Part shown: piece by piece, positions 1 through 64,000 of the stretch
Position numbering within the stretch: the first letter of the stretch is position 1
How the letters are laid out: every line of letters begins with the position of its first letter
DNA from: Burkholderiaceae bacterium
Lineage (GTDB): Bacteria; Pseudomonadota; Gammaproteobacteria; Burkholderiales; Burkholderiaceae_E
Reading direction: 5' to 3'
Assembly (NCBI GenBank): GCA_021166725.1
Contig: JAJPES010000077.1
Span: 1 to 64,000 of the forward strand
Length of the DNA: 64,000 nt
The notes under the pieces: model-generated
What the model saw: only the letters and a program-made list of their open reading frames with translations
What the model was told of the DNA's origin: nothing
The model's database searches: none
Program-made: the position numbers and the translations under genes

Positions 1-16
1 GTCCTCTGCCCTGCGG

Positions 17-150
17 GTTCGAGCCAGAAAGCCGCGATGCGGCGTTGCCGAACCCGGTCGATAGCTACCGCTATCGACCGGAACCGGCGCCTTGCCTCGC
101 GGCTTTCTGGCTCGAACGCGACCCCTGTCCATAGTCCGACAGCCTCCTAG
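17..150. repeat. Nested palindromic repeat element downstream of paaK
   Basis: Outer arms of 20 bases (17-36 and 98-117) are perfect inverted copies. An inner 12-base stem (54-65 and 70-81) closes on the loop TACC. Between the stems lie CGGCGTTGC (40-48) and GCGCCTTGCC (87-96). Both words and the ATAGC/GCTAT tip recur at the same relative places in the palindrome at 9913-10079, whose outer arms are unrelated. A separate 17-base tag ending in CTAG (134-150) overlaps the paaK stop codon. The element probably folds in RNA and may end or protect the paaK transcript. That role is inference. Confidence 0.75.
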
Positions 151-1490
151 CCTTTCGGGCGCAGGTCGCGAACGCGAACCGCCTTGCCTTGCGAACGCGG
201 GATTTCGCCGGGCTTCTTCACCGAGACCGCGGTGGAGATGCCGATCATCGACTTGATGTGATGGCCGATCTGCTTGCCGATGCGCGCGTACTCGCTCTCC
301 GGCACGCCCGGTTGCGCCTCGGCCTCGACCGAGACGTTGTCCAGCGACCCGTGCCGCTCGACGACCAGCTGGTAGTGCGGTGCCACGTCGGGCAGGCCGA
401 CGAGCACGGCCTCGACCTGCGATGGATAGACGTTCACGCCGCGGATGATCAGCATGTCGTCGTTGCGCCCGGTGACGCGCAGGATGCGCACGTGCGTACG
501 TCCGCACTCGCAGGGCGCCTTCGTCAATCTGGTGATGTCGCGCGTGCGATAGCGGATCATCGGCAACGCCTGCTTGGTGAGCGTCGTGATGACGAGCTCG
601 CCGGCTTCACCCTCGGGCAGCGGCTGGCCGCTGTCGGGATCGATGACCTCGAACAGGAAGTGGTCCTCCCAGCCGTGCAGGCCGCTGCGCTGCTCGCACT
701 CGCAGGCCACGCCCGGGCCCATGATCTCCGACAGGCCGTAGATGTCCATCGCCTTCAGCCCCAGGCGCGCCTCGACTTCATGGCGCATGGCATCGCTCCA
801 CGGCTCGGCGCCGAAGATGCCGATCTGCAGCGGCCCCTTGGAAAGATCCACGCCCATCTTCTCGGCCACTTCCGCGATGGCCAGCGCGTACGACGGCGTC
901 GCGCACAACACGCGCGCCTTCAGGTCGACGATCAGTTGCACCTGCCGCTCGGTGGATCCGCCGGACACCGGCACCACCGCGCAACCCAGGCGCTCGGCGC
1001 CGTAATGCGCGCCCAGGCCGCCGGTGAACAGGCCGTAGCCGTAGGCGTTGTGCACGACGTCGCCCTTGCGCGCACCGGCGGCAGCGAAGGAGCGTGCGAC
1101 GAGATCGGACCAGTTCGACAGATCGCTCGTCGTGTACGCGACCACTGTCGGCTTGCCGGTGGTGCCCGACGACGCGTGCACGCGGGTGATCTCGGACAGC
1201 GGACGCGCCAGCATGCCGAACGGGTACTGGTCGCGCAGGTCGGTCTTCACGGTGAACGGCAGGTGCCGGACGTCGTCCAGCGAGGCGAGGCCGGCGGGGT
1301 CGATGCCGGCGGCGTCGAGACGCGCGCGATGCAGCGGTACGTTGTCGTAGGCGTTGCGCAGCGTCTCGCGCAGGCGGGCGAGCTGCAACTCGACCAGCCG
1401 CTCGCGCGGCATCGTCTCGGATTCTCCGTGCAGGTACGTGCCGGCACTCGGGGCATTGCGGGCTGCGTTCGCGATCGTCGTCACGGCCAT
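147..1490 (-). CDS. paaK: Phenylacetate-CoA ligase
   Basis: ATP-dependent cytoplasmic ligase of the AMP-forming superfamily that converts phenylacetate, or a close aromatic acid, to its CoA thioester, the entry step of the phenylacetate pathway. At 447 residues it is close to the usual PaaK length of about 430-440. The AMP-binding loop SSGTTGKPTVVAYT is intact near residue 108, followed by TPSYALAIAE, MIRYRTRDIT, and the C-terminal hinge GRNDDMLIIRGVNVYPSQ. It is the last gene of the livKHMGF cluster on the same strand, so the transporter probably feeds this enzyme. The stop codon lies in a repeated CTAG tag. The ring-epoxidation genes paaABCDE are not in the window. The assignment is firm, but phenylacetate rather than another aromatic acid is inferred. 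Confidence 0.93.
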   Translation of the reverse strand: MAVTTIANAARNAPSAGTYLHGESETMPRERLVELQLARLRETLRNAYDNVPLHRARLDAAGIDPAGLASLDDVRHLPFTVKTDLRDQYPFGMLARPLSEITRVHASSGTTGKPTVVAYTTSDLSNWSDLVARSFAAAGARKGDVVHNAYGYGLFTGGLGAHYGAERLGCAVVPVSGGSTERQVQLIVDLKARVLCATPSYALAIAEVAEKMGVDLSKGPLQIGIFGAEPWSDAMRHEVEARLGLKAMDIYGLSEIMGPGVACECEQRSGLHGWEDHFLFEVIDPDSGQPLPEGEAGELVITTLTKQALPMIRYRTRDITRLTKAPCECGRTHVRILRVTGRNDDMLIIRGVNVYPSQVEAVLVGLPDVAPHYQLVVERHGSLDNVSVEAEAQPGVPESEYARIGKQIGHHIKSMIGISTAVSVKKPGEIPRSQGKAVRVRDLRPKG

Positions 1491-1515
1491 CGGGAATCTC
1501 CTGTTCCGAATCGGT

Positions 1516-1656
1516 TCACATCCAGGCGAGGCCGGCCTTCGGCGCCTTGGCGTCCAGCCTCGCGATCGTGGTCTCGACGCCGACGACGAAGCGGTCGTGC
1601 CTGCCTCGGCACGTGCGCCTCGTCGCGGAAACGCCCCTGGCCCGCGAAGCCTTCAT
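1516..1656 (-). CDS. Possible 46-residue small ORF between livF and paaK
   Basis: A short frame with an ATG preceded by a weak purine stretch (GGAGCGGCGGCAG) fills most of the 188-base gap between livF and paaK. The product is basic and ends APKAGLAWM, with no recognised domain. It could be a real leader or small protein, a remnant of a lost gene, or chance in GC-rich DNA. No function is suggested. Confidence 0.2.
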   Translation of the reverse strand: MKASRARGVSATRRTCRGRHDRFVVGVETTIARLDAKAPKAGLAWM

Positions 1657-1678
1657 TGCTTTCTGCCGCCGCTCCGGG

Positions 1679-2372
<694 letters not shown>

Positions 2373-2380
<8 letters not shown>

Positions 2381-3152
2381 GCGCGACCTCTTCGGCGGCT
2401 GCACCGAGATAGGCCTCGATTACGCGCGGGTCGCAGCGCACTTCCTCTGCCGTGCCTTCGCACAGCTTGCTTCCGTAGTCGAGCACGACGATGCGATCGG
2501 ACACGCCCATCACCAGCTTCATGTTGTGCTCGACCAGCACGACGGTGGTGCCGTCACGCGCGAGTTGTCGAATGAGCGCGCCGATCTCCATCGACTCCGT
2601 CGGATTCAGGCCGGCGGCCGGCTCGTCGAGCAGCAGGAAACGGGGCGCGCCGGCGATCGCCCGGGCGATCTCGAGCCGCTTGAGTGCGCCGTAGGGCATC
2701 GAGTCGGCGCCCGCGTCGGCGTAGTCGGCCAGGCCGACGAAGCGCAGCAGTTGCAGCGCCTGCGCGCGGGAGTCGCGCTCGGCGCGCGCCAGCGACGGCG
2801 TGCGCAGCATCGTCGACCACAGCGAGCAGCGCTCGAGCAGGTGGCGCCCGGTCATCACGTTCTCGAGCGCCGTCATGTTCGCGAAGATCTGCAGGTTCTG
2901 GAACGTGCGGCCGATGCCTGCAGCGGCGAAGCCGTGCGCGGGGGCGCCGGTGAGGTCGCGCCCGTCGAAGAAGATGCGTCCGGCGCTCGGCCGGTATACG
3001 CCGGTGAGCAGGTTCAGCAGCGTGGTCTTGCCCGCGCCGTTCGGACCGATGATCGAATGAACGCTGCCCGCGGCGAGTTCGAAGGAAAGCTTCTGCACGG
3101 CGTGCACGCCGCCGAATTCCTTCGACAGGTTTTCGACGCGCAGCGTCGTCAT
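2373..3152 (-). CDS. livG: Branched-chain-type ABC transporter ATP-binding protein LivG
   Basis: Second ATPase subunit of the first Liv importer, 259 residues. It shows Walker A GPNGAGKTT, the LivG-typical GIGRTFQNLQIF stretch after it, and Walker B FLLLDEPAAGLNPTES. The signature region (MPYGALKRLEIARA) has YGALKR in place of LSGGQ, as is usual in LivG. The start MTTLRVENLSKEFGG overlaps the livM stop (ATGA), and the stop overlaps the livF start. A longer in-frame extension upstream is antisense-like noise inside livM and was not used. Confidence 0.92.
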
Positions 3153-4147
3153 CGGGGGTGGCGTCCGAAGCGCGCGGCCAGCGTCGGCACCGCTCCGCGC
3201 GGGAAGAAGATCATCGTGCCCATCATGATCGCGCCGAGCACGACCATTTCGTACTCCTTGACCACGGTGAGCGCCTGCGGCAGGACGGTGAGCACCGCGG
3301 CGCCGACCACGGCGCCGAAGGTGGATGCCATGCCGCCGAAGACGACCATCGTGACGAGTTCGACCGAGTGCATGAATGATGCCTTCGCCGGCGAGATGAA
3401 GCCGCTGTAGAAGGCGGTGAGTCCGCCGGCGGCGGCGGCGAACGCGGCCGACAGCACGAAGACCATGACTTTCTGGCCAGCGCTGTCGATGCCGACCACC
3501 TCGGCGGCGACTTCCGAGCCGTGCAACGCGCGCAGCGCACGCCCGCGCGGCGAGTCGATCAGGTTCAGCGCGAGCCAAACGGTGACGACGAGGCAGGCGC
3601 CGACCACCCAGTACCACATGCGCTCGCCCTTCACGGCGAAGCCGAAGACCGAGAACGACGGCACCGGCATGCCGTCGGGACCGCCGGTGATTCCGTCTTC
3701 GTTGGCGAGCACGATTGCGATGATGATGCCCAGCCCGAGCGTGGCCATTGCCAGGTAATTGCCCTTCAGGCGCAGGATCGGACGGCCGACCACGAAAGCC
3801 AGCAGCGACACGGCGGCGGTGGCGAGCACGAGTGCGGCGAACGGCGGCACACCCCAGTTCGCGGCGAGCAGCGCCGAGCCGTAGGCGCCCAGTCCGAAGA
3901 AGCCGGCGTGCCCGAGGCTGATCTGGCCGGCATAGCCGATCAGCAGGTTCAGGCCCACGCAGACGATCGCGTTCAGTCCGACGAGAATCGCGATGTCGTA
4001 GAAATAGTCGTTGGCCAACGCGAAGGGCAGCAGCGCGATGACCAGCGCGAGTACCATCAGCCCGCGCAGGCGGGGCGCGAAGCGGCTGCCGGCGGGCCGC
4101 GCAGCGGGCTCAGACCCGCTCGCTCTTGACTGCGCCAAGTATTCCAT
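3149..4147 (-). CDS. livM: Branched-chain-type ABC transporter permease LivM
   Basis: Inner-membrane permease of the first Liv importer, 332 residues with about eight to ten hydrophobic segments. The LivM fingerprint GYAGQISLGHAGFFGLGAY lies near residue 70, and the cytoplasmic coupling region SPRGRALRALHGSEVAAEVVG near residue 200. The N-terminal 30 residues are polar and overlap the 3' end of livH by 38 bases, so translation of the two permeases is probably coupled. A later start is possible but no better ribosome site was seen. Confidence 0.9.
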   Translation of the reverse strand: MEYLAQSRASGSEPAARPAGSRFAPRLRGLMVLALVIALLPFALANDYFYDIAILVGLNAIVCVGLNLLIGYAGQISLGHAGFFGLGAYGSALLAANWGVPPFAALVLATAAVSLLAFVVGRPILRLKGNYLAMATLGLGIIIAIVLANEDGITGGPDGMPVPSFSVFGFAVKGERMWYWVVGACLVVTVWLALNLIDSPRGRALRALHGSEVAAEVVGIDSAGQKVMVFVLSAAFAAAAGGLTAFYSGFISPAKASFMHSVELVTMVVFGGMASTFGAVVGAAVLTVLPQALTVVKEYEMVVLGAIMMGTMIFFPRGAVPTLAARFGRHPR

Positions 4148-4985
4148 CGGGGCGGAAGAAGAGGACGACGAGGATGAGCACGAACGCGAGAACGTCCTTG
4201 TACGCCGACGAGATGTAGCCGGCGCCCAGGCTTTCGAGCAAGCCGAGCAGCAATCCGCCGACGATCGCGCCGGGAAAGCTGCCGAGTCCGCCGAGGATCG
4301 CCGCGGCGAAGCCCTTCAGGCCGAGCATGATGCCGACCTCGTACGAGGTGAAGGTGATCGGCGCGATGAGCACGCCGGCGAGCGCGCCGAGACCTGCGGC
4401 CAGGCCGAAACTGGCGAACAGCACCTTCTTGATGTCGATGCCCACCAGTTGCGCCGCCAGCGGGTTGTACGACGTGGCGAGCATCGCCTTGCCGAGCACC
4501 GTACGGCGGAAGAACCACGAAAGCGCGATGACGACCGCCACCGTCGCGCCGAGCACCCAGAGGCTTTGCGGGACGATGGTGGCGCCGAGGAACGAGATCG
4601 GCGTGTCGCCCGACAGCGGAGCGAGCGCGTGGATGTTCTTGTCCCAGACGAGTTGCGCGACCCCGCGCAGGAAGATCGACGCGCCGATCGTGATGATGAT
4701 CAGCGTGACGATGTCGGCGTTCTTCGCGCGCCCGACGGCCAGGCGCTCGAGCGCCAGGCCGACGATCGCGGCGATTGCGACCGCGCCGAGGATCGCCACC
4801 GGCATCGGCATGCCGGTGGCGACCAGGGAGACGGCGCTCATGCCGCCGATCATCACGAATTCGCCTTGCGCGAAGTTGATGACGCGGCTGGCGTTGAAGA
4901 TGATCGAAAAACCGAGCGCGACGAGCGCGTAGATCGAACCGGCGGTCAGCCCGCTGGCGAGGAACTGTACTGCCTGGCCGCCCAT
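4110..4985 (-). CDS. livH: Branched-chain-type ABC transporter permease LivH
   Basis: Second inner-membrane permease of the first Liv importer, 291 residues and strongly hydrophobic. The family motif IIFNASRVINFAQGEFVMIG lies near residue 29 and GLKGFAAAILGGLGSFPGA near residue 224. It pairs with LivM to form the membrane channel. The start ATG lies 25 bases after the livK stop, with a GGGCGGA-like ribosome site. Order and spacing fit one livKHMGF transcript. Confidence 0.92.
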   Translation of the reverse strand: MGGQAVQFLASGLTAGSIYALVALGFSIIFNASRVINFAQGEFVMIGGMSAVSLVATGMPMPVAILGAVAIAAIVGLALERLAVGRAKNADIVTLIIITIGASIFLRGVAQLVWDKNIHALAPLSGDTPISFLGATIVPQSLWVLGATVAVVIALSWFFRRTVLGKAMLATSYNPLAAQLVGIDIKKVLFASFGLAAGLGALAGVLIAPITFTSYEVGIMLGLKGFAAAILGGLGSFPGAIVGGLLLGLLESLGAGYISSAYKDVLAFVLILVVLFFRPDGILGAVKSERV

Positions 4986-5010
4986 CTGCGCATTCCGCCC
5001 GGTGTTTCGA

Positions 5011-6189
5011 TCAGCGGTTGTTGTCGACCAGCGTCCAGTTGCCGTTGCGCACTTCCAGCATGCGGAAGGCGCTCAGGTCGAGACCCATGTGGTCGGTGGG
5101 CGACATGTTGAACAGCCCCCCGGTGCCCATCAGGCCCTTGGTCTTCTCGATCTCGTCGCGCACCTTCTCCTTGTCGGTGCTGCCGGCCCGCTTGATCGCC
5201 TCGACGACGATCATCAGGCCGTCATACGCGTGGCCGCCGAACGTGGAGACGTCGGACTTGTACTTCGCCTCGTAGTCGTGCTTGTACGCGGTGACGACCG
5301 GCTTCTGCGGGTCCTTGTCGGGCAGGATGTCGGCCACCAGCAGCGCGGCGGCGGGCAGGCGCACGCCTTCGGCCGCGTCGCCGGAGAGCTTGACGTACTC
5401 CTTCGAAGCCACGCCGTGCGACTGGTAGAACGGCAGCGACAGTCCGACCTGCTTGTAGTTCTTCGTGACGATCGCCGGACCCTGGCCGAAGCCGCAGTTC
5501 ATGACCGCCTGGACGCCGGGCGTGCCCTTGATCTTCGTGAGCTGCGCCGTCATGTCGGTGTCGGCCGCGCCGTAGCTCTCGTCGGCGACGATCTCGATGC
5601 CGTACTTCGGCGCCACCTTGATGCATTCGGCGCGCAGAGATTTGTCGAAGCCGCCCGCCCCGGAGATCAGCGCGAGCTTGCTGAGCTTGCGCTCGTTCAT
5701 GTCGGTGAAGATCTTCTCGCAGGCCATCCGGTCGGTGTGCGGCGTCTTGAACACCCACTTCTTCACCGGCTCGATGATGACGACCGCGCCCGCCAGCGAG
5801 ACGAACGGGATCTTGGCTTCCTCGACGAGCGGCACCGCGGCCATCGTTTCGCCGGTGCTCGTTCCGCCGATGATGACGTCGACCTTGTCCTGTTCGATCA
5901 GGCGCTTGGCGAAGGTGCGCGCTTTCTCGGCGCTGCCGCTGGAGTCGTAGGAAACCAGCTCGAGCTTGCGTCCGAGCACGCCGCCCTGCGAGTTGATGCG
6001 CTCGACGTACATGTCGAGCGTCTTCTGCTCGGGGTCGCCGAGGAACGACGCCGGACCGGTGACGGCCAGGAAGGCTCCGATCTTGATGGGTTCCTGCTGC
6101 GCGTAGGCGGTTCCGGCGGCCGCTACCGATGCCGCGAACACCGTAGCCGCGATCCGCGCAGCTGCACGGGTCTTGCCGATCGACTTCAT
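5011..6189 (-). CDS. livK: Periplasmic substrate-binding protein of the first Liv transporter
   Basis: Type I periplasmic binding protein that captures the ligand and delivers it to LivHM, 392 residues. A Sec signal peptide (MKSIGKTRAAARIAATVFAA onward) should be cleaved after AYA, before QQEPIKIG. Two lobes follow, with typical segments GVLGRKLELVSYD and GGHAYDGLMIVVEAIKRAG. The start was set at MKSIG because GGAGACGAGG sits directly upstream and because the signal peptide begins there. It is the first gene of the operon, and the 241-base gap to the divergent GNAT gene should hold its promoter. The link to paaK suggests an aromatic acid ligand. Confidence 0.9.
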   Translation of the reverse strand: MKSIGKTRAAARIAATVFAASVAAAGTAYAQQEPIKIGAFLAVTGPASFLGDPEQKTLDMYVERINSQGGVLGRKLELVSYDSSGSAEKARTFAKRLIEQDKVDVIIGGTSTGETMAAVPLVEEAKIPFVSLAGAVVIIEPVKKWVFKTPHTDRMACEKIFTDMNERKLSKLALISGAGGFDKSLRAECIKVAPKYGIEIVADESYGAADTDMTAQLTKIKGTPGVQAVMNCGFGQGPAIVTKNYKQVGLSLPFYQSHGVASKEYVKLSGDAAEGVRLPAAALLVADILPDKDPQKPVVTAYKHDYEAKYKSDVSTFGGHAYDGLMIVVEAIKRAGSTDKEKVRDEIEKTKGLMGTGGLFNMSPTDHMGLDLSAFRMLEVRNGNWTLVDNNR

Positions 6190-6430
6190 CCTCGTCTCCC
6201 TGTTGTTGACGCGTTCGAGAACCGTCTGGAGGTGCGGCGCCGCGTCGAAACCCTCGACCGTACCGCGGAGTGGCGTCCGCCGGGAAGACCCCGCCGGATT
6301 GCCGGTTCGTGACAACGTTCCGGATTCGCTCGTTCGAGGGCGCCCGACGAGCAAGCCCTCCCGACTTTCGGGTTATTCTGGTACTCCGATGCAGGTATTG
6401 AATTGATCTGCGTCACTTTTTGGGGAGCGC
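6190..6430. promoter_or_regulatory. Divergent intergenic region livK / GNAT
   Basis: This 241-base spacer separates divergently transcribed livK and the GNAT-Rrf2 pair and must carry both promoters. No confident -35/-10 pair or operator was resolved by eye. The Rrf2-type regulator encoded next door is the obvious candidate to bind here, which is inference. Confidence 0.4.
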
Positions 6431-7150
6431 ATGGCAAGAAGCCCGGCGAGCGCCAGCGGACGAAGAAAGACGGCGAGGGCGGCCAGCGCGAGGCGGCCTG
6501 CGAAACCGGCCGCGGCCAAGCGTGCGAAAACGTCCACGCCGTCGCTGCCCAGAGCCGCGAAGAAGCAGCAGGCGGGCTCGCGTGCTTCGCAACCGCGCGC
6601 AAGCGCAGCGCTTCCTGCGCGCGTGCCCGCCTCCATCGAAGCGACAGGCCCGGCGAGCGCATCGCCTGCCACGCCGGTTTCGATCCGCTCCGTGCGCCCG
6701 GCCGATCTCGCCCAGGTGATCGCGATCGACTCGATCGTCACCGGGCTGGAGAAGGCCGACTACTGGCGCGCGATCCATCGCCGCTACGGCGACGCCGAAC
6801 GTGCCGGCCGGCGCTTCCTCGTGGCCGAAGCCGACGGCCGAGTGGCCGGCTTCGTGATCGGCGAGGTGCGCGATTGGGAATTCGGTTCGCCGCCGTGCGG
6901 CTGGGTATTCGCGATCGACGTGCATCCGCAGTTTCGTCTCGCCGGTCTCGGTACCCGGCTGGTGAGCGCGATGGCCGACTGGTTCCGCGCCGAGGGTGTC
7001 GACACGATGCGCACGATACTCGCGCGCGACAACACGCTGATCCTGTCGTTCTTCCGCAGCCTGGGCATGACCACGGGACCGTTCATACCGCTCGAGATCG
7101 ACCTGCGGGGTTGCAACTTCTTTCCGATCGCTTCGGATCGCGTGCCATGA
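6431..7150 (+). CDS. GNAT-family N-acetyltransferase with Ala/Arg/Lys-rich N-terminus
   Basis: Acetyl-CoA-dependent acyltransferase of unknown acceptor, 239 residues. The first 80 or so residues are low-complexity Ala/Arg/Lys/Ser/Pro, resembling a flexible basic tail. The GNAT fold starts at VSIRSVRPADLAQVIAID. The acetyl-CoA motif A region is IDVHPQFRLAGLGTRLVSA, equivalent to the Q/R-x-x-G-x-G/A loop, and the fold continues through RTILARDNTLILSFFRSLGM. GGGGAG lies just upstream of the ATG. The stop overlaps the Rrf2 start (ATGA), so the two are co-translated. It may acylate a protein or small molecule of the adjacent catabolic route, which is inference. Confidence 0.8.
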   Translation: MARSPASASGRRKTARAASARRPAKPAAAKRAKTSTPSLPRAAKKQQAGSRASQPRASAALPARVPASIEATGPASASPATPVSIRSVRPADLAQVIAIDSIVTGLEKADYWRAIHRRYGDAERAGRRFLVAEADGRVAGFVIGEVRDWEFGSPPCGWVFAIDVHPQFRLAGLGTRLVSAMADWFRAEGVDTMRTILARDNTLILSFFRSLGMTTGPFIPLEIDLRGCNFFPIASDRVP

Positions 7151-7635
7151 GGCTGCAGAAGAACACGCTGCTCGCGCTCTACAGCGTGCTGGAGTTCGCC
7201 TTCGACCCGACGAGACACGTCTCGGCGTCGGAGATCGCGCAGAAATACGACGTCTCGCCGCATCACCTGGCGAAGGTGCTGTCGGAACTGGCGCGCTCGG
7301 GCTACGTCGAGTCGGTGCGCGGCGTCGGCGGCGGCTATCGCTTCGCGGCCAATGCGCGCCGCGTCACGTTGATGGACATCATCCTGCTGTTCGAGGACAT
7401 CGCTCCGACCGCGGCCGATCGGCGCGAACTCGGCGAGAGCACGCCGGTGGGGCAGGCGCTGGCGTCGGTGATGCTCGAAATCGACGAGATCGCCCAGGCG
7501 ACGTTGAGTTCGATCACGCTGGCGACGATGCTGCAATGGATCGAGCGCAACCGGCAGGCGCGAGACGCGCGCAAACCCCCTGCGCGATCGGCGGCGCGCG
7601 GTCCGTCGGGCGAGGCGATGAGCGAGGCGGGCTGA
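7147..7635 (+). CDS. Rrf2-family transcriptional regulator without cysteines
   Basis: Winged-helix DNA-binding protein of the Rrf2 family, 162 residues. The helix-turn-helix spans about residues 25-55 (SASEIAQKYDVSPHHLAKVL), and the family wing SVRGVGGGYRFA follows. Rrf2 sensors such as IscR and NsrR bind an Fe-S cluster through three cysteines in the dimerisation helix. This protein has none, so it probably senses a ligand or an interaction rather than a cluster. It overlaps the GNAT gene by four bases and faces the livK operon across a shared spacer, which makes it the likely regulator of that operon. Confidence 0.85.
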   Translation: MRLQKNTLLALYSVLEFAFDPTRHVSASEIAQKYDVSPHHLAKVLSELARSGYVESVRGVGGGYRFAANARRVTLMDIILLFEDIAPTAADRRELGESTPVGQALASVMLEIDEIAQATLSSITLATMLQWIERNRQARDARKPPARSAARGPSGEAMSEAG

Positions 7636-7664
7636 GCAACGTGTGCTGAGCCCCGCCGTCCGCT

Positions 7665-8561
7665 TCACACCGCGACGTCGGCGCGGATCGGCGGATGCGG
7701 CTCGTAGCCTTCGACGGCGAAATCGTCGATCGAGTATTCGTCGATGCTCGCCGGATGGCGCAGCAGGCGTAGCCGCGGCGCCGCGCGCGGGACCCGCGCA
7801 AGTTGCTCGCGCGCCTGCGCGAGATGGTTCAGGTACAGGTGCACGTCGCCTGCCATCCAGACGAATTCGCCGGGGCGCAGGCCCGCCTGCTGCGCGAGCA
7901 TCGCCTGCAGCGCGACCGTTCCGATCCAGTTGAACGGGGCGCCGAGCAGCAGGTCGCAGCTGCGCTGGAACATCAGGCAGTTCAGCCTGCCGTCGCTCGT
8001 GCAGTGGAACTGGTACACCATGTGGCACGGCGGCAGCGCCATCTCGTCGAGTTCGGCGACGTTCCACGCATGGAACAGCATGCGGCGACTCGACGGGTTC
8101 GTCTTCAGCGTGTTGAGCAGCGCTGCGATCTGGTCGTATTCGCGTCCATCGGGGCCGAGCCAACGGCGCCACTGCTTGCCGTAGACGGGTCCGAGTTCGC
8201 CCCAGGCGCGCGCGAAGGCTTCGTCGGCGACGATGCGCCGCTCGAACTCCTGCTGGTCGATCTCGTCGCCGGTTGCGCGGCGGTAGCGCGCGAGCGGCCA
8301 GTCGGTCCAGATGCGCACGTTCTGCTCGAGCAACGGGCGCAGGTTGGTTTCCCCGGTGAGAAACCAGAGCATTTCCTTGATCGCCGTCTTCCAGTAGACG
8401 CGCTTGGTCGTCAGGATCGGCGCTTCGCCGCGCGAGAGATCGAAGCGCGCCATCGCACCGAACACCGACAGCGTGCCGACGCCGGTGCGGTCGATGCGGC
8501 GGTCGCCGTCGGTCAGCACGCGCGACAGGAGATCCAGGTACTGCTGCTCCGGATGCGACAT
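7665..8561 (-). CDS. thyA: Thymidylate synthase ThyA
   Basis: Makes dTMP from dUMP using methylene-tetrahydrofolate in the cytoplasm. It has 298 residues, longer than the 264 of E. coli ThyA because of an insert (about 95-125) seen in many bacterial homologues. The catalytic cysteine is C179 in ALPPCHMVYQF. dUMP and folate residues are visible in RRMLFHAWN, CDLLLGAPFN and GDVHLYLNHLAQAREQ. The start MSHPEQQYLDLL was preferred to longer in-frame options. It lies seven bases after gspC on the same strand, so the two may be co-transcribed, an unusual pairing. Confidence 0.96.
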   Translation of the reverse strand: MSHPEQQYLDLLSRVLTDGDRRIDRTGVGTLSVFGAMARFDLSRGEAPILTTKRVYWKTAIKEMLWFLTGETNLRPLLEQNVRIWTDWPLARYRRATGDEIDQQEFERRIVADEAFARAWGELGPVYGKQWRRWLGPDGREYDQIAALLNTLKTNPSSRRMLFHAWNVAELDEMALPPCHMVYQFHCTSDGRLNCLMFQRSCDLLLGAPFNWIGTVALQAMLAQQAGLRPGEFVWMAGDVHLYLNHLAQAREQLARVPRAAPRLRLLRHPASIDEYSIDDFAVEGYEPHPPIRADVAV

Positions 8562-8568
8562 CGACTTC

Positions 8569-9339
8569 CTAGTTCGATGCGCCTTCGGCCGGTGCGTCGG
8601 CATTCGCCGGCGTGGCGAGGCTGCGCCCGCTGCTCGCCCGGATGCCGGAGAAACGTGGCGCGCCGGCAGGCGGCACGCCGCCCGGCGCGAGCGTTGCCGC
8701 CTCGATCGCGGGGTCGTCGGGCACGGCCGCTTCGCCTGCGCTTGCGGCATGCCGACCGGCGGCATCCGATGGAGCTGCGTCGCGCGGCGGGGGCGGCGAG
8801 GCGACCGGTGCCGCTGCCGCTGCCGCCGGCCTCGGCATGCCTGGCTCGAGCGCTGCCGTGCCCGCTGATGCATCGGCAGCCTGGGGTCCGCTCGACAGCA
8901 GCGCCACCGACGGGCGCTGCGGCGCCGGCAATTCGATGCGCACCCCCCTGCGCTCGAGCACGGCCATATCGGAGCGCACTTCGATCAGCCGCATCTCGTC
9001 GCCGATTTCGTCGCCGACGAGGAAGGCCTTCGCTGCAGCGGAATCGACGACGAGCACGGCACTGCCGCGTACCGGACTGGCCGCGACGCCGACGACGCGC
9101 ACATCGACCGGCGGGGGAATCGCCGACGGGGATTCGGAGGCGTTGCTGCCGAACAAGGCCTGCGCGGACCTCAGGTCGGGTACGGTCTGGGTGTCGACCA
9201 GCGAGCCGGCGGGAGCGATCGCGACCGGCGGTGCGAGCAGTTGCAGCGTCCAGTACGCGCAGGTGGCGCCGAGGGCGCCGAAGGCTGCGATCGCCGCGAT
9301 CGACGGTGCCCAGCGGCGCGACCGGAGCGTGCGTTTCAT
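8569..9339 (-). CDS. gspC: Type II secretion inner-membrane protein GspC-like
   Basis: Predicted bitopic inner-membrane protein, 256 residues. One transmembrane helix follows a basic N-terminus (about residues 10-35). The homology region VVGVAASPVRGSAVLVVDS to RRGVRIELPAPQ (about 80-140) is the GspC/PulC HR domain that contacts the secretin GspD periplasmic domain. The C-terminal 110 residues are Ala/Pro-rich with no PDZ or coiled-coil domain, as in Burkholderia-type GspC. It is divergent from gspG across 77 bases. No other gsp gene is present here, so it must work with components encoded elsewhere or be non-functional. Confidence 0.8.
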   Translation of the reverse strand: MKRTLRSRRWAPSIAAIAAFGALGATCAYWTLQLLAPPVAIAPAGSLVDTQTVPDLRSAQALFGSNASESPSAIPPPVDVRVVGVAASPVRGSAVLVVDSAAAKAFLVGDEIGDEMRLIEVRSDMAVLERRGVRIELPAPQRPSVALLSSGPQAADASAGTAALEPGMPRPAAAAAAPVASPPPPRDAAPSDAAGRHAASAGEAAVPDDPAIEAATLAPGGVPPAGAPRFSGIRASSGRSLATPANADAPAEGASN

Positions 9340-9416
9340 CGTGTGCAGGGGTCCGCGAGCGTGAGGTGCGCTGCTATCATAGCCCGAGTCTTCCGCCAGA
9401 AGCCCCGGGGGAGGGG

Positions 9417-9869
9417 ATGCTCCGTTCATCGGATGACCGCTGGCAACGCCGGCGCGTGCGTGGCTTCACGCTCATCGAAATCATGGTCGTCATCGTGATC
9501 CTCGGCGTGCTCGCTGCGATCGCCGTGCCGCGCATCATGAGCAAGCCGGACGAGGCACGCGTGAAGGCGGCGCAGACCGAGGTCGCGCAGATCCTGCAGG
9601 CGCTCGACCTCTACCGCCTCGACAACTACCGCTATCCGAGCACCGAGCAGGGCCTGATGGCGCTTGCCGAGCGGCCCACCGTCGATCCGGTGCCCGCCAA
9701 CTGGAAGCCGTACCTGAAGCAGGCGCCGGTCGATCCGTGGGGCAAACCGTACCAGTACCTGAACCCTGGCGTGCGCGGCGAGATCGACGTCTTCAGCCTG
9801 GGCGCCGACGGCAGGCCCGGGGGCGAAGGCATCGCCGCGGACATCGGCAACTGGTCGCTGAATCGCTAG
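9417..9869 (+). CDS. gspG: Type II secretion major pseudopilin GspG
   Basis: Major pseudopilin of the type II secretion pseudopilus, 150 residues. The prepilin peptidase site is G16 before FTLIEIMVVIVILGVLAAIA, with the conserved Glu at +5. The family segment YRLDNYRYPSTEQGLMAL follows, and the calcium-site loop near the end reads FSLGADGRPGGEG. A strong GGGGGAGGGG ribosome site precedes the ATG. It is divergent from gspC. The genes gspH-N that usually follow are missing, replaced by palindromic repeats that begin at its stop codon. Confidence 0.93.
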   Translation: MLRSSDDRWQRRRVRGFTLIEIMVVIVILGVLAAIAVPRIMSKPDEARVKAAQTEVAQILQALDLYRLDNYRYPSTEQGLMALAERPTVDPVPANWKPYLKQAPVDPWGKPYQYLNPGVRGEIDVFSLGADGRPGGEGIAADIGNWSLNR

Positions 9870-9916
9870 TGCAGTGTTTCGTGCTAAGCGGTGATCAGCG
9901 CGAAACACTGCACTAG
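9866..9916. repeat. CTAG-bounded inverted repeat at the gspG stop
   Basis: Perfect 16-base inverted arms, CTAGTGCAGTGTTTCG and its complement, enclose a 19-base centre that extends the pairing with GCT/AGC. The left CTAG contains the gspG stop codon, and the right CTAG is the start of the next palindrome. It probably acts as a hairpin at the end of the gspG transcript. No run of T follows, so a simple intrinsic terminator is not clear. Confidence 0.75.
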
Positions 9917-10079
9917 TACGCCGACCCACAGGTATCGCAACATGAAAGCGCGTCTTCGGCCCCAGGACGGCGTTGCAAATCCTCGCCATAGCTATTGCTA
10001 TGGCTGCGGTTTGCGCCTTGCCCTGGGACCGAATCCATCGCTTTCATCTTGTTGCGATACCTGTGGGTCGGCGTACTAG
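9913..10079. repeat. Large CTAG-bounded nested palindrome
   Basis: Outer arms of 30 bases (9913-9942 and 10050-10079) are perfect inverted copies that begin and end with CTAG. A further 7-base pairing lies at 9944-9950 and 10039-10045. The inner stem GCCATAGC (9985-9992) / GCTATGGC (9997-10004) has the loop TATT. CGGCGTTGC (9968-9976) and GCGCCTTGCC (10013-10022) sit where they do in the element at 17-150. The short open frames read in both directions through it are by-products of the palindrome and not genes. Confidence 0.85.
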
Positions 10080-10092
10080 AAGGCTGTCGGAC
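10076..10092 (+). repeat. CTAG tag, copy 2
   Basis: CTAGAAGGCTGTCGGAC differs at one base from the reverse complement of 134-150 and from the start of 29082-29104. It is joined to the large palindrome by sharing its CTAG. It may be the end of a small mobile or repeat element. The mechanism is unknown. Confidence 0.6.
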
Positions 10093-10128
10093 CGGGCACG
10101 ACCGCGCGAACCGTAACCGGAGATCCAG

Positions 10129-11055
10129 ATGAAACTGCCGCAACGCGCCTACCTCACCGAAGTCGGCCCGCGCGACGGGCTGCAGAACGAAGCGCAACCG
10201 GTGCCCACGGCGACCAAGATCGAGCTGTGCGAGCGCCTGCTCGCCGCTGGCGTACGCCAGCTCGAGGCGACGTCCTTCGTCTCGCCGAAATGGGTGCCGC
10301 AGATGGCCGACGCCGCCGACGTGATGGCCGCCGTCGGCCGCCGCCCGAAGGTGCGTATCTCGGTGCTGACGCCGAACCGCAAGGGCTTCGATGCCGCCCT
10401 CGCCTCGGGCGCCGACGAAGTCGTCATCTTCGGCGCGGCGAGCGAGGCCTTCTCGATGCGCAACATCAACTGCTCGATCGCCGAAAGCATCGAGCGCTTC
10501 GCCCCGGTGGCCGCCGCTGCGCGCGAGAACGGCATCCGCCTGCGGGCGGCGGTGTCGGTCGCCTTCGGCTGTCCGTACCAGGGCGAGGTGCCGATCGCCG
10601 ACGTCGTCGATGTCGCGAAGCGCATGCGCGACCTGGGCTGCGACGAGATCGGCATCGCCGACACGATCGGTGTCGGCACCGCGTCGCACGTGCAGCACGT
10701 GTTCGACTCAGTGCTGCGCGAGATCGAGCTCGACCAGGTTTCCGCGCATTTCCACGACACCTACGGCCAGGCGGTGGCCAACGTGCTCGCGAGCCTGCAA
10801 TGCGGCATCTACCGCTTCGACTCGTCGATCGCCGGCCTGGGCGGCTGCCCTTATGCGAAGGGCGCCACCGGCAACGTCGCCACCGAGGACGTCGTCTACC
10901 TGCTGCACGGACTGGGCATCGAAACCGGGCTCGATCTCGACGCGCTGGTCGACACCGGCCAGTGGATCTCGATGCAGCTCGGCCGCGCGAGCGCCTCGCG
11001 CGCCGGCAACGCGATCGCGGCGCGCAAGCGCGCGAAGGCGGAGGCGGCGGCGTGA
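10129..11055 (+). CDS. mvaB: Hydroxymethylglutaryl-CoA lyase
   Basis: Cytoplasmic TIM-barrel enzyme that splits HMG-CoA into acetyl-CoA and acetoacetate, the last step of leucine or acyclic terpenoid breakdown. It has 308 residues, the usual length. The N-terminal EVGPRDGLQNE, the metal-ligand HFHDTYGQAVAN and the signature GLGGCPYAKGATGN with its catalytic cysteine are all intact. The start has GGAG upstream. The stop overlaps the next start (GTGA), giving a three-gene chain with the DUF1289 and MBL-fold genes. Some members act on related 3-hydroxyacyl-CoAs. Confidence 0.95.
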   Translation: MKLPQRAYLTEVGPRDGLQNEAQPVPTATKIELCERLLAAGVRQLEATSFVSPKWVPQMADAADVMAAVGRRPKVRISVLTPNRKGFDAALASGADEVVIFGAASEAFSMRNINCSIAESIERFAPVAAAARENGIRLRAAVSVAFGCPYQGEVPIADVVDVAKRMRDLGCDEIGIADTIGVGTASHVQHVFDSVLREIELDQVSAHFHDTYGQAVANVLASLQCGIYRFDSSIAGLGGCPYAKGATGNVATEDVVYLLHGLGIETGLDLDALVDTGQWISMQLGRASASRAGNAIAARKRAKAEAAA

Positions 11056-11285
11056 GTCGAGCCAGCCGCGCCGGGGTCGTGCCGTCGCCATGCATTTCGG
11101 TGTGCCGCATCGATCCGTCGAATGGACTGTGCGAGGGATGCTTGCGCACGCTCGACGAGATCGCATGCTGGGGAGCCATGAACGACGACGCGCGCCGTTC
11201 GGTATGGGTGGCGATCGACGAGCGCCGCGAGCGGCGCAGCGCCCGCGCGGATGCGCCGGCATCGTCCGGCGAACTTCGTCGATGA
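11052..11285 (+). CDS. DUF1289 (YdhL-type) small cysteine protein
   Basis: 77-residue protein read from a GTG that overlaps the HMG-CoA lyase stop. The DUF1289 core is SPCISVCRIDPSNGLCEGCL, with four cysteines spaced C-x3-C-x8-C-x2-C, followed by a conserved tryptophan region (EIACWGAMNDDARRSVW). The cysteines suggest a small metal or Fe-S site. Function is not established. The stop overlaps the following ATG, so all three genes of this chain are coupled. Confidence 0.8.
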   Translation: MSRASRAGVVPSPCISVCRIDPSNGLCEGCLRTLDEIACWGAMNDDARRSVWVAIDERRERRSARADAPASSGELRR

Positions 11286-12193
11286 ACCCGCTGCCCGCGT
11301 CGCTGCGCTTCATCCAGCGCGACTGGCTGTCGTCGAACCAGATCGTCGGCATCGAAGGCGACGAAGCCACCGTCGTCGATTCCGGCTACGCCAAGCACGC
11401 GCAGCAGACGGTCGCACTGGTGAAGCAGGTGCTCGATGCCGATCGCGCGCGGCTCGTGCGTATCGTCAACACGCACCTGCACTCGGATCACTGCGGCGGC
11501 AACCGCGCGCTGGTCGACGCCTTCGGCTGCACGATCACCATTCCGCACGCGAGCGCCGACGAAGTCGCCGCATGGGACGAATCGAGCCTGAGCTTCGCCG
11601 CCACCGGCCAGCATTGCCCGCGCTTCGTGCACGACGCCACGCTTCGCCCCGGCGACACGCTGCGCCTGGGCGGCCTCGACTGGGACGTGCACGCCGCGCC
11701 CGGTCACGACCCGAAGAGCGTGATCTTCCACAGCGAGCGCGAAGGGCTGCTGATATCGGCCGATGCGCTGTGGGAGAACGGCTTCGGCATCGTCTTTCCC
11801 GAGATCGAAGGCGAATCGGGTTTCGCCGAGCAGCAGGCGGTGCTCGAACTCATCGCACGCCTGCGCGTACAGCGCGTGCTCCCCGGTCACGGCCGCATGT
11901 TCGGCGACATCGACGCGGCGCTGGCGCGCGCGCACGCGAAGCTCGACGCGATGCGCAGCGACCCCGCGCGCCATGCCCGGCACGCACTGAAGGTGCTGGT
12001 GAAGTTCCTGCTGCTCGACGTCGAGCGCATCGAGGAACGCGCGCTGCACGAGCGGGCGCAGGATGCGGTCGTCATGCGCCACGCTGCAGCGCAGATCGGC
12101 CTGGACTACGCGCAGGCGCTGAAGTGGGCGGCGGACTCGCTGGTCGAGCAGGGGCTGCTGCGGCGCGACGGGAGCGAGTTGGTCGACGTGTGA
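11282..12193 (+). CDS. MBL-fold metallohydrolase
   Basis: Metallo-beta-lactamase-fold hydrolase of 303 residues. The zinc motif THLHSDHCGG is at about residue 64, further ligands appear in APGHDPKSVI and SADALWENGFG, and the late ligand is in VLPGHGR. The C-terminal 90 residues form a helical domain (RIEERALHERAQDAVVMRHA onward) of the kind seen in the LACTB2 and glyoxalase-II-like groups. The substrate is unknown. Overlap with the DUF1289 gene and HMG-CoA lyase suggests thioester hydrolysis or detoxification tied to acyl-CoA breakdown, which is inference. Confidence 0.88.
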   Translation: MNPLPASLRFIQRDWLSSNQIVGIEGDEATVVDSGYAKHAQQTVALVKQVLDADRARLVRIVNTHLHSDHCGGNRALVDAFGCTITIPHASADEVAAWDESSLSFAATGQHCPRFVHDATLRPGDTLRLGGLDWDVHAAPGHDPKSVIFHSEREGLLISADALWENGFGIVFPEIEGESGFAEQQAVLELIARLRVQRVLPGHGRMFGDIDAALARAHAKLDAMRSDPARHARHALKVLVKFLLLDVERIEERALHERAQDAVVMRHAAAQIGLDYAQALKWAADSLVEQGLLRRDGSELVDV

Positions 12194-12298
12194 TGCGATC
12201 GTCGCGCCGGGTAGAACGAGCATCGCGAAGCGACCGTCGCGATCAGCCCGCATAGTTTCGTTCGTTTGTCGCGCTGGGGACGCGCGGACTCCCGGCAT

Positions 12299-12333
12299 AT
12301 ATCCTGATATTCATCCACGCAATGAATGGATAT
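12299..12333. promoter_or_regulatory. Hairpin/operator overlapping the DUF4143 ATPase start
   Basis: ATATCC(tgat)ATTCAT and ATGAATGGATAT form a 12-base-pair imperfect palindrome with a four-base bulge and a seven-base loop (CCACGCA). It covers the likely start codon at 12326. As DNA it could be an operator, as RNA it could hide the start and control translation. It is markedly more AT-rich than its surroundings. Confidence 0.5.
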
Positions 12334-13558
12334 CATGCACGGCATGGGTACGCTTCCCCGACTCGTCGGCGCCGCGCTCGCCGAACGGCTGCGCGTGATG
12401 CCTGCCGTCGTCGTCACCGGCGCGCGCCAGACCGGCAAAAGCACGCTGGCAGAGCATCTGGTACCGGGTAGCAGGCGGTACCTTTCCCTCGACGACTTCG
12501 ACGTGCTCGACGCCGCGCGCCGCGATTCGCAAGCGATCGTCGGCGGCACGGATCCGGTGACGCTCGACGAAGTGCAACGCGAACCGAGCGTGCTCTCCGC
12601 GGTGAAGCGGGCGATCGACCGCGACCGCAGGCCCGGGCGCTTCCTGCTGACCGGCTCTGCGAACCTGCTGCTCATGCGTCGCGTCTCGGAATCGCTTGCC
12701 GGCCGCGCCAGCTATCTCACCCTCTGGCCGATGACGCGTCGTGAACAACGCGGTCTCGGCTGCGCAGGACGATGGGACGATCTGCTCGGCGCAGACGAGT
12801 CGGCGTGGCGCGAACTGCTCGCCGCCGGAGACGACGCCTCCGAGGACTGGCGCTCGCTTGCGCTGAGAGGCGGGTTCCCGACCCCGGCAGTGGAGTTGGC
12901 CGACGCGGCGGAACGCGCGATCTGGTTCGACGGATATGTTCGCACCTACCTGGAGCGCGATCTGCAGGATCTCGCCTCGATCAGCGCGTTGCCGGATTTC
13001 CGCCGCCTGATGCGCGCCTCCTGCCTGCGCCTCGGTCGGCTCGTCAACCAGACCGAACTCGGTCGCGACACGGCACTATCGCAACCGACGGTGCACCGCT
13101 GGCTCAACCTGCTCGAGACCTCGTATCTGCTCGTGCGGCTTCCTGCTTACGCGGTCAATCGAACCAAGCGCCTCATCAAGGCGCCGAAGATCTACTGGGC
13201 AGACACCGGCGTTGCGCTTCACCTCGGAGGCGAGGAGCCGGGCGGCGCGCACCTCGAAAACCTGGTGCTGCAGGATCTCCTGGCCTGGCGTGACGCCCGA
13301 GTCGAACGAGCCGAGCTTGCCTACTGGCGCACCAGCGTGGGCGAGGAAGTCGATTTCGTCGTCGAGTCGGGGAATCGGCTGCTGCCGATCGAAGTGAAGG
13401 CCAGCGCGCGCCCTCGGCTCGCCGACTGTGCACATCTGCGCACGTTCCGTGCCGAGTACGGGGAAAAGGCGCGAGCCGGCCTGCTGCTGCACACCGGGAA
13501 AATCCTCGAATGGCTCGCGCCGGACGTGCTCGCCGCTCCGTGGTGGAAAGTGCTGTGA
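12326..13558 (+). CDS. AAA_14/DUF4143 ATP-binding protein
   Basis: 410-residue protein of the ATPase + DUF4143 family. Walker A GARQTGKST is at residues 32-40, a Walker-B-like DPVTLDEVQREP follows near residue 75, and the sensor-like RFLLTGSANLLLM after it. The C-terminal DUF4143 half includes YLERDLQDLASI and a PD-(D/E)xK-like core (EEVDFVVESGNRLLPIEVKAS). Members are common, patchily distributed and poorly understood. Starts at the fourth or seventh codon (also ATG) are possible. It stands alone between an MBL hydrolase and paaY, and its upstream palindrome suggests self-regulation. Horizontal acquisition is plausible but unproven. Confidence 0.85.
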   Translation: MDIMHGMGTLPRLVGAALAERLRVMPAVVVTGARQTGKSTLAEHLVPGSRRYLSLDDFDVLDAARRDSQAIVGGTDPVTLDEVQREPSVLSAVKRAIDRDRRPGRFLLTGSANLLLMRRVSESLAGRASYLTLWPMTRREQRGLGCAGRWDDLLGADESAWRELLAAGDDASEDWRSLALRGGFPTPAVELADAAERAIWFDGYVRTYLERDLQDLASISALPDFRRLMRASCLRLGRLVNQTELGRDTALSQPTVHRWLNLLETSYLLVRLPAYAVNRTKRLIKAPKIYWADTGVALHLGGEEPGGAHLENLVLQDLLAWRDARVERAELAYWRTSVGEEVDFVVESGNRLLPIEVKASARPRLADCAHLRTFRAEYGEKARAGLLLHTGKILEWLAPDVLAAPWWKVL

Positions 13559-13577
13559 CGACGCGCGCCCGCGCCCC

Positions 13578-14180
13578 TTACCCGCGCTCGCGCACGCTGA
13601 CGAAATCCCAGCGCATGCGCCCGCGCCCTTCCTCGACGCGCTCGAGCGGCTTCGCAGCGACCATCCCTCCGTTTAGCGCGCGTTGCGCGAGTTCGACATA
13701 CAGCGCCGTGCCGCGGCGCTTCCACGCGATGTCGTCGTCGCTCAAGGTGCGTCGCACGCGCGCCGGAACTCCGGCGACGAGCACCCGCGGCGGCACGACG
13801 TCGGCGACCTTGACGAAGGCCTTCGCGGCGACGATCGCCTGCTCGCCCACGACCGCCGTGTCCATGATCACGGCGTGGATGCCGACCAGCGCATCACGCC
13901 CGACGCGGGCGCAGTGGATGACGGCGCCGTGCCCGATGTGGCACTCCTCCTCCATCACGCAGTCGAAGTCGGGCGCCGAATGCACGACGCAGTTGTCCTG
14001 CAGGTTCGCATTGGGCTGCATCACGATCCGGCCGAAATCGCCGCGCAGCACTGCGCCGGGGCCCACGTAGCAGCCGGGGCCTACGATGACGTCGCCGATC
14101 AGCACGGCGCTCGGGTGCACGTAGGCACGCGGGTCGATCACCGGGACGACGCCTTCGAAGGCGTAAACGGTCGTTTGCAT
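13578..14180 (-). CDS. paaY: PaaY-type gamma-carbonic-anhydrase-like thioesterase
   Basis: Left-handed beta-helix hexapeptide protein of 200 residues, the normal PaaY length. The start MQTTVYAFEGVVPVIDPRAY matches the family, and the longer in-frame lead is not supported. Metal-binding histidines appear in NCVVHSAPDFD, EECHIGHGAVIH and ALVGIHAVIMD. PaaY hydrolyses dead-end ring-hydroxylated CoA thioesters in the phenylacetate pathway, so it supports paaK at the left edge as part of that route. A related gamma-carbonic-anhydrase assignment cannot be excluded. Confidence 0.85.
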   Translation of the reverse strand: MQTTVYAFEGVVPVIDPRAYVHPSAVLIGDVIVGPGCYVGPGAVLRGDFGRIVMQPNANLQDNCVVHSAPDFDCVMEEECHIGHGAVIHCARVGRDALVGIHAVIMDTAVVGEQAIVAAKAFVKVADVVPPRVLVAGVPARVRRTLSDDDIAWKRRGTALYVELAQRALNGGMVAAKPLERVEEGRGRMRWDFVSVRERG

Positions 14181-14343
14181 CGATGGAAGACGGTGAGGGG
14201 CGAGCGGCTTCGATGCTAACACCCGCCTCTGCGTCGCCCCTGCGACACGCTCCGGCCGAAGCCCGGGCGCTCCTCCGATCACCAGCCCCGCCCGTCGGAA
14301 TCGGAGCGTCGCCGCCACCGGCTGTGCGGCGATACTGCCTTCG

Positions 14344-15528
14344 ATGGCGCCCGACTTCGACCCCCGGACGATCTTCCTCGTTGCCGCATGCACGACGGCG
14401 CTCGGCTGCGCGACCTTCGTCGCACTGCTGCCGATGCACGCCTGGGCCGCCAGCCCGCTGCGCCGCTACGCGACGGCAATGGGAGTGATGAGCATTGCGC
14501 TGCTGCTGTACGCGCTGCGCGACGCGATCAACATACCGCTCGAGCATATGGCGCCGAACCTGCTCGCCAGCGTCGGCATCGCGCTATGCGTGGACGCCAC
14601 GTTGCGCGCCTTCGATCGGCGCCAGCCTCCCTGGGCGCTCGCACTGCAGCTGGTCGCGCTCGGCGCGCTCTGGCTCCCACTCGCCGACGAGGGGCGCAGC
14701 CTGCTGCGCGTGCTCGCCTTCTCCGGCATCCACGCCGCCTACGGCCTGGCGGTCGTCGCCGCTTTGCTGCCGACCACCGCCTGGGGCCGCCAGCCCTACG
14801 TGCGCACGCTCGGCGGCGTCTTCGGCGTGTATGCGGGCGCCCACCTCGCGCGCGGAACGCTGGCACTACTGGGCGGTTCGCCGGCCAGCGGCGCCACCGC
14901 CCAAGGCGCCGCACAGGTTCTCTTCATCCTGCTCTTCGCACTGATGCCGATGGTGCTCGCGCTCGTCGTCCAGACGATGCTGCACGCGAGGGTCACCGGC
15001 GAGCTGCGACTGCGCGCGACCACCGACGAGCTGACCGGGCTGCACACACGCCGGCACTTCTTCGAGCTGGCCCGGCGGCGCCTGCTGCGCCCGCCTGCCG
15101 ACCGCGCCGTGCACCACCTGTTGATGATCGACCTCGATCACTTCAAGTCGGTCAACGACCGTTTCGGTCACGGCGTCGGCGATCGCGCGCTGTGCCACGC
15201 GGCGCGCGTGCTGCGCGCGTCGGTGCGCGGCCGCGGCCTGCTTTCGCGTTACGGCGGCGAGGAATTCTGCGCACTGATCTCGAGCCGCGACCACGACGAA
15301 GCTCGTCTCGCCATCGACGCGCTGCGCGAGTCGCTGCAGAACAGCCCGCTGCGCGTCGGACAGGCGACGATCGCGCTCACCGCGAGCGTCGGCGCGGTTC
15401 CGATCGTCGATGCCGAATCGCTCGAACGCGTGCTCGTGCACGCCGACCACTGCGTGTACCGCGCGAAGACCGAAGGACGCAACCGGGTGGTGCGCTACGG
15501 GGAGACGCTCGCCGAGCCCGTCGTCTGA
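14344..15528 (+). CDS. Membrane-bound diguanylate cyclase (GGDEF)
   Basis: 394 residues. The N-terminal half has six or so hydrophobic segments (about residues 10-215) and no known sensor motif. A GGDEF domain follows from about residue 225, with TTDELTGLHTRRHFFE, DLDHFKSVNDRFGHGVGD and the active-site RYGGEEF, so it should make cyclic di-GMP from GTP. The RxxD inhibitory site normally five residues before GGEEF is not present, so product inhibition through it is unlikely. Cyclic di-GMP could act on the Eps locus 30 kb away, but no direct link is visible. Confidence 0.92.
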   Translation: MAPDFDPRTIFLVAACTTALGCATFVALLPMHAWAASPLRRYATAMGVMSIALLLYALRDAINIPLEHMAPNLLASVGIALCVDATLRAFDRRQPPWALALQLVALGALWLPLADEGRSLLRVLAFSGIHAAYGLAVVAALLPTTAWGRQPYVRTLGGVFGVYAGAHLARGTLALLGGSPASGATAQGAAQVLFILLFALMPMVLALVVQTMLHARVTGELRLRATTDELTGLHTRRHFFELARRRLLRPPADRAVHHLLMIDLDHFKSVNDRFGHGVGDRALCHAARVLRASVRGRGLLSRYGGEEFCALISSRDHDEARLAIDALRESLQNSPLRVGQATIALTASVGAVPIVDAESLERVLVHADHCVYRAKTEGRNRVVRYGETLAEPVV

Positions 15529-15540
15529 GGCACTGCAGGT

Positions 15541-15556
15541 GCGCCGGCATCGGCGC
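15541..15556. terminator. GC hairpin between convergent genes
   Basis: GCGCCG-GCAT-CGGCGC is a perfect 6-bp stem with a 4-base loop in the 57-base gap between the converging GGDEF and SDR genes. There is no T-run, so termination may need Rho. Confidence 0.35.
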
Positions 15557-15585
15557 CGACGCGTCGCGGCCCGACTTCCGCCCCG

Positions 15586-16479
15586 TCACCCGCCGCGCTG
15601 GCCGCGATCCTTCGCGTTCTGCGCCTCGATTCGCGCGCGCGCCTGGCGCCACTGCTCGTCGCTCCACGCGCGCAACGGATAGAAGTTGCCGCCGTTGGCG
15701 AGCGAATGAGCGCCGTCCATGAACAGCGTCTGCCCGCTGAGCCAGTCGCAGCCATCGGCCATCAGGAAGGTCGCGAGGTTCTGCAACTCGCCCATCTCTC
15801 CGACCCGATGCTGCGGGTTGGTCTCCTTCGACCGCTCGCCGGGCGCCTCGCCGGGATTGAGCCGCTGGCTCATCCCCTCGGTGGGGATCTCGCCCGGGCC
15901 GATCGCGTTCAGCCGGATGCCGTATTTCGCCCATTCGACGGCGAGCGATTTCGTCATCACGGCAACGCCCGCCTTGCTCATCGCCGACGGCACGGTGAAC
16001 GGCCCGCCGTTCTCCACCCAGGTGACGATGATCGAGATCACCGACTTCATCGGCTGCGGGCTCGACCAGCCCCCGGCCACGCGCGCCTGATCGATCCAGC
16101 GCCGGCCGACCGCGTTCGTCACGTAGAAGGTGCCGTGGAAGACGATGTTCGCGATCGCGTCGAAGGCGCGCGGCGACAGCATCTCGGTCGGGCTGATGAA
16201 GTTGCCGGCGGCGTTGTTGACGAGCCCGGTGAGCGGGCCGCCGGCGAAGATCGCATCGACCGCCTGCGCGTCGCGGATGTCGACCCCGTAGGTATCGACG
16301 CGGCCGCCGTGCGCCTTCGTCATCTCCTCGGCCGCCGCGTCGAGCACGCCCTTGCGCCGCCCGCAGATCGCGAGCTCGGCGCCGAGCGCGAGATAGCGCT
16401 CGCCCATCGCACGGCCCAGGCCGGTGCCGCCGCCGGTGATCAGGATGCGCTTGCCGCGCAGCAGGTCGGAACGGAACAT
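15586..16479 (-). CDS. SDR-family oxidoreductase (acyl-CoA type)
   Basis: Short-chain dehydrogenase/reductase of 297 residues. The nucleotide motif is ITGGGTGLGRAMG near residue 14, NNAAGN is present, and the catalytic Tyr-x3-Lys is altered: the position reads TVPSAMSKAGVAVMTKSLA, with Ser instead of Tyr before the Lys. This pattern is known in 2,4-dienoyl-CoA reductase-like SDRs, which favours an NADPH-dependent enoyl-CoA reductase over an alcohol dehydrogenase. It is the last gene of the second Liv operon, five bases after an enoyl-CoA hydratase, so it probably acts on the CoA ester made by the operon ligases. Confidence 0.85.
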   Translation of the reverse strand: MFRSDLLRGKRILITGGGTGLGRAMGERYLALGAELAICGRRKGVLDAAAEEMTKAHGGRVDTYGVDIRDAQAVDAIFAGGPLTGLVNNAAGNFISPTEMLSPRAFDAIANIVFHGTFYVTNAVGRRWIDQARVAGGWSSPQPMKSVISIIVTWVENGGPFTVPSAMSKAGVAVMTKSLAVEWAKYGIRLNAIGPGEIPTEGMSQRLNPGEAPGERSKETNPQHRVGEMGELQNLATFLMADGCDWLSGQTLFMDGAHSLANGGNFYPLRAWSDEQWRQARARIEAQNAKDRGQRGG

Positions 16480-16484
16480 GAGCG

Positions 16485-17396
16485 TCACCTCCTCTTCGCA
16501 TCGAGCTCGCGCTGCATCTGCTCGACCAGCGATTGCGCCTCGGCACCCTCGGGAATCGGCTTGCCGGAGTCGCGCCACGCGACCGCATCCTTGTAGCCGT
16601 GCAGCTGCGCCCTGCGACGAAACCACATCCCTTCCGGATTGTGCCGCGTGATGCCGTCGAACAGCGTCGCCAGCATCTGCGTCTGCTCCAGCCCCATCGA
16701 AGCGAGCACCTGGTTGACGACGAGCTTCTGCATCATCAGCTGCCCGCGCGGCACGCCGGCGATCCGCTCGGCGAGCGAGCGCACGGTGCCCTCGAGCGCG
16801 GCCGCCGGCACCGCGTCCGCCGCCAGGCCCCACGCCTTCGCCGTGGCGCCGTCGATCGTGTCGCCGGTGAAGAGCAGTTGCTTGGCGCGCATCGGGCCGA
16901 GCCGATACGTCCACATCGCCGTCGTCGGGCAACCCCAGACGCGCGTGGGCATGTAGCCGATGCGCGCATCTTCGGCCATCACCAGCAGGTCGCAGCACAG
17001 CGCGATGTCGCTGCCGCCGGCCACCGCGTGGCCGTGCACCTGCGCGATGGTCGGCTTGTGGCTGTGCCACAGGCTCATGAAGTCTTCGGTGAAGCGCTTC
17101 ATCGTCCGGTAGTCGAGCATCGGATCCCACGGCGTGCGCTCCTGCTGGCACGGGTGGTCGACCACGCCTTCGCCGAAGGCCTGCAGGTCGTAGCCGGAGC
17201 AGAACGCACGCCCGGCGCCGGACAGCACGATGACGTGCACTTCGTCGTCGTCGTTGGCGAGCTCGACGGCGCGGCGGATTTCGCCCGGCATCCGCTCGTC
17301 GATCGCGTTCAGCCGATCGGGACGGTCCAGCACGATGCGCGCGATGCGCGGGTTGGAAGCATCGCGGGCGTACTGCAGTGCCTGGAAGCGGACCAT
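16485..17396 (-). CDS. Enoyl-CoA hydratase/isomerase family protein
   Basis: Crotonase-fold enzyme of 303 residues. The oxyanion-hole segments are GAGRAFCSGYDLQAF and AQVHGHAVAGGSDIALCCDL. In crotonases the two catalytic glutamates lie further on. Here that stretch reads ARIGYMPTRVWGCPTTAM, so the second Glu is not obvious and the chemistry may differ from hydration. It sits between the PaaK-like ligase and the SDR on one transcript. It should act on the acyl-CoA produced upstream, but the substrate is unknown. Confidence 0.85.
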   Translation of the reverse strand: MVRFQALQYARDASNPRIARIVLDRPDRLNAIDERMPGEIRRAVELANDDDEVHVIVLSGAGRAFCSGYDLQAFGEGVVDHPCQQERTPWDPMLDYRTMKRFTEDFMSLWHSHKPTIAQVHGHAVAGGSDIALCCDLLVMAEDARIGYMPTRVWGCPTTAMWTYRLGPMRAKQLLFTGDTIDGATAKAWGLAADAVPAAALEGTVRSLAERIAGVPRGQLMMQKLVVNQVLASMGLEQTQMLATLFDGITRHNPEGMWFRRRAQLHGYKDAVAWRDSGKPIPEGAEAQSLVEQMQRELDAKRR

Positions 17397-17454
17397 CGTA
17401 TCCTCCGGACGACATCCCCGACTGGGGCCTGTTCACACGACGATCGTCGCCGCG

Positions 17455-18711
17455 TCAGTCGTACTTGCGCGCGTCCTCGATGACCTTGCCGTCGTTGGGC
17501 AGCGCGCCCGGGGCGACGAGTTCGATCTCGCCGCGCAGCTTGGTGACCTCGCGCAACGCGTCCGCCAGTTGCGCCGCAAGCGCAACGCGCGCCTCCGCCG
17601 CCGGCGCGTCGCCGTCGAGCTCGCACTTCAGCGTCATCCGGTCGTCGGCGCGCTCGCCTTCGACGACCAGCCGCGCGCGCCGCAGCTGCGGGAAACGCTT
17701 CGCCACCTCGGCGACCTGCTCGGGGTGCACGAACATGCCGCGAACCTTCGTCGTCTGGTCGGCGCGACCGAGCCAGCCGCGGATGCGCACGTTGGTGCGC
17801 CCGCACGGCGAAATGCCCGGCAGCACCGCGGACAGATCGCCGGTGCCGAAGCGGATCAGCGGATACACGGGGTTGAAACTGGTGACGACGATCTCGCCGA
17901 CTTCTCCGTCGGACACCGGTTCGCCGGTGCCGGGGCGCACGATCTCGAGGATCAGTTCCTCGTCGAGGATCATGCCTTCCATCGCCGTCGACTCGTAGGC
18001 GATCAGGCCGACGTCGGCAGTGCCATACCACTGCAGCACGGTGTCGATGCCCTGCTCGCGGAACCAGTCGCGCAGGCTCGGCGGCAGCGCTTCGGCAGCA
18101 AGCAGCGCGCGCTTCAGGTTGGAGATGTCGAGCGACGCCTCGCGTGCCTTCTCGACGATCATGCGCAGGAACGACGGCGTTCCCGCGTAGGCGTCGGGCG
18201 CCAGCGCGCGAATGATCTCGATCTGCTGCTCGATCTGCCCGACGCCGGCCGGAATGACCGCGCAGCCGATCCTGCGCGCTGCGCCGTCGATCATCCACGC
18301 GCCCGGCGTCAGGTGATAGCCGAAGCAGTTCTGCACTACATGGCCGGCGCGGATGCCGGCTGCATGCAGGGCGCGCGCGGCGCGCCAGGGGTCGTCGCCC
18401 GTGCCTTCGGCGTCGAAGATCGGCCCGGGCGACAGGAACAGGCGCGAAAGCCTGCCCGGCGCGACGGTGACGAAGCCGCCGAAGGGCGGATCGGCCTGCT
18501 GCAATCCTTTCAGGTCGCTCTTGCGCAGCACGGGCAACTGCGCCAGCGCCTTGCGAGAGGCGATCTCGCGCGCATCGACGCCGGCGAGCCGCTTCGCCCA
18601 GCCCGGCGCGTTCTTCTGTGCATGTTCGACGAGCCACGGCAGGCGCGCCATCAGCGCGCCCTCGCGCGCCTCCGCCGGTCGCGTTTCGAGGGAGTCGAAA
18701 TGATCGGTCAT
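17455..18711 (-). CDS. PaaK-like AMP-dependent CoA ligase of the second Liv operon
   Basis: 418-residue relative of phenylacetate-CoA ligase. PaaK features remain: TPSFLRMIVEKA, YGTADVGLIAYES, LIRFGTGDLSAVLPG and the hinge GRADQTTKVRGMFVHPEQV. The Ser/Thr/Gly-rich AMP loop is replaced by FLSPGPIFDAEG, so ATP binding must differ from PaaK. The C-terminal Lys is retained in LPNDGKVIEDARKYD. ATG at 18711 was taken over a GTG three codons upstream. The gene lies between livF and the hydratase gene. A working ligase is likely but not proven from sequence. Confidence 0.82.
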   Translation of the reverse strand: MTDHFDSLETRPAEAREGALMARLPWLVEHAQKNAPGWAKRLAGVDAREIASRKALAQLPVLRKSDLKGLQQADPPFGGFVTVAPGRLSRLFLSPGPIFDAEGTGDDPWRAARALHAAGIRAGHVVQNCFGYHLTPGAWMIDGAARRIGCAVIPAGVGQIEQQIEIIRALAPDAYAGTPSFLRMIVEKAREASLDISNLKRALLAAEALPPSLRDWFREQGIDTVLQWYGTADVGLIAYESTAMEGMILDEELILEIVRPGTGEPVSDGEVGEIVVTSFNPVYPLIRFGTGDLSAVLPGISPCGRTNVRIRGWLGRADQTTKVRGMFVHPEQVAEVAKRFPQLRRARLVVEGERADDRMTLKCELDGDAPAAEARVALAAQLADALREVTKLRGEIELVAPGALPNDGKVIEDARKYD

Positions 18712-18775
18712 CTTTTGCACTCGCGCACGCGCTCGGCCACCTCCGCACTCGCGCGGGCCGAATTCGCCGTCGCCC

Positions 18776-19612
18776 TCACAGCCACCGCTTGCGGCGCTTG
18801 TACGACTTCAGGTTCTTGAACGAGCGACGCTCGTCGCCACCGCCGCCCAGGTAGAACTCCTTGACGTCCTCGTTGTTCACGAGTTCGTCGCGCGTGCCGT
18901 CGAGGACGATCTTGCCCGACTCCATGATGTAGCCGAAGCTCGCCGCCTGCAGCGCCATGCGCGCGTTCTGCTCGACCAGCAGCATCGTGATCTTCAGTTC
19001 GCGGTTCAGCTCGCGGATGATCGAGAAGACTTCCTTCACCAGCAGCGGCGACAACCCCATCGACGGCTCGTCGAGCAGGATCATCTTCGGACGCGCCATC
19101 AGCGCCCGGCTGATCGCGAGCATCTGCTGCTCGCCGCCCGACAGGTATCCGGCCAGTCCGGTGCGTTCGCGCAGGCGCGGGAAATAGTCGAAGACCATGT
19201 CGATGTCGCGCTTCACGCCCGAATCCTTGCGCGTGTACGCGCCCAGGCGCAGGTTCTCGATCACCGTCATGTCCTCGACGATGCGCCGGCCCTCCATCAC
19301 CTGGAAGATGCCGCGACGCACGATCTCCTCGGGGGCGAGGTTGGCGATTTCCTCGCCCATGAACGTGACGTTGCCGCGCGTGACTTCGCCGTCCTCGGTC
19401 TGCAGCAGGCCCGAGACCGCCTTCAGCGTCGTCGACTTGCCTGCGCCGTTGGGCCCGAGCAGCGCGACGATCTCGCCCTCGGGCACCTCGAGGCTCACGC
19501 CGCGCAGCACGAGGATCACCTCGTCGTAGACGACCTCGATGTTGTTGACGGCGAGCAGCGGCGGCTTCGACGCCACCGCCGCTTTCGCTTCCTGCTCCAG
19601 CGTTTCGCTCAT
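18776..19612 (-). CDS. livF: Second Liv transporter ATP-binding protein LivF
   Basis: ATPase subunit, 278 residues, longer than usual because of about 20 extra residues at each end. Walker A is GPNGAGKST, the signature YLSGGEQQMLAISRAL, and Walker B MILLDEPSMGLSPLLV. The C-terminus is basic (KNLKSYKRRKRWL), a feature of the LivF proteins in fatty-acid-type liv clusters. It follows livK across a spacer holding a strong hairpin and precedes the PaaK-like ligase. Confidence 0.92.
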   Translation of the reverse strand: MSETLEQEAKAAVASKPPLLAVNNIEVVYDEVILVLRGVSLEVPEGEIVALLGPNGAGKSTTLKAVSGLLQTEDGEVTRGNVTFMGEEIANLAPEEIVRRGIFQVMEGRRIVEDMTVIENLRLGAYTRKDSGVKRDIDMVFDYFPRLRERTGLAGYLSGGEQQMLAISRALMARPKMILLDEPSMGLSPLLVKEVFSIIRELNRELKITMLLVEQNARMALQAASFGYIMESGKIVLDGTRDELVNNEDVKEFYLGGGGDERRSFKNLKSYKRRKRWL

Positions 19613-19635
19613 GCCCTCGATCCGTCGGGCCGCGT

Positions 19636-19664
19636 CGGCCCCTTCCCCTGCGGAGAAGGGGCCG
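19636..19664. terminator. Intercistronic hairpin between livK and livF
   Basis: CGGCCCCTTC and GAAGGGGCCG (19636-19645 and 19655-19664) form a perfect 10-bp stem with a 9-base loop directly after the livK stop. It has no T-tract. Such hairpins after binding-protein genes often cause partial termination or protect the upstream mRNA so that the binding protein is made in excess. Confidence 0.6.
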
Positions 19665-19672
19665 CGACGGTC

Positions 19673-20911
19673 TTACCAGCCGAGCCACTCCGGCTTGCGC
19701 TCGATCTCGGCATCGCCGATCCTGGAGATCGACTGCTCGCCGCCCTTCGAGTGCGCCTGGTAGATGAACACCTTGGTCGTGCCGCGATGGTCGGTGGGCG
19801 TCCAGGTGGAAGGAATGCACACGCCCTGCAGTTCGGCCGGGACGTGGTCCTTCATCTGCTCCATCGCCTTCTTGATGTTCGGGCCGTTGACGCCCCCTGC
19901 CTTGTCGGCCGCGTTCATCGCGTCACGCATGTAGTAGACCGAGCAGATGCCGCGCATGTAGTGCACCGGACGATACTGGTTGCCGGAAGCGTCGGACACC
20001 TTGGAGATCTCGCGCACCGTCTTCATGCCCGGCGCATCGGATTTCCAGTCGGCTGCGCCGACGACGAACACCGTGCCGTTGGCCGCGTCGCCCGCCGCCT
20101 TCAGCGCGTTCTCGTCCATCGCCCAGACGTTGCCCATGAACTGCACGTCGACGCCGACCGTCTCGCAGGACTTCAGCAACGAGATCGTCGAGCCGCCGGT
20201 GTTCGCGAGGAACGCATAGTTGGCGCCGGACTCCTTCAGGCTCAGGCACTGCGCCTTGAAGTCGCCCGGCTTCAGCGAGTACTGGATGGCCGGAACGATC
20301 GTGAAGCCCATCTCCTTGGCGTAGTCGCCGCACGCTGCCTTCGGCGCGTTCGGGTACGGGTGGTTGTCACCCATGTGCACGAACTTCGGCGACGCGATGT
20401 TCTTCTTCTTCGCGTCCGACGCCGCCCACTGCACGAGCGCGCGGCAACCGTCGGTGTACGACGGACCGTAGAAGAAGTTGTAGGGCGCGGCCTTCGAGCC
20501 GTGCGTTCCCTTGCCGGTGGGGTCGGTCAGGTGACCGGAGTACGACGCCGAGAAGTACGGGATCTCGTCCTTCGCGACGAAGGTCACGAGCGCCTCGGTG
20601 TCGCCGGTGCCCCAGCCCTGGATCGCGGCCACCTTGTGCTCGCCCGTCCACTTCTTGTAGGTGGCGATCGCGCGCGGGATCTCGTAGCTGTAGTCGACGG
20701 TTTCGAAGTCGATCTTCTTGCCGTTGATGCCGCCGTGCGCGTTCACGTAGGCGAGCGCGTCGGCGACGCCCTGGCCATACGGGCGGCCCACGTCCGACGT
20801 TGCTCCGGTGTAGTCGGCGATGTGCCCGACGAAAATGCCCTGCGCGGCGACCGGGCCGGCGCCGAGCAGGACGGCTGCCGCGGCTGCGGCGGTGAAGACG
20901 GTTCCCTTCAT
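19673..20911 (-). CDS. livK: Second Liv transporter substrate-binding protein
   Basis: Periplasmic binding protein of 412 residues, longer than LivK of amino-acid systems. The signal peptide (MKGTVFTAAAAAAVLLGAG) is cleaved probably after VAA, before QGIFVGHIADYTG. The lobes carry GINGKKIDFETVDYSYEIP, GWGTGDTEALVTFVAKDEIP and a Cys-containing region (TDGCRALVQW, AACGDYAKEM). It belongs to the group found with FadD-type ligases, so the ligand is likely a carboxylic or aromatic acid. The gene lies between livM and livF. Confidence 0.9.
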   Translation of the reverse strand: MKGTVFTAAAAAAVLLGAGPVAAQGIFVGHIADYTGATSDVGRPYGQGVADALAYVNAHGGINGKKIDFETVDYSYEIPRAIATYKKWTGEHKVAAIQGWGTGDTEALVTFVAKDEIPYFSASYSGHLTDPTGKGTHGSKAAPYNFFYGPSYTDGCRALVQWAASDAKKKNIASPKFVHMGDNHPYPNAPKAACGDYAKEMGFTIVPAIQYSLKPGDFKAQCLSLKESGANYAFLANTGGSTISLLKSCETVGVDVQFMGNVWAMDENALKAAGDAANGTVFVVGAADWKSDAPGMKTVREISKVSDASGNQYRPVHYMRGICSVYYMRDAMNAADKAGGVNGPNIKKAMEQMKDHVPAELQGVCIPSTWTPTDHRGTTKVFIYQAHSKGGEQSISRIGDAEIERKPEWLGW

Positions 20912-20951
20912 TGCGATGCTCCTCTCGAGTTGATGTTGCGGGAACGGAGAA

Positions 20952-22025
20952 CTAGTACGAGAACGGATACAGCTTCCAGTACGCCTTGATCAGTTGCCAG
21001 CGATGAGCCAGCCCCTCGGGCTCGAAGATCAGGAACAGCACGATCACCAGCCCGATCGCCCCCTCCTTCAGGAAAGCGAGTCCTTCGGTCAGCGACGGAA
21101 AGAAGTCGCCCAGGCCGGAGGCCATCCAGCCGATCGTCTCCGGCAGCAGCACCATGAACCCGGTGCCGAGCAGCGTGCCCATCACGCTGCCCAGGCCCCC
21201 GATGATGATCATGCCGAGGAACTGGATCGACAACAGGATGGTGAACGCCTCGGACGACACGTAGCCGAGATAGTGGCCGAACAGCGCGCCGCCGATGCCG
21301 GCGTAGAACGACGAGATGCCGAACGACAGGACGCGGTACCAGGTGAGGCGCACGCCCATCACCTCGGCCGACAGATAGTGGTCGCGCACGGCAATGAAGG
21401 CGCGCCCGTCGCGCGAGCGCAGCAGGTTCGTGCCGAGCAGGTACATGAGCACGACGTAGACGAGCACGACGTAGAAGTAGCCGTGGTCGCCGTCGATCGA
21501 CCAGCCGAAGATGCCGAAGGGCTGCGCGAGCGTGCCCGCCGAGCCGCCGGTGAACCAGTTGGCGCGCGCGAAGAAGTCTTCGAGGATGAATTGCGCCGCG
21601 AACGTGGCGATCGCCAGGTACAGGCCCTTGATTCGCGCGGCGGGAATGCCGAACAGCAGGCCCACCACGGTGGTCATGACGCCGGCGAGCGGAATCGACC
21701 AGAACACCGGAATGCCGAAGCTGTTGCTCAGCCACGCCGACGAGAAAGCGCCGAAGCCGAAGAACGCCGCGTGCCCGAGCGAGATCTGCCCGGTGAAGCC
21801 GACGAGGATGTTCAGGCCGAGCGCGGCGATCCCGTAGTAGCCGATCTGGATCAGCAGGTTCAACTGGTACTTGCTGAGCCAACCGGCCAGCGGCGCCAGC
21901 GCGAGCAGCGCCACCGCGGCAACGACGAGCCAGCGCGAGACCGGCGTCGGGAAGATCGTGGTGTCCCTGCGGTAGGTGGTCTTGAACTGCCCGCAGGGAA
22001 TCAGGGCGGAAGGAGTGCTGGCCAT
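20952..22025 (-). CDS. livM: Second Liv transporter permease LivM
   Basis: 357-residue inner-membrane permease with about nine hydrophobic segments. The fingerprint GFTGQISLGHAAFFGFGAFS lies near residue 105. The coupling helix region is SRDGRAFIAVRDHYLSAEVM, and the C-terminal half has LSIQFLGMIIIGGLGSVMG. A polar 35-residue N-terminus precedes the first helix. It follows livH by 13 bases on the same strand. Confidence 0.92.
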   Translation of the reverse strand: MASTPSALIPCGQFKTTYRRDTTIFPTPVSRWLVVAAVALLALAPLAGWLSKYQLNLLIQIGYYGIAALGLNILVGFTGQISLGHAAFFGFGAFSSAWLSNSFGIPVFWSIPLAGVMTTVVGLLFGIPAARIKGLYLAIATFAAQFILEDFFARANWFTGGSAGTLAQPFGIFGWSIDGDHGYFYVVLVYVVLMYLLGTNLLRSRDGRAFIAVRDHYLSAEVMGVRLTWYRVLSFGISSFYAGIGGALFGHYLGYVSSEAFTILLSIQFLGMIIIGGLGSVMGTLLGTGFMVLLPETIGWMASGLGDFFPSLTEGLAFLKEGAIGLVIVLFLIFEPEGLAHRWQLIKAYWKLYPFSY

Positions 22026-22038
22026 TCGGTGTCCCGCT

Positions 22039-22932
22039 TCAGACCCGCTCGATCTGTTTGGTGCCGAACAGCCCGTAGGGCTTGATCATCAGGATGATGA
22101 TCAGCGCGTAGAACGGCGCGATCGTGTAGAGGTTGCCCCAGTTCAGGTACTGGCTGTCGACGAACTCGGCGACGTTCTCGAGCACGCCGATGATCAGCCC
22201 GCCGAGGATCGCGCCGACGATGGAGTCGAGGCCGCCCAGGATCACCACCGGGAACACCTTGATGCCGAAGAACGACAGCGCCGACGAGACGCCGTTGACC
22301 ATGCCGACGACCACGCCGGCGAGCGCCGACACCATTGCCGAGATCGCCCACGCCATCGCGAACACCGACTTCACCGAGATGCCCAGGCTCTGCGCGACCT
22401 GCTGGTTGAACGCGGTGGCACGCATCGCCAGGCCCAGCCGCGAGAACTTGAAGAACCACGCGAAGCCCATCATGATCACCAGCGAGATGACCATCGACAT
22501 CACATAGGGCGTCTGCACGTTCAGCCCGAGGATGTCGACCGACTTCGTTCCGAACACTTCCGGGTAGGGCTTGGCCCAGACGCCGAAGATCCACTTCATC
22601 ATCGCCTGGAAGAAGATCGACAGGCCGATGGTGACCATGATCACCGAGATGATCGGCTCGCCGATCATCGGGCGCAGCACGATCACCTGCAGCAATATGC
22701 CGAACACCATCATGAAGGCGAGCGTGACCGGAAAGCCGATCCAGAACGGCAACTGCCAGTAGGTGAGCATCCACCAGCAGACCCAGGCGCCGATCAGCAG
22801 GAACTCGCCCTGCGCGAAGTTGACGATCTGCGTCGACTTGTAGATCAGCACGAAGCACATCGCCACCACGCCGTAGAGCGTGCCGATGATGAGCCCGTTG
22901 ACGAGCAGCTGGACGAGAAGCGTGATGTTCAT
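22039..22932 (-). CDS. livH: Second Liv transporter permease LivH
   Basis: 297-residue inner-membrane permease. The LivH motif is IYKSTQIVNFAQGEFLLIGA near residue 30, and FGIKVFPVVILGGLDSIVGA near residue 225. The start MNITLLVQLLVNGLIIG was used. The gene begins nine bases after the acyl-CoA ligase stop, so translation is closely linked. Confidence 0.93.
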   Translation of the reverse strand: MNITLLVQLLVNGLIIGTLYGVVAMCFVLIYKSTQIVNFAQGEFLLIGAWVCWWMLTYWQLPFWIGFPVTLAFMMVFGILLQVIVLRPMIGEPIISVIMVTIGLSIFFQAMMKWIFGVWAKPYPEVFGTKSVDILGLNVQTPYVMSMVISLVIMMGFAWFFKFSRLGLAMRATAFNQQVAQSLGISVKSVFAMAWAISAMVSALAGVVVGMVNGVSSALSFFGIKVFPVVILGGLDSIVGAILGGLIIGVLENVAEFVDSQYLNWGNLYTIAPFYALIIILMIKPYGLFGTKQIERV

Positions 22933-22940
22933 GCTGCAAG

Positions 22941-24905
22941 TCAGGCGGTGACCGCCTCCTCCTCGTCGTTGCGGCGCATCGGCGGCCGGTGGTCTTTCAG
23001 AGTCTGGACGACCAGGTCGGTGCGGATGCGCGCCTTCGTGCCGTCCTGGAAGGTGATCATCGTGTCGACGTGCACCTTGGGCTCCCCGGTGTAGATCGCG
23101 TCGATGATGTCGGCGTATTTCTCGTTGATCACTCCGCGACGCACCTTGCGCGTGCGCGTGAGCTCGCCGTCGTCGGCGTCGAGTTCCTTGTACAGCAGCA
23201 CGAACTTGCCGATGCGCTGCGGCTCGGGCAGCGTGGCGTTGACCTTCTCGACCTCGTCGCGCAGCAGCGCGTACACCTGCGGCTGCGCGGAAAGATTCGT
23301 GTAGTTGGTGAACGCGATACCGCGCTGCTCGGCCCACTTCGAGACGATCGAGTAGCGGATGCAGATGATCGTCGACAGGAACGGCTTGTCGTGGCCGAGG
23401 ATCACCGCCTCGGCGATGAACGGCGAGAACTTCAGCTTGTTCTCGATGAACATCGGCGAAAAGCGCGTGCCGGTGGAAGTGACGGCGAGGTCCTTGATGC
23501 GGTCGATGACGACCAGGTGGCCGTTCTCCTTCTTGATGTACCCGGCGTCGCCCGTGTGCATCCAGCCGTCGCGCAGGTCGGCGCGCGTGGCTTCGTCGTT
23601 CTTGTAGAAGCCGAGGAACAGGCCCTCGCTCTTCGCGACGATCTCGCCCACGCCGTTGGCGTCGGGCCGGTCGATGCGCACTTCGGAGGTGTCGAAGGGC
23701 ACGCCGACGGTGTCGAAGTCGACGTCGTCGGGCCGGTGGATCGTGTAGGCGCCGGCCAGCTCGGTCTGTCCGTAGATCTGGCGCAGCGGAACGCCCATCG
23801 CCTGGAAGAAGCGGAAGGTTTCGGGCCCCAGCGCCGCGCCTCCGGTGGCCGCCGACTTCAGGTAGGTGAAGCCGAGCCGGTCGCGCAGCGCACGGAACAG
23901 GATCCAGTCGGCCAGCCGCGAGCGGCGCCGCTTCCCGAGCGCCGCCAGTCCGAGCTTCATGCCGAGCGCGAACATCTTCTGCTTGAACTTCGTCGCGTCC
24001 ATGATGCGCGCGCGCACGTCGGCGGCGATCTGCTCCCAGACGCGCGGGGCGAGCAGCACGAAGGTGGGGCCGATCTCGCGCAGGTCGGCCATCTGCGTCT
24101 CGGGCTCCTCGACGAAATTGACGGTGATGCGGGAGATCAGCGCCTGCCCCACCGCGTAGATCTGTTCCATGATCCACGGCAGCGGCAGCATCGAGACGTA
24201 GTTGTCGGTGGGCAGCTTCGGGTCGGCGCGCAGGTACGACAGGCAGTGCGCGAGGAACGGGCCCGACTGCAGCATCGCGATTTTCGGGTTCGACACCGTG
24301 CCCGAGGTGGTGCACAGCACGGCGACGTCGCTGCCCTTGCCGAGCGCTACCTCGTTCTCGAAGCGCTTCGGATCGTCGGCGTGCACGCGCGCGGCCGCGG
24401 CCTTCAGGTCTTCCCAGCTCATCAGCCGCGCGTCGTCGTACTTGCGCATGCCGCGCGGATCGAAATAGACGATGCGCTCGATGCACGGCAGCCGCTCGGC
24501 GATCTCGAGCAGCTTGTCGACCTGCTCCTCGTCCTCGGCGAGCACGACGCGCACCTGCGCGTAGTCGATGAGGTAGGCGACCTCCTCGTTCAGTGCATCG
24601 GAATAGATGCCCAGCGACATGCAGCCGAGCGCGTGCGCGGCCAGCTCGCCCCAGACCATCTCGGGCCGGTTCTTGCCGATGATCGACACGATGTCGCCGC
24701 GGCTCACGCCCACCGACAGCAGGCCGAGCGCGATCTCGCGCACGCGGTCGCGATAGTCGGCCCAGGTGAACTCGTTCCAGATGCCGAACTCCTTCTCGCG
24801 CATCGCCACTTCGCCGGGCCAGCGCTCGGCGTTGTGCAGCAGCAGCTTCGGGAAGGTGTCGTGCCGAGCGACGTCGGCGTATTCAGTGGCCATCGCGGTT
24901 GCCAT
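22941..24905 (-). CDS. FadD15-type long-chain acyl-CoA synthetase
   Basis: AMP-forming acyl-CoA ligase of 654 residues, of the large bacterial FadD15 / LACS type. The P-loop is LCTTSGTVSNPKIAM, the adenine motif YGQTELAGAY, and the hinge DRIKDLAVTSTGTRFSP. In the middle a LACS-type helical insert (ADVRARIMDATKFKQKMF) is present. It would activate the imported acid to a CoA ester. ATG at 24905, four bases after the livG stop, was chosen over an upstream start within livG; ATG at 24893 is an alternative. Placement inside the liv cluster between livG and livH is characteristic of this operon type in betaproteobacteria. Confidence 0.9.
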   Translation of the reverse strand: MATAMATEYADVARHDTFPKLLLHNAERWPGEVAMREKEFGIWNEFTWADYRDRVREIALGLLSVGVSRGDIVSIIGKNRPEMVWGELAAHALGCMSLGIYSDALNEEVAYLIDYAQVRVVLAEDEEQVDKLLEIAERLPCIERIVYFDPRGMRKYDDARLMSWEDLKAAAARVHADDPKRFENEVALGKGSDVAVLCTTSGTVSNPKIAMLQSGPFLAHCLSYLRADPKLPTDNYVSMLPLPWIMEQIYAVGQALISRITVNFVEEPETQMADLREIGPTFVLLAPRVWEQIAADVRARIMDATKFKQKMFALGMKLGLAALGKRRRSRLADWILFRALRDRLGFTYLKSAATGGAALGPETFRFFQAMGVPLRQIYGQTELAGAYTIHRPDDVDFDTVGVPFDTSEVRIDRPDANGVGEIVAKSEGLFLGFYKNDEATRADLRDGWMHTGDAGYIKKENGHLVVIDRIKDLAVTSTGTRFSPMFIENKLKFSPFIAEAVILGHDKPFLSTIICIRYSIVSKWAEQRGIAFTNYTNLSAQPQVYALLRDEVEKVNATLPEPQRIGKFVLLYKELDADDGELTRTRKVRRGVINEKYADIIDAIYTGEPKVHVDTMITFQDGTKARIRTDLVVQTLKDHRPPMRRNDEEEAVTA

Positions 24906-24909
24906 CGCG

Positions 24910-25719
24910 TCAGGCGGGGGCCGGCTCGGCAGGGTGCTCGTCATCGACCCCGAGATAGGCCGTCTTCACCTGCTCGTTGTCCATGATCTCGTGCGGCAGG
25001 CCCGAAGCGATCACGCGGCCGAAGTCGAGCACCATCACGCGCTGGGAGATGTCCATCACCACGCCCATGTCGTGCTCGATCATGATGACCGTCATCCCCC
25101 ATTCCTCGTTGAGATCGACGATGTAGCGCGCCATGTCCTCCTTCTCTTCGAGGTTCATGCCGGCCATCGGCTCGTCGAGCAGGATGAGGTCGGGATGCAC
25201 GGCCACCGCGCGCGCGAGTTCGACGCGCTTGCGCAGTCCGTACGACAGCGTGCCGGCCACCGCCTTGCGGATGTGGCTGATCTCGAGGAAGTCGATGATG
25301 TCTTCCACGTGGCGGCGATGCGCCAGCTCTTCCTTCTGCGCACCGCCGAACCAGTACAGCGAGCCGCCGAGGAAGCTGTTCTTCATCAGGTGGTGGCGTC
25401 CGACCATGATGTTGTCGAGCACCGTCATGTGGCTGAACAGCGCCAGGTTCTGGAAGGTGCGACCCAGGCCGAGCGCGGCGCGGTGGTTCGGCGTGAGCCG
25501 CGTGATGTCGCGGCCCTTGAAATGGATGGAACCCGCCGTGGGCGAGTAGCGCCCCGAGATGCAATTCAGCATCGACGTCTTGCCGGCGCCGTTCGGACCG
25601 ATGATCGAGAAGAGCTCGCCCGCTCGCACCTCGAAGTTCACGTCCATCAGCGCCTTCACGCCGCCGAATTGCAGCGAGACGTCGCGCACTCCGAGAATCG
25701 GCGCCGGATCGATGCCCAA
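24910..25719 (-). CDS. livG: Second Liv transporter ATP-binding protein LivG
   Basis: 269-residue ATPase subunit and first gene of the second Liv operon. Walker A is GPNGAGKTS, followed by GLGRTFQNLALF. The signature variant is LSYGLRKRVELARA, and Walker B is LILLDEPMAGMNLEEKED. The protein starts MGIDPAPILGVRDVSLQFGG. The 94-base gap to the divergent Crp-type regulator should contain the operon promoter. Confidence 0.92.
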   Translation of the reverse strand: MGIDPAPILGVRDVSLQFGGVKALMDVNFEVRAGELFSIIGPNGAGKTSMLNCISGRYSPTAGSIHFKGRDITRLTPNHRAALGLGRTFQNLALFSHMTVLDNIMVGRHHLMKNSFLGGSLYWFGGAQKEELAHRRHVEDIIDFLEISHIRKAVAGTLSYGLRKRVELARAVAVHPDLILLDEPMAGMNLEEKEDMARYIVDLNEEWGMTVIMIEHDMGVVMDISQRVMVLDFGRVIASGLPHEIMDNEQVKTAYLGVDDEHPAEPAPA

Positions 25720-25813
25720 CCTGCAGTCCCCCTCTCCTTTTGTCCCCGAAGTCTATGGTACGCGCGCCGGTATAGTTGTCGCCTGACCGACAAACTCAGG
25801 GATACCCGGGGCC
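25720..25813. promoter_or_regulatory. Divergent promoter region livG / crp-like
   Basis: The 94-base spacer serves both the second Liv operon and the Crp/Fnr-type gene. A pyrimidine-rich stretch lies at the livG side. TATAGTTGTCGCCTGACCGA and AAACTCAGG lie toward the regulator, where TATAGT at about 25773 is a plausible -10 element. A classic FNR or CRP box was not found by eye. Confidence 0.4.
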
Positions 25814-26491
25814 GTGACCGAGCACGACCACGCGCGCGCGGCGCTGTCGCCCTGGCTGCACCGGCTTGATGCAGCGCAACAAGAGCGCGTGCGCCTCGAC
25901 CTCGTCGAACGCGAGCTGCGCGCAGGCGCCTTCGTCTGCCGCAAAGGCGACGCGGTCGAGCACTGGATCGGCGTCGTGCGCGGCATCGTGAAGGTCAGCA
26001 ACGTCTCGTCGTCCGGCAAGTCGGTGACGCTCACCGGCATCGCCGCCGGCGGCTGGTTCGGCGAAGGTTCGCTGTTGAAGGACGAAGCGCGCAAGTACGA
26101 CGTGGTCGCGCTGCGCGACAGCCGCATCGCGTACCTGCCGCGCGCCACCTTCCATTGGCTGCTCGACGCGAGCATCTCGTTCAATCGCTACCTGCTCGAA
26201 CTGCTCAACGAGCGGCTCGGGCAATTCATCGGCACCGTGGAGATCGATCGTCTGCTGCCGCCCGACGCGCGCGTGGCGCGCTGCCTGGCGCACCTGTTCA
26301 ATCCGCTGCTCTACCCGAGCGTCGGAACGCGGCTGGAGATCTCGCAGGGCGAGATCGGCTTTCTCACCGGGCTATCCAGGCAGACGGTGAACCGCGCGCT
26401 GCAACGGCTCGAGCGCGACGGATTCGTGAAGCTGGAGTACGGCGCGCTGACGGTGGTGTCGCTGGACGCGCTACGCCACTTCGACGCGTAA
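25814..26491 (+). CDS. Crp/Fnr-family transcriptional regulator
   Basis: 225 residues from a GTG start. The cyclic-nucleotide-like beta-barrel spans about residues 25-120 (GDAVEHWIGVVRGIVKVSN, GGWFGEGSLL). A dimerisation helix and winged helix-turn-helix follow, with recognition region ISQGEIGFLTGLSRQTVNRA near residue 180. It has only two cysteines and no FNR-type cluster motif, so it is not a 4Fe-4S oxygen sensor. It is divergent from the second Liv operon and is the likely local regulator, perhaps responding to an acyl-CoA or related ligand. Confidence 0.88.
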   Translation: MTEHDHARAALSPWLHRLDAAQQERVRLDLVERELRAGAFVCRKGDAVEHWIGVVRGIVKVSNVSSSGKSVTLTGIAAGGWFGEGSLLKDEARKYDVVALRDSRIAYLPRATFHWLLDASISFNRYLLELLNERLGQFIGTVEIDRLLPPDARVARCLAHLFNPLLYPSVGTRLEISQGEIGFLTGLSRQTVNRALQRLERDGFVKLEYGALTVVSLDALRHFDA

Positions 26492-26532
26492 GGCGCGCGA
26501 GACAAGCGCCGCCGCTGCGCTGCTGAAAGTAC

Positions 26533-26560
26533 GGCGGGTTCCCGCCTGTCGCATTTGTTT
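26533..26560 (+). terminator. Weak terminator after crp-like gene
   Basis: GGCGGGTTCCCGCC followed by TGTCGCATTTGTTT could form a short hairpin with a T-rich tail about 40 bases past the regulator stop. The stem is short. Confidence 0.35.
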
Positions 26561-26627
26561 ACAAGAATCATTCCGCTCAGCGGCGGAGCAAACGGCGCGC
26601 CATCGACAAAACAGGAACATGCACGAA

Positions 26628-26643
26628 TGGCATGTTCCATGCA
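26628..26643 (+). promoter_or_regulatory. Putative sigma-54 promoter of a PEP-CTERM gene
   Basis: TGGCATGTTCCATGCA matches the -24/-12 consensus (TGGCACG-N4-TTGCW) at 10 of the 12 defined positions, including GG and GC at the required spacing. The site is embedded in a perfect 9-base inverted repeat (26614-26622 and 26630-26638, GGAACATGC). The expected transcription start lies about 35 bases before the ATG at 26690. A similar site precedes the PEP-CTERM gene at 50560. Confidence 0.65.
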
Positions 26644-26689
26644 TGTGGTTCACGCGGTTCTCGCAATGATTCTTCGGAGATCCGAACCC

Positions 26690-27523
26690 ATGACCGAGCA
26701 GACGGGCCTTTCCGGCAGGGCGCAACTCCTGACGGCCGGTATTGCACTGGCGTTGTCGATGGCTGCGCCCTACGCCAGCGCCACCACCGTGCGGATCGAC
26801 TTCGGCGGTGCCGCGGGCAACGGCTACGCCGAGTTGATGCTCGCACCGGATCCCGACGCGAGCGCGAATTACAAACCGGACTTCAACACGACGGGCGCGT
26901 TGTCGCCATGGGATCCGGAGGGCGCACAGCACATCACGGGCGCCGTCGGCAGTTTCGACGGCGTCGCCATCACCGGGATCATGGATACCACCCCCGGTGC
27001 TCCGCCCGAGATTACCCCCGGCAGTTGGGAGAATCTCCCGAAGAGCTTCAGCTGGTTGTCCGTGGGCACAGGCCAGAAATCCTACGACAACCTCTTCTAT
27101 GCGGATGGCTCGCCGCTGGTGTGTCCGCCTCTTGGCGACCCTCCGTACACTTTCCACGGCGGATTCCTCGACATCTTCGGCGTGCTGTTCACGCTGGAGA
27201 ACGGCGATCTCGTGCACCTGTGGAGCGACGGGGTCACGACCAAAGGAGCGTTCGGACCCGACTGGCCAGGCGGCCTGACGTTCGGACTGAACGTCTACAC
27301 GCGCACTGACGGCGGCGGGTACGAAGAGGAATCTGCACAGTTCGCCGGTGCGTTCGCCGCGGTGCCGGAACCGGACATCCTGTGGCTGTTCGGAGCCGCC
27401 CTGCTCGGCCTGCTCGCGTCCGGCGGCATTGCGCACGCCAGAGGGCGTGCCGAATCTCATCCGGCCCGGGTCAACAGGAGCTGCAACTCGGCAAACCCCG
27501 AGCGATGCGCGCGACTTTCGTAG
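26690..27523 (+). CDS. PEP-CTERM sorting-domain protein
   Basis: Predicted exported surface protein of 277 residues. A signal peptide runs over about residues 1-32 (SGRAQLLTAGIALALSMAAP, then YASA). The body is beta-rich and unrecognised. The sorting signal is VPEPDILWLFGAALLGLLAS followed by a basic stretch (HARGRA). The ATG at 26690 has CGGAG upstream. After the sorting signal there are about 20 extra residues, and the last 67 bases run antisense through the end of the methyltransferase gene, so the original stop was probably lost. An exosortase encoded elsewhere should cut at the PEP motif. The gene is 20 kb from the Eps locus. Confidence 0.82.
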   Translation: MTEQTGLSGRAQLLTAGIALALSMAAPYASATTVRIDFGGAAGNGYAELMLAPDPDASANYKPDFNTTGALSPWDPEGAQHITGAVGSFDGVAITGIMDTTPGAPPEITPGSWENLPKSFSWLSVGTGQKSYDNLFYADGSPLVCPPLGDPPYTFHGGFLDIFGVLFTLENGDLVHLWSDGVTTKGAFGPDWPGGLTFGLNVYTRTDGGGYEEESAQFAGAFAAVPEPDILWLFGAALLGLLASGGIAHARGRAESHPARVNRSCNSANPERCARLS

Positions 27524-28143
27524 GGCGGCTTCGGCCACTTCCACGCAGTCGAGGGAAAGAGCGCGCGCATCGCGTTCGCGTCGCAGTGGTACGGCGGGCC
27601 TTCGATGAATCCCTGGCGCCGTCCTTCGCGCTCCGCCTGGACGGCGAGCAGCACCAGCAGGCCGCCCGGCGACGTCCAGTGGGCGAGCCGTGTGGCGTAG
27701 GCGATCCACCGATCGGGATGCAGCGCGCACAGGCAGGCCTGGTCCCAGATCGCATCGAGCGGTGCCGGCGGCGTCCACTCGAGGAGGTCGGCCTCGATCA
27801 CCTGCGCACGAAGCCCCTCGTGCACCAGGCGCTCGCGGGTGAGCGCGACGGCGCCCGGCGCGTAGTCCACGGCGAGCACGCGGCATCCTGCCGCTGCCAG
27901 CCGCGCCACCTCGTGCCCCGCACCGCAGCCCGGAACGAGCACGAGAGCGCCGGCCGGGAACGCGCCCCGCGCGATCAGCGGCTCGAGCGCCGGATTGACC
28001 TCGCCGCGATCCCACGGCGTGCGCCCGGAGGCGAATCGCTGCTGCCAGAAATCGGCGGTCGGTCCGGCGGGTGACGCCGGTGCAGTTGCGGTGGCATCCG
28101 CACGACCCGAACCCGCCGCCGGCGGCGCAGGATCGCGGCTCAC
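27457..28143 (-). CDS. TPMT-family SAM-dependent methyltransferase
   Basis: 228 residues from a GTG that overlaps the stop of the dehydrogenase gene (GTGA). The family entry segment is FWQQRFASGRTPWDRGEVNP near residue 31. The SAM site is ALVLVPGCGAGHEVARLA, and the later motif IEADLLEWTPPAPLDAIWDQ. The thiopurine S-methyltransferase family in bacteria includes selenium, tellurite and thiol methyltransferases, so the acceptor is open. The first 25 residues are Ala/Pro-rich and probably disordered. The C-terminus overlaps the converging PEP-CTERM gene. Confidence 0.85.
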   Translation of the reverse strand: MSRDPAPPAAGSGRADATATAPASPAGPTADFWQQRFASGRTPWDRGEVNPALEPLIARGAFPAGALVLVPGCGAGHEVARLAAAGCRVLAVDYAPGAVALTRERLVHEGLRAQVIEADLLEWTPPAPLDAIWDQACLCALHPDRWIAYATRLAHWTSPGGLLVLLAVQAEREGRRQGFIEGPPYHCDANAMRALFPSTAWKWPKPPYESRAHRSGFAELQLLLTRAG

Positions 28144-28994
28144 TTCTCGTACGAATAGAAGCCGCGGCCGGTCTTGCGCCCGAGCATGCCGGCGTCGACC
28201 ATCTCCTGCAGCAGCGGCGCGGGGCGGTATTTCGGATCGTTGAACGTGCCGTAGAGGACCTGCATCACCGCGAGCTCGACGTCCAGCCCGATCAGGTCGC
28301 ACAACGCGAGCGGGCCGATCGGGTGGTTGCAGCCCAGCTTCATGCCGGCGTCGATCTCCTCGGCGCTCGCCAGCCCTTCCTGCAGCGCGAAGATCGCCTC
28401 GTTGATCATCGGGCACAGGATGCGGTTGACGACGAAGCCGGCACTGTTCTTCACGCCGATCGGCGTCTTGCCGAGTCGCTGCGCAAGCGCGGTCACGGCG
28501 TTCACCGTCTCGTCGGACGTGCGAAGCCCGCGGATGATCTCGACCAGCGCCATCACCGGCACCGGATTGAAGAAGTGCATGCCGACGAAGCGCTGCGGAT
28601 CCTTCAGCGCTGCCGCCAGCTTCGTGATCGAGATCGACGAAGTGTTCGTCGCGATGATCGTGCCGGGACGCGCAATCGCGTCGACGTTGCGCAGGATCCT
28701 TTCCTTCAGCGTCTCGTTCTCGGTGGCCGCCTCGACGATCAGGTCGCACGCACCGAGATCGTCGGTCCGCGTGGTGGTCCGCACCCGAGCGATCATTTCG
28801 GCCTTCTTCGCCTCGTCGATCGTTCCCTTCCTGACGAGACGATCGAGCGAACCGGTGATCGCCTTCACGCCGCGCGCCGTGGCGGCGTCGTCGATGTCCT
28901 GCATCGTGACGCCGATTCCCGCCTGCGCACACGCCTGCGCGATCCCGCTGCCCATCGTGCCGGCGCCGATAATGCCGACGGTGTCGATTGCCAT
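28140..28994 (-). CDS. hbd: 3-hydroxybutyryl-CoA dehydrogenase
   Basis: NAD(P)-dependent 3-hydroxyacyl-CoA dehydrogenase, 284 residues, the usual length of the stand-alone enzyme. The Rossmann motif is GIIGAGTMGSGIAQACA. The catalytic His lies in FVGMHFFNPVPVM, with the conserved SAGFVVNRILCP and LGCNHPIGPLALCDLIGLD. It oxidises (S)-3-hydroxyacyl-CoA to 3-ketoacyl-CoA in fatty acid, phenylacetate or butanoate metabolism. It is co-transcribed with the overlapping methyltransferase gene. Confidence 0.95.
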   Translation of the reverse strand: MAIDTVGIIGAGTMGSGIAQACAQAGIGVTMQDIDDAATARGVKAITGSLDRLVRKGTIDEAKKAEMIARVRTTTRTDDLGACDLIVEAATENETLKERILRNVDAIARPGTIIATNTSSISITKLAAALKDPQRFVGMHFFNPVPVMALVEIIRGLRTSDETVNAVTALAQRLGKTPIGVKNSAGFVVNRILCPMINEAIFALQEGLASAEEIDAGMKLGCNHPIGPLALCDLIGLDVELAVMQVLYGTFNDPKYRPAPLLQEMVDAGMLGRKTGRGFYSYEK

Positions 28995-29081
28995 TGCTTC
29001 GAGTCCTGTTCGCCTGGGTGAAGCGCGAATTGTAGTGCGCGCGCCCGGCGCGTCGGGTAGCACGACCGGCGCTTCGCGACG

Positions 29082-29104
29082 CTAGGAGGCTGTCGGACTC
29101 CTAG
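29082..29104. repeat. CTAG tag, palindromic copy 3
   Basis: A 23-base element begins CTAGGAGGCTGTCGGAC and ends CTCCTAG, making a palindrome with 7-base arms (29082-29088 and 29098-29104). It shares its first 17 bases with the tag at 134-150 in reverse complement. Its right CTAG contains the ilvA stop codon, as the tag at 134-150 contains the paaK stop. Confidence 0.65.
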
Positions 29105-30330
29105 TCGCTGCGCGCGTCGAAGCCCGCCTCGCGCAAGCGCTGCAGCACGCGCTCGACGTGCTCCCGCGACTCGCTCTGCACGACGATCTCCACCGCGACC
29201 CGCTGCGCGCCCTTCGTGCCGAAAGCGCGCTCGTGGTGGATCTGCTCGATGTTCGCGCGCTCCTCGGCCAGCAGCGCGGTAACGCGCGCCAGCGCGCCCG
29301 GCGCATCGCGCACGTCGACGATCAGCCGCGCAAGGCGCCCGGAGCGGGCGAGCCCGCGCTCGACGATCGCCGCGAGCAGCAACGGATCGATGTTTCCGCC
29401 GGTCAGCACGAGCCCGACGCGCCGCCCACGGAACCGCTGCGGGTGCGCCAGCACGGCGGCGAGTCCGGCGGCGCCGGCGCCTTCGACGACGGTCTTCTCG
29501 ATCTCGAGCAGCAGCAGGATCGCCTGCTCGATCTGAGCGTCGTCTACGAGCAGCACGCCGTCGAGATGACGACGCAGCAGCGGCAGCGTGATCGAGCCGA
29601 GCCGGTTCACCGCGATGCCGTCGGCGATCGTCGATGCGCCCAGCGGATGCTTCGCGCCGCACAGCGCATCGTGCACGAGCGCGAAGCGCTCGCTCTGCAC
29701 GCCGACGACGCGCACCGACGGGCGCAGCCGGTGCAGCGCCATCGCGATGCCGGCCGCCAGGCCGCCGCCGCCGATCGGCACGACGACGTCGTCGAGTTCG
29801 TGCGCCGAGCGCGCGATTTCCAGCCCGACCGTGCCCTGGCCGGCGATCACCGCCGCATCGTCGAAGGGATCGATCGTCGTCAGCCCCCGCTCGGCGGCGA
29901 TCTGCGCCCCGCGCGCGTGCGTCTCGTCGAAGCGATCGCCGTGCAGCACGATCGACGCGCCGAGCGCACGCGTGCGCGCGATCTTCACCGAGGCGGTTCC
30001 GGACGGCATCACGATGGTCGCCGGCGCCCCCAGACGCTTCGCGTGCCAGGCGACGCCCTGTGCGTGGTTGCCGGCCGATACCGCGAGCACGCCGCGAGCA
30101 AGCTGCGCCGGCGTGAGTTGCAGCAGTCGGTTCAGCGCGCCACGCTCCTTGAACGAAGCCGTGAACTGCAGGTTCTCGAACTTCAGGTACAGCTGCGCGC
30201 CGGCGATCTCCGACAACGTTCGCGAATGCAGGAACGGCGTCTGCTCGACCTGCCCGGCGATGCGCCGCTCGGCGTGCCGAAGGTCGTCGAAGTCCACGGC
30301 TTCGCGCGCCGATTCGTCGCCCGACGCCAT
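29101..30330 (-). CDS. ilvA: Threonine ammonia-lyase with ACT domain
   Basis: PLP enzyme that converts threonine to 2-oxobutanoate and ammonia, 409 residues. The Schiff-base lysine is K61 in FTASFKERGALN, the phosphate loop is PIGGGGLAAGIA, and SAGNHAQGVAWHA is intact. A single ACT domain occupies about residues 330-409 (RLARLIVDVRDAPGALARVT), the short form typical of TdcB/IlvA2-type enzymes rather than the 500-residue IlvA with two regulatory repeats. The stop lies in a repeated CTAG tag. Confidence 0.93.
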   Translation of the reverse strand: MASGDESAREAVDFDDLRHAERRIAGQVEQTPFLHSRTLSEIAGAQLYLKFENLQFTASFKERGALNRLLQLTPAQLARGVLAVSAGNHAQGVAWHAKRLGAPATIVMPSGTASVKIARTRALGASIVLHGDRFDETHARGAQIAAERGLTTIDPFDDAAVIAGQGTVGLEIARSAHELDDVVVPIGGGGLAAGIAMALHRLRPSVRVVGVQSERFALVHDALCGAKHPLGASTIADGIAVNRLGSITLPLLRRHLDGVLLVDDAQIEQAILLLLEIEKTVVEGAGAAGLAAVLAHPQRFRGRRVGLVLTGGNIDPLLLAAIVERGLARSGRLARLIVDVRDAPGALARVTALLAEERANIEQIHHERAFGTKGAQRVAVEIVVQSESREHVERVLQRLREAGFDARSD

Positions 30331-31101
30331 TCAGTCATTCTCGCCGCGCGCACCGCTGCCGTCGCGTCGCTGCGAGCCGTTCTCGCGCCGCGTTGTATCG
30401 GCGGCCTCGACCGCGACCGCCGCCGCCTCTCGTGCCTCGTCGCCGATTTCGCGCGCGGCCTCGCCGCTTTCGCGCGCGGCCTCGCTCGCCTTGCGCGCCG
30501 CTTCGCTCGTATCGCCGGCAGCGCCGGCCGCCGCACGCATCGCCTCGCCGGAATCGCCGGCGGAACGCGCGGCTCCACGCCGCTGCCGGCGGTCTGCGCG
30601 CTCTTCGCGCGCGCGCTTCTTGCGGCTGTGCACTTGGGTCGCCTCGTCGACCGAGTGGCTCACTTTCAGTCCGCCTTCCTGCTCGGCGAGGTCGGCCAGC
30701 CGACAATAGAACTCGTGCAGCTTGCGCAGCGACTCCTCGTCGAGATCCTCGATCGCGACGAGGCGGTTGCTCGCGTACTCGTGCGAGGCGAGCAGCTCGT
30801 TCAGCTTCAGGTGCACGGCCCGGCTGTCCTTGTTCTGCGAGTGCTGGATCAGGAACACCATCAGGAACGTGACGATCGTCGTTCCCGTGTTGATCACGAG
30901 CTGCCAGGTCTGCGAAAAGCCGAACAGCGGACCGCTGAACGCCCACACGACAACGGCGAGCCCGGCCAGGACGAATCCGGTGCTGCTGCCCGACGCACGA
31001 GTCGCGAGCGCCGCGAAGCGCTCGAAGATTCCGTAGGCGCGCCGCCGGCCTCGGGCGGCGCGCGTGTCGTGCTGCCGCTCGGCGCGCATGGATGGATTCA
31101 T
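30331..31101 (-). CDS. Low-affinity iron permease family membrane protein
   Basis: 256 residues. Two transmembrane helices (STGFVLAGLAVVVWAFSGPL and TWQLVINTGTTIVTFLMVFL) lead into IQHSQNKDSRAVHLKLNELL, the hallmark of the Fet4-like low-affinity iron permease family. The start MNPSMRAERQ is preceded by CGGAG. The C-terminal 80 residues are Ala/Glu/Arg-rich near-repeats (AARKASEAARESGEAAREIG) with a helical, possibly coiled-coil character. Bacterial members are usually about 150 residues, so the tail is extra. Iron transport is a family label, not established for bacteria. Its start is 96 bases past the YbhN-like gene. Confidence 0.78.
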   Translation of the reverse strand: MNPSMRAERQHDTRAARGRRRAYGIFERFAALATRASGSSTGFVLAGLAVVVWAFSGPLFGFSQTWQLVINTGTTIVTFLMVFLIQHSQNKDSRAVHLKLNELLASHEYASNRLVAIEDLDEESLRKLHEFYCRLADLAEQEGGLKVSHSVDEATQVHSRKKRAREERADRRQRRGAARSAGDSGEAMRAAAGAAGDTSEAARKASEAARESGEAAREIGDEAREAAAVAVEAADTTRRENGSQRRDGSGARGEND

Positions 31102-31197
31102 CGGGAAGGGCTCCGCTGCGCGGCGCCGATGAAGGCCGCGTCGCGCCGGCTGCGCAATCAACGTGCCCGGTCGTGCGCGACGGTCGTCGCGCGGCGA

Positions 31198-32184
31198 TCA
31201 GCGCCCCGTATCCGGCGCCGGCCGTGCAGCCGTCGCCGGCGCGCTCGCCGTGCTGCGTCGCGCCAGCAGTTCGAGCACGAGGAAGAGCACGCCCGCCACC
31301 ATCAGCGGCACCAGGTAGTACACCGCCCGATAGGCGAGCACTGCGGCGAGGATCGTGCCGGTGCCGATCGACCAGCCGAGCATCGCGACGAACACCCCCT
31401 CGATGACCCCGAGCCCGCCGGGGATGTGCGCCAGCGCGCCCGCGATGCTCGCCACGCAGACGACCGCCAGCGCCGTCGCATAGGTGACCTGTTGCCCGAG
31501 CAGCACGAAGACGACGGCCGAGAGCACCAGCCAGTTCGATGCGCCGAGCAGCACCTGTCGCAGCGCCATGCCGCACGACGGCAGCCGGAAGGTGCGTCCG
31601 CGAAACGAAAACTCGCGCCTGGGCGAGAAGCGACACAGCGCCGCGTAGCCGAGCGACGCTGCGACCATGACGGCGCCGATCACGCGCATCGCGCCGTCGC
31701 CCGCCTTCCATCCTTCGGGAAACGCGACCCCGCCGATCGCGAACACCGTGCCGGCGACGAGCAGGTAGCCGATCCAGTTGGTGACGATGCTGAACGCGAT
31801 CATCGCGGCGATCTGCCCCTGCTCGACGCCGAGGCGCGAGTACAGGCGAAGGCGAAAACCCGCGCCGCCGACGATCGATCCGATGTTCAGGTTGAACGCG
31901 TAGCTGACCGCGCCGATCAGCAGCGCGCGCCCGCGGGAGACGCGCGCGCCGACATAACTGCGGCTCAGCAGGTCGAAGCAGCCGTACAGCAGGTAACTCG
32001 CGGCCGCCAGCGCAAAGGCGAGCGCCAGCGTCGTCGCGCGGTAGTCGCGCAGCGTCGCGAGCACCTCCGACCAGTCGACCGTTCTCGCCTGCCGCCAGGC
32101 GAGCCAGCCGGCGAGGCAGAAGAAGGCGAGCAGCAACACTCGCCCGATCCAGCGACGCAACGGGCTGCGTTCGGCATGGCTCAT
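31198..32184 (-). CDS. YbhN/UPF0104-type (LPG synthase TM-domain family) membrane protein
   Basis: 328-residue inner-membrane protein with about eight hydrophobic segments and an Ala/Pro-rich C-terminus. The family core is YAFNLNIGSIVGGAGFRLRL, then SIVTNWIGYL and AHIPGGLGVIEGVFVAML. It lacks the soluble lysyl-transferase half of MprF, so no lipid aminoacylation is implied. In E. coli the homologue YbhN lies beside clsB (ybhO) and ybhP. Here the same three genes occur with an SDR gene inserted, supporting a role with cardiolipin or membrane lipid. Confidence 0.85.
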   Translation of the reverse strand: MSHAERSPLRRWIGRVLLLAFFCLAGWLAWRQARTVDWSEVLATLRDYRATTLALAFALAAASYLLYGCFDLLSRSYVGARVSRGRALLIGAVSYAFNLNIGSIVGGAGFRLRLYSRLGVEQGQIAAMIAFSIVTNWIGYLLVAGTVFAIGGVAFPEGWKAGDGAMRVIGAVMVAASLGYAALCRFSPRREFSFRGRTFRLPSCGMALRQVLLGASNWLVLSAVVFVLLGQQVTYATALAVVCVASIAGALAHIPGGLGVIEGVFVAMLGWSIGTGTILAAVLAYRAVYYLVPLMVAGVLFLVLELLARRSTASAPATAARPAPDTGR

Positions 32185-32254
32185 CGCACCGCCGGATCGG
32201 GCGTCGGCCGTGCACGGCGCAGCGCATGCGCCACTGCGGATCGGTTCGCTCGCA

Positions 32255-33121
32255 TCAGCTGTCGACGATCTCCCCGCCGTTGGGGTGCAGCACCTGTCCG
32301 CTCATGTAGCTCGCGTCGTCGCTGGCGAGGAACACGTAGCAGGGCGCCACGTCGGCGGGCTGGCCGGGCCTCTTCATCGGGACGTCGCTGCCGAATTTCG
32401 ATACGTGTTCGGCCTCGAAACTGGCGGGAATCAGCGGCGTCCAGATCGGACCGGGCGCCACCGCATTGACCCGGATGCCACGTTCGACGAGTTGCAGCGA
32501 CAACGAGCGCGTGAACGAGACGATCGCGCCCTTCGACGACGAGTAGTCGACCAGGCCGGGGCTGCCCGCGTAGGCGGTGACCGAGGCCGTATTCACGATC
32601 GCGGCGCCCGGCTCGAGGTGCTTCAGCGCCGCCTTGACCAGATGGAACATCGAGAAGACGTTGGTGCGAAACGTTCGTTCGAGCTGCTCGACCGGGATCT
32701 CCTCGATCGAGCGTCGCACGTGCTGCTCGCCGGCGTTGTTGACGACGACGTCGAGCCGACCGAAGCTCTCGATGGCCTGCTCGACGAGCCGCTGCGCAGT
32801 CGCCGGATCGCCGACATCGCCGATCACCGCGACGCATCGGCGGCCGGCACCCTCGACCATCCGCACGGTCTCCTGCGCATCTTCGTGCTCCTCGAGATAG
32901 CCGATCACCGAGTCGGCGCCCTCCAGGGCGAAGGCGAGTGCGACGGCGCGGCCGATCCCGCTGTCGCCCCCGGTGATGATCGCGACCCGGCCGGCGAGCT
33001 TGCCGCTGCCGGCGTAGCCCGGCTTGTGGCTCCGCGGCTGCGGCGTCATCCGGCCCTGCCGACCGGGTTGCCGATCCTGGTGCTGCGCCGGCAGCGTCTT
33101 CGACGATTGCTGTTCCGCCAT
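32255..33121 (-). CDS. SDR-family oxidoreductase (general-stress type)
   Basis: 288 residues. The first 40 are polar with an HKPGYAGSGKLAGRVAIITG lead-in typical of the long-N-terminus SDRs annotated as general stress or YhdF-like oxidoreductases. NAD(P) motif TGGDSGIGRAVA, NNAGEQHVR, catalytic Ser in VNTASVTAYAG and YSSSKGAIVSF with the Tyr-x3-Lys pair are all present. The C-terminal SGQVLHPNGGEIVDS also fits. The substrate is unknown, and the gene lies between the ybhN-like and clsB genes. Confidence 0.88.
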   Translation of the reverse strand: MAEQQSSKTLPAQHQDRQPGRQGRMTPQPRSHKPGYAGSGKLAGRVAIITGGDSGIGRAVALAFALEGADSVIGYLEEHEDAQETVRMVEGAGRRCVAVIGDVGDPATAQRLVEQAIESFGRLDVVVNNAGEQHVRRSIEEIPVEQLERTFRTNVFSMFHLVKAALKHLEPGAAIVNTASVTAYAGSPGLVDYSSSKGAIVSFTRSLSLQLVERGIRVNAVAPGPIWTPLIPASFEAEHVSKFGSDVPMKRPGQPADVAPCYVFLASDDASYMSGQVLHPNGGEIVDS

Positions 33122-33251
33122 GACGGGCTTCCTGTAAGGGTACTGCGCCGCAGCCGCGACACATCGTCACCCGCTGCACGGTGCATGCCCGCGGCGGCTG
33201 CGGCATGCTCGCTGCCCTCATCGAGTTCGTCGCGACTCGAAGCCGCTGCGA

Positions 33252-34565
33252 TCAGTGCAATGCGTGCTGCTCGCGCCGTTCGCCTTCGCCCGCAGGCGGC
33301 CCGGCCTCGTCCTGCGCGGCGCGGGCGCCCGGCGAACGCTCGCCTTCGTCGGGGCGCAGGCCGACCGTCTTCAGCCGCGGCTCGTGCGTCGGCAGCCAGG
33401 TCGCCCACTTGGGGAAACGCCGCAGCACATGGAAGACGGCGAAGCTGGGCACCAACCGCCACAGGCCCGAGTTGCGCGCCCCTCCGGGCTCCATGACCTT
33501 GCAGTGCTCTTCGATCAGGCGCTCGAGACGCCGGCGAAGGTCCACCGCGAAGTCGCGATCGCGCAGCATCAGGTTCGCTTCGAGATTCAGCGACAGGCTC
33601 AACGGATCGAGGTTGCTCGAGCCCACCGTCGCCCATTCGTCGTCGACCACGGCGACCTTGCCGTGCAGCGGCCGTTCGCAATATTCGTGGATGCGCACGC
33701 CGGCGCGCAGCAGGTGTTCGTACAGCATGCGGGCGGCGATCCGCACGATCGGCATGTCGGGCTCGCCCTGCAGGATCAGTTCGACGCGAACGCCGCGCCG
33801 CGCGGCGCGTCGCATGTCGCGCAGCAGTCGATAGCCGGGGAAGAAATACGCGTTGGCCAGGCAGACGTACGACTGCGCCGCGCGAAACGCGATGCGGTAC
33901 TGGCGTTCGATGTCGTTGCGGTGCACGCCGTTGTCGCGCACGACGAAAGCGGCGAGAACGCCGTCTTCGGGACGCGCGCCGAGCCTGTGCTCCGCTGCTT
34001 CCCGACGACGGCGTTCGAGCCATTCGCCGAGCAACTGGCGCAGCGTTCGACGACGCTCGCGCGGAAGCATCCCCAGCACGAAGCGATGGATCACCGCGAC
34101 GATCGGACCGCGCACCTCGACGGCATAGTCCTGCTTGGCCATCGGACCGAAGTCGGCGAGATGATCGGCCGAGAAATTGATGCCGCCGACGAAAGCGAGC
34201 TCCGCGTCGATGACGACGATCTTGCGGTGCATGCGGCGAAACAGGTTGCGCCGAAAGCCGAGGATCTTCGGCTTCGGGTCGAACAGGTGCACGCGAACGC
34301 CGGCCTCGCCGAGCGCCGCGAGGAACCCGGGCGTCAGGTCCGAGGAACCGTAGCCGTCCGCGGTGAGGTCGATCTGCACGCCGCGCCGCGCCGCGTCTAC
34401 GAGCACCCGATGAAGCTCGTTGCCGACCTTGTCCTCGAAGAGGATGAAGGTCTCGATCAGCACCTGGCGCCGGGCGGCGGCGATCGCCTCGAACACTCTG
34501 GGGTAGTAGGCCTCGCCGTTCTCGAGCAGCCGCGCCCGGTTGCCACCGATCCAGCGCGCCTTCAC
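33252..34565 (-). CDS. clsB: Cardiolipin synthase B-type phospholipase D protein
   Basis: 437 residues from a GTG overlapping the upstream phosphodiesterase stop (GTGA). Two PLD motifs are intact: HRKIVVIDAELAFVGGINFS and HGKVAVVDDEWATVGSSNLD. The N-terminal GGNRARLLENGEAYYPRVFE is typical of ClsB/YbhO. It should form cardiolipin from phosphatidylglycerol with another phospholipid as donor. The last 40 residues are polar (PDEGERSPGARAAQDEAG). The ybhP-clsB-ybhN linkage known in enterobacteria supports the call. Confidence 0.9.
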   Translation of the reverse strand: MKARWIGGNRARLLENGEAYYPRVFEAIAAARRQVLIETFILFEDKVGNELHRVLVDAARRGVQIDLTADGYGSSDLTPGFLAALGEAGVRVHLFDPKPKILGFRRNLFRRMHRKIVVIDAELAFVGGINFSADHLADFGPMAKQDYAVEVRGPIVAVIHRFVLGMLPRERRRTLRQLLGEWLERRRREAAEHRLGARPEDGVLAAFVVRDNGVHRNDIERQYRIAFRAAQSYVCLANAYFFPGYRLLRDMRRAARRGVRVELILQGEPDMPIVRIAARMLYEHLLRAGVRIHEYCERPLHGKVAVVDDEWATVGSSNLDPLSLSLNLEANLMLRDRDFAVDLRRRLERLIEEHCKVMEPGGARNSGLWRLVPSFAVFHVLRRFPKWATWLPTHEPRLKTVGLRPDEGERSPGARAAQDEAGPPAGEGERREQHALH

Positions 34566-35338
34566 AGCACGAGCTCCGCGGCCAGCGGGGCGTGGTCGGA
34601 CAGTTTCGACCAGGGCCGCGGCCGCAGCAACACCGGACGCGCAGCGCGCGCGTTGCGCACGTAGATCCGGTCCAGCTTCAGCACCGGCCAGCGGGCCGGA
34701 AACGTGCGCGCAGCCGACCCGGTCGCCTGGACGAAGACCTCGGCCAATCCGGCGCAACGACGCAGGCGGGCGTGCGCGCGCAGGCGCCAGTCGTTGAAGT
34801 CGCCGGCGACGACCAGCGGCGCGTCGGCCGGCGTCTTCTCGTCGATCTGCTGGCACAGCCGCTCGAGCTGCCAGCGCCGCTGTGCTTCGTTCAGGCCGAG
34901 ATGCACGCAGATCGCGTGCACCGGCACCGACCTGCCGGGTACCTCGAGAACACAGTGGAGCAATCCTCGCCTTTCGCGACCGTTCACCGAGATGTCGCGG
35001 TTCTCGAAGCGGACGATCGGAAACTTCGACAGCACCGCGTTGCCATGGTGGCCGCCGCGGTGCACGGCATTCTTGCCGTAGGCGTACTGCGGCCAGATCG
35101 AATCGGCGAGGAACTCGTACTGCGAAGCCGGCCAGTGAGCGCCGCGATGATTCGTCGGCACCGTCGCCTCGCCGAGAACCTCCTGCAGGAAGACGATGTC
35201 GGCCGACACCGCACGCACCGCGTCGCGCAGCTCGTGCAGCACGAAACGGCGGTTGAATGCGGTGAAGCCCTTGTGCGTGTTCACCGTCAACACGCGTAAC
35301 TGCAGCGGGGCCGTCACCGGACGCGCCGCCGGGGCCAC
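34562..35338 (-). CDS. Endonuclease/exonuclease/phosphatase family protein (YbhP-like)
   Basis: 258 residues of the EEP fold. Metal and catalytic residues lie in RVLTVNTHKGF, DIVFLQEV, AICVHLGLNE, VVAGDFNDWR and KLSDHAPLAAEL. The GTG at 35338, with GGAGG eleven bases upstream, was chosen. A longer frame would overlap the proline-rich gene. A TTG overlapping that gene's stop (TTGA) is another option. It is coupled to clsB by a four-base overlap. The nearest known context is ybhP beside clsB. A phospholipid-related phosphodiesterase role is inferred. Confidence 0.82.
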   Translation of the reverse strand: MAPAARPVTAPLQLRVLTVNTHKGFTAFNRRFVLHELRDAVRAVSADIVFLQEVLGEATVPTNHRGAHWPASQYEFLADSIWPQYAYGKNAVHRGGHHGNAVLSKFPIVRFENRDISVNGRERRGLLHCVLEVPGRSVPVHAICVHLGLNEAQRRWQLERLCQQIDEKTPADAPLVVAGDFNDWRLRAHARLRRCAGLAEVFVQATGSAARTFPARWPVLKLDRIYVRNARAARPVLLRPRPWSKLSDHAPLAAELVL

Positions 35339-35361
35339 TACCGATTCCACCTCCGTCGGCC

Positions 35362-35544
35362 TCAACGCGGCGGAGGCTGCGGCGGTGGGGTCTGCGGATC
35401 CGGTGCGGGCGCCGGATCGGGCGGCGGCGCAGGCTGCGGGTCGGTGACCGGCGCAGGATCGCCGACCGGTTGCGGCACCGGATCGCCGATCGGGCCGAGC
35501 GGCCCGTCCGGCGTCTGGGGATCGGGCCGGGGAGCCGTGGTCAT
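35362..35544 (-). CDS. Proline-rich 60-residue protein
   Basis: Short protein starting MTTAPRPDPQTPDGPLGPIG and ending in PPPQPPPR. Roughly half its residues are Pro, Asp or Ala in repeating PAPDP-like units. There is no signal peptide. Its ATG overlaps the BON gene stop by four bases, and its stop is close to the start of the phosphodiesterase gene, so it sits in a coupled chain. The chain position favours a real gene. The function is unknown. Confidence 0.55.
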   Translation of the reverse strand: MTTAPRPDPQTPDGPLGPIGDPVPQPVGDPAPVTDPQPAPPPDPAPAPDPQTPPPQPPPR

Positions 35545-36317
35545 TGGACACGGACCTTCAGGCGGTTGTCGACGTCCTTCACGCCCCACGCGCCGTCGGC
35601 GATGTCCTCGATGGCGAACTTGCTGAAGCGGTCGGGCACCTCGCCCTCGAGCCGCACGCGCCCCTCGTCAACGTGCACGTCGACCCCGCTCAGGTCGATC
35701 CACGGCTCGTCGCTCAGGCGCTCGCAGATGTCGTCGCGCAGTCGCTCGTCGGACCGGACGTAGCCCTTCGGCCCCCTGCGCTCGGCTCCACCGCGGTCGT
35801 AGCGCGCGATTCCCGCGGTTCCGCTCGGCGTTGCCGCGCCGACGACGTTCCCGTACAGGCGGCTGCCGTACTCGCCGCGCCGCCACAGGTCGTCGCGATC
35901 CTCCGGGTCGAATGATCGGTGCTCTTCGAAACGCGTGCGCAACCGGGCGTCGCGCCGTCCCGACGGATCGGCATAGCGCGCGCCGCCCGGGTAATGGTAT
36001 CCGCGGCCGGTGAAACGCGTGTCGAGCTCGCGTTGCCGCGGCGTCGCGTCGTCGGGCGTATCGGCGCGCTGCATGGTGCCGGTTGGATAGCGATCGTCCC
36101 GGTCGGTGCGGTTGTCGTCGCGCCAGGGACGGTTGTCTTCCTGCAGGTAACGACGCGGGATAGCCTCCCCGGTGCGGGGATCGTGCATCGGTGCATCGAA
36201 CTCGCGACTACGCTGGTCGAACTCGCGCACGCCGCGGTCGCGCTCGAATTCGTGCGCTTCGCGATTCGGACTCGTCCTGCGCGCGGGACGCGGATCGTCG
36301 GGTCTCGGGTCTTGCAT
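35541..36317 (-). CDS. BON-domain protein
   Basis: 258 residues, very hydrophilic. The first 170 are rich in Arg and Asp (HEFERDRGVREFDQRSREFD, NRPWRDDNRTDRDDRYPTG). The BON domain fills the last 75 residues (DERLRDDICERLSDEPWIDL to DVDNRLKVRV). BON domains bind phospholipids, and most carriers are periplasmic or outer-membrane osmotic-stress proteins. No signal peptide is visible here. GGAGG lies eight bases before the ATG. It starts the chain leading to the proline-rich protein, phosphodiesterase and clsB. Confidence 0.85.
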   Translation of the reverse strand: MQDPRPDDPRPARRTSPNREAHEFERDRGVREFDQRSREFDAPMHDPRTGEAIPRRYLQEDNRPWRDDNRTDRDDRYPTGTMQRADTPDDATPRQRELDTRFTGRGYHYPGGARYADPSGRRDARLRTRFEEHRSFDPEDRDDLWRRGEYGSRLYGNVVGAATPSGTAGIARYDRGGAERRGPKGYVRSDERLRDDICERLSDEPWIDLSGVDVHVDEGRVRLEGEVPDRFSKFAIEDIADGAWGVKDVDNRLKVRVQ

Positions 36318-36565
36318 CTTGCCACCTCCGGTCTTGCTGCTTCGCGGCAACGGGGCGCGACGCAAGCGGCGTGCCTTTCGGACGGGCGGTTGCAGGAGGC
36401 CAGCAAAACCGGCCCACCCTGCCTCTGCGAGACGCCGCGCACACGGGCACCGGGTTTGCTCGGTCGTTGCTTCGGGCGCAGCGCAAGAACGACCCTTTCG
36501 CGCCCGATCCCCCCGGAGGAGCCTGGATGTCCTTTTCCCGCGCGGCCGCGCAGCGGCCCTGATCG
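36318..36565. other. Divergent spacer between BON gene and egtB
   Basis: A 248-base spacer with no supported gene other than a very short leader frame at 36527-36562. It must hold promoters for the BON chain and for egtBD. No clear sigma-70 boxes could be resolved. Confidence 0.4.
36527..36562 (+). promoter_or_regulatory. Possible 11-codon leader ORF before egtB
   Basis: ATG with a strong GGAGGAG ribosome site seven bases upstream opens MSFSRAAAQRP, which stops three bases before the egtB ATG. egtB itself has no good ribosome site, so its translation may depend on ribosomes ending here. Confidence 0.4.
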
Positions 36566-37933
36566 ATGGGTTCGCGCGCATTCGGCGAAATCGGCCGCCG
36601 GCCCCAGGCCGGCAGCGACGCGGCACTGCACCTGCGTTTTCTCGACGCGCGGGGCGCAACGGCACAACTTGCCGAAGGACTGTCCGACGCCGACGCCACG
36701 GTGCAGTCGATGCGCGACGCCAGCCCCGCAAAGTGGCATCTGGCGCACACCACCTGGTACTTCGAAGCTTTCGTGCTGGCGGCTCACGACGAAAAGTACC
36801 GACCTTTCGACGAGCGCTTCGCATACCTTTTCAATTCGTATTACGAGACGCTGGGGGCACGACACCCGCGCCCGCAGCGCGGCATGCTCACCCGCCCGGA
36901 GCTCGCGCGCGTGCTGCGCTATCGATCGCACGTCGAGGAAGCCGTCCTGTCGCTGCTCGGGCGCCTGCACGAACTTGCGCCCCCGGCCGCACAGGCGGTT
37001 CGCAACCTCGTCGAACTCGGCGTGCAGCACGAGCAGCAGCATCAGGAACTGCTGCTCACCGACCTTCTGCATCTGTTCTCGCTGAATCCGCTCGCACCCG
37101 TGTATCGGGAAGACCCTGCCGGGGTGCACCACTGCCCGGACGGCGAGCCGATGCGTTTCGTCGCGTTTGAGGGCGGTCGCGTGCCGATCGGCCACGGGGG
37201 CGAAAACTTCGCCTACGACTGCGAAGGTCCGGCGCACGAAGTCCTGCTGCAACCGTTCGCGATCGGCAGGCGCCCGGTCTCGAACGGCGAATGGCTCGAT
37301 TTCATCGACGACGGCGGCTACCGCGACCCGTTGCTCTGGCTGTCCGACGGCTGGGACCGCGTGCGCGAAGAGCGCTGGGAAGCTCCGCTGTACTGGCGGC
37401 GCGGCAGCGAAGGCTGGAAGACGATGACCCTGCACGGCGAGCGTGACCTCGACCTGCACGCCCCGGTGTCGCACGTCAGCTACTACGAAGCCGATGCGTT
37501 CGCGCGCTGGGCAGGCAAGCGCCTGCCGACCGAGTTCGAATGGGAGACCGCTGCCCGCGCCTCGCTGCACGACGACGTCGCCCCCGCCGGCGACGACGAC
37601 GCGCGCGTCGAGCAGGCGCCCGTCCTCGACGGGCATTTTGCCGACGCCGGTTGCTTCGTTCCGACGGCGACACGCAGTCCGTCCACGCTGCAGCAGATGT
37701 TCGGCGACGTCTGGGAATGGACGTCGAGTTCGTTCGCGCCCTACCCGGGCTTCCGCGCCGCGCCCGGCGCCGCCGGCGAATACAACGGCAAGTTCATGTG
37801 CGGGCAGTACGTGCTGCGCGGCGGTTCTTGCGCCACGCCGCGCGGCCACGTCCGCGCCACCTACCGCAACTTCTTTCCACCCCCTGCGCGCTGGCAGTTC
37901 TCCGGCGTGCGTCTCGCCGAGGATCGTCCATGA
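36566..37933 (+). CDS. egtB: Ergothioneine biosynthesis sulfoxide synthase EgtB
   Basis: Non-haem iron enzyme that joins a thiol donor to trimethyl-histidine (hercynine) and oxidises it, 455 residues. The N-terminal DinB-like domain supplies the iron ligands, WHLAHTTWYFE and VQHEQQHQELL (HxxxHxE). The C-terminal FGE-sulfatase domain runs from VPIGHGGENFAYDCEGPAHE to LRGGSCATPRGHVRATYRNF. The stop overlaps the egtD start, so the operon is egtBD. Whether cysteine or gamma-glutamylcysteine is the sulfur donor cannot be read here. No egtA, egtC or egtE was found nearby. Confidence 0.93.
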   Translation: MGSRAFGEIGRRPQAGSDAALHLRFLDARGATAQLAEGLSDADATVQSMRDASPAKWHLAHTTWYFEAFVLAAHDEKYRPFDERFAYLFNSYYETLGARHPRPQRGMLTRPELARVLRYRSHVEEAVLSLLGRLHELAPPAAQAVRNLVELGVQHEQQHQELLLTDLLHLFSLNPLAPVYREDPAGVHHCPDGEPMRFVAFEGGRVPIGHGGENFAYDCEGPAHEVLLQPFAIGRRPVSNGEWLDFIDDGGYRDPLLWLSDGWDRVREERWEAPLYWRRGSEGWKTMTLHGERDLDLHAPVSHVSYYEADAFARWAGKRLPTEFEWETAARASLHDDVAPAGDDDARVEQAPVLDGHFADAGCFVPTATRSPSTLQQMFGDVWEWTSSSFAPYPGFRAAPGAAGEYNGKFMCGQYVLRGGSCATPRGHVRATYRNFFPPPARWQFSGVRLAEDRP

Positions 37934-39036
37934 CCACGCAGCATCTCCGCAACTTTTCCCCCGGCGCCGAGCCCCGCACCCCGCGGCCGCTGCTGCGTCC
38001 GCCGGCGGAAGTCGATCGCCCCGGCCGCGTGCCGGTCGATCATGCCGACTCCCGGCGGTCGCGCGAGCTGCGGGCGGAAATCACCGGCTGGACGAGCTAC
38101 GACCCGCGCCTGGCGGCCGATGTGCTCTCCGGCCTTTCGCAGCCGCGCAAGTCGATTCCCTCCACGTGGCTGTACGACCAGCGCGGCTCGCAGCTGTTCG
38201 AAGCGATCACCGAACTGCCGGAGTACTACGCCACGCGCAGCGAAATCGCGCTGCTTCGCAACTGCGCCGCCGAGATCGCCGAGGAGATCGGACCCGATGC
38301 GACGATGATCGAGATCGGCAGCGGCTCGAGCCGCAAGACGCCGCTGCTGCTCGGCGCGATGCAGCGTCCGTACGCCTACGTTCCGGTCGACATCTCCGGC
38401 GCATTCCTGATGCACTCCGCCGCGCTGCTGCGCGGGCGCTTCCCCGACGTACGCATCATGCCGGTGGTCGGCGACTTCAAGCGGCCGGTGCAGTTGCCGC
38501 ACGCGCTGCGCTTCGCGCCCGCCCGCGGCCGGCGCATTGTCTTCTTCCCCGGCTCCACCATCGGCAATCTCACGCCCGAGGAAGCGGTGCAATGCCTCGA
38601 ACGACTCGGCGACCTGTGCGGGCCGAACGGGCTCATCGTCCTCGGCGTGGACCAGAATCACAACGAGGAGACGCTGCTGCCGGCCTACAACGACGCTGCC
38701 GGCGTCACCGCCGCCTTCAACCTGAACCTGCTCGAGCGGATCAACCGCGAACTCGGCGGCAGCTTCGACGTGGGCGCCTTCCGCCACGAGGCTCGCTACG
38801 ACAGCGACAAGCGCCGCATCGAGATGCACCTGGTGAGCGTTCGCGAGCAGACGGCCGAAGTGCTGCGTCGGCCGTTCGCGTTCGCGCAGGGCGAAACGAT
38901 CCACACGGAAAACTCGTACAAATACGATCGCGAGGCAATCGAGTCGATGGCCGCGCGCGCGAAGATGCGCCGGCTCGCCGGCTGGGTGGAGGAACGCGGA
39001 CGCTTCGCGGTGCACCTGCTGGAACCGCACACCTGA
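37930..39036 (+). CDS. egtD: Histidine N-alpha-methyltransferase EgtD
   Basis: SAM-dependent enzyme that makes hercynine by trimethylating histidine, 368 residues. The family sequence reads SIPSTWLYDQRGSQLFEAIT, then ELPEYYATRSE, the SAM motif MIEIGSGSSRKTPLLL, and FFPGSTIGNLTPEEA. The first 45 residues are a polar extension. It directly follows egtB with a four-base overlap (ATGA). EgtB and EgtD together should give ergothioneine precursor, a thiol protectant. Confidence 0.94.
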   Translation: MTTQHLRNFSPGAEPRTPRPLLRPPAEVDRPGRVPVDHADSRRSRELRAEITGWTSYDPRLAADVLSGLSQPRKSIPSTWLYDQRGSQLFEAITELPEYYATRSEIALLRNCAAEIAEEIGPDATMIEIGSGSSRKTPLLLGAMQRPYAYVPVDISGAFLMHSAALLRGRFPDVRIMPVVGDFKRPVQLPHALRFAPARGRRIVFFPGSTIGNLTPEEAVQCLERLGDLCGPNGLIVLGVDQNHNEETLLPAYNDAAGVTAAFNLNLLERINRELGGSFDVGAFRHEARYDSDKRRIEMHLVSVREQTAEVLRRPFAFAQGETIHTENSYKYDREAIESMAARAKMRRLAGWVEERGRFAVHLLEPHT

Positions 39037-39066
39037 GACACGCACCGTAGACACGCACCTGACCCA

Positions 39067-39101
39067 CCGGGCGGCCCTGCGTCAGCCGAGCGGCCGCCCG
39101 G
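39067..39101. terminator. Strong hairpin at the egtD/yihY convergence
   Basis: CCGGGCGGCC and GGCCGCCCGG (39067-39076 and 39092-39101) form a perfect 10-bp stem in the convergent gap and the last codons of the YihY gene. It is a likely two-way terminator, without a T-tract. Confidence 0.4.
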
Positions 39102-39981
39102 GGTCGTCGTCTTCCGGATGCACGGCTTCGCCTTGCAGTTCGCGCCGCAGGTGAGCCGTGAGTTCCGCGCCGAACAGGAACACCGCCGACGAGAAATACA
39201 GCCACATCAGCAGCACGGCGAGCGCGCCGGCGGCACCGAACGCGCTCGCCGTCCCGGCGCGCGACAGGTACAGGCCGAACAGATTCTTGCCGACGCTGAA
39301 CAGCAGCGCGGCGGCGAACGCGCCGATCGCAACGTTGCTCCAGCGCAGCCGCGGCGCCGGCAGGAACTTCAGCAGGGCCGCGAAGGCCGCCGTCAACGCG
39401 AGCAGCATCGTGACGCGCTGCACCAGCGCGATCCACCGCCGCATCCCGGCGTCGCCCAGCAGTTCGTTCACGACGAAGGAAACGGCAGCGTCGAGCATGA
39501 GGAGCACGACGACGAGAACGCCGATGCCGACGACGAGCCCGAACGAAGTGAGTCGCACGCGAAGCATCGCGAGCCACGTCTTGCTCGGCGGCGCCTGGTT
39601 CCAGATCACGTTCAATGACTGGTTCAGCTGCGCGAAAGTTGCCGATGCGCCCACCGCGACACCGGCAGCGGAGATCCAGGTACTCGGTCCGCCCTGGCCC
39701 GACTTCCACGCGCTCGCGAGCATCGCCTGCACCACGCGCGCACCGTCCTCGCCGACGAGTCCGCCGATCTCGTCGATGAGCCGGCCCTGCACCGCGTCCG
39801 CACCGAGAAAGTAGCCGGCGACGGCGATGACGATCACGAGCATCGGCGCCAGCGAAAACGCCGCGTAGAACGCGAGCGCCGCGGCCATCGTCGGGCAGCG
39901 GTCGCGGCCGAAGCTGCTGACTGCCGCGGAGAGCGAGTGGACGAAGCCCGAATGCCGCAGGCGCCCGAGCCACGCCGGCAT
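39082..39981 (-). CDS. YihY/virulence factor BrkB family membrane protein
   Basis: 299 residues with about six transmembrane segments. The family motif starts DRCPTMAAALAFYAAFSLAP near residue 27, with a short PSTWISAAGVAVGASATFAQLN loop and RWSNVAIGAFAAALLFSVGK later. These proteins are sometimes labelled ribonuclease BN, which is incorrect for this family. Its transport or membrane role is unknown. The ATG shares its A with the stop of the upstream small gene. Confidence 0.88.
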   Translation of the reverse strand: MPAWLGRLRHSGFVHSLSAAVSSFGRDRCPTMAAALAFYAAFSLAPMLVIVIAVAGYFLGADAVQGRLIDEIGGLVGEDGARVVQAMLASAWKSGQGGPSTWISAAGVAVGASATFAQLNQSLNVIWNQAPPSKTWLAMLRVRLTSFGLVVGIGVLVVVLLMLDAAVSFVVNELLGDAGMRRWIALVQRVTMLLALTAAFAALLKFLPAPRLRWSNVAIGAFAAALLFSVGKNLFGLYLSRAGTASAFGAAGALAVLLMWLYFSSAVFLFGAELTAHLRRELQGEAVHPEDDDPGRPLG

Positions 39982-40214
39982 CAGCGATCGCGCTGCTGCG
40001 TTCGCTTCCGCTCCCGCTCGCGCAGGATGCGGTTCTCCGGCTTCTCGTAGCCGCGGATGCCGCGGCGGTCGGTGTCCTGCTGTCCTTCCTCGACGTCGCG
40101 ATAGGCCTGCTCGATGATCTCGTCGGGCTCGCCCTGCTGGCTATCGCTCGACTGATCGCGCTCGTACGGCATGCGCGGAATCTTCCGGTCGAAGGACTTC
40201 TTCGGTGTAGTCAT
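39981..40214 (-). CDS. Small hydrophilic protein upstream of yihY
   Basis: 77 residues, strongly charged, with no hydrophobic segment (MTTPKKSFDRKIPRMPYERD start, then EIIEQAYRDVEEGQQDT and a Lys/Arg-rich end). A near-perfect AAGGAGG ribosome site precedes the ATG, and the stop joins the YihY start. The family is not recognised. The stress-type neighbourhood suggests a stress-related protein. Confidence 0.7.
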   Translation of the reverse strand: MTTPKKSFDRKIPRMPYERDQSSDSQQGEPDEIIEQAYRDVEEGQQDTDRRGIRGYEKPENRILRERERKRTQQRDR

Positions 40215-40352
40215 CGCGTAACGCCTCCTTCTCGCCGTCCTGCGCGGACGCAATGCCCGTACCCGGTGCGCGCGGCACGACGCGGCGAGGGCATGCGGAT
40301 TGCACGGCCGGCACCGACCGTGCGCGCGGCGCACTTCCTCGCAGAGGTTTGC

Positions 40353-40511
40353 ATGGCACTGTCCACCATCCTTCTGATCGTACTCGTCATACTCCTGATC
40401 GGCGCAATTCCCAGTTGGCCCTACAGCAGCGGTTGGGGCTACGGACCGAGCGGCGTTCTTGGCGTCATTCTCGTCGTCGTGATCGTTCTCGCGTTGATGG
40501 GCCGCATCTAG
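40353..40511 (+). CDS. DUF3309 small membrane protein
   Basis: 52-residue peptide with two hydrophobic stretches (MALSTILLIVLVILLIGAIP and GVLGVILVVVIVLAL) and the family centre PSWPYSSGWGYGPSG, typical of DUF3309. GAGG lies upstream of the ATG. These short proteins are common in soil Proteobacteria, often near envelope-stress genes. The function is unknown. Confidence 0.8.
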   Translation: MALSTILLIVLVILLIGAIPSWPYSSGWGYGPSGVLGVILVVVIVLALMGRI

Positions 40512-40613
40512 CTGCCCCGACCTCGAAGCCGACGTACGATAGCGGAAGCCCACCAGAGGCAAGGCGTCGGCGACTCGACGAGAGCGCCGCGCATGCAGAC
40601 CAGGAGACGACGC

Positions 40614-40844
40614 GTGGCCGAAGCCGATCGCGGCAGCGACACGATCCTCGCCGGATTCGCCGACGCGCGGGCGCTGGCGGCGAATGCCGCTGCCGCCTGC
40701 GACCGGACGGTCTCGTACGTCGTGCTGATCCTGACCGGCGTCAAACCGGTGTTCCGCCTTCGCCTGCTCGTCGTCACGGCGCTGCTGCCGGGCCGGGCGA
40801 GCTGGCATGCCTCCCCGACGCTCGTTCCGCCGACGTCCGGATGA
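40614..40844 (+). CDS. Possible small protein before the protease
   Basis: A 76-residue frame from GTG with AGGAGA six bases upstream lies in the 349-base gap between the DUF3309 and protease genes. It contains a hydrophobic stretch (VSYVVLILTGVKPVF). No family is recognised. It could be chance, and no other gene was seen in this gap. Confidence 0.35.
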   Translation: MAEADRGSDTILAGFADARALAANAAAACDRTVSYVVLILTGVKPVFRLRLLVVTALLPGRASWHASPTLVPPTSG

Positions 40845-40860
40845 ACGCACGGAGGACCGC

Positions 40861-41862
40861 ATGCGACGCGTGCCGCTCTACAGTCGCTCGAGCCGGACCG
40901 CCCCACCCGCCGGCGACGCCCGCGCGCCCGCTACGGGAGATCGCAGCGGCCACGAACCCGCAGCGCGGAGCAGCGCAAGCATTCGCAACGCGTCCGCAGG
41001 TGAAGCGGAGCGTGCCGGCCCCGATGCAGCGCGCGTCGAACATCCGACGAAACTCGCCTCGCGCCTGCGCGACTGGACGAAAGCGCACCCGCGCAGCCTC
41101 GCCGGCGCGTTCGCCGCGCTGCTGATCGCGACAGTCGTCGGCATCACGTCGTTCGGCGCGCCGCCGGCGCGCGTGATCACGCAGCGCGACATCGACCAGG
41201 CGGTGCTGCACGCGCTGCAGACGAACGCGCTGCCGTCGCCCGCTACGCGAGCCTGGGCGGCGATCCGGCCGTCGGTCGTACGGGTTCGAGCGCTCGACCC
41301 GCCACAGGACGACGGCAGCGAGTCGGAGCGAAACGTCGGCACCGGCGTGGTCATCGTCGACACCGGCACGATCCTCACGAACCTGCACGTCGTCGTGGGC
41401 GCACCTCGCCTGGAAGTCGAATTCGCCGACGGATCGGTGTCGGAAGCAACCGTCGCCGGACTCGAGCCGGACCAGGATCTGGCGGTGCTGCAAGCGAAGA
41501 CGATTCCCGACGACCTGAAGGCCGCGACGATGCGCAGCACCAGTGACCTGTCGGTGGGCGACACGGTGGTCGCCGTCGGCTTCCCCTTCGGCATAGGGCC
41601 GACGGCAACGGCGGGCATCGTATCCGGCGTTCGCCGCGAATTCCGCTCGCCCGAGGGCAAGCGGCTGCTCACGAACCTGATCCAGTTCGACGCCGCCGCC
41701 AATCCGGGCAACTCGGGCGGCCCCCTGGTTACCGCCGACGGCGAAGTCGTCGGCATCGTCACGGCGATCATGAATCCCACCGAGCAGCGCGTATTCATCG
41801 GCATCGGCTTCGCCGTTCCGATCGAGACCGCCGCCGCATCGGCCGGCATGTCGCCTTTCTGA
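40861..41862 (+). CDS. Trypsin-like (DegP/HtrA-type) serine protease without PDZ domain
   Basis: 333 residues. A polar 75-residue N-terminus is followed by one membrane helix (about 79-100), then a trypsin fold with H176 (TNLHVVVG), D206 (PDQDLAVLQ) and S285 (NPGNSGGPL) in the expected order. The protein ends soon after the fold, so no PDZ domain is present, unlike DegP/DegS. GGAGG precedes the ATG. It is probably a membrane-anchored periplasmic protease. It runs in the same direction as MoxR, 17 bases downstream. Confidence 0.88.
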   Translation: MRRVPLYSRSSRTAPPAGDARAPATGDRSGHEPAARSSASIRNASAGEAERAGPDAARVEHPTKLASRLRDWTKAHPRSLAGAFAALLIATVVGITSFGAPPARVITQRDIDQAVLHALQTNALPSPATRAWAAIRPSVVRVRALDPPQDDGSESERNVGTGVVIVDTGTILTNLHVVVGAPRLEVEFADGSVSEATVAGLEPDQDLAVLQAKTIPDDLKAATMRSTSDLSVGDTVVAVGFPFGIGPTATAGIVSGVRREFRSPEGKRLLTNLIQFDAAANPGNSGGPLVTADGEVVGIVTAIMNPTEQRVFIGIGFAVPIETAAASAGMSPF

Positions 41863-41879
41863 GTGGAGCGCCCACCGCG

Positions 41880-42941
41880 ATGAATCCCGAACTCGAACGC
41901 ACTGCAATGCCCCGCCCGAAGCCCGAGGTGCAAGGCGCGCCGATCGACCCCGGCGTCGCCGAGGAAATGCAGCGCGTCCTCTACGAGGTCAAGCGCATCG
42001 TCGTCGGGCAGGACCGTTTTCTCGAGCGCGTGCTGGTCGCGATGCTCGCGCAGGGACACCTGCTGGTGGAAGGAGTGCCGGGCCTGGCGAAGACACTCAC
42101 GATCAAGACGCTCGCACGCACGATTCGCGGCAGCTTCCGACGCATCCAGTTCACTCCCGACCTCGTCCCCGCCGACCTCGTCGGCACGCGCGTCTACAAC
42201 CAGAAGACGAGCGAATTCACGACGGTGCTCGGCCCGGTGTTCGCGAACCTGTTGCTCGCCGACGAGATCAACCGCGCGCCGGCCAAGGTGCAGAGCGCGC
42301 TGCTCGAGGTGATGGAGGAGCGGCAGGTCACCATCGCCGGCCAGACGCACAAGGTGCCCGAGCCCTTCCTCGTCATGGCCACGCAGAACCCGATCGAGAC
42401 CGAGGGAACCTACCCGCTGCCCGAAGCGCAGGTCGATCGCTTCATGATGAAAGTGCTCGTCGGCTACCCGAGCGAGGAAGAGGAGTTCGTCATCGTCGAG
42501 CGCGTCACCGGCGTGGAAACCGCGGTGGGCGCGGTCACCAGCACCGAGCGGCTGGCGGAACTGCAGCGCGCGTGCCGGCGCGTCTACGTCGACCCATCGC
42601 TCGTGCAGTACGCCGTGCGGATCGTGTTCGCCACGCGCGAGCCGGCCCGCTTCGGACTCGAAGACCTCGGGCGGCTGCTCGCCTTCGGGGCCAGTCCGCG
42701 TGCGACGATCCACCTGATCGAAGGCGCGCGCGCGCTCGCCTGCCTGCGCGGACGCTCGTACGCGCTGCCCGAGGACGTCACCGATCTCGTCCCCGATGTC
42801 CTGCGCCACCGCCTCGTGCTGTCGTACGAGGCGCTTGCCGAAGCGATGTCGCCCGACCAGCTCGTGCGTCGCATCCTCTCTGCCGTGCCGGCGCCCGAAG
42901 CGCCGCTCGAAGCGCATGTCGAAGCAAACCTCGCCGGGTGA
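41880..42941 (+). CDS. MoxR-family AAA+ ATPase
   Basis: 353 residues. Walker A is EGVPGLAKTLT, followed by PDLVPADLVGTRVYN. Walker B is LLLADEINRAPAKVQSALLE, and the sensor region is MATQNPIETEGTYPLPEAQV. MoxR ATPases act as chaperones for vWA-domain proteins, here next to DUF58 and vWA genes, a common three-gene set. The end overlaps the DUF58 start by 26 bases. Confidence 0.93.
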   Translation: MNPELERTAMPRPKPEVQGAPIDPGVAEEMQRVLYEVKRIVVGQDRFLERVLVAMLAQGHLLVEGVPGLAKTLTIKTLARTIRGSFRRIQFTPDLVPADLVGTRVYNQKTSEFTTVLGPVFANLLLADEINRAPAKVQSALLEVMEERQVTIAGQTHKVPEPFLVMATQNPIETEGTYPLPEAQVDRFMMKVLVGYPSEEEEFVIVERVTGVETAVGAVTSTERLAELQRACRRVYVDPSLVQYAVRIVFATREPARFGLEDLGRLLAFGASPRATIHLIEGARALACLRGRSYALPEDVTDLVPDVLRHRLVLSYEALAEAMSPDQLVRRILSAVPAPEAPLEAHVEANLAG

Positions 42942-43914
42942 ACGCGGCTTCGCTCCGGGCAGCGCGCCCACCGCGAACGGAGCGCGCCCGGCCGCCGCCG
43001 AGCAGGTGCTGCGCCGGCTCGAGTGGACCGTATTGCGCCGGCTCGACGGCCTGCTGCAGGGCGATTACCGCACGCTGTTTCGCGGCGTCGGCCTCGACCT
43101 CGCCGACCTGCGCGAATACCAGCACCACGACGACGTACGCTATATCGACTGGAACGTCACCGCACGGCTGCAAACTCCCTACGTACGCGAGTACACCGAG
43201 TCGCGCGAGATCGCCGCGTGGATGCTGCTCGACCTGAGCGCATCGATCGACTTCGGCTCCGGTCGCACCAGCAAGCACGACGTCGCGCACGATTTCGTCG
43301 CCGTGCTCGCGCGCCTGCTCACGCGTCACGGCAACCGCGTCGGCGCGCTGTATTACGGCGACGGCGTCGAGTCGATGCTGCCTGCGCGCAGCGGGCGCAT
43401 GCAGGTGCTGCAACTGTTGCACCGCATGTCGAACCGCCCCGCGCACCGGCCCACCCGGGGCACCGACCTGCGCGAGCTGCTGCGCACCGCCGCGCAGACG
43501 ATCCGCAAGCGATCACTCGTGTTCGTCGTGTCCGACTTCTTCTCGACGCCGGGCTGGGCCGCACCGCTCGCCCAGCTCGTGCATCGCCACGAAGTGATCG
43601 CAGTGCGGCTGTACGACCCGCTCGAGCACCGGCTGCCCGACCTCGGGCTCGTCACCATGCAGGACGCCGAAACCGGCGAGCAGATGTTCGTCGACACGCA
43701 CGATCTCGCATTCCGGCGCCGCTTCGCGCAGGCTGCCGAGCGCCGCGAGAAAGCGCTGCGCGAAGCCTTCGCCGCCGCCGGCGTCGACGTGCTCGAACTG
43801 TCCACCGACGACGACCTCGTCGACGCACTGCTGCGTTTCGCCGACCTGCGCAAGCGGCGCGGCCGCTTCGGCGAGGCGTCGGCACTCGTTGCAACCCGGG
43901 GGGCCACGCCATGA
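42916..43914 (+). CDS. DUF58 domain protein
   Basis: 332 residues. The DUF58 motif is RGVGLDLADLREYQHHDDVR then YIDWNVTARLQTPYVREY near residue 65. A vWA-like fold follows with LLDLSASIDFGSG. ATG at 42916 overlaps the MoxR end, and the stop overlaps the vWA gene start (ATGA). It is usually part of MoxR/vWA sets and assists them. Its precise activity is unknown. Confidence 0.9.
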   Translation: MSKQTSPGERGFAPGSAPTANGARPAAAEQVLRRLEWTVLRRLDGLLQGDYRTLFRGVGLDLADLREYQHHDDVRYIDWNVTARLQTPYVREYTESREIAAWMLLDLSASIDFGSGRTSKHDVAHDFVAVLARLLTRHGNRVGALYYGDGVESMLPARSGRMQVLQLLHRMSNRPAHRPTRGTDLRELLRTAAQTIRKRSLVFVVSDFFSTPGWAAPLAQLVHRHEVIAVRLYDPLEHRLPDLGLVTMQDAETGEQMFVDTHDLAFRRRFAQAAERREKALREAFAAAGVDVLELSTDDDLVDALLRFADLRKRRGRFGEASALVATRGATP

Positions 43915-44948
43915 GTTTCCTCTGGCCCGATCTGCTCTGGTCACTGGCGGTCGTCCCGCTGCTCGTCGCGCTGTATTTCTGGGTGCTGTCGCGCCGCAGG
44001 AAGGTCGCCGTGCGCTATGCCGGACTCGAACTGGTACGCGAAGCCGCCGGCGCCCAACGCTGGCGACGACACGTTCCGCCGCTGCTGCTGCTGCTGGCCA
44101 TCACGACGCTGCTGCTCGCCGTCGCGCGCCCCACCGCCGTCGTCACGCTGCCGTCGAAACACGAGACGGTGATCCTCACGATGGACGTCTCGGGCAGCAT
44201 GCGCGCGAGCGACGTCGCCCCCACCCGACTGGGCGCCGCCCAGCTCGCGGCGCGCTCGTTCGTCGAACAGCAGCCGCGCAGCACGCGCGTGGGCATCGTC
44301 ACCTTCGGCGGCGGCGCTGCGCTGGTGCAGCCGCCCACGCAGAGCCGCGACGACCTGCTGAACGCGATCGACCGCTTCGAGTTGCAGCGCGGCACCGCGG
44401 TGGGCAGCGGAATCCTGATGTCGCTGAAGACGATCTTCCCCGACGAGGAAATCGAACTGCCGTCGTTCGACGCGCGGCGCGCGGCGACCGCAACCTCGCT
44501 CGACGCGCCGCAGCGCCCGGCCGCCGGGCCGGCGAAGCGCGTCGCTCCGGGTTCCTACACTTCGGCGGTGGTGATCCTGCTGTCGGACGGCCAGACGACC
44601 ACCGGTCCCGACCCGCTCGAGGCAGCGAAGCTGGCCGCCGACCACGGCGTGCGCATCTACACGGTGGGAATCGGCACGCCCAACGGCGAGATCCTGATCG
44701 GCGACGGATGGTCGATGCGCGTGCGACTGGACGAGGAAGCGCTGAAGGCGATCGCCAAGACCACCGACGCCGAATACTTCTACGCGGCCACCGCCGACGA
44801 CCTGAAGAAGGTCTACGACTCGCTGAACAGCAAGCTCGTGTTCGAGACGCGCGATACCGAGATCACGTCGCTGTTCGCCGCGGTGGCGGCGGCGCTGGCG
44901 GTGGTTTCGGCGCTGCTGTCGCTGGTGTGGTTCAACCGGGTGGTGTGA
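43911..44948 (+). CDS. Membrane vWA-domain protein (BatA-like)
   Basis: 345 residues. Two N-terminal hydrophobic segments (residues 8-27 and 55-72) flank a basic loop. The vWA domain carries the MIDAS motif TMDVSGSMRASD near residue 92. A late helix (about 320-340) ends SLVWFNRVV. It resembles BatA/YfbK-type proteins with an aerotolerance or envelope-assembly role. It completes the MoxR-DUF58-vWA set, 71 bases before the epsL-like gene. Confidence 0.9.
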   Translation: MSFLWPDLLWSLAVVPLLVALYFWVLSRRRKVAVRYAGLELVREAAGAQRWRRHVPPLLLLLAITTLLLAVARPTAVVTLPSKHETVILTMDVSGSMRASDVAPTRLGAAQLAARSFVEQQPRSTRVGIVTFGGGAALVQPPTQSRDDLLNAIDRFELQRGTAVGSGILMSLKTIFPDEEIELPSFDARRAATATSLDAPQRPAAGPAKRVAPGSYTSAVVILLSDGQTTTGPDPLEAAKLAADHGVRIYTVGIGTPNGEILIGDGWSMRVRLDEEALKAIAKTTDAEYFYAATADDLKKVYDSLNSKLVFETRDTEITSLFAAVAAALAVVSALLSLVWFNRVV

Positions 44949-45019
44949 GGGCCACTGAAGCAGGCGTTCAGTCTCATCCACGCAACAACCCCGCGCGAGC
45001 GGTTGCTATCATCGCGCCC

Positions 45020-46294
45020 ATGTCCTGGGCTGCCTCGTCGCGTGCGCACCGCTTTTCGCGCGCGAAGGCCGTCCCGAGCGCGATTTGTGCACTATTCACG
45101 CTCGCAGGCGCGCACGCGCAGGCCCCGCACGCGGACGGCGAAGCGGTCGTCTTCTCCGCGTCGCAGGGCTTTCGCCACGAATCGAACCTGCTGCGCCTGC
45201 CCTCGAACCTTTCGCCGTCGGCGGTGACGGGCGGCGCCGCGAAGAGTCGCTCCGACCTCGTTTCCACCACGCGCGCGGGCGTTGCATTCGACGGCGACTT
45301 CAGCCTCCAGCGCCTGCGCGCCGACGCCTCGGTGCAGGCCGAGCGCTTCCGCCACAACGACATCTACGACAACGTCGGCTACGACGCCGGCGCGACCTGG
45401 GACGCCATCTACGGCCGCCAGTGGTACGGCCAGGGTCTTGTCCGCGTGAAGCGCTCGCTCGCATCCTTCAACGACACGCGCAGCAGCCAGCGCAACGTCG
45501 TCGCCGACGAGTTCCTGCGGCTGCAGGCCGGCTACCGCTTCACGACTTCGTGGTCGGCGATCGGCGCACTCGACCTGCGCTCGCGCGACTATTCCGCGCG
45601 ATCCTTCGACGGCCTGGACTCGCACGTCGTCGGCACCGAGTTCGGCGCGCGCTGGGAACCGCTGAGCGGAGCCGACTGGCGGTTCCTGTGGCGCCACGCC
45701 GCAGGCCGCTACCCGAACCGCCAGGTGTTCGACGCGCTGGGCAACCGGCTGCCGGTCTCGGTCGACAACGAATACGCCGAGGACCGCCTCTACACGACAC
45801 TCGGCATCGAGCCAAGCGACAAGACGCGCCTGCAGGGCGACCTCGGCTACACGCGCCGACGCTACGACCACCTCTCGGAACGCGACTTCGGCGGCATCAC
45901 CTTCGGCGCCCAATACACATGGCGCGCCAACGAACTCGCACGCGTCACCGGCTACGCACGACGCGACCTCGGCAGCTCCGAGACGCTGATTTCCAGCTAC
46001 GTCGACTCGCGCGTCATCGGGGTCGGCTCGAACTTCTGGGTCACGGGCAAGACCTCGGTACAGCTGCAGGCCGAGCATCGACGCGAGGATTACGCCGGCG
46101 ACCCCGGCTACCTGCTGCTGCGCTTCGACCAGCGCGAAGACCGACTCGGCGTGCTGAGCGGCTCGCTCACCTATGAACTCAGTCGGAAGATCTTCCTGTC
46201 GGCGCTGCTGCGCTTCGAGAACCGCAACTCGAACTACGCGCAGTTCGACTTCAACGCCCGCACCTTCGGCGTGAACGCCGAGATCCGCTACTGA
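45020..46294 (+). CDS. EpsL-like outer-membrane beta-barrel protein
   Basis: 424 residues with a signal peptide ending about AHA (residue 32, FTLAGAHAQAPHADG). The body alternates short beta-strands with aromatic ends, for example YGQGLVRVKRSLASFND and FLSALLRFENRNSNYAQFDF, and ends with a Tyr (EIRY), typical of an outer-membrane barrel. It matches the outer-membrane exopolysaccharide protein of PEP-CTERM/Eps loci (EpsL type). It begins 71 bases after the vWA gene and ends ten bases before epsE. Confidence 0.8.
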   Translation: MSWAASSRAHRFSRAKAVPSAICALFTLAGAHAQAPHADGEAVVFSASQGFRHESNLLRLPSNLSPSAVTGGAAKSRSDLVSTTRAGVAFDGDFSLQRLRADASVQAERFRHNDIYDNVGYDAGATWDAIYGRQWYGQGLVRVKRSLASFNDTRSSQRNVVADEFLRLQAGYRFTTSWSAIGALDLRSRDYSARSFDGLDSHVVGTEFGARWEPLSGADWRFLWRHAAGRYPNRQVFDALGNRLPVSVDNEYAEDRLYTTLGIEPSDKTRLQGDLGYTRRRYDHLSERDFGGITFGAQYTWRANELARVTGYARRDLGSSETLISSYVDSRVIGVGSNFWVTGKTSVQLQAEHRREDYAGDPGYLLLRFDQREDRLGVLSGSLTYELSRKIFLSALLRFENRNSNYAQFDFNARTFGVNAEIRY

Positions 46295-46304
46295 AGGACT
46301 CGCC

Positions 46305-47267
46305 ATGTACCGCTTTCGCATCGTCTCCGTCGGCGCGACGGCGATCGCCGCAGCTTCGTGCACACCGCGCGCGCCGGCCGCGCGCGCGCTCACCGCGTCC
46401 GCGCTCGCGACGCTCGTGCTGCTCGCCTCGCCGGCGCCTGCGGTCGCGCAGGCGCGGGGGGCAGCCGCCGCGGCGCCCGCAACGCAGCCGCTGCCGACCA
46501 GGTCCGCACAGCAGCTCGCGCTGCAGGCCGATAACCAGCACGGTGACTACCCGCTCGGTGCCGGAGACGTCATCCGCATCCAGGTGTTCCAGAGCCCCGA
46601 TCTCACCGTCGAGGCACGCGTCTCCGAAGGCGGGGTCATCTCGTTCCCGCTGCTCGGCGCGGTACGCGTCGGCGGGCTGTCGCCGATGCAGGCCGAACGA
46701 CTCATCGCCACCCGACTGCGCGACGGCGGCTTCCTGCAGAATCCGCAGGTCACGCTGAACGTCGTGCAGTTCCGCAGCCAGCAGGTGAGCGTGCTCGGCA
46801 GCGTGAACCGCCCGGGCCGCTATCCGCTCGAGACGACGGGCATGCGCCTGTCGGAGGTGCTCGCACTCGCCGGCGGCATCGCCACGGGTGGCGCCGACAC
46901 CGCGATCGTGATGACGCAGCGCGAGGGCCGGCCGATCCGCATGGAAATCGACGTCGCCGAGATGTTCCTCGCCAACCAGCCGGCCAACGACATCGTGCTA
47001 CAAGCGGGCGACACGATCTACGTGCACCGTGCGCCGCAGTTCTATGTCTACGGCCAGGTGCAACGCCCGGGCAACTACCAGCTCGAACGGGGCATGACGG
47101 TGGCGCAGGCGCTGGCGAAGGGCGGAGGCCTCACGCTGCGCGGAACGGAGAAGGGGCTGCGCCTGCAGCGGCGCGATGCACAGGGCGTCGTGCAGACGAT
47201 CGAGCCGAGGCTGGACGACCTGGTCGTGCCGGACGATCTGCTGTTCGTGCGGGAGAGTCTGTTCTAG
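46305..47267 (+). CDS. epsE: Polysaccharide export protein EpsE
   Basis: 320 residues with an N-terminal export signal (about residues 28-48, ALTASALATLVLLASPAPA). The Poly_export (Wza-like) domain is DYPLGAGDVIRIQVFQSPDL. Two SLBB domains follow (VSVLGSVNRPGRYPLETTGM and FYVYGQVQRPGNYQLERGMT). The first Cys (residue 19) is not in a good lipobox. It exports the finished polymer through the outer membrane. The end reads VPDDLLFVRESLF, and a matching fragment lies before epsF. Confidence 0.92.
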   Translation: MYRFRIVSVGATAIAAASCTPRAPAARALTASALATLVLLASPAPAVAQARGAAAAAPATQPLPTRSAQQLALQADNQHGDYPLGAGDVIRIQVFQSPDLTVEARVSEGGVISFPLLGAVRVGGLSPMQAERLIATRLRDGGFLQNPQVTLNVVQFRSQQVSVLGSVNRPGRYPLETTGMRLSEVLALAGGIATGGADTAIVMTQREGRPIRMEIDVAEMFLANQPANDIVLQAGDTIYVHRAPQFYVYGQVQRPGNYQLERGMTVAQALAKGGGLTLRGTEKGLRLQRRDAQGVVQTIEPRLDDLVVPDDLLFVRESLF

Positions 47268-47287
47268 AGTTCCGGGCCCGGCGAGCG

Positions 47288-47920
47288 CTACGAACGCTTC
47301 GCGCGCTGCTTGCCGGCCCGCGCGCCCACTACGCCCAAACCCGCGAGCAGCATTACCCATTCATGCGGTTCGGCCACCGCGGCAACCTGAAGCGAAGTCA
47401 GCAAAAAAGAGCCCTCGACGCGATCAAGGGTCGATCCGAAGCTGATGTAGTTCGTTCCCGACGGCGCAAGCAGCTTCGCCGGGTCGAAGGCGGTGCTCGA
47501 CAGCCAATCCAGGGACGTATAACGGCCAAACCACGTCCAGTTCTGATTCGACGCAGATTCGCTCGAGACACTCATGAAGATCCGATCGGCACCGGCCTCG
47601 TTGTGAATGTCCATGTAGGTTTCGAAATTCGCTTCGTTGGGGACTCGCGCTGTCGAGAACGAACCTCCTCCCCACTGGATCTCGAAATGCGGCACAACCC
47701 AGCTGTATCCGGATGCCGAAACCGGAGATTGATCCTGCGGAGCGCCAACGACATCGACCGTCACGGTTCCCCAAAACGGGATATCGCCCTCGCCTACGAA
47801 GTTATCGAGTCCACCTGTTCCGGTGAAATCGTATGTAACGGCGGCCTGGGCGACAGCGGCGAACGCCAGCAGGCCAGCCGCGAAAAACTTCGATGTCGCA
47901 CGAAACCGGGTTTCGCTCAT
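47288..47920 (-). CDS. PEP-CTERM protein, tandem copy A
   Basis: 210 residues with signal peptide MSETRFRATSKFFAAGLLAF ending VAQA. The body shares WGTVTVDVVGAP, FEIQWGGGSFSTARVPNE and SLDWLSSTAFDPAKLL with the next gene, so they are tandem duplicates. The sorting tail is AEPHEWVMLLAGLGVVGARA plus GKQRAKRS, with the first Pro-Glu-Pro changed to Ala-Glu-Pro. It lies 24 bases after copy B, so it is probably co-transcribed. Both are less G+C-rich than the flanks. Confidence 0.85.
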   Translation of the reverse strand: MSETRFRATSKFFAAGLLAFAAVAQAAVTYDFTGTGGLDNFVGEGDIPFWGTVTVDVVGAPQDQSPVSASGYSWVVPHFEIQWGGGSFSTARVPNEANFETYMDIHNEAGADRIFMSVSSESASNQNWTWFGRYTSLDWLSSTAFDPAKLLAPSGTNYISFGSTLDRVEGSFLLTSLQVAAVAEPHEWVMLLAGLGVVGARAGKQRAKRS

Positions 47921-47944
47921 TTCCGTCTCCGACTAAAAGAAAGC

Positions 47945-48619
47945 TTACGCGAACGACGTTCGAAGACGGCGCTTCTGAGCGGCCACGCCGACGACTCCGA
48001 GACCCGCGAGCATCAGGACCCACTCGTGCGGTTCGGGAACGGGAGCAGTGAGCGAGTCGAGAGTGATCCAACCGCTTGTCTGGGAGGGAGAGTAGTAGCC
48101 TCCTCCCCAGAACCAAATGCCGTTGCTCGCGTTCTGTCCGGGCGCCATTTCCTTGGTCAAGTCGAAATTGGTACTCGACAACCAGTCGACATCGTTGGTC
48201 GAACGGTTGAGCTCTGCATAACTGTACCGATACTGGCTCACATTGTTCGGATCGAAGGAACTGATGCTGTATGTGCGCGTGAAAAGCTGATCGGGAAATG
48301 TCTTGTTTTGAACGACAGTAGAAGAGTCGAAGTATTCCTCGTTTGGAACTCTTTCGGTAACAAAGCTTCCGTCGGCCCAATGAATGACGAAACTCGGAGT
48401 TATCCAGCCGCGGTTCGCACTGGCTACAACACCGTCCTGATATTCTGGCGATCCGACGACATCGAACGTCACCGTTCCCCAGAAATTGGTAGCCGCCGAA
48501 TTGGATACCGTTCCAGTTCCAGTGAATTGATATGTCGTCGCAGAGTGCGCCGATCCGATGTCCGCTAAAAGAGCGAAGAAGAACGCAGCCGCCGCACTCG
48601 CTCGCAAGATATCCATCAT
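47945..48619 (-). CDS. PEP-CTERM protein, tandem copy B
   Basis: 224 residues from an ATG with GGGAG upstream. Signal peptide MMDILRASAAAAFFFALLAD ends near SAHSA. The body includes WGTVTFDVVGSPEYQDGVVA, FVTERVPNEEYFDS and DVDWLSSTNFDLTKEM, then the sorting tail VPEPHEWVLMLAGLGVVGVA with the basic end QKRRLRTSFA. Copy B keeps the full VPEP motif, unlike copy A. It lies upstream and probably shares its transcript with copy A. Confidence 0.87.
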   Translation of the reverse strand: MMDILRASAAAAFFFALLADIGSAHSATTYQFTGTGTVSNSAATNFWGTVTFDVVGSPEYQDGVVASANRGWITPSFVIHWADGSFVTERVPNEEYFDSSTVVQNKTFPDQLFTRTYSISSFDPNNVSQYRYSYAELNRSTNDVDWLSSTNFDLTKEMAPGQNASNGIWFWGGGYYSPSQTSGWITLDSLTAPVPEPHEWVLMLAGLGVVGVAAQKRRLRTSFA

Positions 48620-48646
48620 TTCTCTCCCGCTGGTCATGGTTGCTTT

Positions 48647-48662
48647 AGCTGTTCGGCCGCCA
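48647..48662 (-). promoter_or_regulatory. Weak sigma-54-like site before PEP-CTERM copy B
   Basis: On the minus strand TGGCGGCCGAACAGCT keeps the GG and GC pairs of the -24/-12 elements at the right spacing but differs at four other positions. It would place the start about 17 bases before the ATG at 48619. It is weaker than the sites at 26628 and 50491. Confidence 0.3.
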
Positions 48663-48696
48663 ATTCGATGGCGACGGTCCCCACTACTCCCTTCCT

Positions 48697-50091
48697 TCAA
48701 TACGCCCGCGGATCCCCCCGCACCGTCACCACCACCGTCCGCCAGAGAATCCTCAAATCCAGCGTCAACGACCAGTCGCGCAGATACGCGAGGTCGTACT
48801 CGATCCGCCTGCGCATCTGCTCGACCGACTCGGTTTCCCCGCGCGCGCCGCTCACCTGTGCCAGGCCGGTGATGCCCGGCTTCACCTTATGCCGCACCAT
48901 GTAGCCCTTGATGAGCCGGCGGTACTGCTCGTTGTGCGCCACGGCGTGCGGGCGCGGACCGACGACGCTCATGCGCCCCTGCAGCACGTTGAAGAACTGC
49001 GGCAGCTCGTCGAGCGAGGTGCGCCGCAGGAAGCGCCCGAAGGGCGTGACGCGGTCGTCGTCCTTCGTCGCCTGGCGGATCGTGCTGCCGTTCTCCATCA
49101 CGCGCATGCTGCGGAACTTCCACACGCGAATCTCGCGTCCGTCCAGCCCGTAGCGGGTTTGCCGAAAGAGCACCGGGCCCGGTGACGACAGCTTCACGCC
49201 GATCGCGATGGCGAGCATCACCGGAGCGGAAACGACGAGCGCCATCGACGCGAGCGCGACATCGCTGAAGCGCTTGATCATGCCGGTTGCGCCCTGGAAG
49301 GGACTCTCGCAGACGGCGACGAGCGGCACCCCGCCCACCGTCTCGACGCGCGCCTGGATCAGGTCGTAGACGAAGATGTCGGGCGCGAAGTAGATCGACG
49401 CAGTCGTGTCGCGCAGCTCGTCGAGCAGCGCGAGGATGCGCGGCTGCGAAGCCATCGGCAGCGCGATGTAGATCGTCTGCACGCGGTTGGCCTTGACCCA
49501 CGCGGCCACCTGCGGGAGCCCTCCGGCGAGCGGCACCGCGCCGAGCGCGCCCAGCCGCGCGGACGAACGATCGTCGAAGAACGCGACCACGCGCGAATGG
49601 CCCACGTCCTCGGTGTTGATCACCTGCGCGAGCCGCTTGCCGAGATCGTTCGCGCCGATGACGACACAGTTCTGAACGCCCTGCAGCGCGATCACGCGCG
49701 GCACGAGCCACGGCGACGCGAAGTGCACCGCGTACAGCGCCATCGGCGTGCCGAGCACCCAGGCGGCGAGCACGCGCTCGTCGAAGGCGATGTGGTAACC
49801 CGTGACGTAGCCGAAGGCGAACAACAATCCGACCACCACGCCCCAGCCGACGACGATCTCGCGCACCAGCCCGCGCGGACGGCGACGGAACGGAATCGAT
49901 CCCGGATAGGTCAGCGAGAACGCGAGCGCCGCGAGCAGCACCTCGCCCGCGCGCAAACGCTCGTCGTACGCCCAGGTGCTCGCACACAGCACGGCGATGA
50001 CGACCATCGGATCGACGATCGACTTGAAGAACCCGATCAGGCTGCGGCCGCCCTGCAGCACGGTGCGGCCGGCGACCGGCGCGGCGTCCAT
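48697..50091 (-). CDS. epsB: Undecaprenyl-phosphate sugar phosphotransferase EpsB
   Basis: 464-residue polyprenyl-phosphate hexose-1-phosphate transferase that starts repeat-unit synthesis on the inner membrane. The first half has four or so membrane helices and a Rossmann-like CoA-binding-type region (NCVVIGANDLGKRLAQVINT). The C-terminal catalytic domain starts at KRFSDVALASMALVVSAPVM and contains SSPGPVLFRQTRYGLDGREI, WKFRSMRV, RRTSLDELPQFFNVLQGRMS and VVGPRPHA. The sugar is probably glucose or another hexose. It is divergent from the PEP-CTERM-epsD-epsF group. Confidence 0.92.
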   Translation of the reverse strand: MDAAPVAGRTVLQGGRSLIGFFKSIVDPMVVIAVLCASTWAYDERLRAGEVLLAALAFSLTYPGSIPFRRRPRGLVREIVVGWGVVVGLLFAFGYVTGYHIAFDERVLAAWVLGTPMALYAVHFASPWLVPRVIALQGVQNCVVIGANDLGKRLAQVINTEDVGHSRVVAFFDDRSSARLGALGAVPLAGGLPQVAAWVKANRVQTIYIALPMASQPRILALLDELRDTTASIYFAPDIFVYDLIQARVETVGGVPLVAVCESPFQGATGMIKRFSDVALASMALVVSAPVMLAIAIGVKLSSPGPVLFRQTRYGLDGREIRVWKFRSMRVMENGSTIRQATKDDDRVTPFGRFLRRTSLDELPQFFNVLQGRMSVVGPRPHAVAHNEQYRRLIKGYMVRHKVKPGITGLAQVSGARGETESVEQMRRRIEYDLAYLRDWSLTLDLRILWRTVVVTVRGDPRAY

Positions 50092-50559
50092 ATTGTTTTC
50101 TCCCCTGCCCGGCGCCGGGATCTACGCAAGAACCCTGCCATACAAGGACAAGAGCAGCGTTCCGCCCTCCAAGCACGAAAACACCTGGAGGCACGGGCTA
50201 TATCCGATACAGAACGTCAACTATGGCGACGCTGAACGCGTTCGAAACCTCGCTTCATCGCAGGAAAAAGCGCCGTCCATTCAATGGCTTGCGCAGCGCT
50301 CCCAGTGCGCAGCGAAGTTGAAGATGCAACAGATATGCCGTAAACGGAGCCGACAGATTGTTCAGTTTTGAACGCTTTTTGCTGTTCTTGCTGTATCGGA
50401 ACCGATGGCCGCAGCGCCCGTGAAACGGTTTCAGGGATGCGAACGACGCGTTTGTTGCATGTGAAACAACGATCGCCATTAAGGAACGAATGGCACGTTT
50501 CCTGCTTCGGTAATCGGGCGCTCGACAACAGCAGGCACGGGAAGACAGGGGAGTCGAAA
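50092..50559. promoter_or_regulatory. 468-base divergent spacer epsB / PEP-CTERM
   Basis: No coding gene is supported here. The right part holds a sigma-54 promoter at 50491. An imperfect palindrome, GTGAAACGGTTTCAG, lies at 50420-50434, about 80-100 bases upstream of the expected start, where enhancer-binding proteins usually bind. Another GTGAAAC is at 50461-50467. The left 150 bases should contain the epsB promoter, but no clear boxes were seen. Confidence 0.45.
50491..50506 (+). promoter_or_regulatory. Putative sigma-54 promoter of a PEP-CTERM gene
   Basis: TGGCACGTTTCCTGCT matches the -24/-12 consensus at all but one of the twelve defined positions. It predicts a start near 50517, 43 bases before the ATG at 50560. 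The flank GGAAC just upstream also occurs before the site at 26628. PEP-CTERM systems are known to use a sigma-54 activator (PrsK/PrsR), which supports this call. Confidence 0.75.
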
Positions 50560-51066
50560 ATGAAGAAATCGCTGACAGCAATCGCCGTATGCGGCGCGCT
50601 TTTCGCTTTCGCCGGTCAGGCGAATGCAGATACTTGGAACGCTGGGACTCTCACTTCAGCAGCTAGTGTTCACACGTTCATCAACCCGGCTGGAACCTTC
50701 AACGATTACGTCAATTTCCAGATTCCGTCGCTCTCGGATCTCGGTGCGAGCGCTGTGCCACTGAATCTGACGTTTCCGGGTGTCTCGTTCGGCGTAACAG
50801 GTCTGACGGGATATCTGTTCGATGCGCTGAACGGCGTTGGCAATCAACTCCACACGATGCAGGGCGACAACGCGACGTACACCTTCAGTAACCTTGGAGC
50901 AGGTTCCTACAGTTTCCGGTTCACGGGAGACGCTGCCTCCGGAGGCGGCGGTTACATGGTCGGCCTCTCAGTCGCCGCGATCCCCGAACCCAGCGAATGG
51001 GCAATGATGCTCGCCGGCCTGGGTCTCGTCGGCGCCGTCGCGGCACGCCGTCGCCGTCGCGCATAA
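50560..51066 (+). CDS. PEP-CTERM sorting-domain protein (FxDxF-like)
   Basis: 168 residues. Signal peptide MKKSLTAIAVCGALFAFAGQ ends ANA before DTWNAG. The segment AGTFNDYVNFQIPSLSDLG resembles the FxDxF-type PEP-CTERM proteins, followed by a Gly-rich beta body and the sorting tail IPEPSEWAMMLAGLGLVGAV with ARRRRRA. GGGGAG precedes the ATG. It has a dedicated promoter and a strong terminator, so it is probably a single-gene transcript with high output, likely a matrix protein tied to the polysaccharide. Confidence 0.9.
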   Translation: MKKSLTAIAVCGALFAFAGQANADTWNAGTLTSAASVHTFINPAGTFNDYVNFQIPSLSDLGASAVPLNLTFPGVSFGVTGLTGYLFDALNGVGNQLHTMQGDNATYTFSNLGAGSYSFRFTGDAASGGGGYMVGLSVAAIPEPSEWAMMLAGLGLVGAVAARRRRRA

Positions 51067-51075
51067 ACACCGTCC

Positions 51076-51108
51076 GAACGAAGCCGCATCGCGGCTTCGT
51101 TCATTATT
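51076..51108 (+). terminator. Strong intrinsic terminator after the PEP-CTERM gene
   Basis: GAACGAAGCCGC and GCGGCTTCGTTC form a perfect 12-bp stem with a three-base loop (ATC), followed by ATTATTG. It begins ten bases past the stop. Confidence 0.75.
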
Positions 51109-51197
51109 GACGTCGAAAGAAGCAATCGTGACGCAGTCGTCCCCGAGGGCGCTCAGCGGGCGATAGGATTCCTCGGCGCATTTTCTCGAGGGACGAA

Positions 51198-52166
51198 ATG
51201 CCTGCCTCCCGCCGAAGCGTATACCGCTCGACGTCGCGCGGCCCCGTCGCTTCACTCGCCGCAGCGGCCCTGGTCGCCTTCGCGCTCACGAGTTGCGGCA
51301 GCAACGGCAGGACAGCGACGCAAGTCGCCGCGCAGGTCAACGGAGAGGAGATCTCGGTACACCAGATCAACTTCGTCCTGCAGCGCACCCCCGGGCTCAC
51401 CGCCGACCGCGCCGCCGAAGCGAAACACGCGATTCTCGAACGACTGATCGAGCAAGAAGTCCTGGTGCAGGCGGCCGACGCGAGCCGGCTGGATCGCGAT
51501 CCGGAAGTGCTGCAACGACTCGAAGCGTCCAAGCGCGAGATCCTTGCGCGCGCGCACCTCGAGCGCATCGCCGCCGCGGTGCCCAAGCCCGACGAAAAGG
51601 AGATCGCCGAGTTCTTCGCCGCGCAGCCGCAGCTCTTCACGAAGCGCCGGGTCTACAAATTCGACGAGGTCGGCCTCGCCACGCGCCCGGCGAACTGGTC
51701 GGAGCTCGAGAAGCAGCTGCAGCTCGCGAAGACCCTGGAGGAGGCGGCGACCGTTCTGCGCCAGCACCGCATCGACCCGGCGATCGCCACGAACGTCACC
51801 CGCCCTAGCGAGCAGCTTCCACTGGCGCTCCTCGCGAAGTTCGAGCAACTGACGCCGGGCGACGTCGTCCTCTACCCGCTGAACAGCGGCGTCGTCATCG
51901 CGCAGGTGCGGGCGGTGCGCACAGAGCCCGTCGACCAGAAGCGCGCCGGACCGATTATCGAGCAGTTCCTGCTGAACAAGAAGCGCAGCGACGCGGTGCA
52001 GGCCGAGACGAAACGGCTGCGGGACAGCGCCCAAATCAAGTATCTCGGGGAATTCGACGTCGGTGATCCGTCTCGCGCGCCCATGCACGCCGCCCGACCC
52101 GAGCCTTCGGCCCCCGGAGCCGACACCGAAAGCGAGATCGACAAGGGAGTGAAGAGCCTGAAGTAG
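51198..52166 (+). CDS. epsD: EpsD-type peptidyl-prolyl isomerase lipoprotein
   Basis: 322 residues. A signal peptide with lipobox ALTSCGS (Cys at 33) marks a lipoprotein. The mature part is SurA/PrsA-like: an N-terminal helical domain (AAQVNGEEISVHQINFVLQR, LIEQEVLVQAADASRLDRDP), then a parvulin-type region around FTKRRVYKFDEV. The C-terminal 40 residues are polar. EpsD homologues help folding or assembly of export components. It lies between the PEP-CTERM gene and the epsE remnant/epsF. Confidence 0.88.
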   Translation: MPASRRSVYRSTSRGPVASLAAAALVAFALTSCGSNGRTATQVAAQVNGEEISVHQINFVLQRTPGLTADRAAEAKHAILERLIEQEVLVQAADASRLDRDPEVLQRLEASKREILARAHLERIAAAVPKPDEKEIAEFFAAQPQLFTKRRVYKFDEVGLATRPANWSELEKQLQLAKTLEEAATVLRQHRIDPAIATNVTRPSEQLPLALLAKFEQLTPGDVVLYPLNSGVVIAQVRAVRTEPVDQKRAGPIIEQFLLNKKRSDAVQAETKRLRDSAQIKYLGEFDVGDPSRAPMHAARPEPSAPGADTESEIDKGVKSLK

Positions 52167-52215
52167 CGCAGTACGCATCCGAACGAGCCCTTCCGGCGCG
52201 CGCAAAACCTTCCAG

Positions 52216-52257
52216 CATCCGGACGACCTGCTGTTCGTTCGCGAGAGCTTTTTCTGA
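52216..52257 (+). pseudogene. Leftover 3' end of an epsE-like gene
   Basis: The in-frame codons HPDDLLFVRESFF and a stop resemble the C-terminus of EpsE (VPDDLLFVRESLF). Of 42 bases, 31 match the end of epsE at 47226-47267. There is no EpsE coding before it. In typical Eps loci epsE lies between epsD and epsF, exactly where this fragment sits. It is best read as the remains of the original epsE after the gene moved or was replaced upstream. Confidence 0.7.
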
Positions 52258-52269
52258 GGTTGCTCATCG

Positions 52270-53670
52270 ATGACCCTGGCCCAACTTCTCGTCACCCTAC
52301 GCGTGCGCTGGTGGGTTGCGGTGCTCGTGTTGGCGACGACCGTGCTCACGACGCTGGTGGTCAGCGTGCAACTGCCCAAGCGCTACACCTCCGTCGCCCA
52401 GGTGATCGTCGACATCAAGGACCCGATCGGCGGAGGCGTGCTCGCGGCACAGGCGGGCAGCAGTTACATGGCGACGCAAATCGACATCATCAACAGCCGA
52501 AAAGTGGCGTTGCGAGTTGTCGACCGCCTACGCCTCGCGGAGAACACGACCGCGGTCGAGCAGTGGCGCTCGTCCACCGACGGCGGCCAGGGTTCGATCC
52601 GGCACTATTACGCGGATTTGCTGCTGAAGTACCTCGAGGTGAAGCCGTCGCGCGAATCTACGGTGGTGAGCATCGGGTACTCGAGCGGCGATCCGAACTT
52701 CGCGGCCACGGTAGCCAACGAATTCGCCCAGGCGTACATCGACACGAACATCGAACTGCGCGTGGAACCCGCTCGGCAGAGCGCGTCGTGGTTCGACGAA
52801 CAGACGCGTCAATTGCGGGAGAGCCTCGACCGCGCGCAAGGCCGACTCAGCGACTACCAGCGCAGCAAGGGCATTGTCAGCGCCGAAGAACGGCTCGACG
52901 TCGAGACCCTCAAGCTGCAGGAACTGAGCAGCCAGGCGACACAACTTGCCGCAGTAGCCGTGGAAAGCGCCAAGCGTCGATCGCTGGCGAAACAGGCGCT
53001 GGCGCTCGGTGGTGCGGCTGAACTGCCCGACGTCGTCGCGAACCCTCTGGTCGCGCAACTCAAGGCCGACCAGGCTCGCATGGAAGGCAAGCTCAAGGAA
53101 CAGGGCGCAATTCTCGGAGCCAACCACCCCGAGATCCTCAAGCTGCGACAGGAGCTCGAGAGCAACCGCGCGAGGCTCGCGCGCGAGATCGAGACGGTGG
53201 CCAACAGCCTCGACAAGACGGCCATGGTGAACACCCAGCGCGAGGCCGAGGCGCGCGCGGCGCTCGAGCGACAGCGTGCGCGGGTGCTGCAGATCAAGCA
53301 GGCGCGCGAAGAACTCACGGTGCTTCAGCGCGACGTCGAAAACGCGCAACGCGCGTACGACGCCGTGACGCAGCGCCTCACGCAAACGAACCTCGAGAGC
53401 CAGGCGGTGCAGGCGAACATCCTGCTGCTGAACCGGGCTGAGCCATCGATCGAGCCGTCGAGCCCGAGGATCGTGCTGAACGTGGCGATTTCGGCATTTC
53501 TCGGCTTGCTGCTCGGTGTCGCAGCAGCGGTTGCGCTCGAACTCGCCAACCGGCGCGTACGTCGACCCGAAGATCTGCTCGAGGTGATCCGAGCGCCGCT
53601 CCTCGCGGAGATCGGCGCCGTACCGACGCGAATGCAACGCCGCCAGGCCTGGTCAAAGGTGGCGTCGTGA
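52270..53670 (+). CDS. epsF: Chain length determinant protein EpsF
   Basis: 466-residue Wzz/GumC-type inner-membrane protein. One helix is near residues 12-33 (VRWWVAVLVLATTVLTTLVV) and another at about 410-432 (VLNVAISAFLGLLLGVAAAV). Between them lies a long helical, partly coiled-coil region (residues 165-375, KLKEQGAILGANHPEILKLR). It controls polymer length with EpsG. GAGG lies nine bases upstream of the ATG. The stop overlaps epsG by four bases (GTGA). Confidence 0.93.
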   Translation: MTLAQLLVTLRVRWWVAVLVLATTVLTTLVVSVQLPKRYTSVAQVIVDIKDPIGGGVLAAQAGSSYMATQIDIINSRKVALRVVDRLRLAENTTAVEQWRSSTDGGQGSIRHYYADLLLKYLEVKPSRESTVVSIGYSSGDPNFAATVANEFAQAYIDTNIELRVEPARQSASWFDEQTRQLRESLDRAQGRLSDYQRSKGIVSAEERLDVETLKLQELSSQATQLAAVAVESAKRRSLAKQALALGGAAELPDVVANPLVAQLKADQARMEGKLKEQGAILGANHPEILKLRQELESNRARLAREIETVANSLDKTAMVNTQREAEARAALERQRARVLQIKQAREELTVLQRDVENAQRAYDAVTQRLTQTNLESQAVQANILLLNRAEPSIEPSSPRIVLNVAISAFLGLLLGVAAAVALELANRRVRRPEDLLEVIRAPLLAEIGAVPTRMQRRQAWSKVAS

Positions 53671-54614
53671 ATACCCCGGAGATCGTCCACTACGCTTCCG
53701 TCTCAGGACGATCCGTCGACGAAGGGTCGAAGCGCACGCCCGGGGTTCGCGTAGCTTCCGCGCACTCGCCGACGCTTCGCGATCGCCCGATCGGTGCGAT
53801 CCTGCTCGACGCCGGACTCATCGAACTCGCCGACGTCGAGCGCATCGTGGCGCGGCAGCGCGAGAACAAACTGCGCTTCGGTGACGCCGCGGTGTCGCTC
53901 GGGCTGGTGAACACGGCCGATCTGCGCGCCGCGCTCGCCTATCAGTTCGACTATCCGGTGCTCGCTCCTGGCAGCAGCCGGATCAGCCGTGAAGTGCTCG
54001 CCGCCTACGATTCCGCACATCCCGTACTCGACGACATCCGGTCGCTGCGCAACCAGTTGCTTCTGCGATGGCTGACGGCCGAAGGCCAGTGCAACCGCGT
54101 GATCGCCATAGCCAGCCCCGACAGCGGAGACGGGCGCAGCTTCGTGGCGGCGAATCTCGCAGTGACCTTCTCGCAAATGGGCCAGCGCACGCTGCTCGTC
54201 GACGCCGATTTGCGCCGCCCGCGCATGCACCAACTCTTCGGGCTGGACGACCGAGCGGGACTGTCGGCGATGCTCGCCGACCGGAATGTGCGCGACGCGC
54301 AGCACCGTATCGAGGGGCTGCACGACCTCACCGTGATCCCGGTCGGCGGCCTGCCGCCAAACCCGCAGGATCTGCTGTCGCGCGACTCGTTCGCCGAACT
54401 GCTCGCCACCCTGTCGACCGGGTACGACGCGATCGTCGTGGATACACCGGCAGCTTCGTCGAGCCCGGAAGCATCGGTGATCGCGACTCGCGCACGTGGT
54501 TGCGTCGTGGTGGCCCGGCAGGGGTACACACGCTTGGACGCGCTGGCTACGCTCGGGCAGGATCTCGAGGAACTCGGTGTATCAATCATCGGTTCGATCT
54601 ACTGCAGGCACTGA
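53667..54614 (+). CDS. epsG: Chain length tyrosine kinase EpsG
   Basis: 315 residues from a GTG overlapping epsF. The N-terminal MshEN-like region is PIGAILLDAGLIELADVERI, up to AYQFDYPVL. The BY-kinase domain has the P-loop SPDSGDGRSFVAANLAV (Arg instead of Lys, as in other EpsG) at about 150-166, Walker A' TLLVDADLRRPR at 175-186, and the later VDTPAASSSPEA. The C-terminus is short, IYCRH, with one Tyr instead of a Tyr cluster. It is the cytoplasmic partner of EpsF. Confidence 0.92.
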   Translation: MNTPEIVHYASVSGRSVDEGSKRTPGVRVASAHSPTLRDRPIGAILLDAGLIELADVERIVARQRENKLRFGDAAVSLGLVNTADLRAALAYQFDYPVLAPGSSRISREVLAAYDSAHPVLDDIRSLRNQLLLRWLTAEGQCNRVIAIASPDSGDGRSFVAANLAVTFSQMGQRTLLVDADLRRPRMHQLFGLDDRAGLSAMLADRNVRDAQHRIEGLHDLTVIPVGGLPPNPQDLLSRDSFAELLATLSTGYDAIVVDTPAASSSPEASVIATRARGCVVVARQGYTRLDALATLGQDLEELGVSIIGSIYCRH

Positions 54615-54657
54615 CGAACGGCGAACGCGCAGCTCGGTGGACGAGGTGCGCGCGAGA

Positions 54658-55965
54658 ATGTTCGTCGACTTCTGTGCAGCACTGGAATCGCGCGGGATCC
54701 GGTATGTGATTCTCGCCGGACACGATTTCTATCCGGATCGCATCGATTCGGATGTCGACTTCATGGTGTCGGAGGCGGACTTCGAGCGTCTGCCACGCTT
54801 GTTCGCCTCGGAGGGGTTCATCCCGGGCGCGCGCCTCATCCACACCTCTCAGCATGAAACAACTGCCTGCTGCTTCGTCTTTACGCAGCAAATCGGTTCG
54901 CGACTCGCCTTCCTGCATGCCGATGCATCCGCCAGCTATCGACGCAGGGGACGGTTGTGGATGCGCAGCGAGACCGTCCTGTCGAGTCGTCGCAGGAGTC
55001 CCGGCGGATTCTGGATTCCCGCCCCCGCCGTGGAGTTCGAGTATTACCTGGTGAAGCGGTTGGACAAGGGTCGTCTCGAACTGCCGCAACTCAAAGTGCT
55101 GGCAGCGAGGTTCGTCGAAGAAGCCCCGGCCTGCAAGGCGGTACTCGCCAATATATTGCCACCCCCGCTGGCGGATTCGACTGCACACGCCATCGCGCGA
55201 CGCGATGCGCGATGGTTCGCGAATCACACAAGAGAGTTGAGGCAGGCGATCCTGCGCTCGATGTCCAAGGAGGGGCTTGCACGTCGATCGATTGCCCGCG
55301 TCGGCGAACTGCGGCGCAAGTGGCTGCGAGTTATGCAGCCAACCGGGTTCGTAATTGCGGTATTAGGGCCCGATGGCAGCGGCAAGACAACCGTGATCGA
55401 GCACCTGGAGCACGAACTCGCACCGGTATTTCGGCGCGCGCGGCGGTTTCACTTGCGACCACGATTCGGTACTGCTCCGGGCACCACAACCTGTGCGAAG
55501 CCGCACGGACAACCGCCGCGCAGCTGGGCGGCTAGTGCGCTGAAAGTGCTGCTCTTTGCGAGTGACTACTGGACCGGATGGCTTGGAATCGTACTGGCGG
55601 CGCGCGTGCGCTCGACCCTATTGATCTTCGACCGCTACTACCAGGACATGCTCGTGGATCCGGTTCGCTATCGGCTTCCGCCACGATTCGGCCTGGCACG
55701 TTCGTTCGCGCCGTCGATACCGAAGCCGGACATGTGGCTCGTTCTTCGCACCTCGCCGACGGCCTTGATCGCTCGCAAGCAGGAACTCGATCCGATGGCA
55801 GCAGAGGATCTCGTCGAGCGTTATAGCAACCTCACTGCGGAGCTGGCGGGCGCGTTCGAAATCTCCACCGACGGCGCGCTGGAGTCTTCCCTCGAACGCG
55901 CAGTCACGACCGTGCGAACCGAATTGGAAAGGCGGGTGTTCGTACGCATCGGAGTAGCGCGATGA
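54658..55965 (+). CDS. Nucleotidyltransferase-like domain fused to thymidylate-kinase-like domain
   Basis: 435 residues. The N-terminal half (about 1-160) looks like a nucleotidyltransferase fold, with SRGIRYVILAGHDFYPDRID and SDVDFMVSEADFE, which has the metal-binding acidic pair. The C-terminal half has a P-loop AVLGPDGSGKTTVIEHL (residues 234-250), LIFDRYYQDMLVDP and a kinase-like end. The ATG at 54658 follows GACGAGG; GTGs at 54637 and 54646 are alternatives. This pairing occurs in some exopolysaccharide loci. The substrate is unknown. The next gene overlaps by four bases. Confidence 0.7.
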   Translation: MFVDFCAALESRGIRYVILAGHDFYPDRIDSDVDFMVSEADFERLPRLFASEGFIPGARLIHTSQHETTACCFVFTQQIGSRLAFLHADASASYRRRGRLWMRSETVLSSRRRSPGGFWIPAPAVEFEYYLVKRLDKGRLELPQLKVLAARFVEEAPACKAVLANILPPPLADSTAHAIARRDARWFANHTRELRQAILRSMSKEGLARRSIARVGELRRKWLRVMQPTGFVIAVLGPDGSGKTTVIEHLEHELAPVFRRARRFHLRPRFGTAPGTTTCAKPHGQPPRSWAASALKVLLFASDYWTGWLGIVLAARVRSTLLIFDRYYQDMLVDPVRYRLPPRFGLARSFAPSIPKPDMWLVLRTSPTALIARKQELDPMAAEDLVERYSNLTAELAGAFEISTDGALESSLERAVTTVRTELERRVFVRIGVAR

Positions 55966-57284
55966 GCCAGACAAGGCGTCCATTGAAGGTGCTTCTGTCG
56001 GCATACGCCTGCGAGCCCGACCGCGGATCGGAACCGGGGGTCGGCTGGAACTGGATGCTGGCCCTTCTGCGCCGCGGCTATCACGTATGGGTTATCACGC
56101 GGGCGAACAATCGCCATCGGATCGAAAAAGCGTGCGAAGAACGCGAGTTGCCGTTGGGTAGTCGCCTGCACTTCGTGTATTACGACCTGCCCCGTTGGGC
56201 CCGCTGGTGGAAGAGAGGTGGCGCCGGCGTTCACCTCTATTACACCCTCTGGCAAAGACAGATCTATTCGCTCGCAATACACGAGCACAGACGACATCGA
56301 TTCGATGTTGTGCATCACCTGACTTTCGGTGTATGGCGCCAAACAAGCCACCTCCACAAGCTGGGCGTTCCGTTCATCTTCGGGCCGGTCGGCGGTGGCG
56401 AGGAGGCTCCGTGGGCTCTGGTTCGTACACTGCCGCTAAATGACAGATTTCTGGAGATCGCGAGAGTCTTTCTCAACCGGGTCGCGCTCCTGAACCCCCA
56501 ACTGCGTGCCTGTGCACGTAAAGCAGCGCTCGTCGTCGCGCGTACCCCGGAGACCGCACAGCGGCTTCGACGATTCGGTATTGATTGCACCGTCGCACCC
56601 GACATCGGCATCGACACAGATGGGATCGTCCCTGCGAACGAAACATGCAATGGCCCCCTTCGATGCATCTATGCGGGACGTCTTCTCGGCTGGAAAGGCG
56701 TGCATCTAGCAATCGACGCGGTCAGGAAGGCTCGGCAGAACGGCGCAAAAGTCACACTGACAATCGTGGGTCGGGGGGCGCTGCGCAATGCACTCGAAGA
56801 GCGCGCCGTTGAACTCACCGCAGACGACACGATCCGCTTCGTCGATTGGCTCGCTCAGGGAGACCTCTTCGATGCGTATCGACGTCATGACCTGTTGCTG
56901 TTCCCGAGCCTGCATGACTCTGGCGGCAGCGTAGTGCTGGAGGCAATGGCGCAGGGACTTCCCGTGGTATGCCTGGGCCTCGGCGGCCCCGGCGCGATCG
57001 TCGACGCAAGTTGCGGCACCGCCGTCGCGAGCCGAGGCCGGCGCGCAAGCGAGGTCATCGATGAACTCGCTTCCGTTCTTTCCTCGCTCTTTGCCGACAC
57101 GGTCGCACTCGACCAGCTGAAGCGCGGAGCGTACGCCCGCGCCGTGGCAATGAACTGGGATCGTACTGTCCAGCGTACCTACGACCATATTCCCGCTGAA
57201 ACCGCGGGCGACTGCCATGCGGCCGGCAACGTGGCGACATGCCGGCCGAGCGGCCGGCGGCCGGCCCTACAACGCGGGCAGTAG
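55962..57284 (+). CDS. GT4-like glycosyltransferase
   Basis: 440-residue GT-B-fold enzyme. The N-terminal domain is KVLLSAYACEPDRGSEPGVG to PFIFGPVGGGEEAPW. The C-terminal donor-binding domain shows CIYAGRLLGWKGVHLAIDA, LTIVGRGALRNAL and FPSLHDSGGSVVLEAMAQGL. It adds a sugar to the lipid-linked repeat. The final 20 residues overlap the next gene start. Donor and acceptor are unknown. Confidence 0.9.
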   Translation: MSQTRRPLKVLLSAYACEPDRGSEPGVGWNWMLALLRRGYHVWVITRANNRHRIEKACEERELPLGSRLHFVYYDLPRWARWWKRGGAGVHLYYTLWQRQIYSLAIHEHRRHRFDVVHHLTFGVWRQTSHLHKLGVPFIFGPVGGGEEAPWALVRTLPLNDRFLEIARVFLNRVALLNPQLRACARKAALVVARTPETAQRLRRFGIDCTVAPDIGIDTDGIVPANETCNGPLRCIYAGRLLGWKGVHLAIDAVRKARQNGAKVTLTIVGRGALRNALEERAVELTADDTIRFVDWLAQGDLFDAYRRHDLLLFPSLHDSGGSVVLEAMAQGLPVVCLGLGGPGAIVDASCGTAVASRGRRASEVIDELASVLSSLFADTVALDQLKRGAYARAVAMNWDRTVQRTYDHIPAETAGDCHAAGNVATCRPSGRRPALQRGQ

Positions 57285-59776
57285 CTCGATTCTCTTCGAT
57301 GGCCGGAACCGTCGCTGCGCGCACCCCGGTTTGGAGCCTCGCCGACCAGGCATTGGTCAGCGCCGTCAACTTCCTGAGCAGCGTCATCCTCGCGCGCACG
57401 TTGGGACTGGAAGCCTTCGGTGCGTACGCCGTAGCGCAGATGTATCTCTTCTACGCCAATACCTTTCAGGGAGCTTTAGTCGTCTCTCCGATGATGATCG
57501 AGGTTCCGGCGCATGGCGGGACGGGCGGCGATCGACGTAGGCTTCTGAACGGCTATCTCGGCTACTCGACGATCGTAGGCCTCGCGACCGTCGTTACCGT
57601 GCAACTTCTCGCCGAAATTTTGGGGCGCTGGTCGGGCGCGCTCTCGGTCCGCGGGTTAGTGCTTCCCCTGGCGATCCTGATGATCGCCTTTCCGACGCAG
57701 GACTGGCTGCGGCGGGTCCACTACACGCAAAGCGCGCACCGCCGAGCTTTCTTTTCGGACGCCCTTGCCTACGGCGGCTACCTCAGCGCGCTACTGCTGT
57801 TAGCCACACATCATCGTCTTGATGCTGCCGCGGCATTCTGGGCAATGGCTTTCTCTTTCGGGGCCACGGCCCTCGCAGGTCTCGCATTGGACAGGTATTG
57901 GCCGGACCTCCGCCGCTCGGCGCGCGTCATTCGAGCCCAATGGCGCAGCAGCCGCGATTATCTATTGAGCTGGCAACTGCAGTGGCTGGCCTCGCAGGGC
58001 GTGATTCTCTTCGGCACCGCCATCGCGGGCCAGCAGGCTGCGGGCGCCCTCCGCGCAGCGCAGAACCTGCTCGGTCCGGTGGTTGTCCTGTTTCAATGGC
58101 TGGACAACGTCTTGCCGGTGCATTTCGCTAGACACTTGAAAGATGCGGGTGCCGACGCGCTCCGATTGCATGCGAGCCGCCTTCGCAATCTGGGATTGGT
58201 CGGGCTCGCACTCGCTGCCGTACTGCTCGCGACGTTCAGCGGTACGTTGATGGCCATGATCTACGGAGAGCCGTATCGTCCGTTCGCAACGCTAGCGAAT
58301 GCGTTCGCGCTCTACTTTCTGCTCGGCTATGCGTACCGAATCGACGCGTATCAGGTACGCGTACTCGGACACACGGCACCGCTCGCCAGGGCGAGCGCCC
58401 TTTGGGCTGCCGTCAGCGTTCTCTCGTCGCTGGTTCTGGCTTTGAGCGGCAAGCTTGACGCGCTTGGAATCCTGGCAGCGATGATTTCGGGGCAGATGGT
58501 CGCCGTCTTACACCTCGCCTTGACGCGTAATCGTCGGCCGCAGTCGCCGCACGTGCAGAGACATTCGGAGCCGACCTTTATCGTATTGAGAGACCGGCGA
58601 GGCCGGCCATGGCTGGTGCTGCCCACCGCCACCGCGAGACACATGCGCGCGACGCTTCAGTTGTATGCGCCGTCACGTTGGTCGGGCCGAATTTATCGCT
58701 TTACCTTGCGTACGCTGCTGCCAATCGCGATGACGATCGGATGGGTCCGTTGCATGTCCGCTGCGCAAGCCGGCATTCCGGATCTCTCGCCGATCTTGGC
58801 TTCGGCACCGAACGCCCGTGCTGATTTCGTCGGCGGGCTGATATCGGAGGAACTGCCCGGAGCACGGAAGCTGACGCTGCGGATCATGGATCCACAAGGG
58901 GCAGCGCTTGCGTACGCAAGACTCGGCTCGCATCCCATGGTCCTGACGCGCTTGGCTGCGGAAGTCGAGGTATTGCGGAGCCTGGTCGCGACTGAGGTCG
59001 CGAACAAGGTTCCCACGGTACTGGCAGACGGGCTGCTGCAGCCCGACGGCATGCGGTATTTGCTCGAGTCAGCGGGGCCCGATCGGAGCGCGAGTGCAAT
59101 CCTTAGAGACACACATTTCCGATTTCTCGCTGCGCTCACGACGAATGCAAGCGTATTGTTAAATGACGTTACGAAGAAACTAGAACGTGATCTAGCGCCC
59201 TTCCTGTCCGCGAAGAATCTTGCGAGCATCACGGTGACGAAGGCGCTGGCGAACCTAACGTTGTACCGAGACTCACGGCTGGCGCTCTGCATCGAGCATG
59301 GCGATTTTGCTCCTTGGAACATCCGGCAGCGCGTAGATGGACAGATCTTCGTGATCGACTGGGAGCACGCGCAGCCCGAAGGGCTGCCGTGGTGCGACGC
59401 ACTTCATTTCTGCTTCCAGACCGCCGTTCTGGCAAGGCGCCGGTCAGCAACGGCGGTGCTGGCCGAGATGCGGGCGACAATGCGTTCGGAGAACGCGCGC
59501 TCGTATGAGCAGGCGGTGACAAGCGGCCGTCAGACGCTCGACATCGACCAGTTTATCTCGCTCTATCTGCTGAGGGCGATCGCCCGGAGTGTCATCGACG
59601 GGCGCGCTACAAACCCGCTTCTTCAGCGGACGCGCCTCGAGATCCTCGGATTGCTGATTAAGGATCGGTACAAGTTCGAAGAACGAACCATCGTCAAAGT
59701 GACCTCTGGGCAGACTGTTCCATCGGAAGAATGCACCGCGATCACGGCGACAGCCGTCCGCGGCGAATCCCGATGA
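57239..59776 (+). CDS. Flippase (Wzx-like) fused to an aminoglycoside-phosphotransferase-like kinase
   Basis: 845 residues from ATG at 57239; ATG at 57299, after the glycosyltransferase stop, is an alternative. Residues about 30-430 form a 12-14-helix polysaccharide exporter of the Wzx/MATE type (QALVSAVNFLSSVILARTLG). Residues about 560-830 resemble the APH/choline kinase fold. The catalytic loop is HGDFAPWN with H687, and the metal site is VIDWEHA with D707. The lipid-linked sugar repeat could be phosphorylated or phosphoryl-modified during flipping, which is inference. G+C falls in this part of the locus. Confidence 0.8.
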   Translation: MPAERPAAGPTTRAVARFSSMAGTVAARTPVWSLADQALVSAVNFLSSVILARTLGLEAFGAYAVAQMYLFYANTFQGALVVSPMMIEVPAHGGTGGDRRRLLNGYLGYSTIVGLATVVTVQLLAEILGRWSGALSVRGLVLPLAILMIAFPTQDWLRRVHYTQSAHRRAFFSDALAYGGYLSALLLLATHHRLDAAAAFWAMAFSFGATALAGLALDRYWPDLRRSARVIRAQWRSSRDYLLSWQLQWLASQGVILFGTAIAGQQAAGALRAAQNLLGPVVVLFQWLDNVLPVHFARHLKDAGADALRLHASRLRNLGLVGLALAAVLLATFSGTLMAMIYGEPYRPFATLANAFALYFLLGYAYRIDAYQVRVLGHTAPLARASALWAAVSVLSSLVLALSGKLDALGILAAMISGQMVAVLHLALTRNRRPQSPHVQRHSEPTFIVLRDRRGRPWLVLPTATARHMRATLQLYAPSRWSGRIYRFTLRTLLPIAMTIGWVRCMSAAQAGIPDLSPILASAPNARADFVGGLISEELPGARKLTLRIMDPQGAALAYARLGSHPMVLTRLAAEVEVLRSLVATEVANKVPTVLADGLLQPDGMRYLLESAGPDRSASAILRDTHFRFLAALTTNASVLLNDVTKKLERDLAPFLSAKNLASITVTKALANLTLYRDSRLALCIEHGDFAPWNIRQRVDGQIFVIDWEHAQPEGLPWCDALHFCFQTAVLARRRSATAVLAEMRATMRSENARSYEQAVTSGRQTLDIDQFISLYLLRAIARSVIDGRATNPLLQRTRLEILGLLIKDRYKFEERTIVKVTSGQTVPSEECTAITATAVRGESR

Positions 59777-59780
59777 GGCC

Positions 59781-61451
59781 ATGAGCACACAATCGCACGG
59801 GGTGCCACTCCGCATTTACCGCGCATCCGGGCGCGGGTTCGCTTGGTCAGCCGCTTGGGTCGCAACCCTAGGCCTAGGGATCGCGTTCGCGATCGCAACC
59901 GGTATCGCAGTTGCCATCGCCTGGTGGTTGGTCGTGCCCGCGCTGATTGTTACATTCGCGCTGGTTGCGATCGGTGCGCTTCTGGTCGCCGTCGCGCCGT
60001 CGGCTCCGCTCTGGGCCCGGATGACGCTCGTCGTTCTTCTCGGCCATCTGCTGCTCAACTACGGTTTCGCGAATGCCGTGCTGGCTATAGGACCCGTGCG
60101 CGCGCCATTGAGCGAACTGGTGCTGGTAATCGCGCTTGTCGGTTCGGGTGTCTATCTGTTGCGAGCCGGCGCTCAATGCGTGCCAGCGACCATGTGGTTG
60201 TTCCTCGCCTGGTTGACCTTCGTGCTGGGGATGCATGTTCCAAGAGGTTTTGCCCGGTATGGCATCGTGGCGCTGCGCGATGCGTTGCCGACCGTGCAAA
60301 TGCTCTACCTGCTGCCGGGATTCGTAATCGCCCACATGGCGATGCGCCACGCCGATGGAGCTCGCTGGACTCGACGATTCGTCCTGATTGTCGGAGTGTG
60401 CATAGCCGTCTACGGGCTCGCGTATCCCCTTCAGAAGACACTCCTCGGCTATTCACCCCGCGTCACCGGAATGCAACAGGCGGTTCCGTTGGTGGGCTAT
60501 TTCGCATCCTGGCCGCAGGTCGCCCTCACCGGAATCTGCGGTGTGCTGCTGTGGGGCTGGGCGCGCCCCGAGCAAGACTCGTTGCTTTTCAAAGCGCTTC
60601 GCGCGGTCCTCATCACGGCATTCGGAATCTCCTTTCTGTTCGTACAGTCGCGCGGCGGCTACGTCACTGCGATCGCTCTTCTGGTTCTGCTGCTTTTGAT
60701 CGGAGATCAGGCCCGAACTGCGGGAAGGCTCGCATTGGCAGGAGTTTTCGGCGTCGTTTTGCTATTCGGTGTCAGCACACTGGGCCTCGAACTCCGGGGC
60801 CGGGTCGGAAACGTGACGCTCGAATCGGCAATTGACCACCTGACGACGCTAAGCGGACGGGCAGATTCCTCGAGCGACTTTCAAGGCGCTGCCGGCGGCA
60901 TCGTACAAAGGCGAATGTGGCGCGAACAGTCGCTGCGGTTGTGGCGCACCGATCTCGAGACCACGGTATTCGGGATCGGCTATGGACAACCACTGACCAA
61001 CTTCACTGTCGGCGGCACCGAAGGCGGATCGATCATTGTCCGGGAACCTCACAACAGCTACGTCACAATTCTTACTCGCCTGGGAGTCACCGGCATCGTC
61101 TTCATGTTGCTGTTGCACGGCATGGCTTTTGGAACGGCACTACGCCTGTATCGGAAGGCCTGCAGGTACGGCGACAGGCCGCTGGCTGCAATGGCACTCG
61201 GAACAGCCGTGTACTTCGTCTGCAACTATCTCAACGCGATCGGGCAGCCGAATTTCGAGAATCCGCACTTCGCAGTTCCGTATTTCTTTCTCGCCGGCGT
61301 GACCTTCTCGCTGTGGCGTAGTTATGAGTCGACACGCTTCTCGAAGTCGCGTTCAGCGCAATCCTCCAAAGACGTCCTGTGTCTGCACTGTTATGGCGTG
61401 AACGGTTCAGCCAAACGCATAACACGCTACAAAAAGAGAGCGAATAAATAA
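59781..61451 (+). CDS. O-antigen-ligase-like polymerase (Wzy/WaaL family)
   Basis: 556 residues with about 12 membrane helices and a large periplasmic loop (about 355-440) that holds the Wzy_C-type motif region GRADSSSDFQGA, WREQSLRLWRTDLETTVFGI and REPHNSYVTILTRLGVTG. It could polymerise repeat units or ligate them, as in O-antigen ligases. It follows the flippase by four bases. The last 40 residues are polar and basic. Confidence 0.85.
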   Translation: MSTQSHGVPLRIYRASGRGFAWSAAWVATLGLGIAFAIATGIAVAIAWWLVVPALIVTFALVAIGALLVAVAPSAPLWARMTLVVLLGHLLLNYGFANAVLAIGPVRAPLSELVLVIALVGSGVYLLRAGAQCVPATMWLFLAWLTFVLGMHVPRGFARYGIVALRDALPTVQMLYLLPGFVIAHMAMRHADGARWTRRFVLIVGVCIAVYGLAYPLQKTLLGYSPRVTGMQQAVPLVGYFASWPQVALTGICGVLLWGWARPEQDSLLFKALRAVLITAFGISFLFVQSRGGYVTAIALLVLLLLIGDQARTAGRLALAGVFGVVLLFGVSTLGLELRGRVGNVTLESAIDHLTTLSGRADSSSDFQGAAGGIVQRRMWREQSLRLWRTDLETTVFGIGYGQPLTNFTVGGTEGGSIIVREPHNSYVTILTRLGVTGIVFMLLLHGMAFGTALRLYRKACRYGDRPLAAMALGTAVYFVCNYLNAIGQPNFENPHFAVPYFFLAGVTFSLWRSYESTRFSKSRSAQSSKDVLCLHCYGVNGSAKRITRYKKRANK

Positions 61452-61468
61452 GCGGAGTACGACCCAGG

Positions 61469-62965
61469 TCAGGGAGTCTGGTCATGAACACTGCTGACTG
61501 GCTGCATCGAGCGCGAACGCGCCGTTATGAGTTCGTTCGGCCGTAAGACTACTGTGATAGCCCCATCGTTGGTCCATAAATCCGTCCCCGGCACGAGCAA
61601 TTCGGTTGCATTGCTGCGAACCACGCCAAAGCGAAGTCTTTCCGCAATCGGCAACTCAATTGTCACTTTGTAAGTCGCCGCAGGGTGGTACCAGGCGACC
61701 CTGGAATTCTCCACCCCAGTGATGTTTGTGACAGCGACCCCCCATGATCCGTCGGGATTTTTTGCAGCTGCGGCGACAAGCCCCGGTTTTTGACCATATC
61801 CCCATTCCATAGTGCCGAAGAGCGAGCTGCTGGATGACCTGAACACGGAGCCTTGATCGAAAGTAGAAAGCAATTGCTTAAAATAGTAGTATTTAGTGTG
61901 GATCTTCAATCCGCCGCTGGTATTGTCGGGTCGAACCAGCACTTGGCCCGAGTCCTTGTGGAAGTGAGGATCCCAGGCGCCGACTCCTATAAACCAAACC
62001 CAATGGGTGACCATATGATTCATGTCATTGAGGAAACGGGCCGCCAACACTGATGCTTCCGGTGCGTTCCCCGGCTGCTCGTCTCGCCCGTTACTGGGCG
62101 TCCCCCTGCCCACCTCAGTGATCCAGTACTCTTTGCCCGTTCCGATAACCCGATCCACCATTGCGCGGTTTGCGCCCATGTTGTACGTATGGCTGGCAAT
62201 GCCCTGAATCGAATTCCACGTTTCACTGTCCTGTTTCATCGCGTCGACTGCACGAGACATACAGGCATCCGTACTTGCGCATTCGGGCGCAATGATTCCC
62301 ACATTTGAAAGCCCTCGCTGATCCAGTTCGCGGCGTAGTTCTCTGACTGCCTCCGCCAATTGCGCTGGCGAAAATCCGGCGGGCTCGTTTGCGATTCCAG
62401 TTACTTGGATCGCGACGCCTCGTTCCTCTTTTACATCCTGTATGAATTGCGCTATTCGCGCGACATAGTCCATCATTGACTCGGTTGGGGCGGACTCACC
62501 GCGCGCAGGCGCCAGCAGAAATGTCGTAACTCCGCGGATCCGCAATTCGCCTAGAAATCCGTTGTCAACATATCCAGAATAGAACTTTGATTTCATTCCG
62601 GAGAGAGTCTCGGACTCGGCGGATGGAACCCAAAGCCTCGCGATTGTCATTCCGAGATCGCGGAAGACCAGGTCCAGCATTCGCGAACGACGCATCTCGT
62701 CGAGGCCCATGACGTTGTTCCCGCGCCACGGCTGACTGGCGCCGATCCCGAGTAAAGCCTGCCGCGGCGCCTCTCCGATTCGAACTAATATCTCCGCATC
62801 GAAGGTGTCGTGGCCCGCAGACGAACCGGGTTGTTGTACGGCATGCCTGGCTCTGTCGTTCGCTGGCTCTCCAGATCTGTCTGTGGCCAAGTCGCACGAT
62901 AATCCATCAGCGGCCAGGATCACGCCGAAAGACAGGCACATGAAAGGAATTAGGAGTTTGTTCAA
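61469..62965 (-). CDS. GH30-like glycoside hydrolase
   Basis: Secreted (beta/alpha)8 enzyme of 498 residues if read from TTG at 62965. The signal-like start is MNKLLIPFMCLSFGVILAAD, with an LSC that could be a lipobox. GIGASQPWRG is typical of the first strand. The acid/base is probably E194 (TGIANEPAGFSP) and the nucleophile E284 (YWITEVGRGT). A beta-sandwich end follows. It may cut or trim the polymer. It is opposite to the polymerase gene and 55 bases after the glycosyltransferase. The start is uncertain (ATG at 62941 or an upstream site). Confidence 0.72.
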   Translation of the reverse strand: MNKLLIPFMCLSFGVILAADGLSCDLATDRSGEPANDRARHAVQQPGSSAGHDTFDAEILVRIGEAPRQALLGIGASQPWRGNNVMGLDEMRRSRMLDLVFRDLGMTIARLWVPSAESETLSGMKSKFYSGYVDNGFLGELRIRGVTTFLLAPARGESAPTESMMDYVARIAQFIQDVKEERGVAIQVTGIANEPAGFSPAQLAEAVRELRRELDQRGLSNVGIIAPECASTDACMSRAVDAMKQDSETWNSIQGIASHTYNMGANRAMVDRVIGTGKEYWITEVGRGTPSNGRDEQPGNAPEASVLAARFLNDMNHMVTHWVWFIGVGAWDPHFHKDSGQVLVRPDNTSGGLKIHTKYYYFKQLLSTFDQGSVFRSSSSSLFGTMEWGYGQKPGLVAAAAKNPDGSWGVAVTNITGVENSRVAWYHPAATYKVTIELPIAERLRFGVVRSNATELLVPGTDLWTNDGAITVVLRPNELITARSRSMQPVSSVHDQTP

Positions 62966-63020
62966 TCTTATAAGGAAACGACTTCCTCTCGTGCGGGACC
63001 GTCTGCGATAAGGTGTTTGA

Positions 63021-64000
63021 TCAATGGACCCTCGCATCCCGGTAGATCGCCTCCAACGCGCCGAGCAAGACCGATGGGCAATAGTTCCGTTCATACGCCG
63101 CCCGGGCCGACGCACTCATCTCCCTGGCTTCCGCCTCACGCAAAGAAGTCCGCAAAAGACGCTGCGACAACGCTTCGGCATTTCTCGCGGGTACACAACT
63201 TCCCGTTTCACCGCTTCTCACAATTTCCGCAAGCGAACCGATCTCACTCGCGATCACTGGGAGCCCCGCCTCGTACGCCTCCACGATCGTCATCGGAAAC
63301 CCCTCATAGCAGAGGCTTGGCACCACGAGGTACAGAGCCTGGGTCATCGCCCTGCGCACCTCCTCGGCGTTTCGCCTCCCGAGCATTCGCACGTTCGCGA
63401 TTCCCTTCAGCATCGAAGCACACGGCCCGTCGCCGATCACGTCGATCCGTACCTCCGGTGCTAGTCGCGCCGCCTGCGCGAGCACACCAATCCCCTTCTC
63501 CTCCGAGAGCCGCCCGACGTAGAGAACTCCTTCGCGCGGACCTTCCGGCGGTGCGCCCCGGTCGGGCACGAAATTCGGCTTGACGACAATCTTCTCAGGC
63601 GGCAAGCCCGCTCGCACGAAGACCTCGCGCGCGAAGCCCGTCAGCACGATGAATCGATCGACGTGTCGGTAGATCGTTCGCGTCCGATGCAGGGCAAGCG
63701 TTGCCGCAAGCACGGCGCTCTGGCTGGCCGAGTCCCGATAGCACCGGTGCAACACTCCGCGCCACGGCAGATGGCCCACGCAATCCTCGCAGGGACCGCC
63801 CTCGCGCAGCAGCATCGCGTTCAGGCACGCGAGTCGGTAGTTGTGCAGCGTCTGAACGATCGGCACGCCCGCTCGCTTCAGTGTCGGATAGACCGACGGT
63901 GAGATCAGCGGGAAGGTGTTGTGCACATGGGCTACATCCGGGCGAAAGCTCGCCGCCAGCGCGCTCAGGTCGTCGACGGAGCGCTTCGACCAGATCGTCT
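63021..64000 (-). CDS. GT4-like glycosyltransferase (partial, runs off right edge)
   Basis: A GT-B enzyme cut by the window edge. At least 326 residues are visible. Coding clearly continues beyond 64000, since the frame from the edge reads RPDVAHVHNTFPLISPSVYP, typical for the first domain. The C-terminal domain has VLYVGRLSEEKGIGVLAQAA, VIGDGPCASMLKG and PSLCYEGFPMTIVEAYEAGL. Its N-terminus is outside the window. It probably extends the repeat unit of the same polysaccharide and may be co-transcribed with the hydrolase downstream. Confidence 0.9.
   Translation of the reverse strand, partial: TIWSKRSVDDLSALAASFRPDVAHVHNTFPLISPSVYPTLKRAGVPIVQTLHNYRLACLNAMLLREGGPCEDCVGHLPWRGVLHRCYRDSASQSAVLAATLALHRTRTIYRHVDRFIVLTGFAREVFVRAGLPPEKIVVKPNFVPDRGAPPEGPREGVLYVGRLSEEKGIGVLAQAARLAPEVRIDVIGDGPCASMLKGIANVRMLGRRNAEEVRRAMTQALYLVVPSLCYEGFPMTIVEAYEAGLPVIASEIGSLAEIVRSGETGSCVPARNAEALSQRLLRTSLREAEAREMSASARAAYERNYCPSVLLGALEAIYRDARVH

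Follow-up and report, generated by a model that had tools for sequence, protein, structure and literature searches.

A Wzx-type flippase fused to an APH-type kinase-like domain in a putative Burkholderiaceae exopolysaccharide locus

A single 845-residue frame (57239-59776) in the window, the 64,000-nucleotide stretch of Burkholderiaceae DNA analysed here, joins a Wzx-type flippase half to an APH-type kinase half. The initial annotation had described one frame with flippase and kinase-like domains, and the frame stands as given. Both domain families are already known; what appears to be new is their fusion and the cassette of genes in which the kinase half recurs. Judged by its sequence relatives and their neighbours, the kinase half belongs to a cross-phylum cassette, which is a stronger clue to function than the fusion itself. 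We propose, with a probability of roughly 45%, that the fused protein is a flippase-tethered kinase for a lipid-linked sugar, feeding Wzx/Wzy polymerisation.

The fused gene, its predicted folds and its locus

The fused gene lies among the following features.

52270..53670, + strand: EpsF chain-length determinant (TIGR03017, 535.4 bits; cut-off 422.75)
53667..54614, + strand: EpsG-type tyrosine kinase (TIGR03029, 304.1 bits, just below the cut-off of 313.8)
54637..55965, + strand: cassette partner, nucleotidyltransferase-like (NTase-like) and thymidylate-kinase-like P-loop protein (profile match from 54637; open frame from 54496)
55962..57284, + strand: cassette partner, GT4 glycosyltransferase of the SAYACEP..GSEPGVGW type (Pfam Glycos_transf_1)
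57239..58534, + strand: N-terminal half of the fused protein, Wzx/MOP-type flippase, residues 1-432 (Pfam PF01943, AlphaFold model, Foldseek)
58535..59773, + strand: C-terminal half, APH-type kinase, residues 433-845 (Pfam PF01636, model, Foldseek and VIA)
59781..61451, + strand: Wzy_C / O-antigen ligase family protein (Pfam PF04932, 35.4 bits; cut-off 31.7)

A WcaJ-type priming transferase and a glycoside hydrolase also lie in the window, and the same contig beyond it carries an exosortase, a further GT4 and a WecG/TagA transferase; an epimerase there has, by eye, the look of a GDP-fucose synthase. These surroundings are consistent with an exosortase-linked exopolysaccharide locus of the Wzx/Wzy type, and the Eps context proposed initially is upheld by EpsF, which scores above its TIGR03017 cut-off, together with the EpsG-type and Wzy_C proteins. 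Carrying a Wzx half, a Wzy_C protein and a Wzz-type EpsF, the locus does not have the form of an ABC-dependent pathway. The two other cassette genes (NTase/P-loop and GT4), directly upstream of the fused gene, had gone unmentioned in the initial annotation.

Pfam searches with the whole protein placed Polysacc_synt (PF01943) at residues 37-279 with 27.5 bits, just below the cut-off of 28.2, and APH (PF01636) at residues 568-729 with 25.5 bits, above the cut-off of 23.2. The kinase half alone scored 28.9 bits for APH, a family matched by 6 of 12 relatives at E ≤ 0.01, and carries a family-specific N-terminal extension at about residues 446-530. No methyltransferase domain was found in the fused protein by Pfam at E ≤ 0.1, which returned the flippase, APH and one chance-level family. 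Because two fused homologues from other genomes (L006 and L007, described below) begin near window residue 19 when aligned with the window protein, translation may instead begin at the ATG of residue 21 (57299), giving 825 residues; this ATG lies 3′ of an upstream stop codon ending at 57284. By eye, no obvious ribosome site precedes either the frame start at 57239 or the ATG at 57299.

The flippase half matched MurJ (6nc8; Foldseek E 1.5e-7) and WzxE (9g9p; E 1.2e-4), and residues of about 30-430 are predicted to adopt a MurJ/WzxE-like fold of the MOP type. It resembles Wzx and MurJ of the MOP superfamily in this predicted fold and in its neighbours, which include Wzy_C, EpsF and EpsG-type genes; the fused protein differs from them in adding a kinase domain of ~400 residues and in falling just under the Pfam cut-off. 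The half is a putative translocator of an undecaprenyl-linked unit, a role that the locus fits. With a pTM of 0.57, the full-length AlphaFold model does not place the two halves reliably relative to each other, and the hydropathy profile was too noisy for topology; the usual topology of MOP flippases, together with a linker rich in arginine, nevertheless suggests that the C-terminus would lie on the cytoplasmic side.

The kinase half was modelled confidently as an APH fold (pLDDT 85.9), with structural matches by Foldseek and VIA to APH, LicA, FN3K and others, including the small-sugar APH-fold kinases maltokinase (4u94) and glucosamine kinase (6hwl). Such matching (two Foldseek searches and a VIA search) gives the fold, from which a substrate cannot be named. 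A profile search of PDB sequences at E up to 1 returned six matches, comprising a Ser/Thr kinase (E 0.0027), four GCN2 chains and a corramycin phosphotransferase (E 0.73). Many resistance kinases match by fold alone; a role as an antibiotic-resistance kinase is unsupported, as no aminoglycoside kinase is among the six PDB-sequence matches and the gene lies within a polysaccharide cassette.

The cassette around the kinase half

A peptide-pattern scan of one genome per species, covering 84,980 species, gave 20 loci, of which L009 was picked up by its flippase half and the remaining 19 by the kinase half or the entire protein. We then examined the neighbours of 30 kinase loci (L005-L024, L032 and L038-L046) by iterative profile search; this count and the 31-row kinase alignment leave out G090/L025 (the same protein as in L007), the near-identical G940/G980 pair, G454/L030 (at a contig end, from the genus of G443 and G477) and G024/L003 (a weak partial APH match). 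A thymidylate-kinase-like P-loop partner, mostly with an NTase-like part, lies near the kinase in all 30 loci, in 24 of them no more than 200 bases away; a full-length GT4 is near it in 27 loci, and equally close in 20 of these. Since the GT4 profile grew to 74 members and spread to GT4s at large, finding a GT4 nearby in a polysaccharide locus counts for less than finding the P-loop partner; the narrower signature ACEP..GSE..VG occurs in 16 of the 30. The cassette genes of L012 are in pieces, of which those of the P-loop protein were counted as present and those of the GT4 were not. The P-loop part is a separate gene in L011, L014 and L020, with a separate NTase part found in L014 and L020 and not in L011. 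Named records with the cassette span five phyla: Pseudomonadota, Bacteroidota, Acidobacteriota, Nitrospinota and Thermomicrobiota.

The kinase-half family is nonetheless rare among sampled genomes. Counting the window's own genome each time, its profile matched at least 4 of 399 genomes in the order (E ≤ 1e-15), at least 4 of 398 in the phylum (1e-15; the other three from one genus), at least 6 of 369 in the class (1e-12) and 1 of 74 in the family; in the family of G090 it matched 1 of 4, which is the L007 protein again. In the large scans (order, phylum, class and partner search) about 4-5 candidates were scored in many genomes, so misses are possible. The whole fused protein matched 3 of 61 relatives, at full length in its own genome only, and a plasmid search matched 2 of 72,556 records, each partially.

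The reverse search, using a profile of the P-loop partner, matched at least 10 of the 369 class genomes. Its six strong matches (E below 1e-120) are exactly the six kinase-bearing class genomes, in a search that favours co-occurrence because the profile was built from kinase-linked members. The four weaker matches (G940, G964, G980 and G1050) came without a kinase-profile match. In G940 and G980, whose proteins are near-identical, genes for a Wzx, for the partner and for an HGDxxxxN protein are adjacent, with Wzx and APH confirmed by Pfam for the G940 copy; no HGDxxxxN protein was seen in the short stretches examined in G964 and G1050.

The same profile method found a relative of the window Wzx in 9 of the 30 loci, and Pfam adds one in L046. 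In 27 of the 30 loci the kinase gene is separate from any Wzx gene, with no fusion or overlap, so the cassette does not require the Wzx fusion. Pfam on further neighbours identified a Wzy_C protein in L010 and Polysacc_synt proteins in L046 and L057, the last also having an APH protein. Six many-helix proteins of Flavobacteria-type cassettes (two in L013; one each in L011, L017, L022 and L024) gave no Pfam match, and no flippase is claimed among them.

In 7 of the 31 rows the kinase half shares a frame with Wzx (three rows) or with a cassette partner (four rows). In the latter four it is joined to GT4 in L008 (871 residues) and L039 (790 residues), to the NTase/P-loop protein in L038 (816 residues), and to P-loop and GT4 together in L040 (about 1,170 residues, reaching the contig end). 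The joining of a few partners in several different ways argues that they act together. The kinases of L042, L043 and L046 have an extra N-terminal part without a Pfam family; a methyltransferase suspected there by eye was dropped, as Pfam (E ≤ 0.01) gives APH only.

The nucleotidyltransferase label of the P-loop partner is weak. Among 26 partner members, Pfam at E ≤ 0.01 found Thymidylate_kin in 24 and NTP_transf_5 (PF14907) in one, and the window partner itself matches PF14907 weakly (E 0.042; 13.8 bits vs a cut-off of 31.2). No classical sugar-nucleotidyltransferase family is among the Pfam matches of these members. When the NTase part was sought with a crude (S/G)DxD pattern, 12 of 35 rows matched, with L023 among them looking spurious, and the window's own SDVDF was missed. 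These results bear on a possible, if unlikely, alternative in which the kinase is an anomeric sugar kinase acting on a free monosaccharide, the NTase-like partner makes a nucleotide sugar, the GT4 uses it, and the fusion only keeps the enzyme near the membrane. Sugar activation combines a kinase, a nucleotidyltransferase and a glycosyltransferase, a logic that the cassette matches, and 4u94 and 6hwl are small-sugar kinases; however, the single PF14907 member and the missing classical family count against this alternative, which would also fail to account for the thymidylate-kinase-like domain or for the fusion to a flippase.

Catalytic residues and recurrence of the fusion

The active-site features of the kinase half are as follows.

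58868..58870, + strand: K544, strand 2 (Lys in 31/31; model strand 542-550)
58919..58921, + strand: R561, strand 3, Lys in most of the family (Arg 5/31, Lys 26/31; model strand 556-563)
59297..59320, + strand: catalytic loop HGDFAPWN, residues 687-694 (D689 and N694 in 31/31 aligned kinase halves)
59357..59365, + strand: DWE, residues 707-709, which we take to be the APH-type metal-binding motif (D707 and E709 in 31/31)

The HGDxxxxN and DxE motifs had been called intact from the sequence, correctly so, and K544, E575, H687, D689, N694, D707 and E709 are invariant in all 31 kinase halves. Because EHGDFAPW and DWEHAQPE were search peptides of the 84,980-species scan, their conservation in the loci it found is partly selected; among nine loci outside that scan, HGDFAPWN occurs in eight and HRDFAPWN in one, and a plasmid copy has HGDFTPWN. 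Conserved catalytic residues and the predicted fold lead us to infer phosphate transfer by the kinase half.

The lysine found on strand 3 of APH-type kinases is Arg561 in the window protein, an exchange seen in the window, L005, L006, L007 and L008 only, and this arginine is the main sequence evidence against ordinary catalysis. The concern that the kinase motifs might lie outside an active fold is thus contradicted by the confident APH-fold model but keeps some force from the arginine. In WNK kinases a strand-2 lysine replaces the usual strand-3 lysine, and our guess is that the invariant K544 could stand in likewise. Slightly less likely than a free-sugar kinase is a pseudokinase or sensor, which could gate the flippase on binding a nucleotide or a glycan, or could keep the GT4 and the P-loop partner in one complex. 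Such a role would suit the Lys-to-Arg exchange in the Wzx-linked clade, and the varied fusions fit a scaffold, although decay would be expected to lose some of D689, N694, D707, E709 and K544, all of which persist in every row, the Wzx clade included.

Three of the 20 scan loci (L005, L006 and L007) match nearly the whole fused protein. It is a single fused frame in L006 (a Rhodocyclaceae MAG; 791 residues) and L007 (a Burkholderiales MAG; 793 residues), each 41% identical to the window protein, and two genes of 424 and 364 residues with a 4-base overlap in L005 (a Thiomicrorhabdus MAG). The order NTase/P-loop, GT4, Wzx, kinase is common to all four. With the G090 protein (99.9% identical to that of L007) counted once, three distinct genomes carry the fusion. 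A sequencing, assembly or chance join, already doubted in the initial annotation, is ruled out by the same two halves in one frame in L006 and L007, which also supply the domain order that had been suggested as a check, in the same gene order. That homologues always encode the parts separately is false, given three distinct fused genomes and a split but overlapping L005.

The three fused rows and L005 form one side of a branch in the kinase-half tree (31 rows; support 100/100), and the same four group in the flippase-half tree (11 rows; 99/99). L005 may be an ancestral pair or a later split: its fork stays open in the kinase tree, and in the flippase tree it groups with L007 at 91/97, short of the customary threshold. 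Read-through of adjoining operon genes without functional coupling, to which we give a similarly small chance as to a pseudokinase, would suit the just-overlapping L005 genes and a fused clade of three genomes, but the fusion persists at only 41% identity and the two halves show the same grouping in both trees.

Proposed function and known systems

The flippase-tethered kinase builds on the fusion, its recurrence, the predicted folds, the catalytic residues, the cassette partners and the alternative fusions. It further takes the kinase to face the cytoplasm, to be active, to act on a glycan and to be coupled to flipping. Specifically, a kinase domain at the cytoplasmic end of a Wzx-type flippase would phosphorylate a sugar of an undecaprenyl-linked repeat unit at the inner leaflet, working together with the NTase/P-loop protein and the GT4. 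The flippase half would then carry this phosphorylated unit into the periplasm, to be polymerised there by the Wzy_C protein, EpsF and EpsG. Against it stand the strand-3 arginine of the clade, a full-length model that gives no reliable placing of the two halves, a fusion dispensable for the cassette, the weak NTase label and the ABC-dependent, methyltransferase-paired nature of its precedents.

The first precedent is WbdD, the kinase-methyltransferase chain terminator that phosphorylates the end of the E. coli O9a chain and without which the chain is not exported (PMC3482155). As described there, it shares with our proposal a kinase on a lipid-linked glycan, tied to export, and differs in being ABC-dependent, in its methyltransferase domain, in a C-terminal region that recruits a mannosyltransferase and in being separate from the exporter. 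The second, Klebsiella pneumoniae ORF6-O7, is described as one protein with methyltransferase, kinase and glycosyltransferases, stopped by D441A, with APH-type AmiN as the closest solved structure to its kinase (PMC11231755). It is alike in an APH-type nearest structure and in sharing a protein with glycosyltransferase modules, and differs in its ABC dependence, methyltransferase partner and GT2 modules, the likeness being by description, not sequence. Because both are ABC-dependent and paired with a methyltransferase, the fused protein may work like WbdD or ORF6-O7 and is not classed with them. For the NTase/P-loop partner, a review on pseudomycoidin holds PsmN, an annotated nucleotidyltransferase, responsible for the hexose on a phosphoserine made by PsmK, leaving possible a host enzyme that adds the sugar (PMC9266682). 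The pairing of a kinase with an annotated nucleotidyltransferase needed for hexose on phosphate is similar, whereas the substrate is a peptide and the likeness to the NTase-like part is by description only; with NTP_transf_5 so rare among partner members, this parallel is a lead only. Among the matches listed in the open-licence literature searched, mostly titles and abstract starts, we recognised no description of a Wzx-kinase fusion or of this cassette.

A bolder reading, about as doubtful as the free-sugar kinase, is that the cassette is an undescribed phosphoglycan-building unit acting on lipid-linked repeat units, in which the kinase adds phosphate, the NTase/P-loop partner extends or caps it, and the flippase of the fused clade accepts only the phosphorylated unit. 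If so, Wzx/Wzy export would pass through a phosphorylation checkpoint comparable to the one that WbdD provides in ABC export.

Work on Wzx flippases usually keeps them separate from the enzymes that complete the repeat unit, and it is a standing question how they recognise a finished unit. A natural flippase-kinase fusion offers a handle on Wzx recognition, in which phosphate may be the mark of a finished unit. The cassette could make phosphorylated exopolysaccharides across five phyla, and the fusion suggests that the sugar would be phosphorylated just before it leaves the cell.

Kinase partners and domain fusions

At two further loci, L057 in genome G940 and L058 in genome G980, the adjoining genes encode a Wzx flippase, a divergent NTase/P-loop protein and a protein carrying the HGDxxxxN motif, and constitute an additional instance of a flippase adjoining a kinase module. 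Most of the cassette is joined as one protein in genome G051, where a single frame of ~1,170 residues (L040:16318-19848), reaching the contig end, comprises P-loop, APH kinase and GT4 domains. In the kinase proteins of L042, L043 and L046, the ~100-200-residue N-terminal part that precedes the kinase had no Pfam match.

Strand-3 arginine

Arginine replaces the strand-3 lysine of the window protein (58919-58921), and the same replacement occurs across the Wzx-linked clade and in locus L008, alongside an invariant strand-2 lysine.

Flanking genes

61469-63115, minus strand, glycoside hydrolase (GH59 match)
50368-51066, PEP-CTERM protein, FxDxF family (NF038126 match)

At L007, which encodes a fused homologue, the gene in the position of the window's Wzy_C/O-antigen ligase family gene is followed by a large 705-aa protein that differs from the glycoside hydrolase of the window. 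The PEP-CTERM protein is a possible substrate for the exosortase encoded downstream on the same contig.
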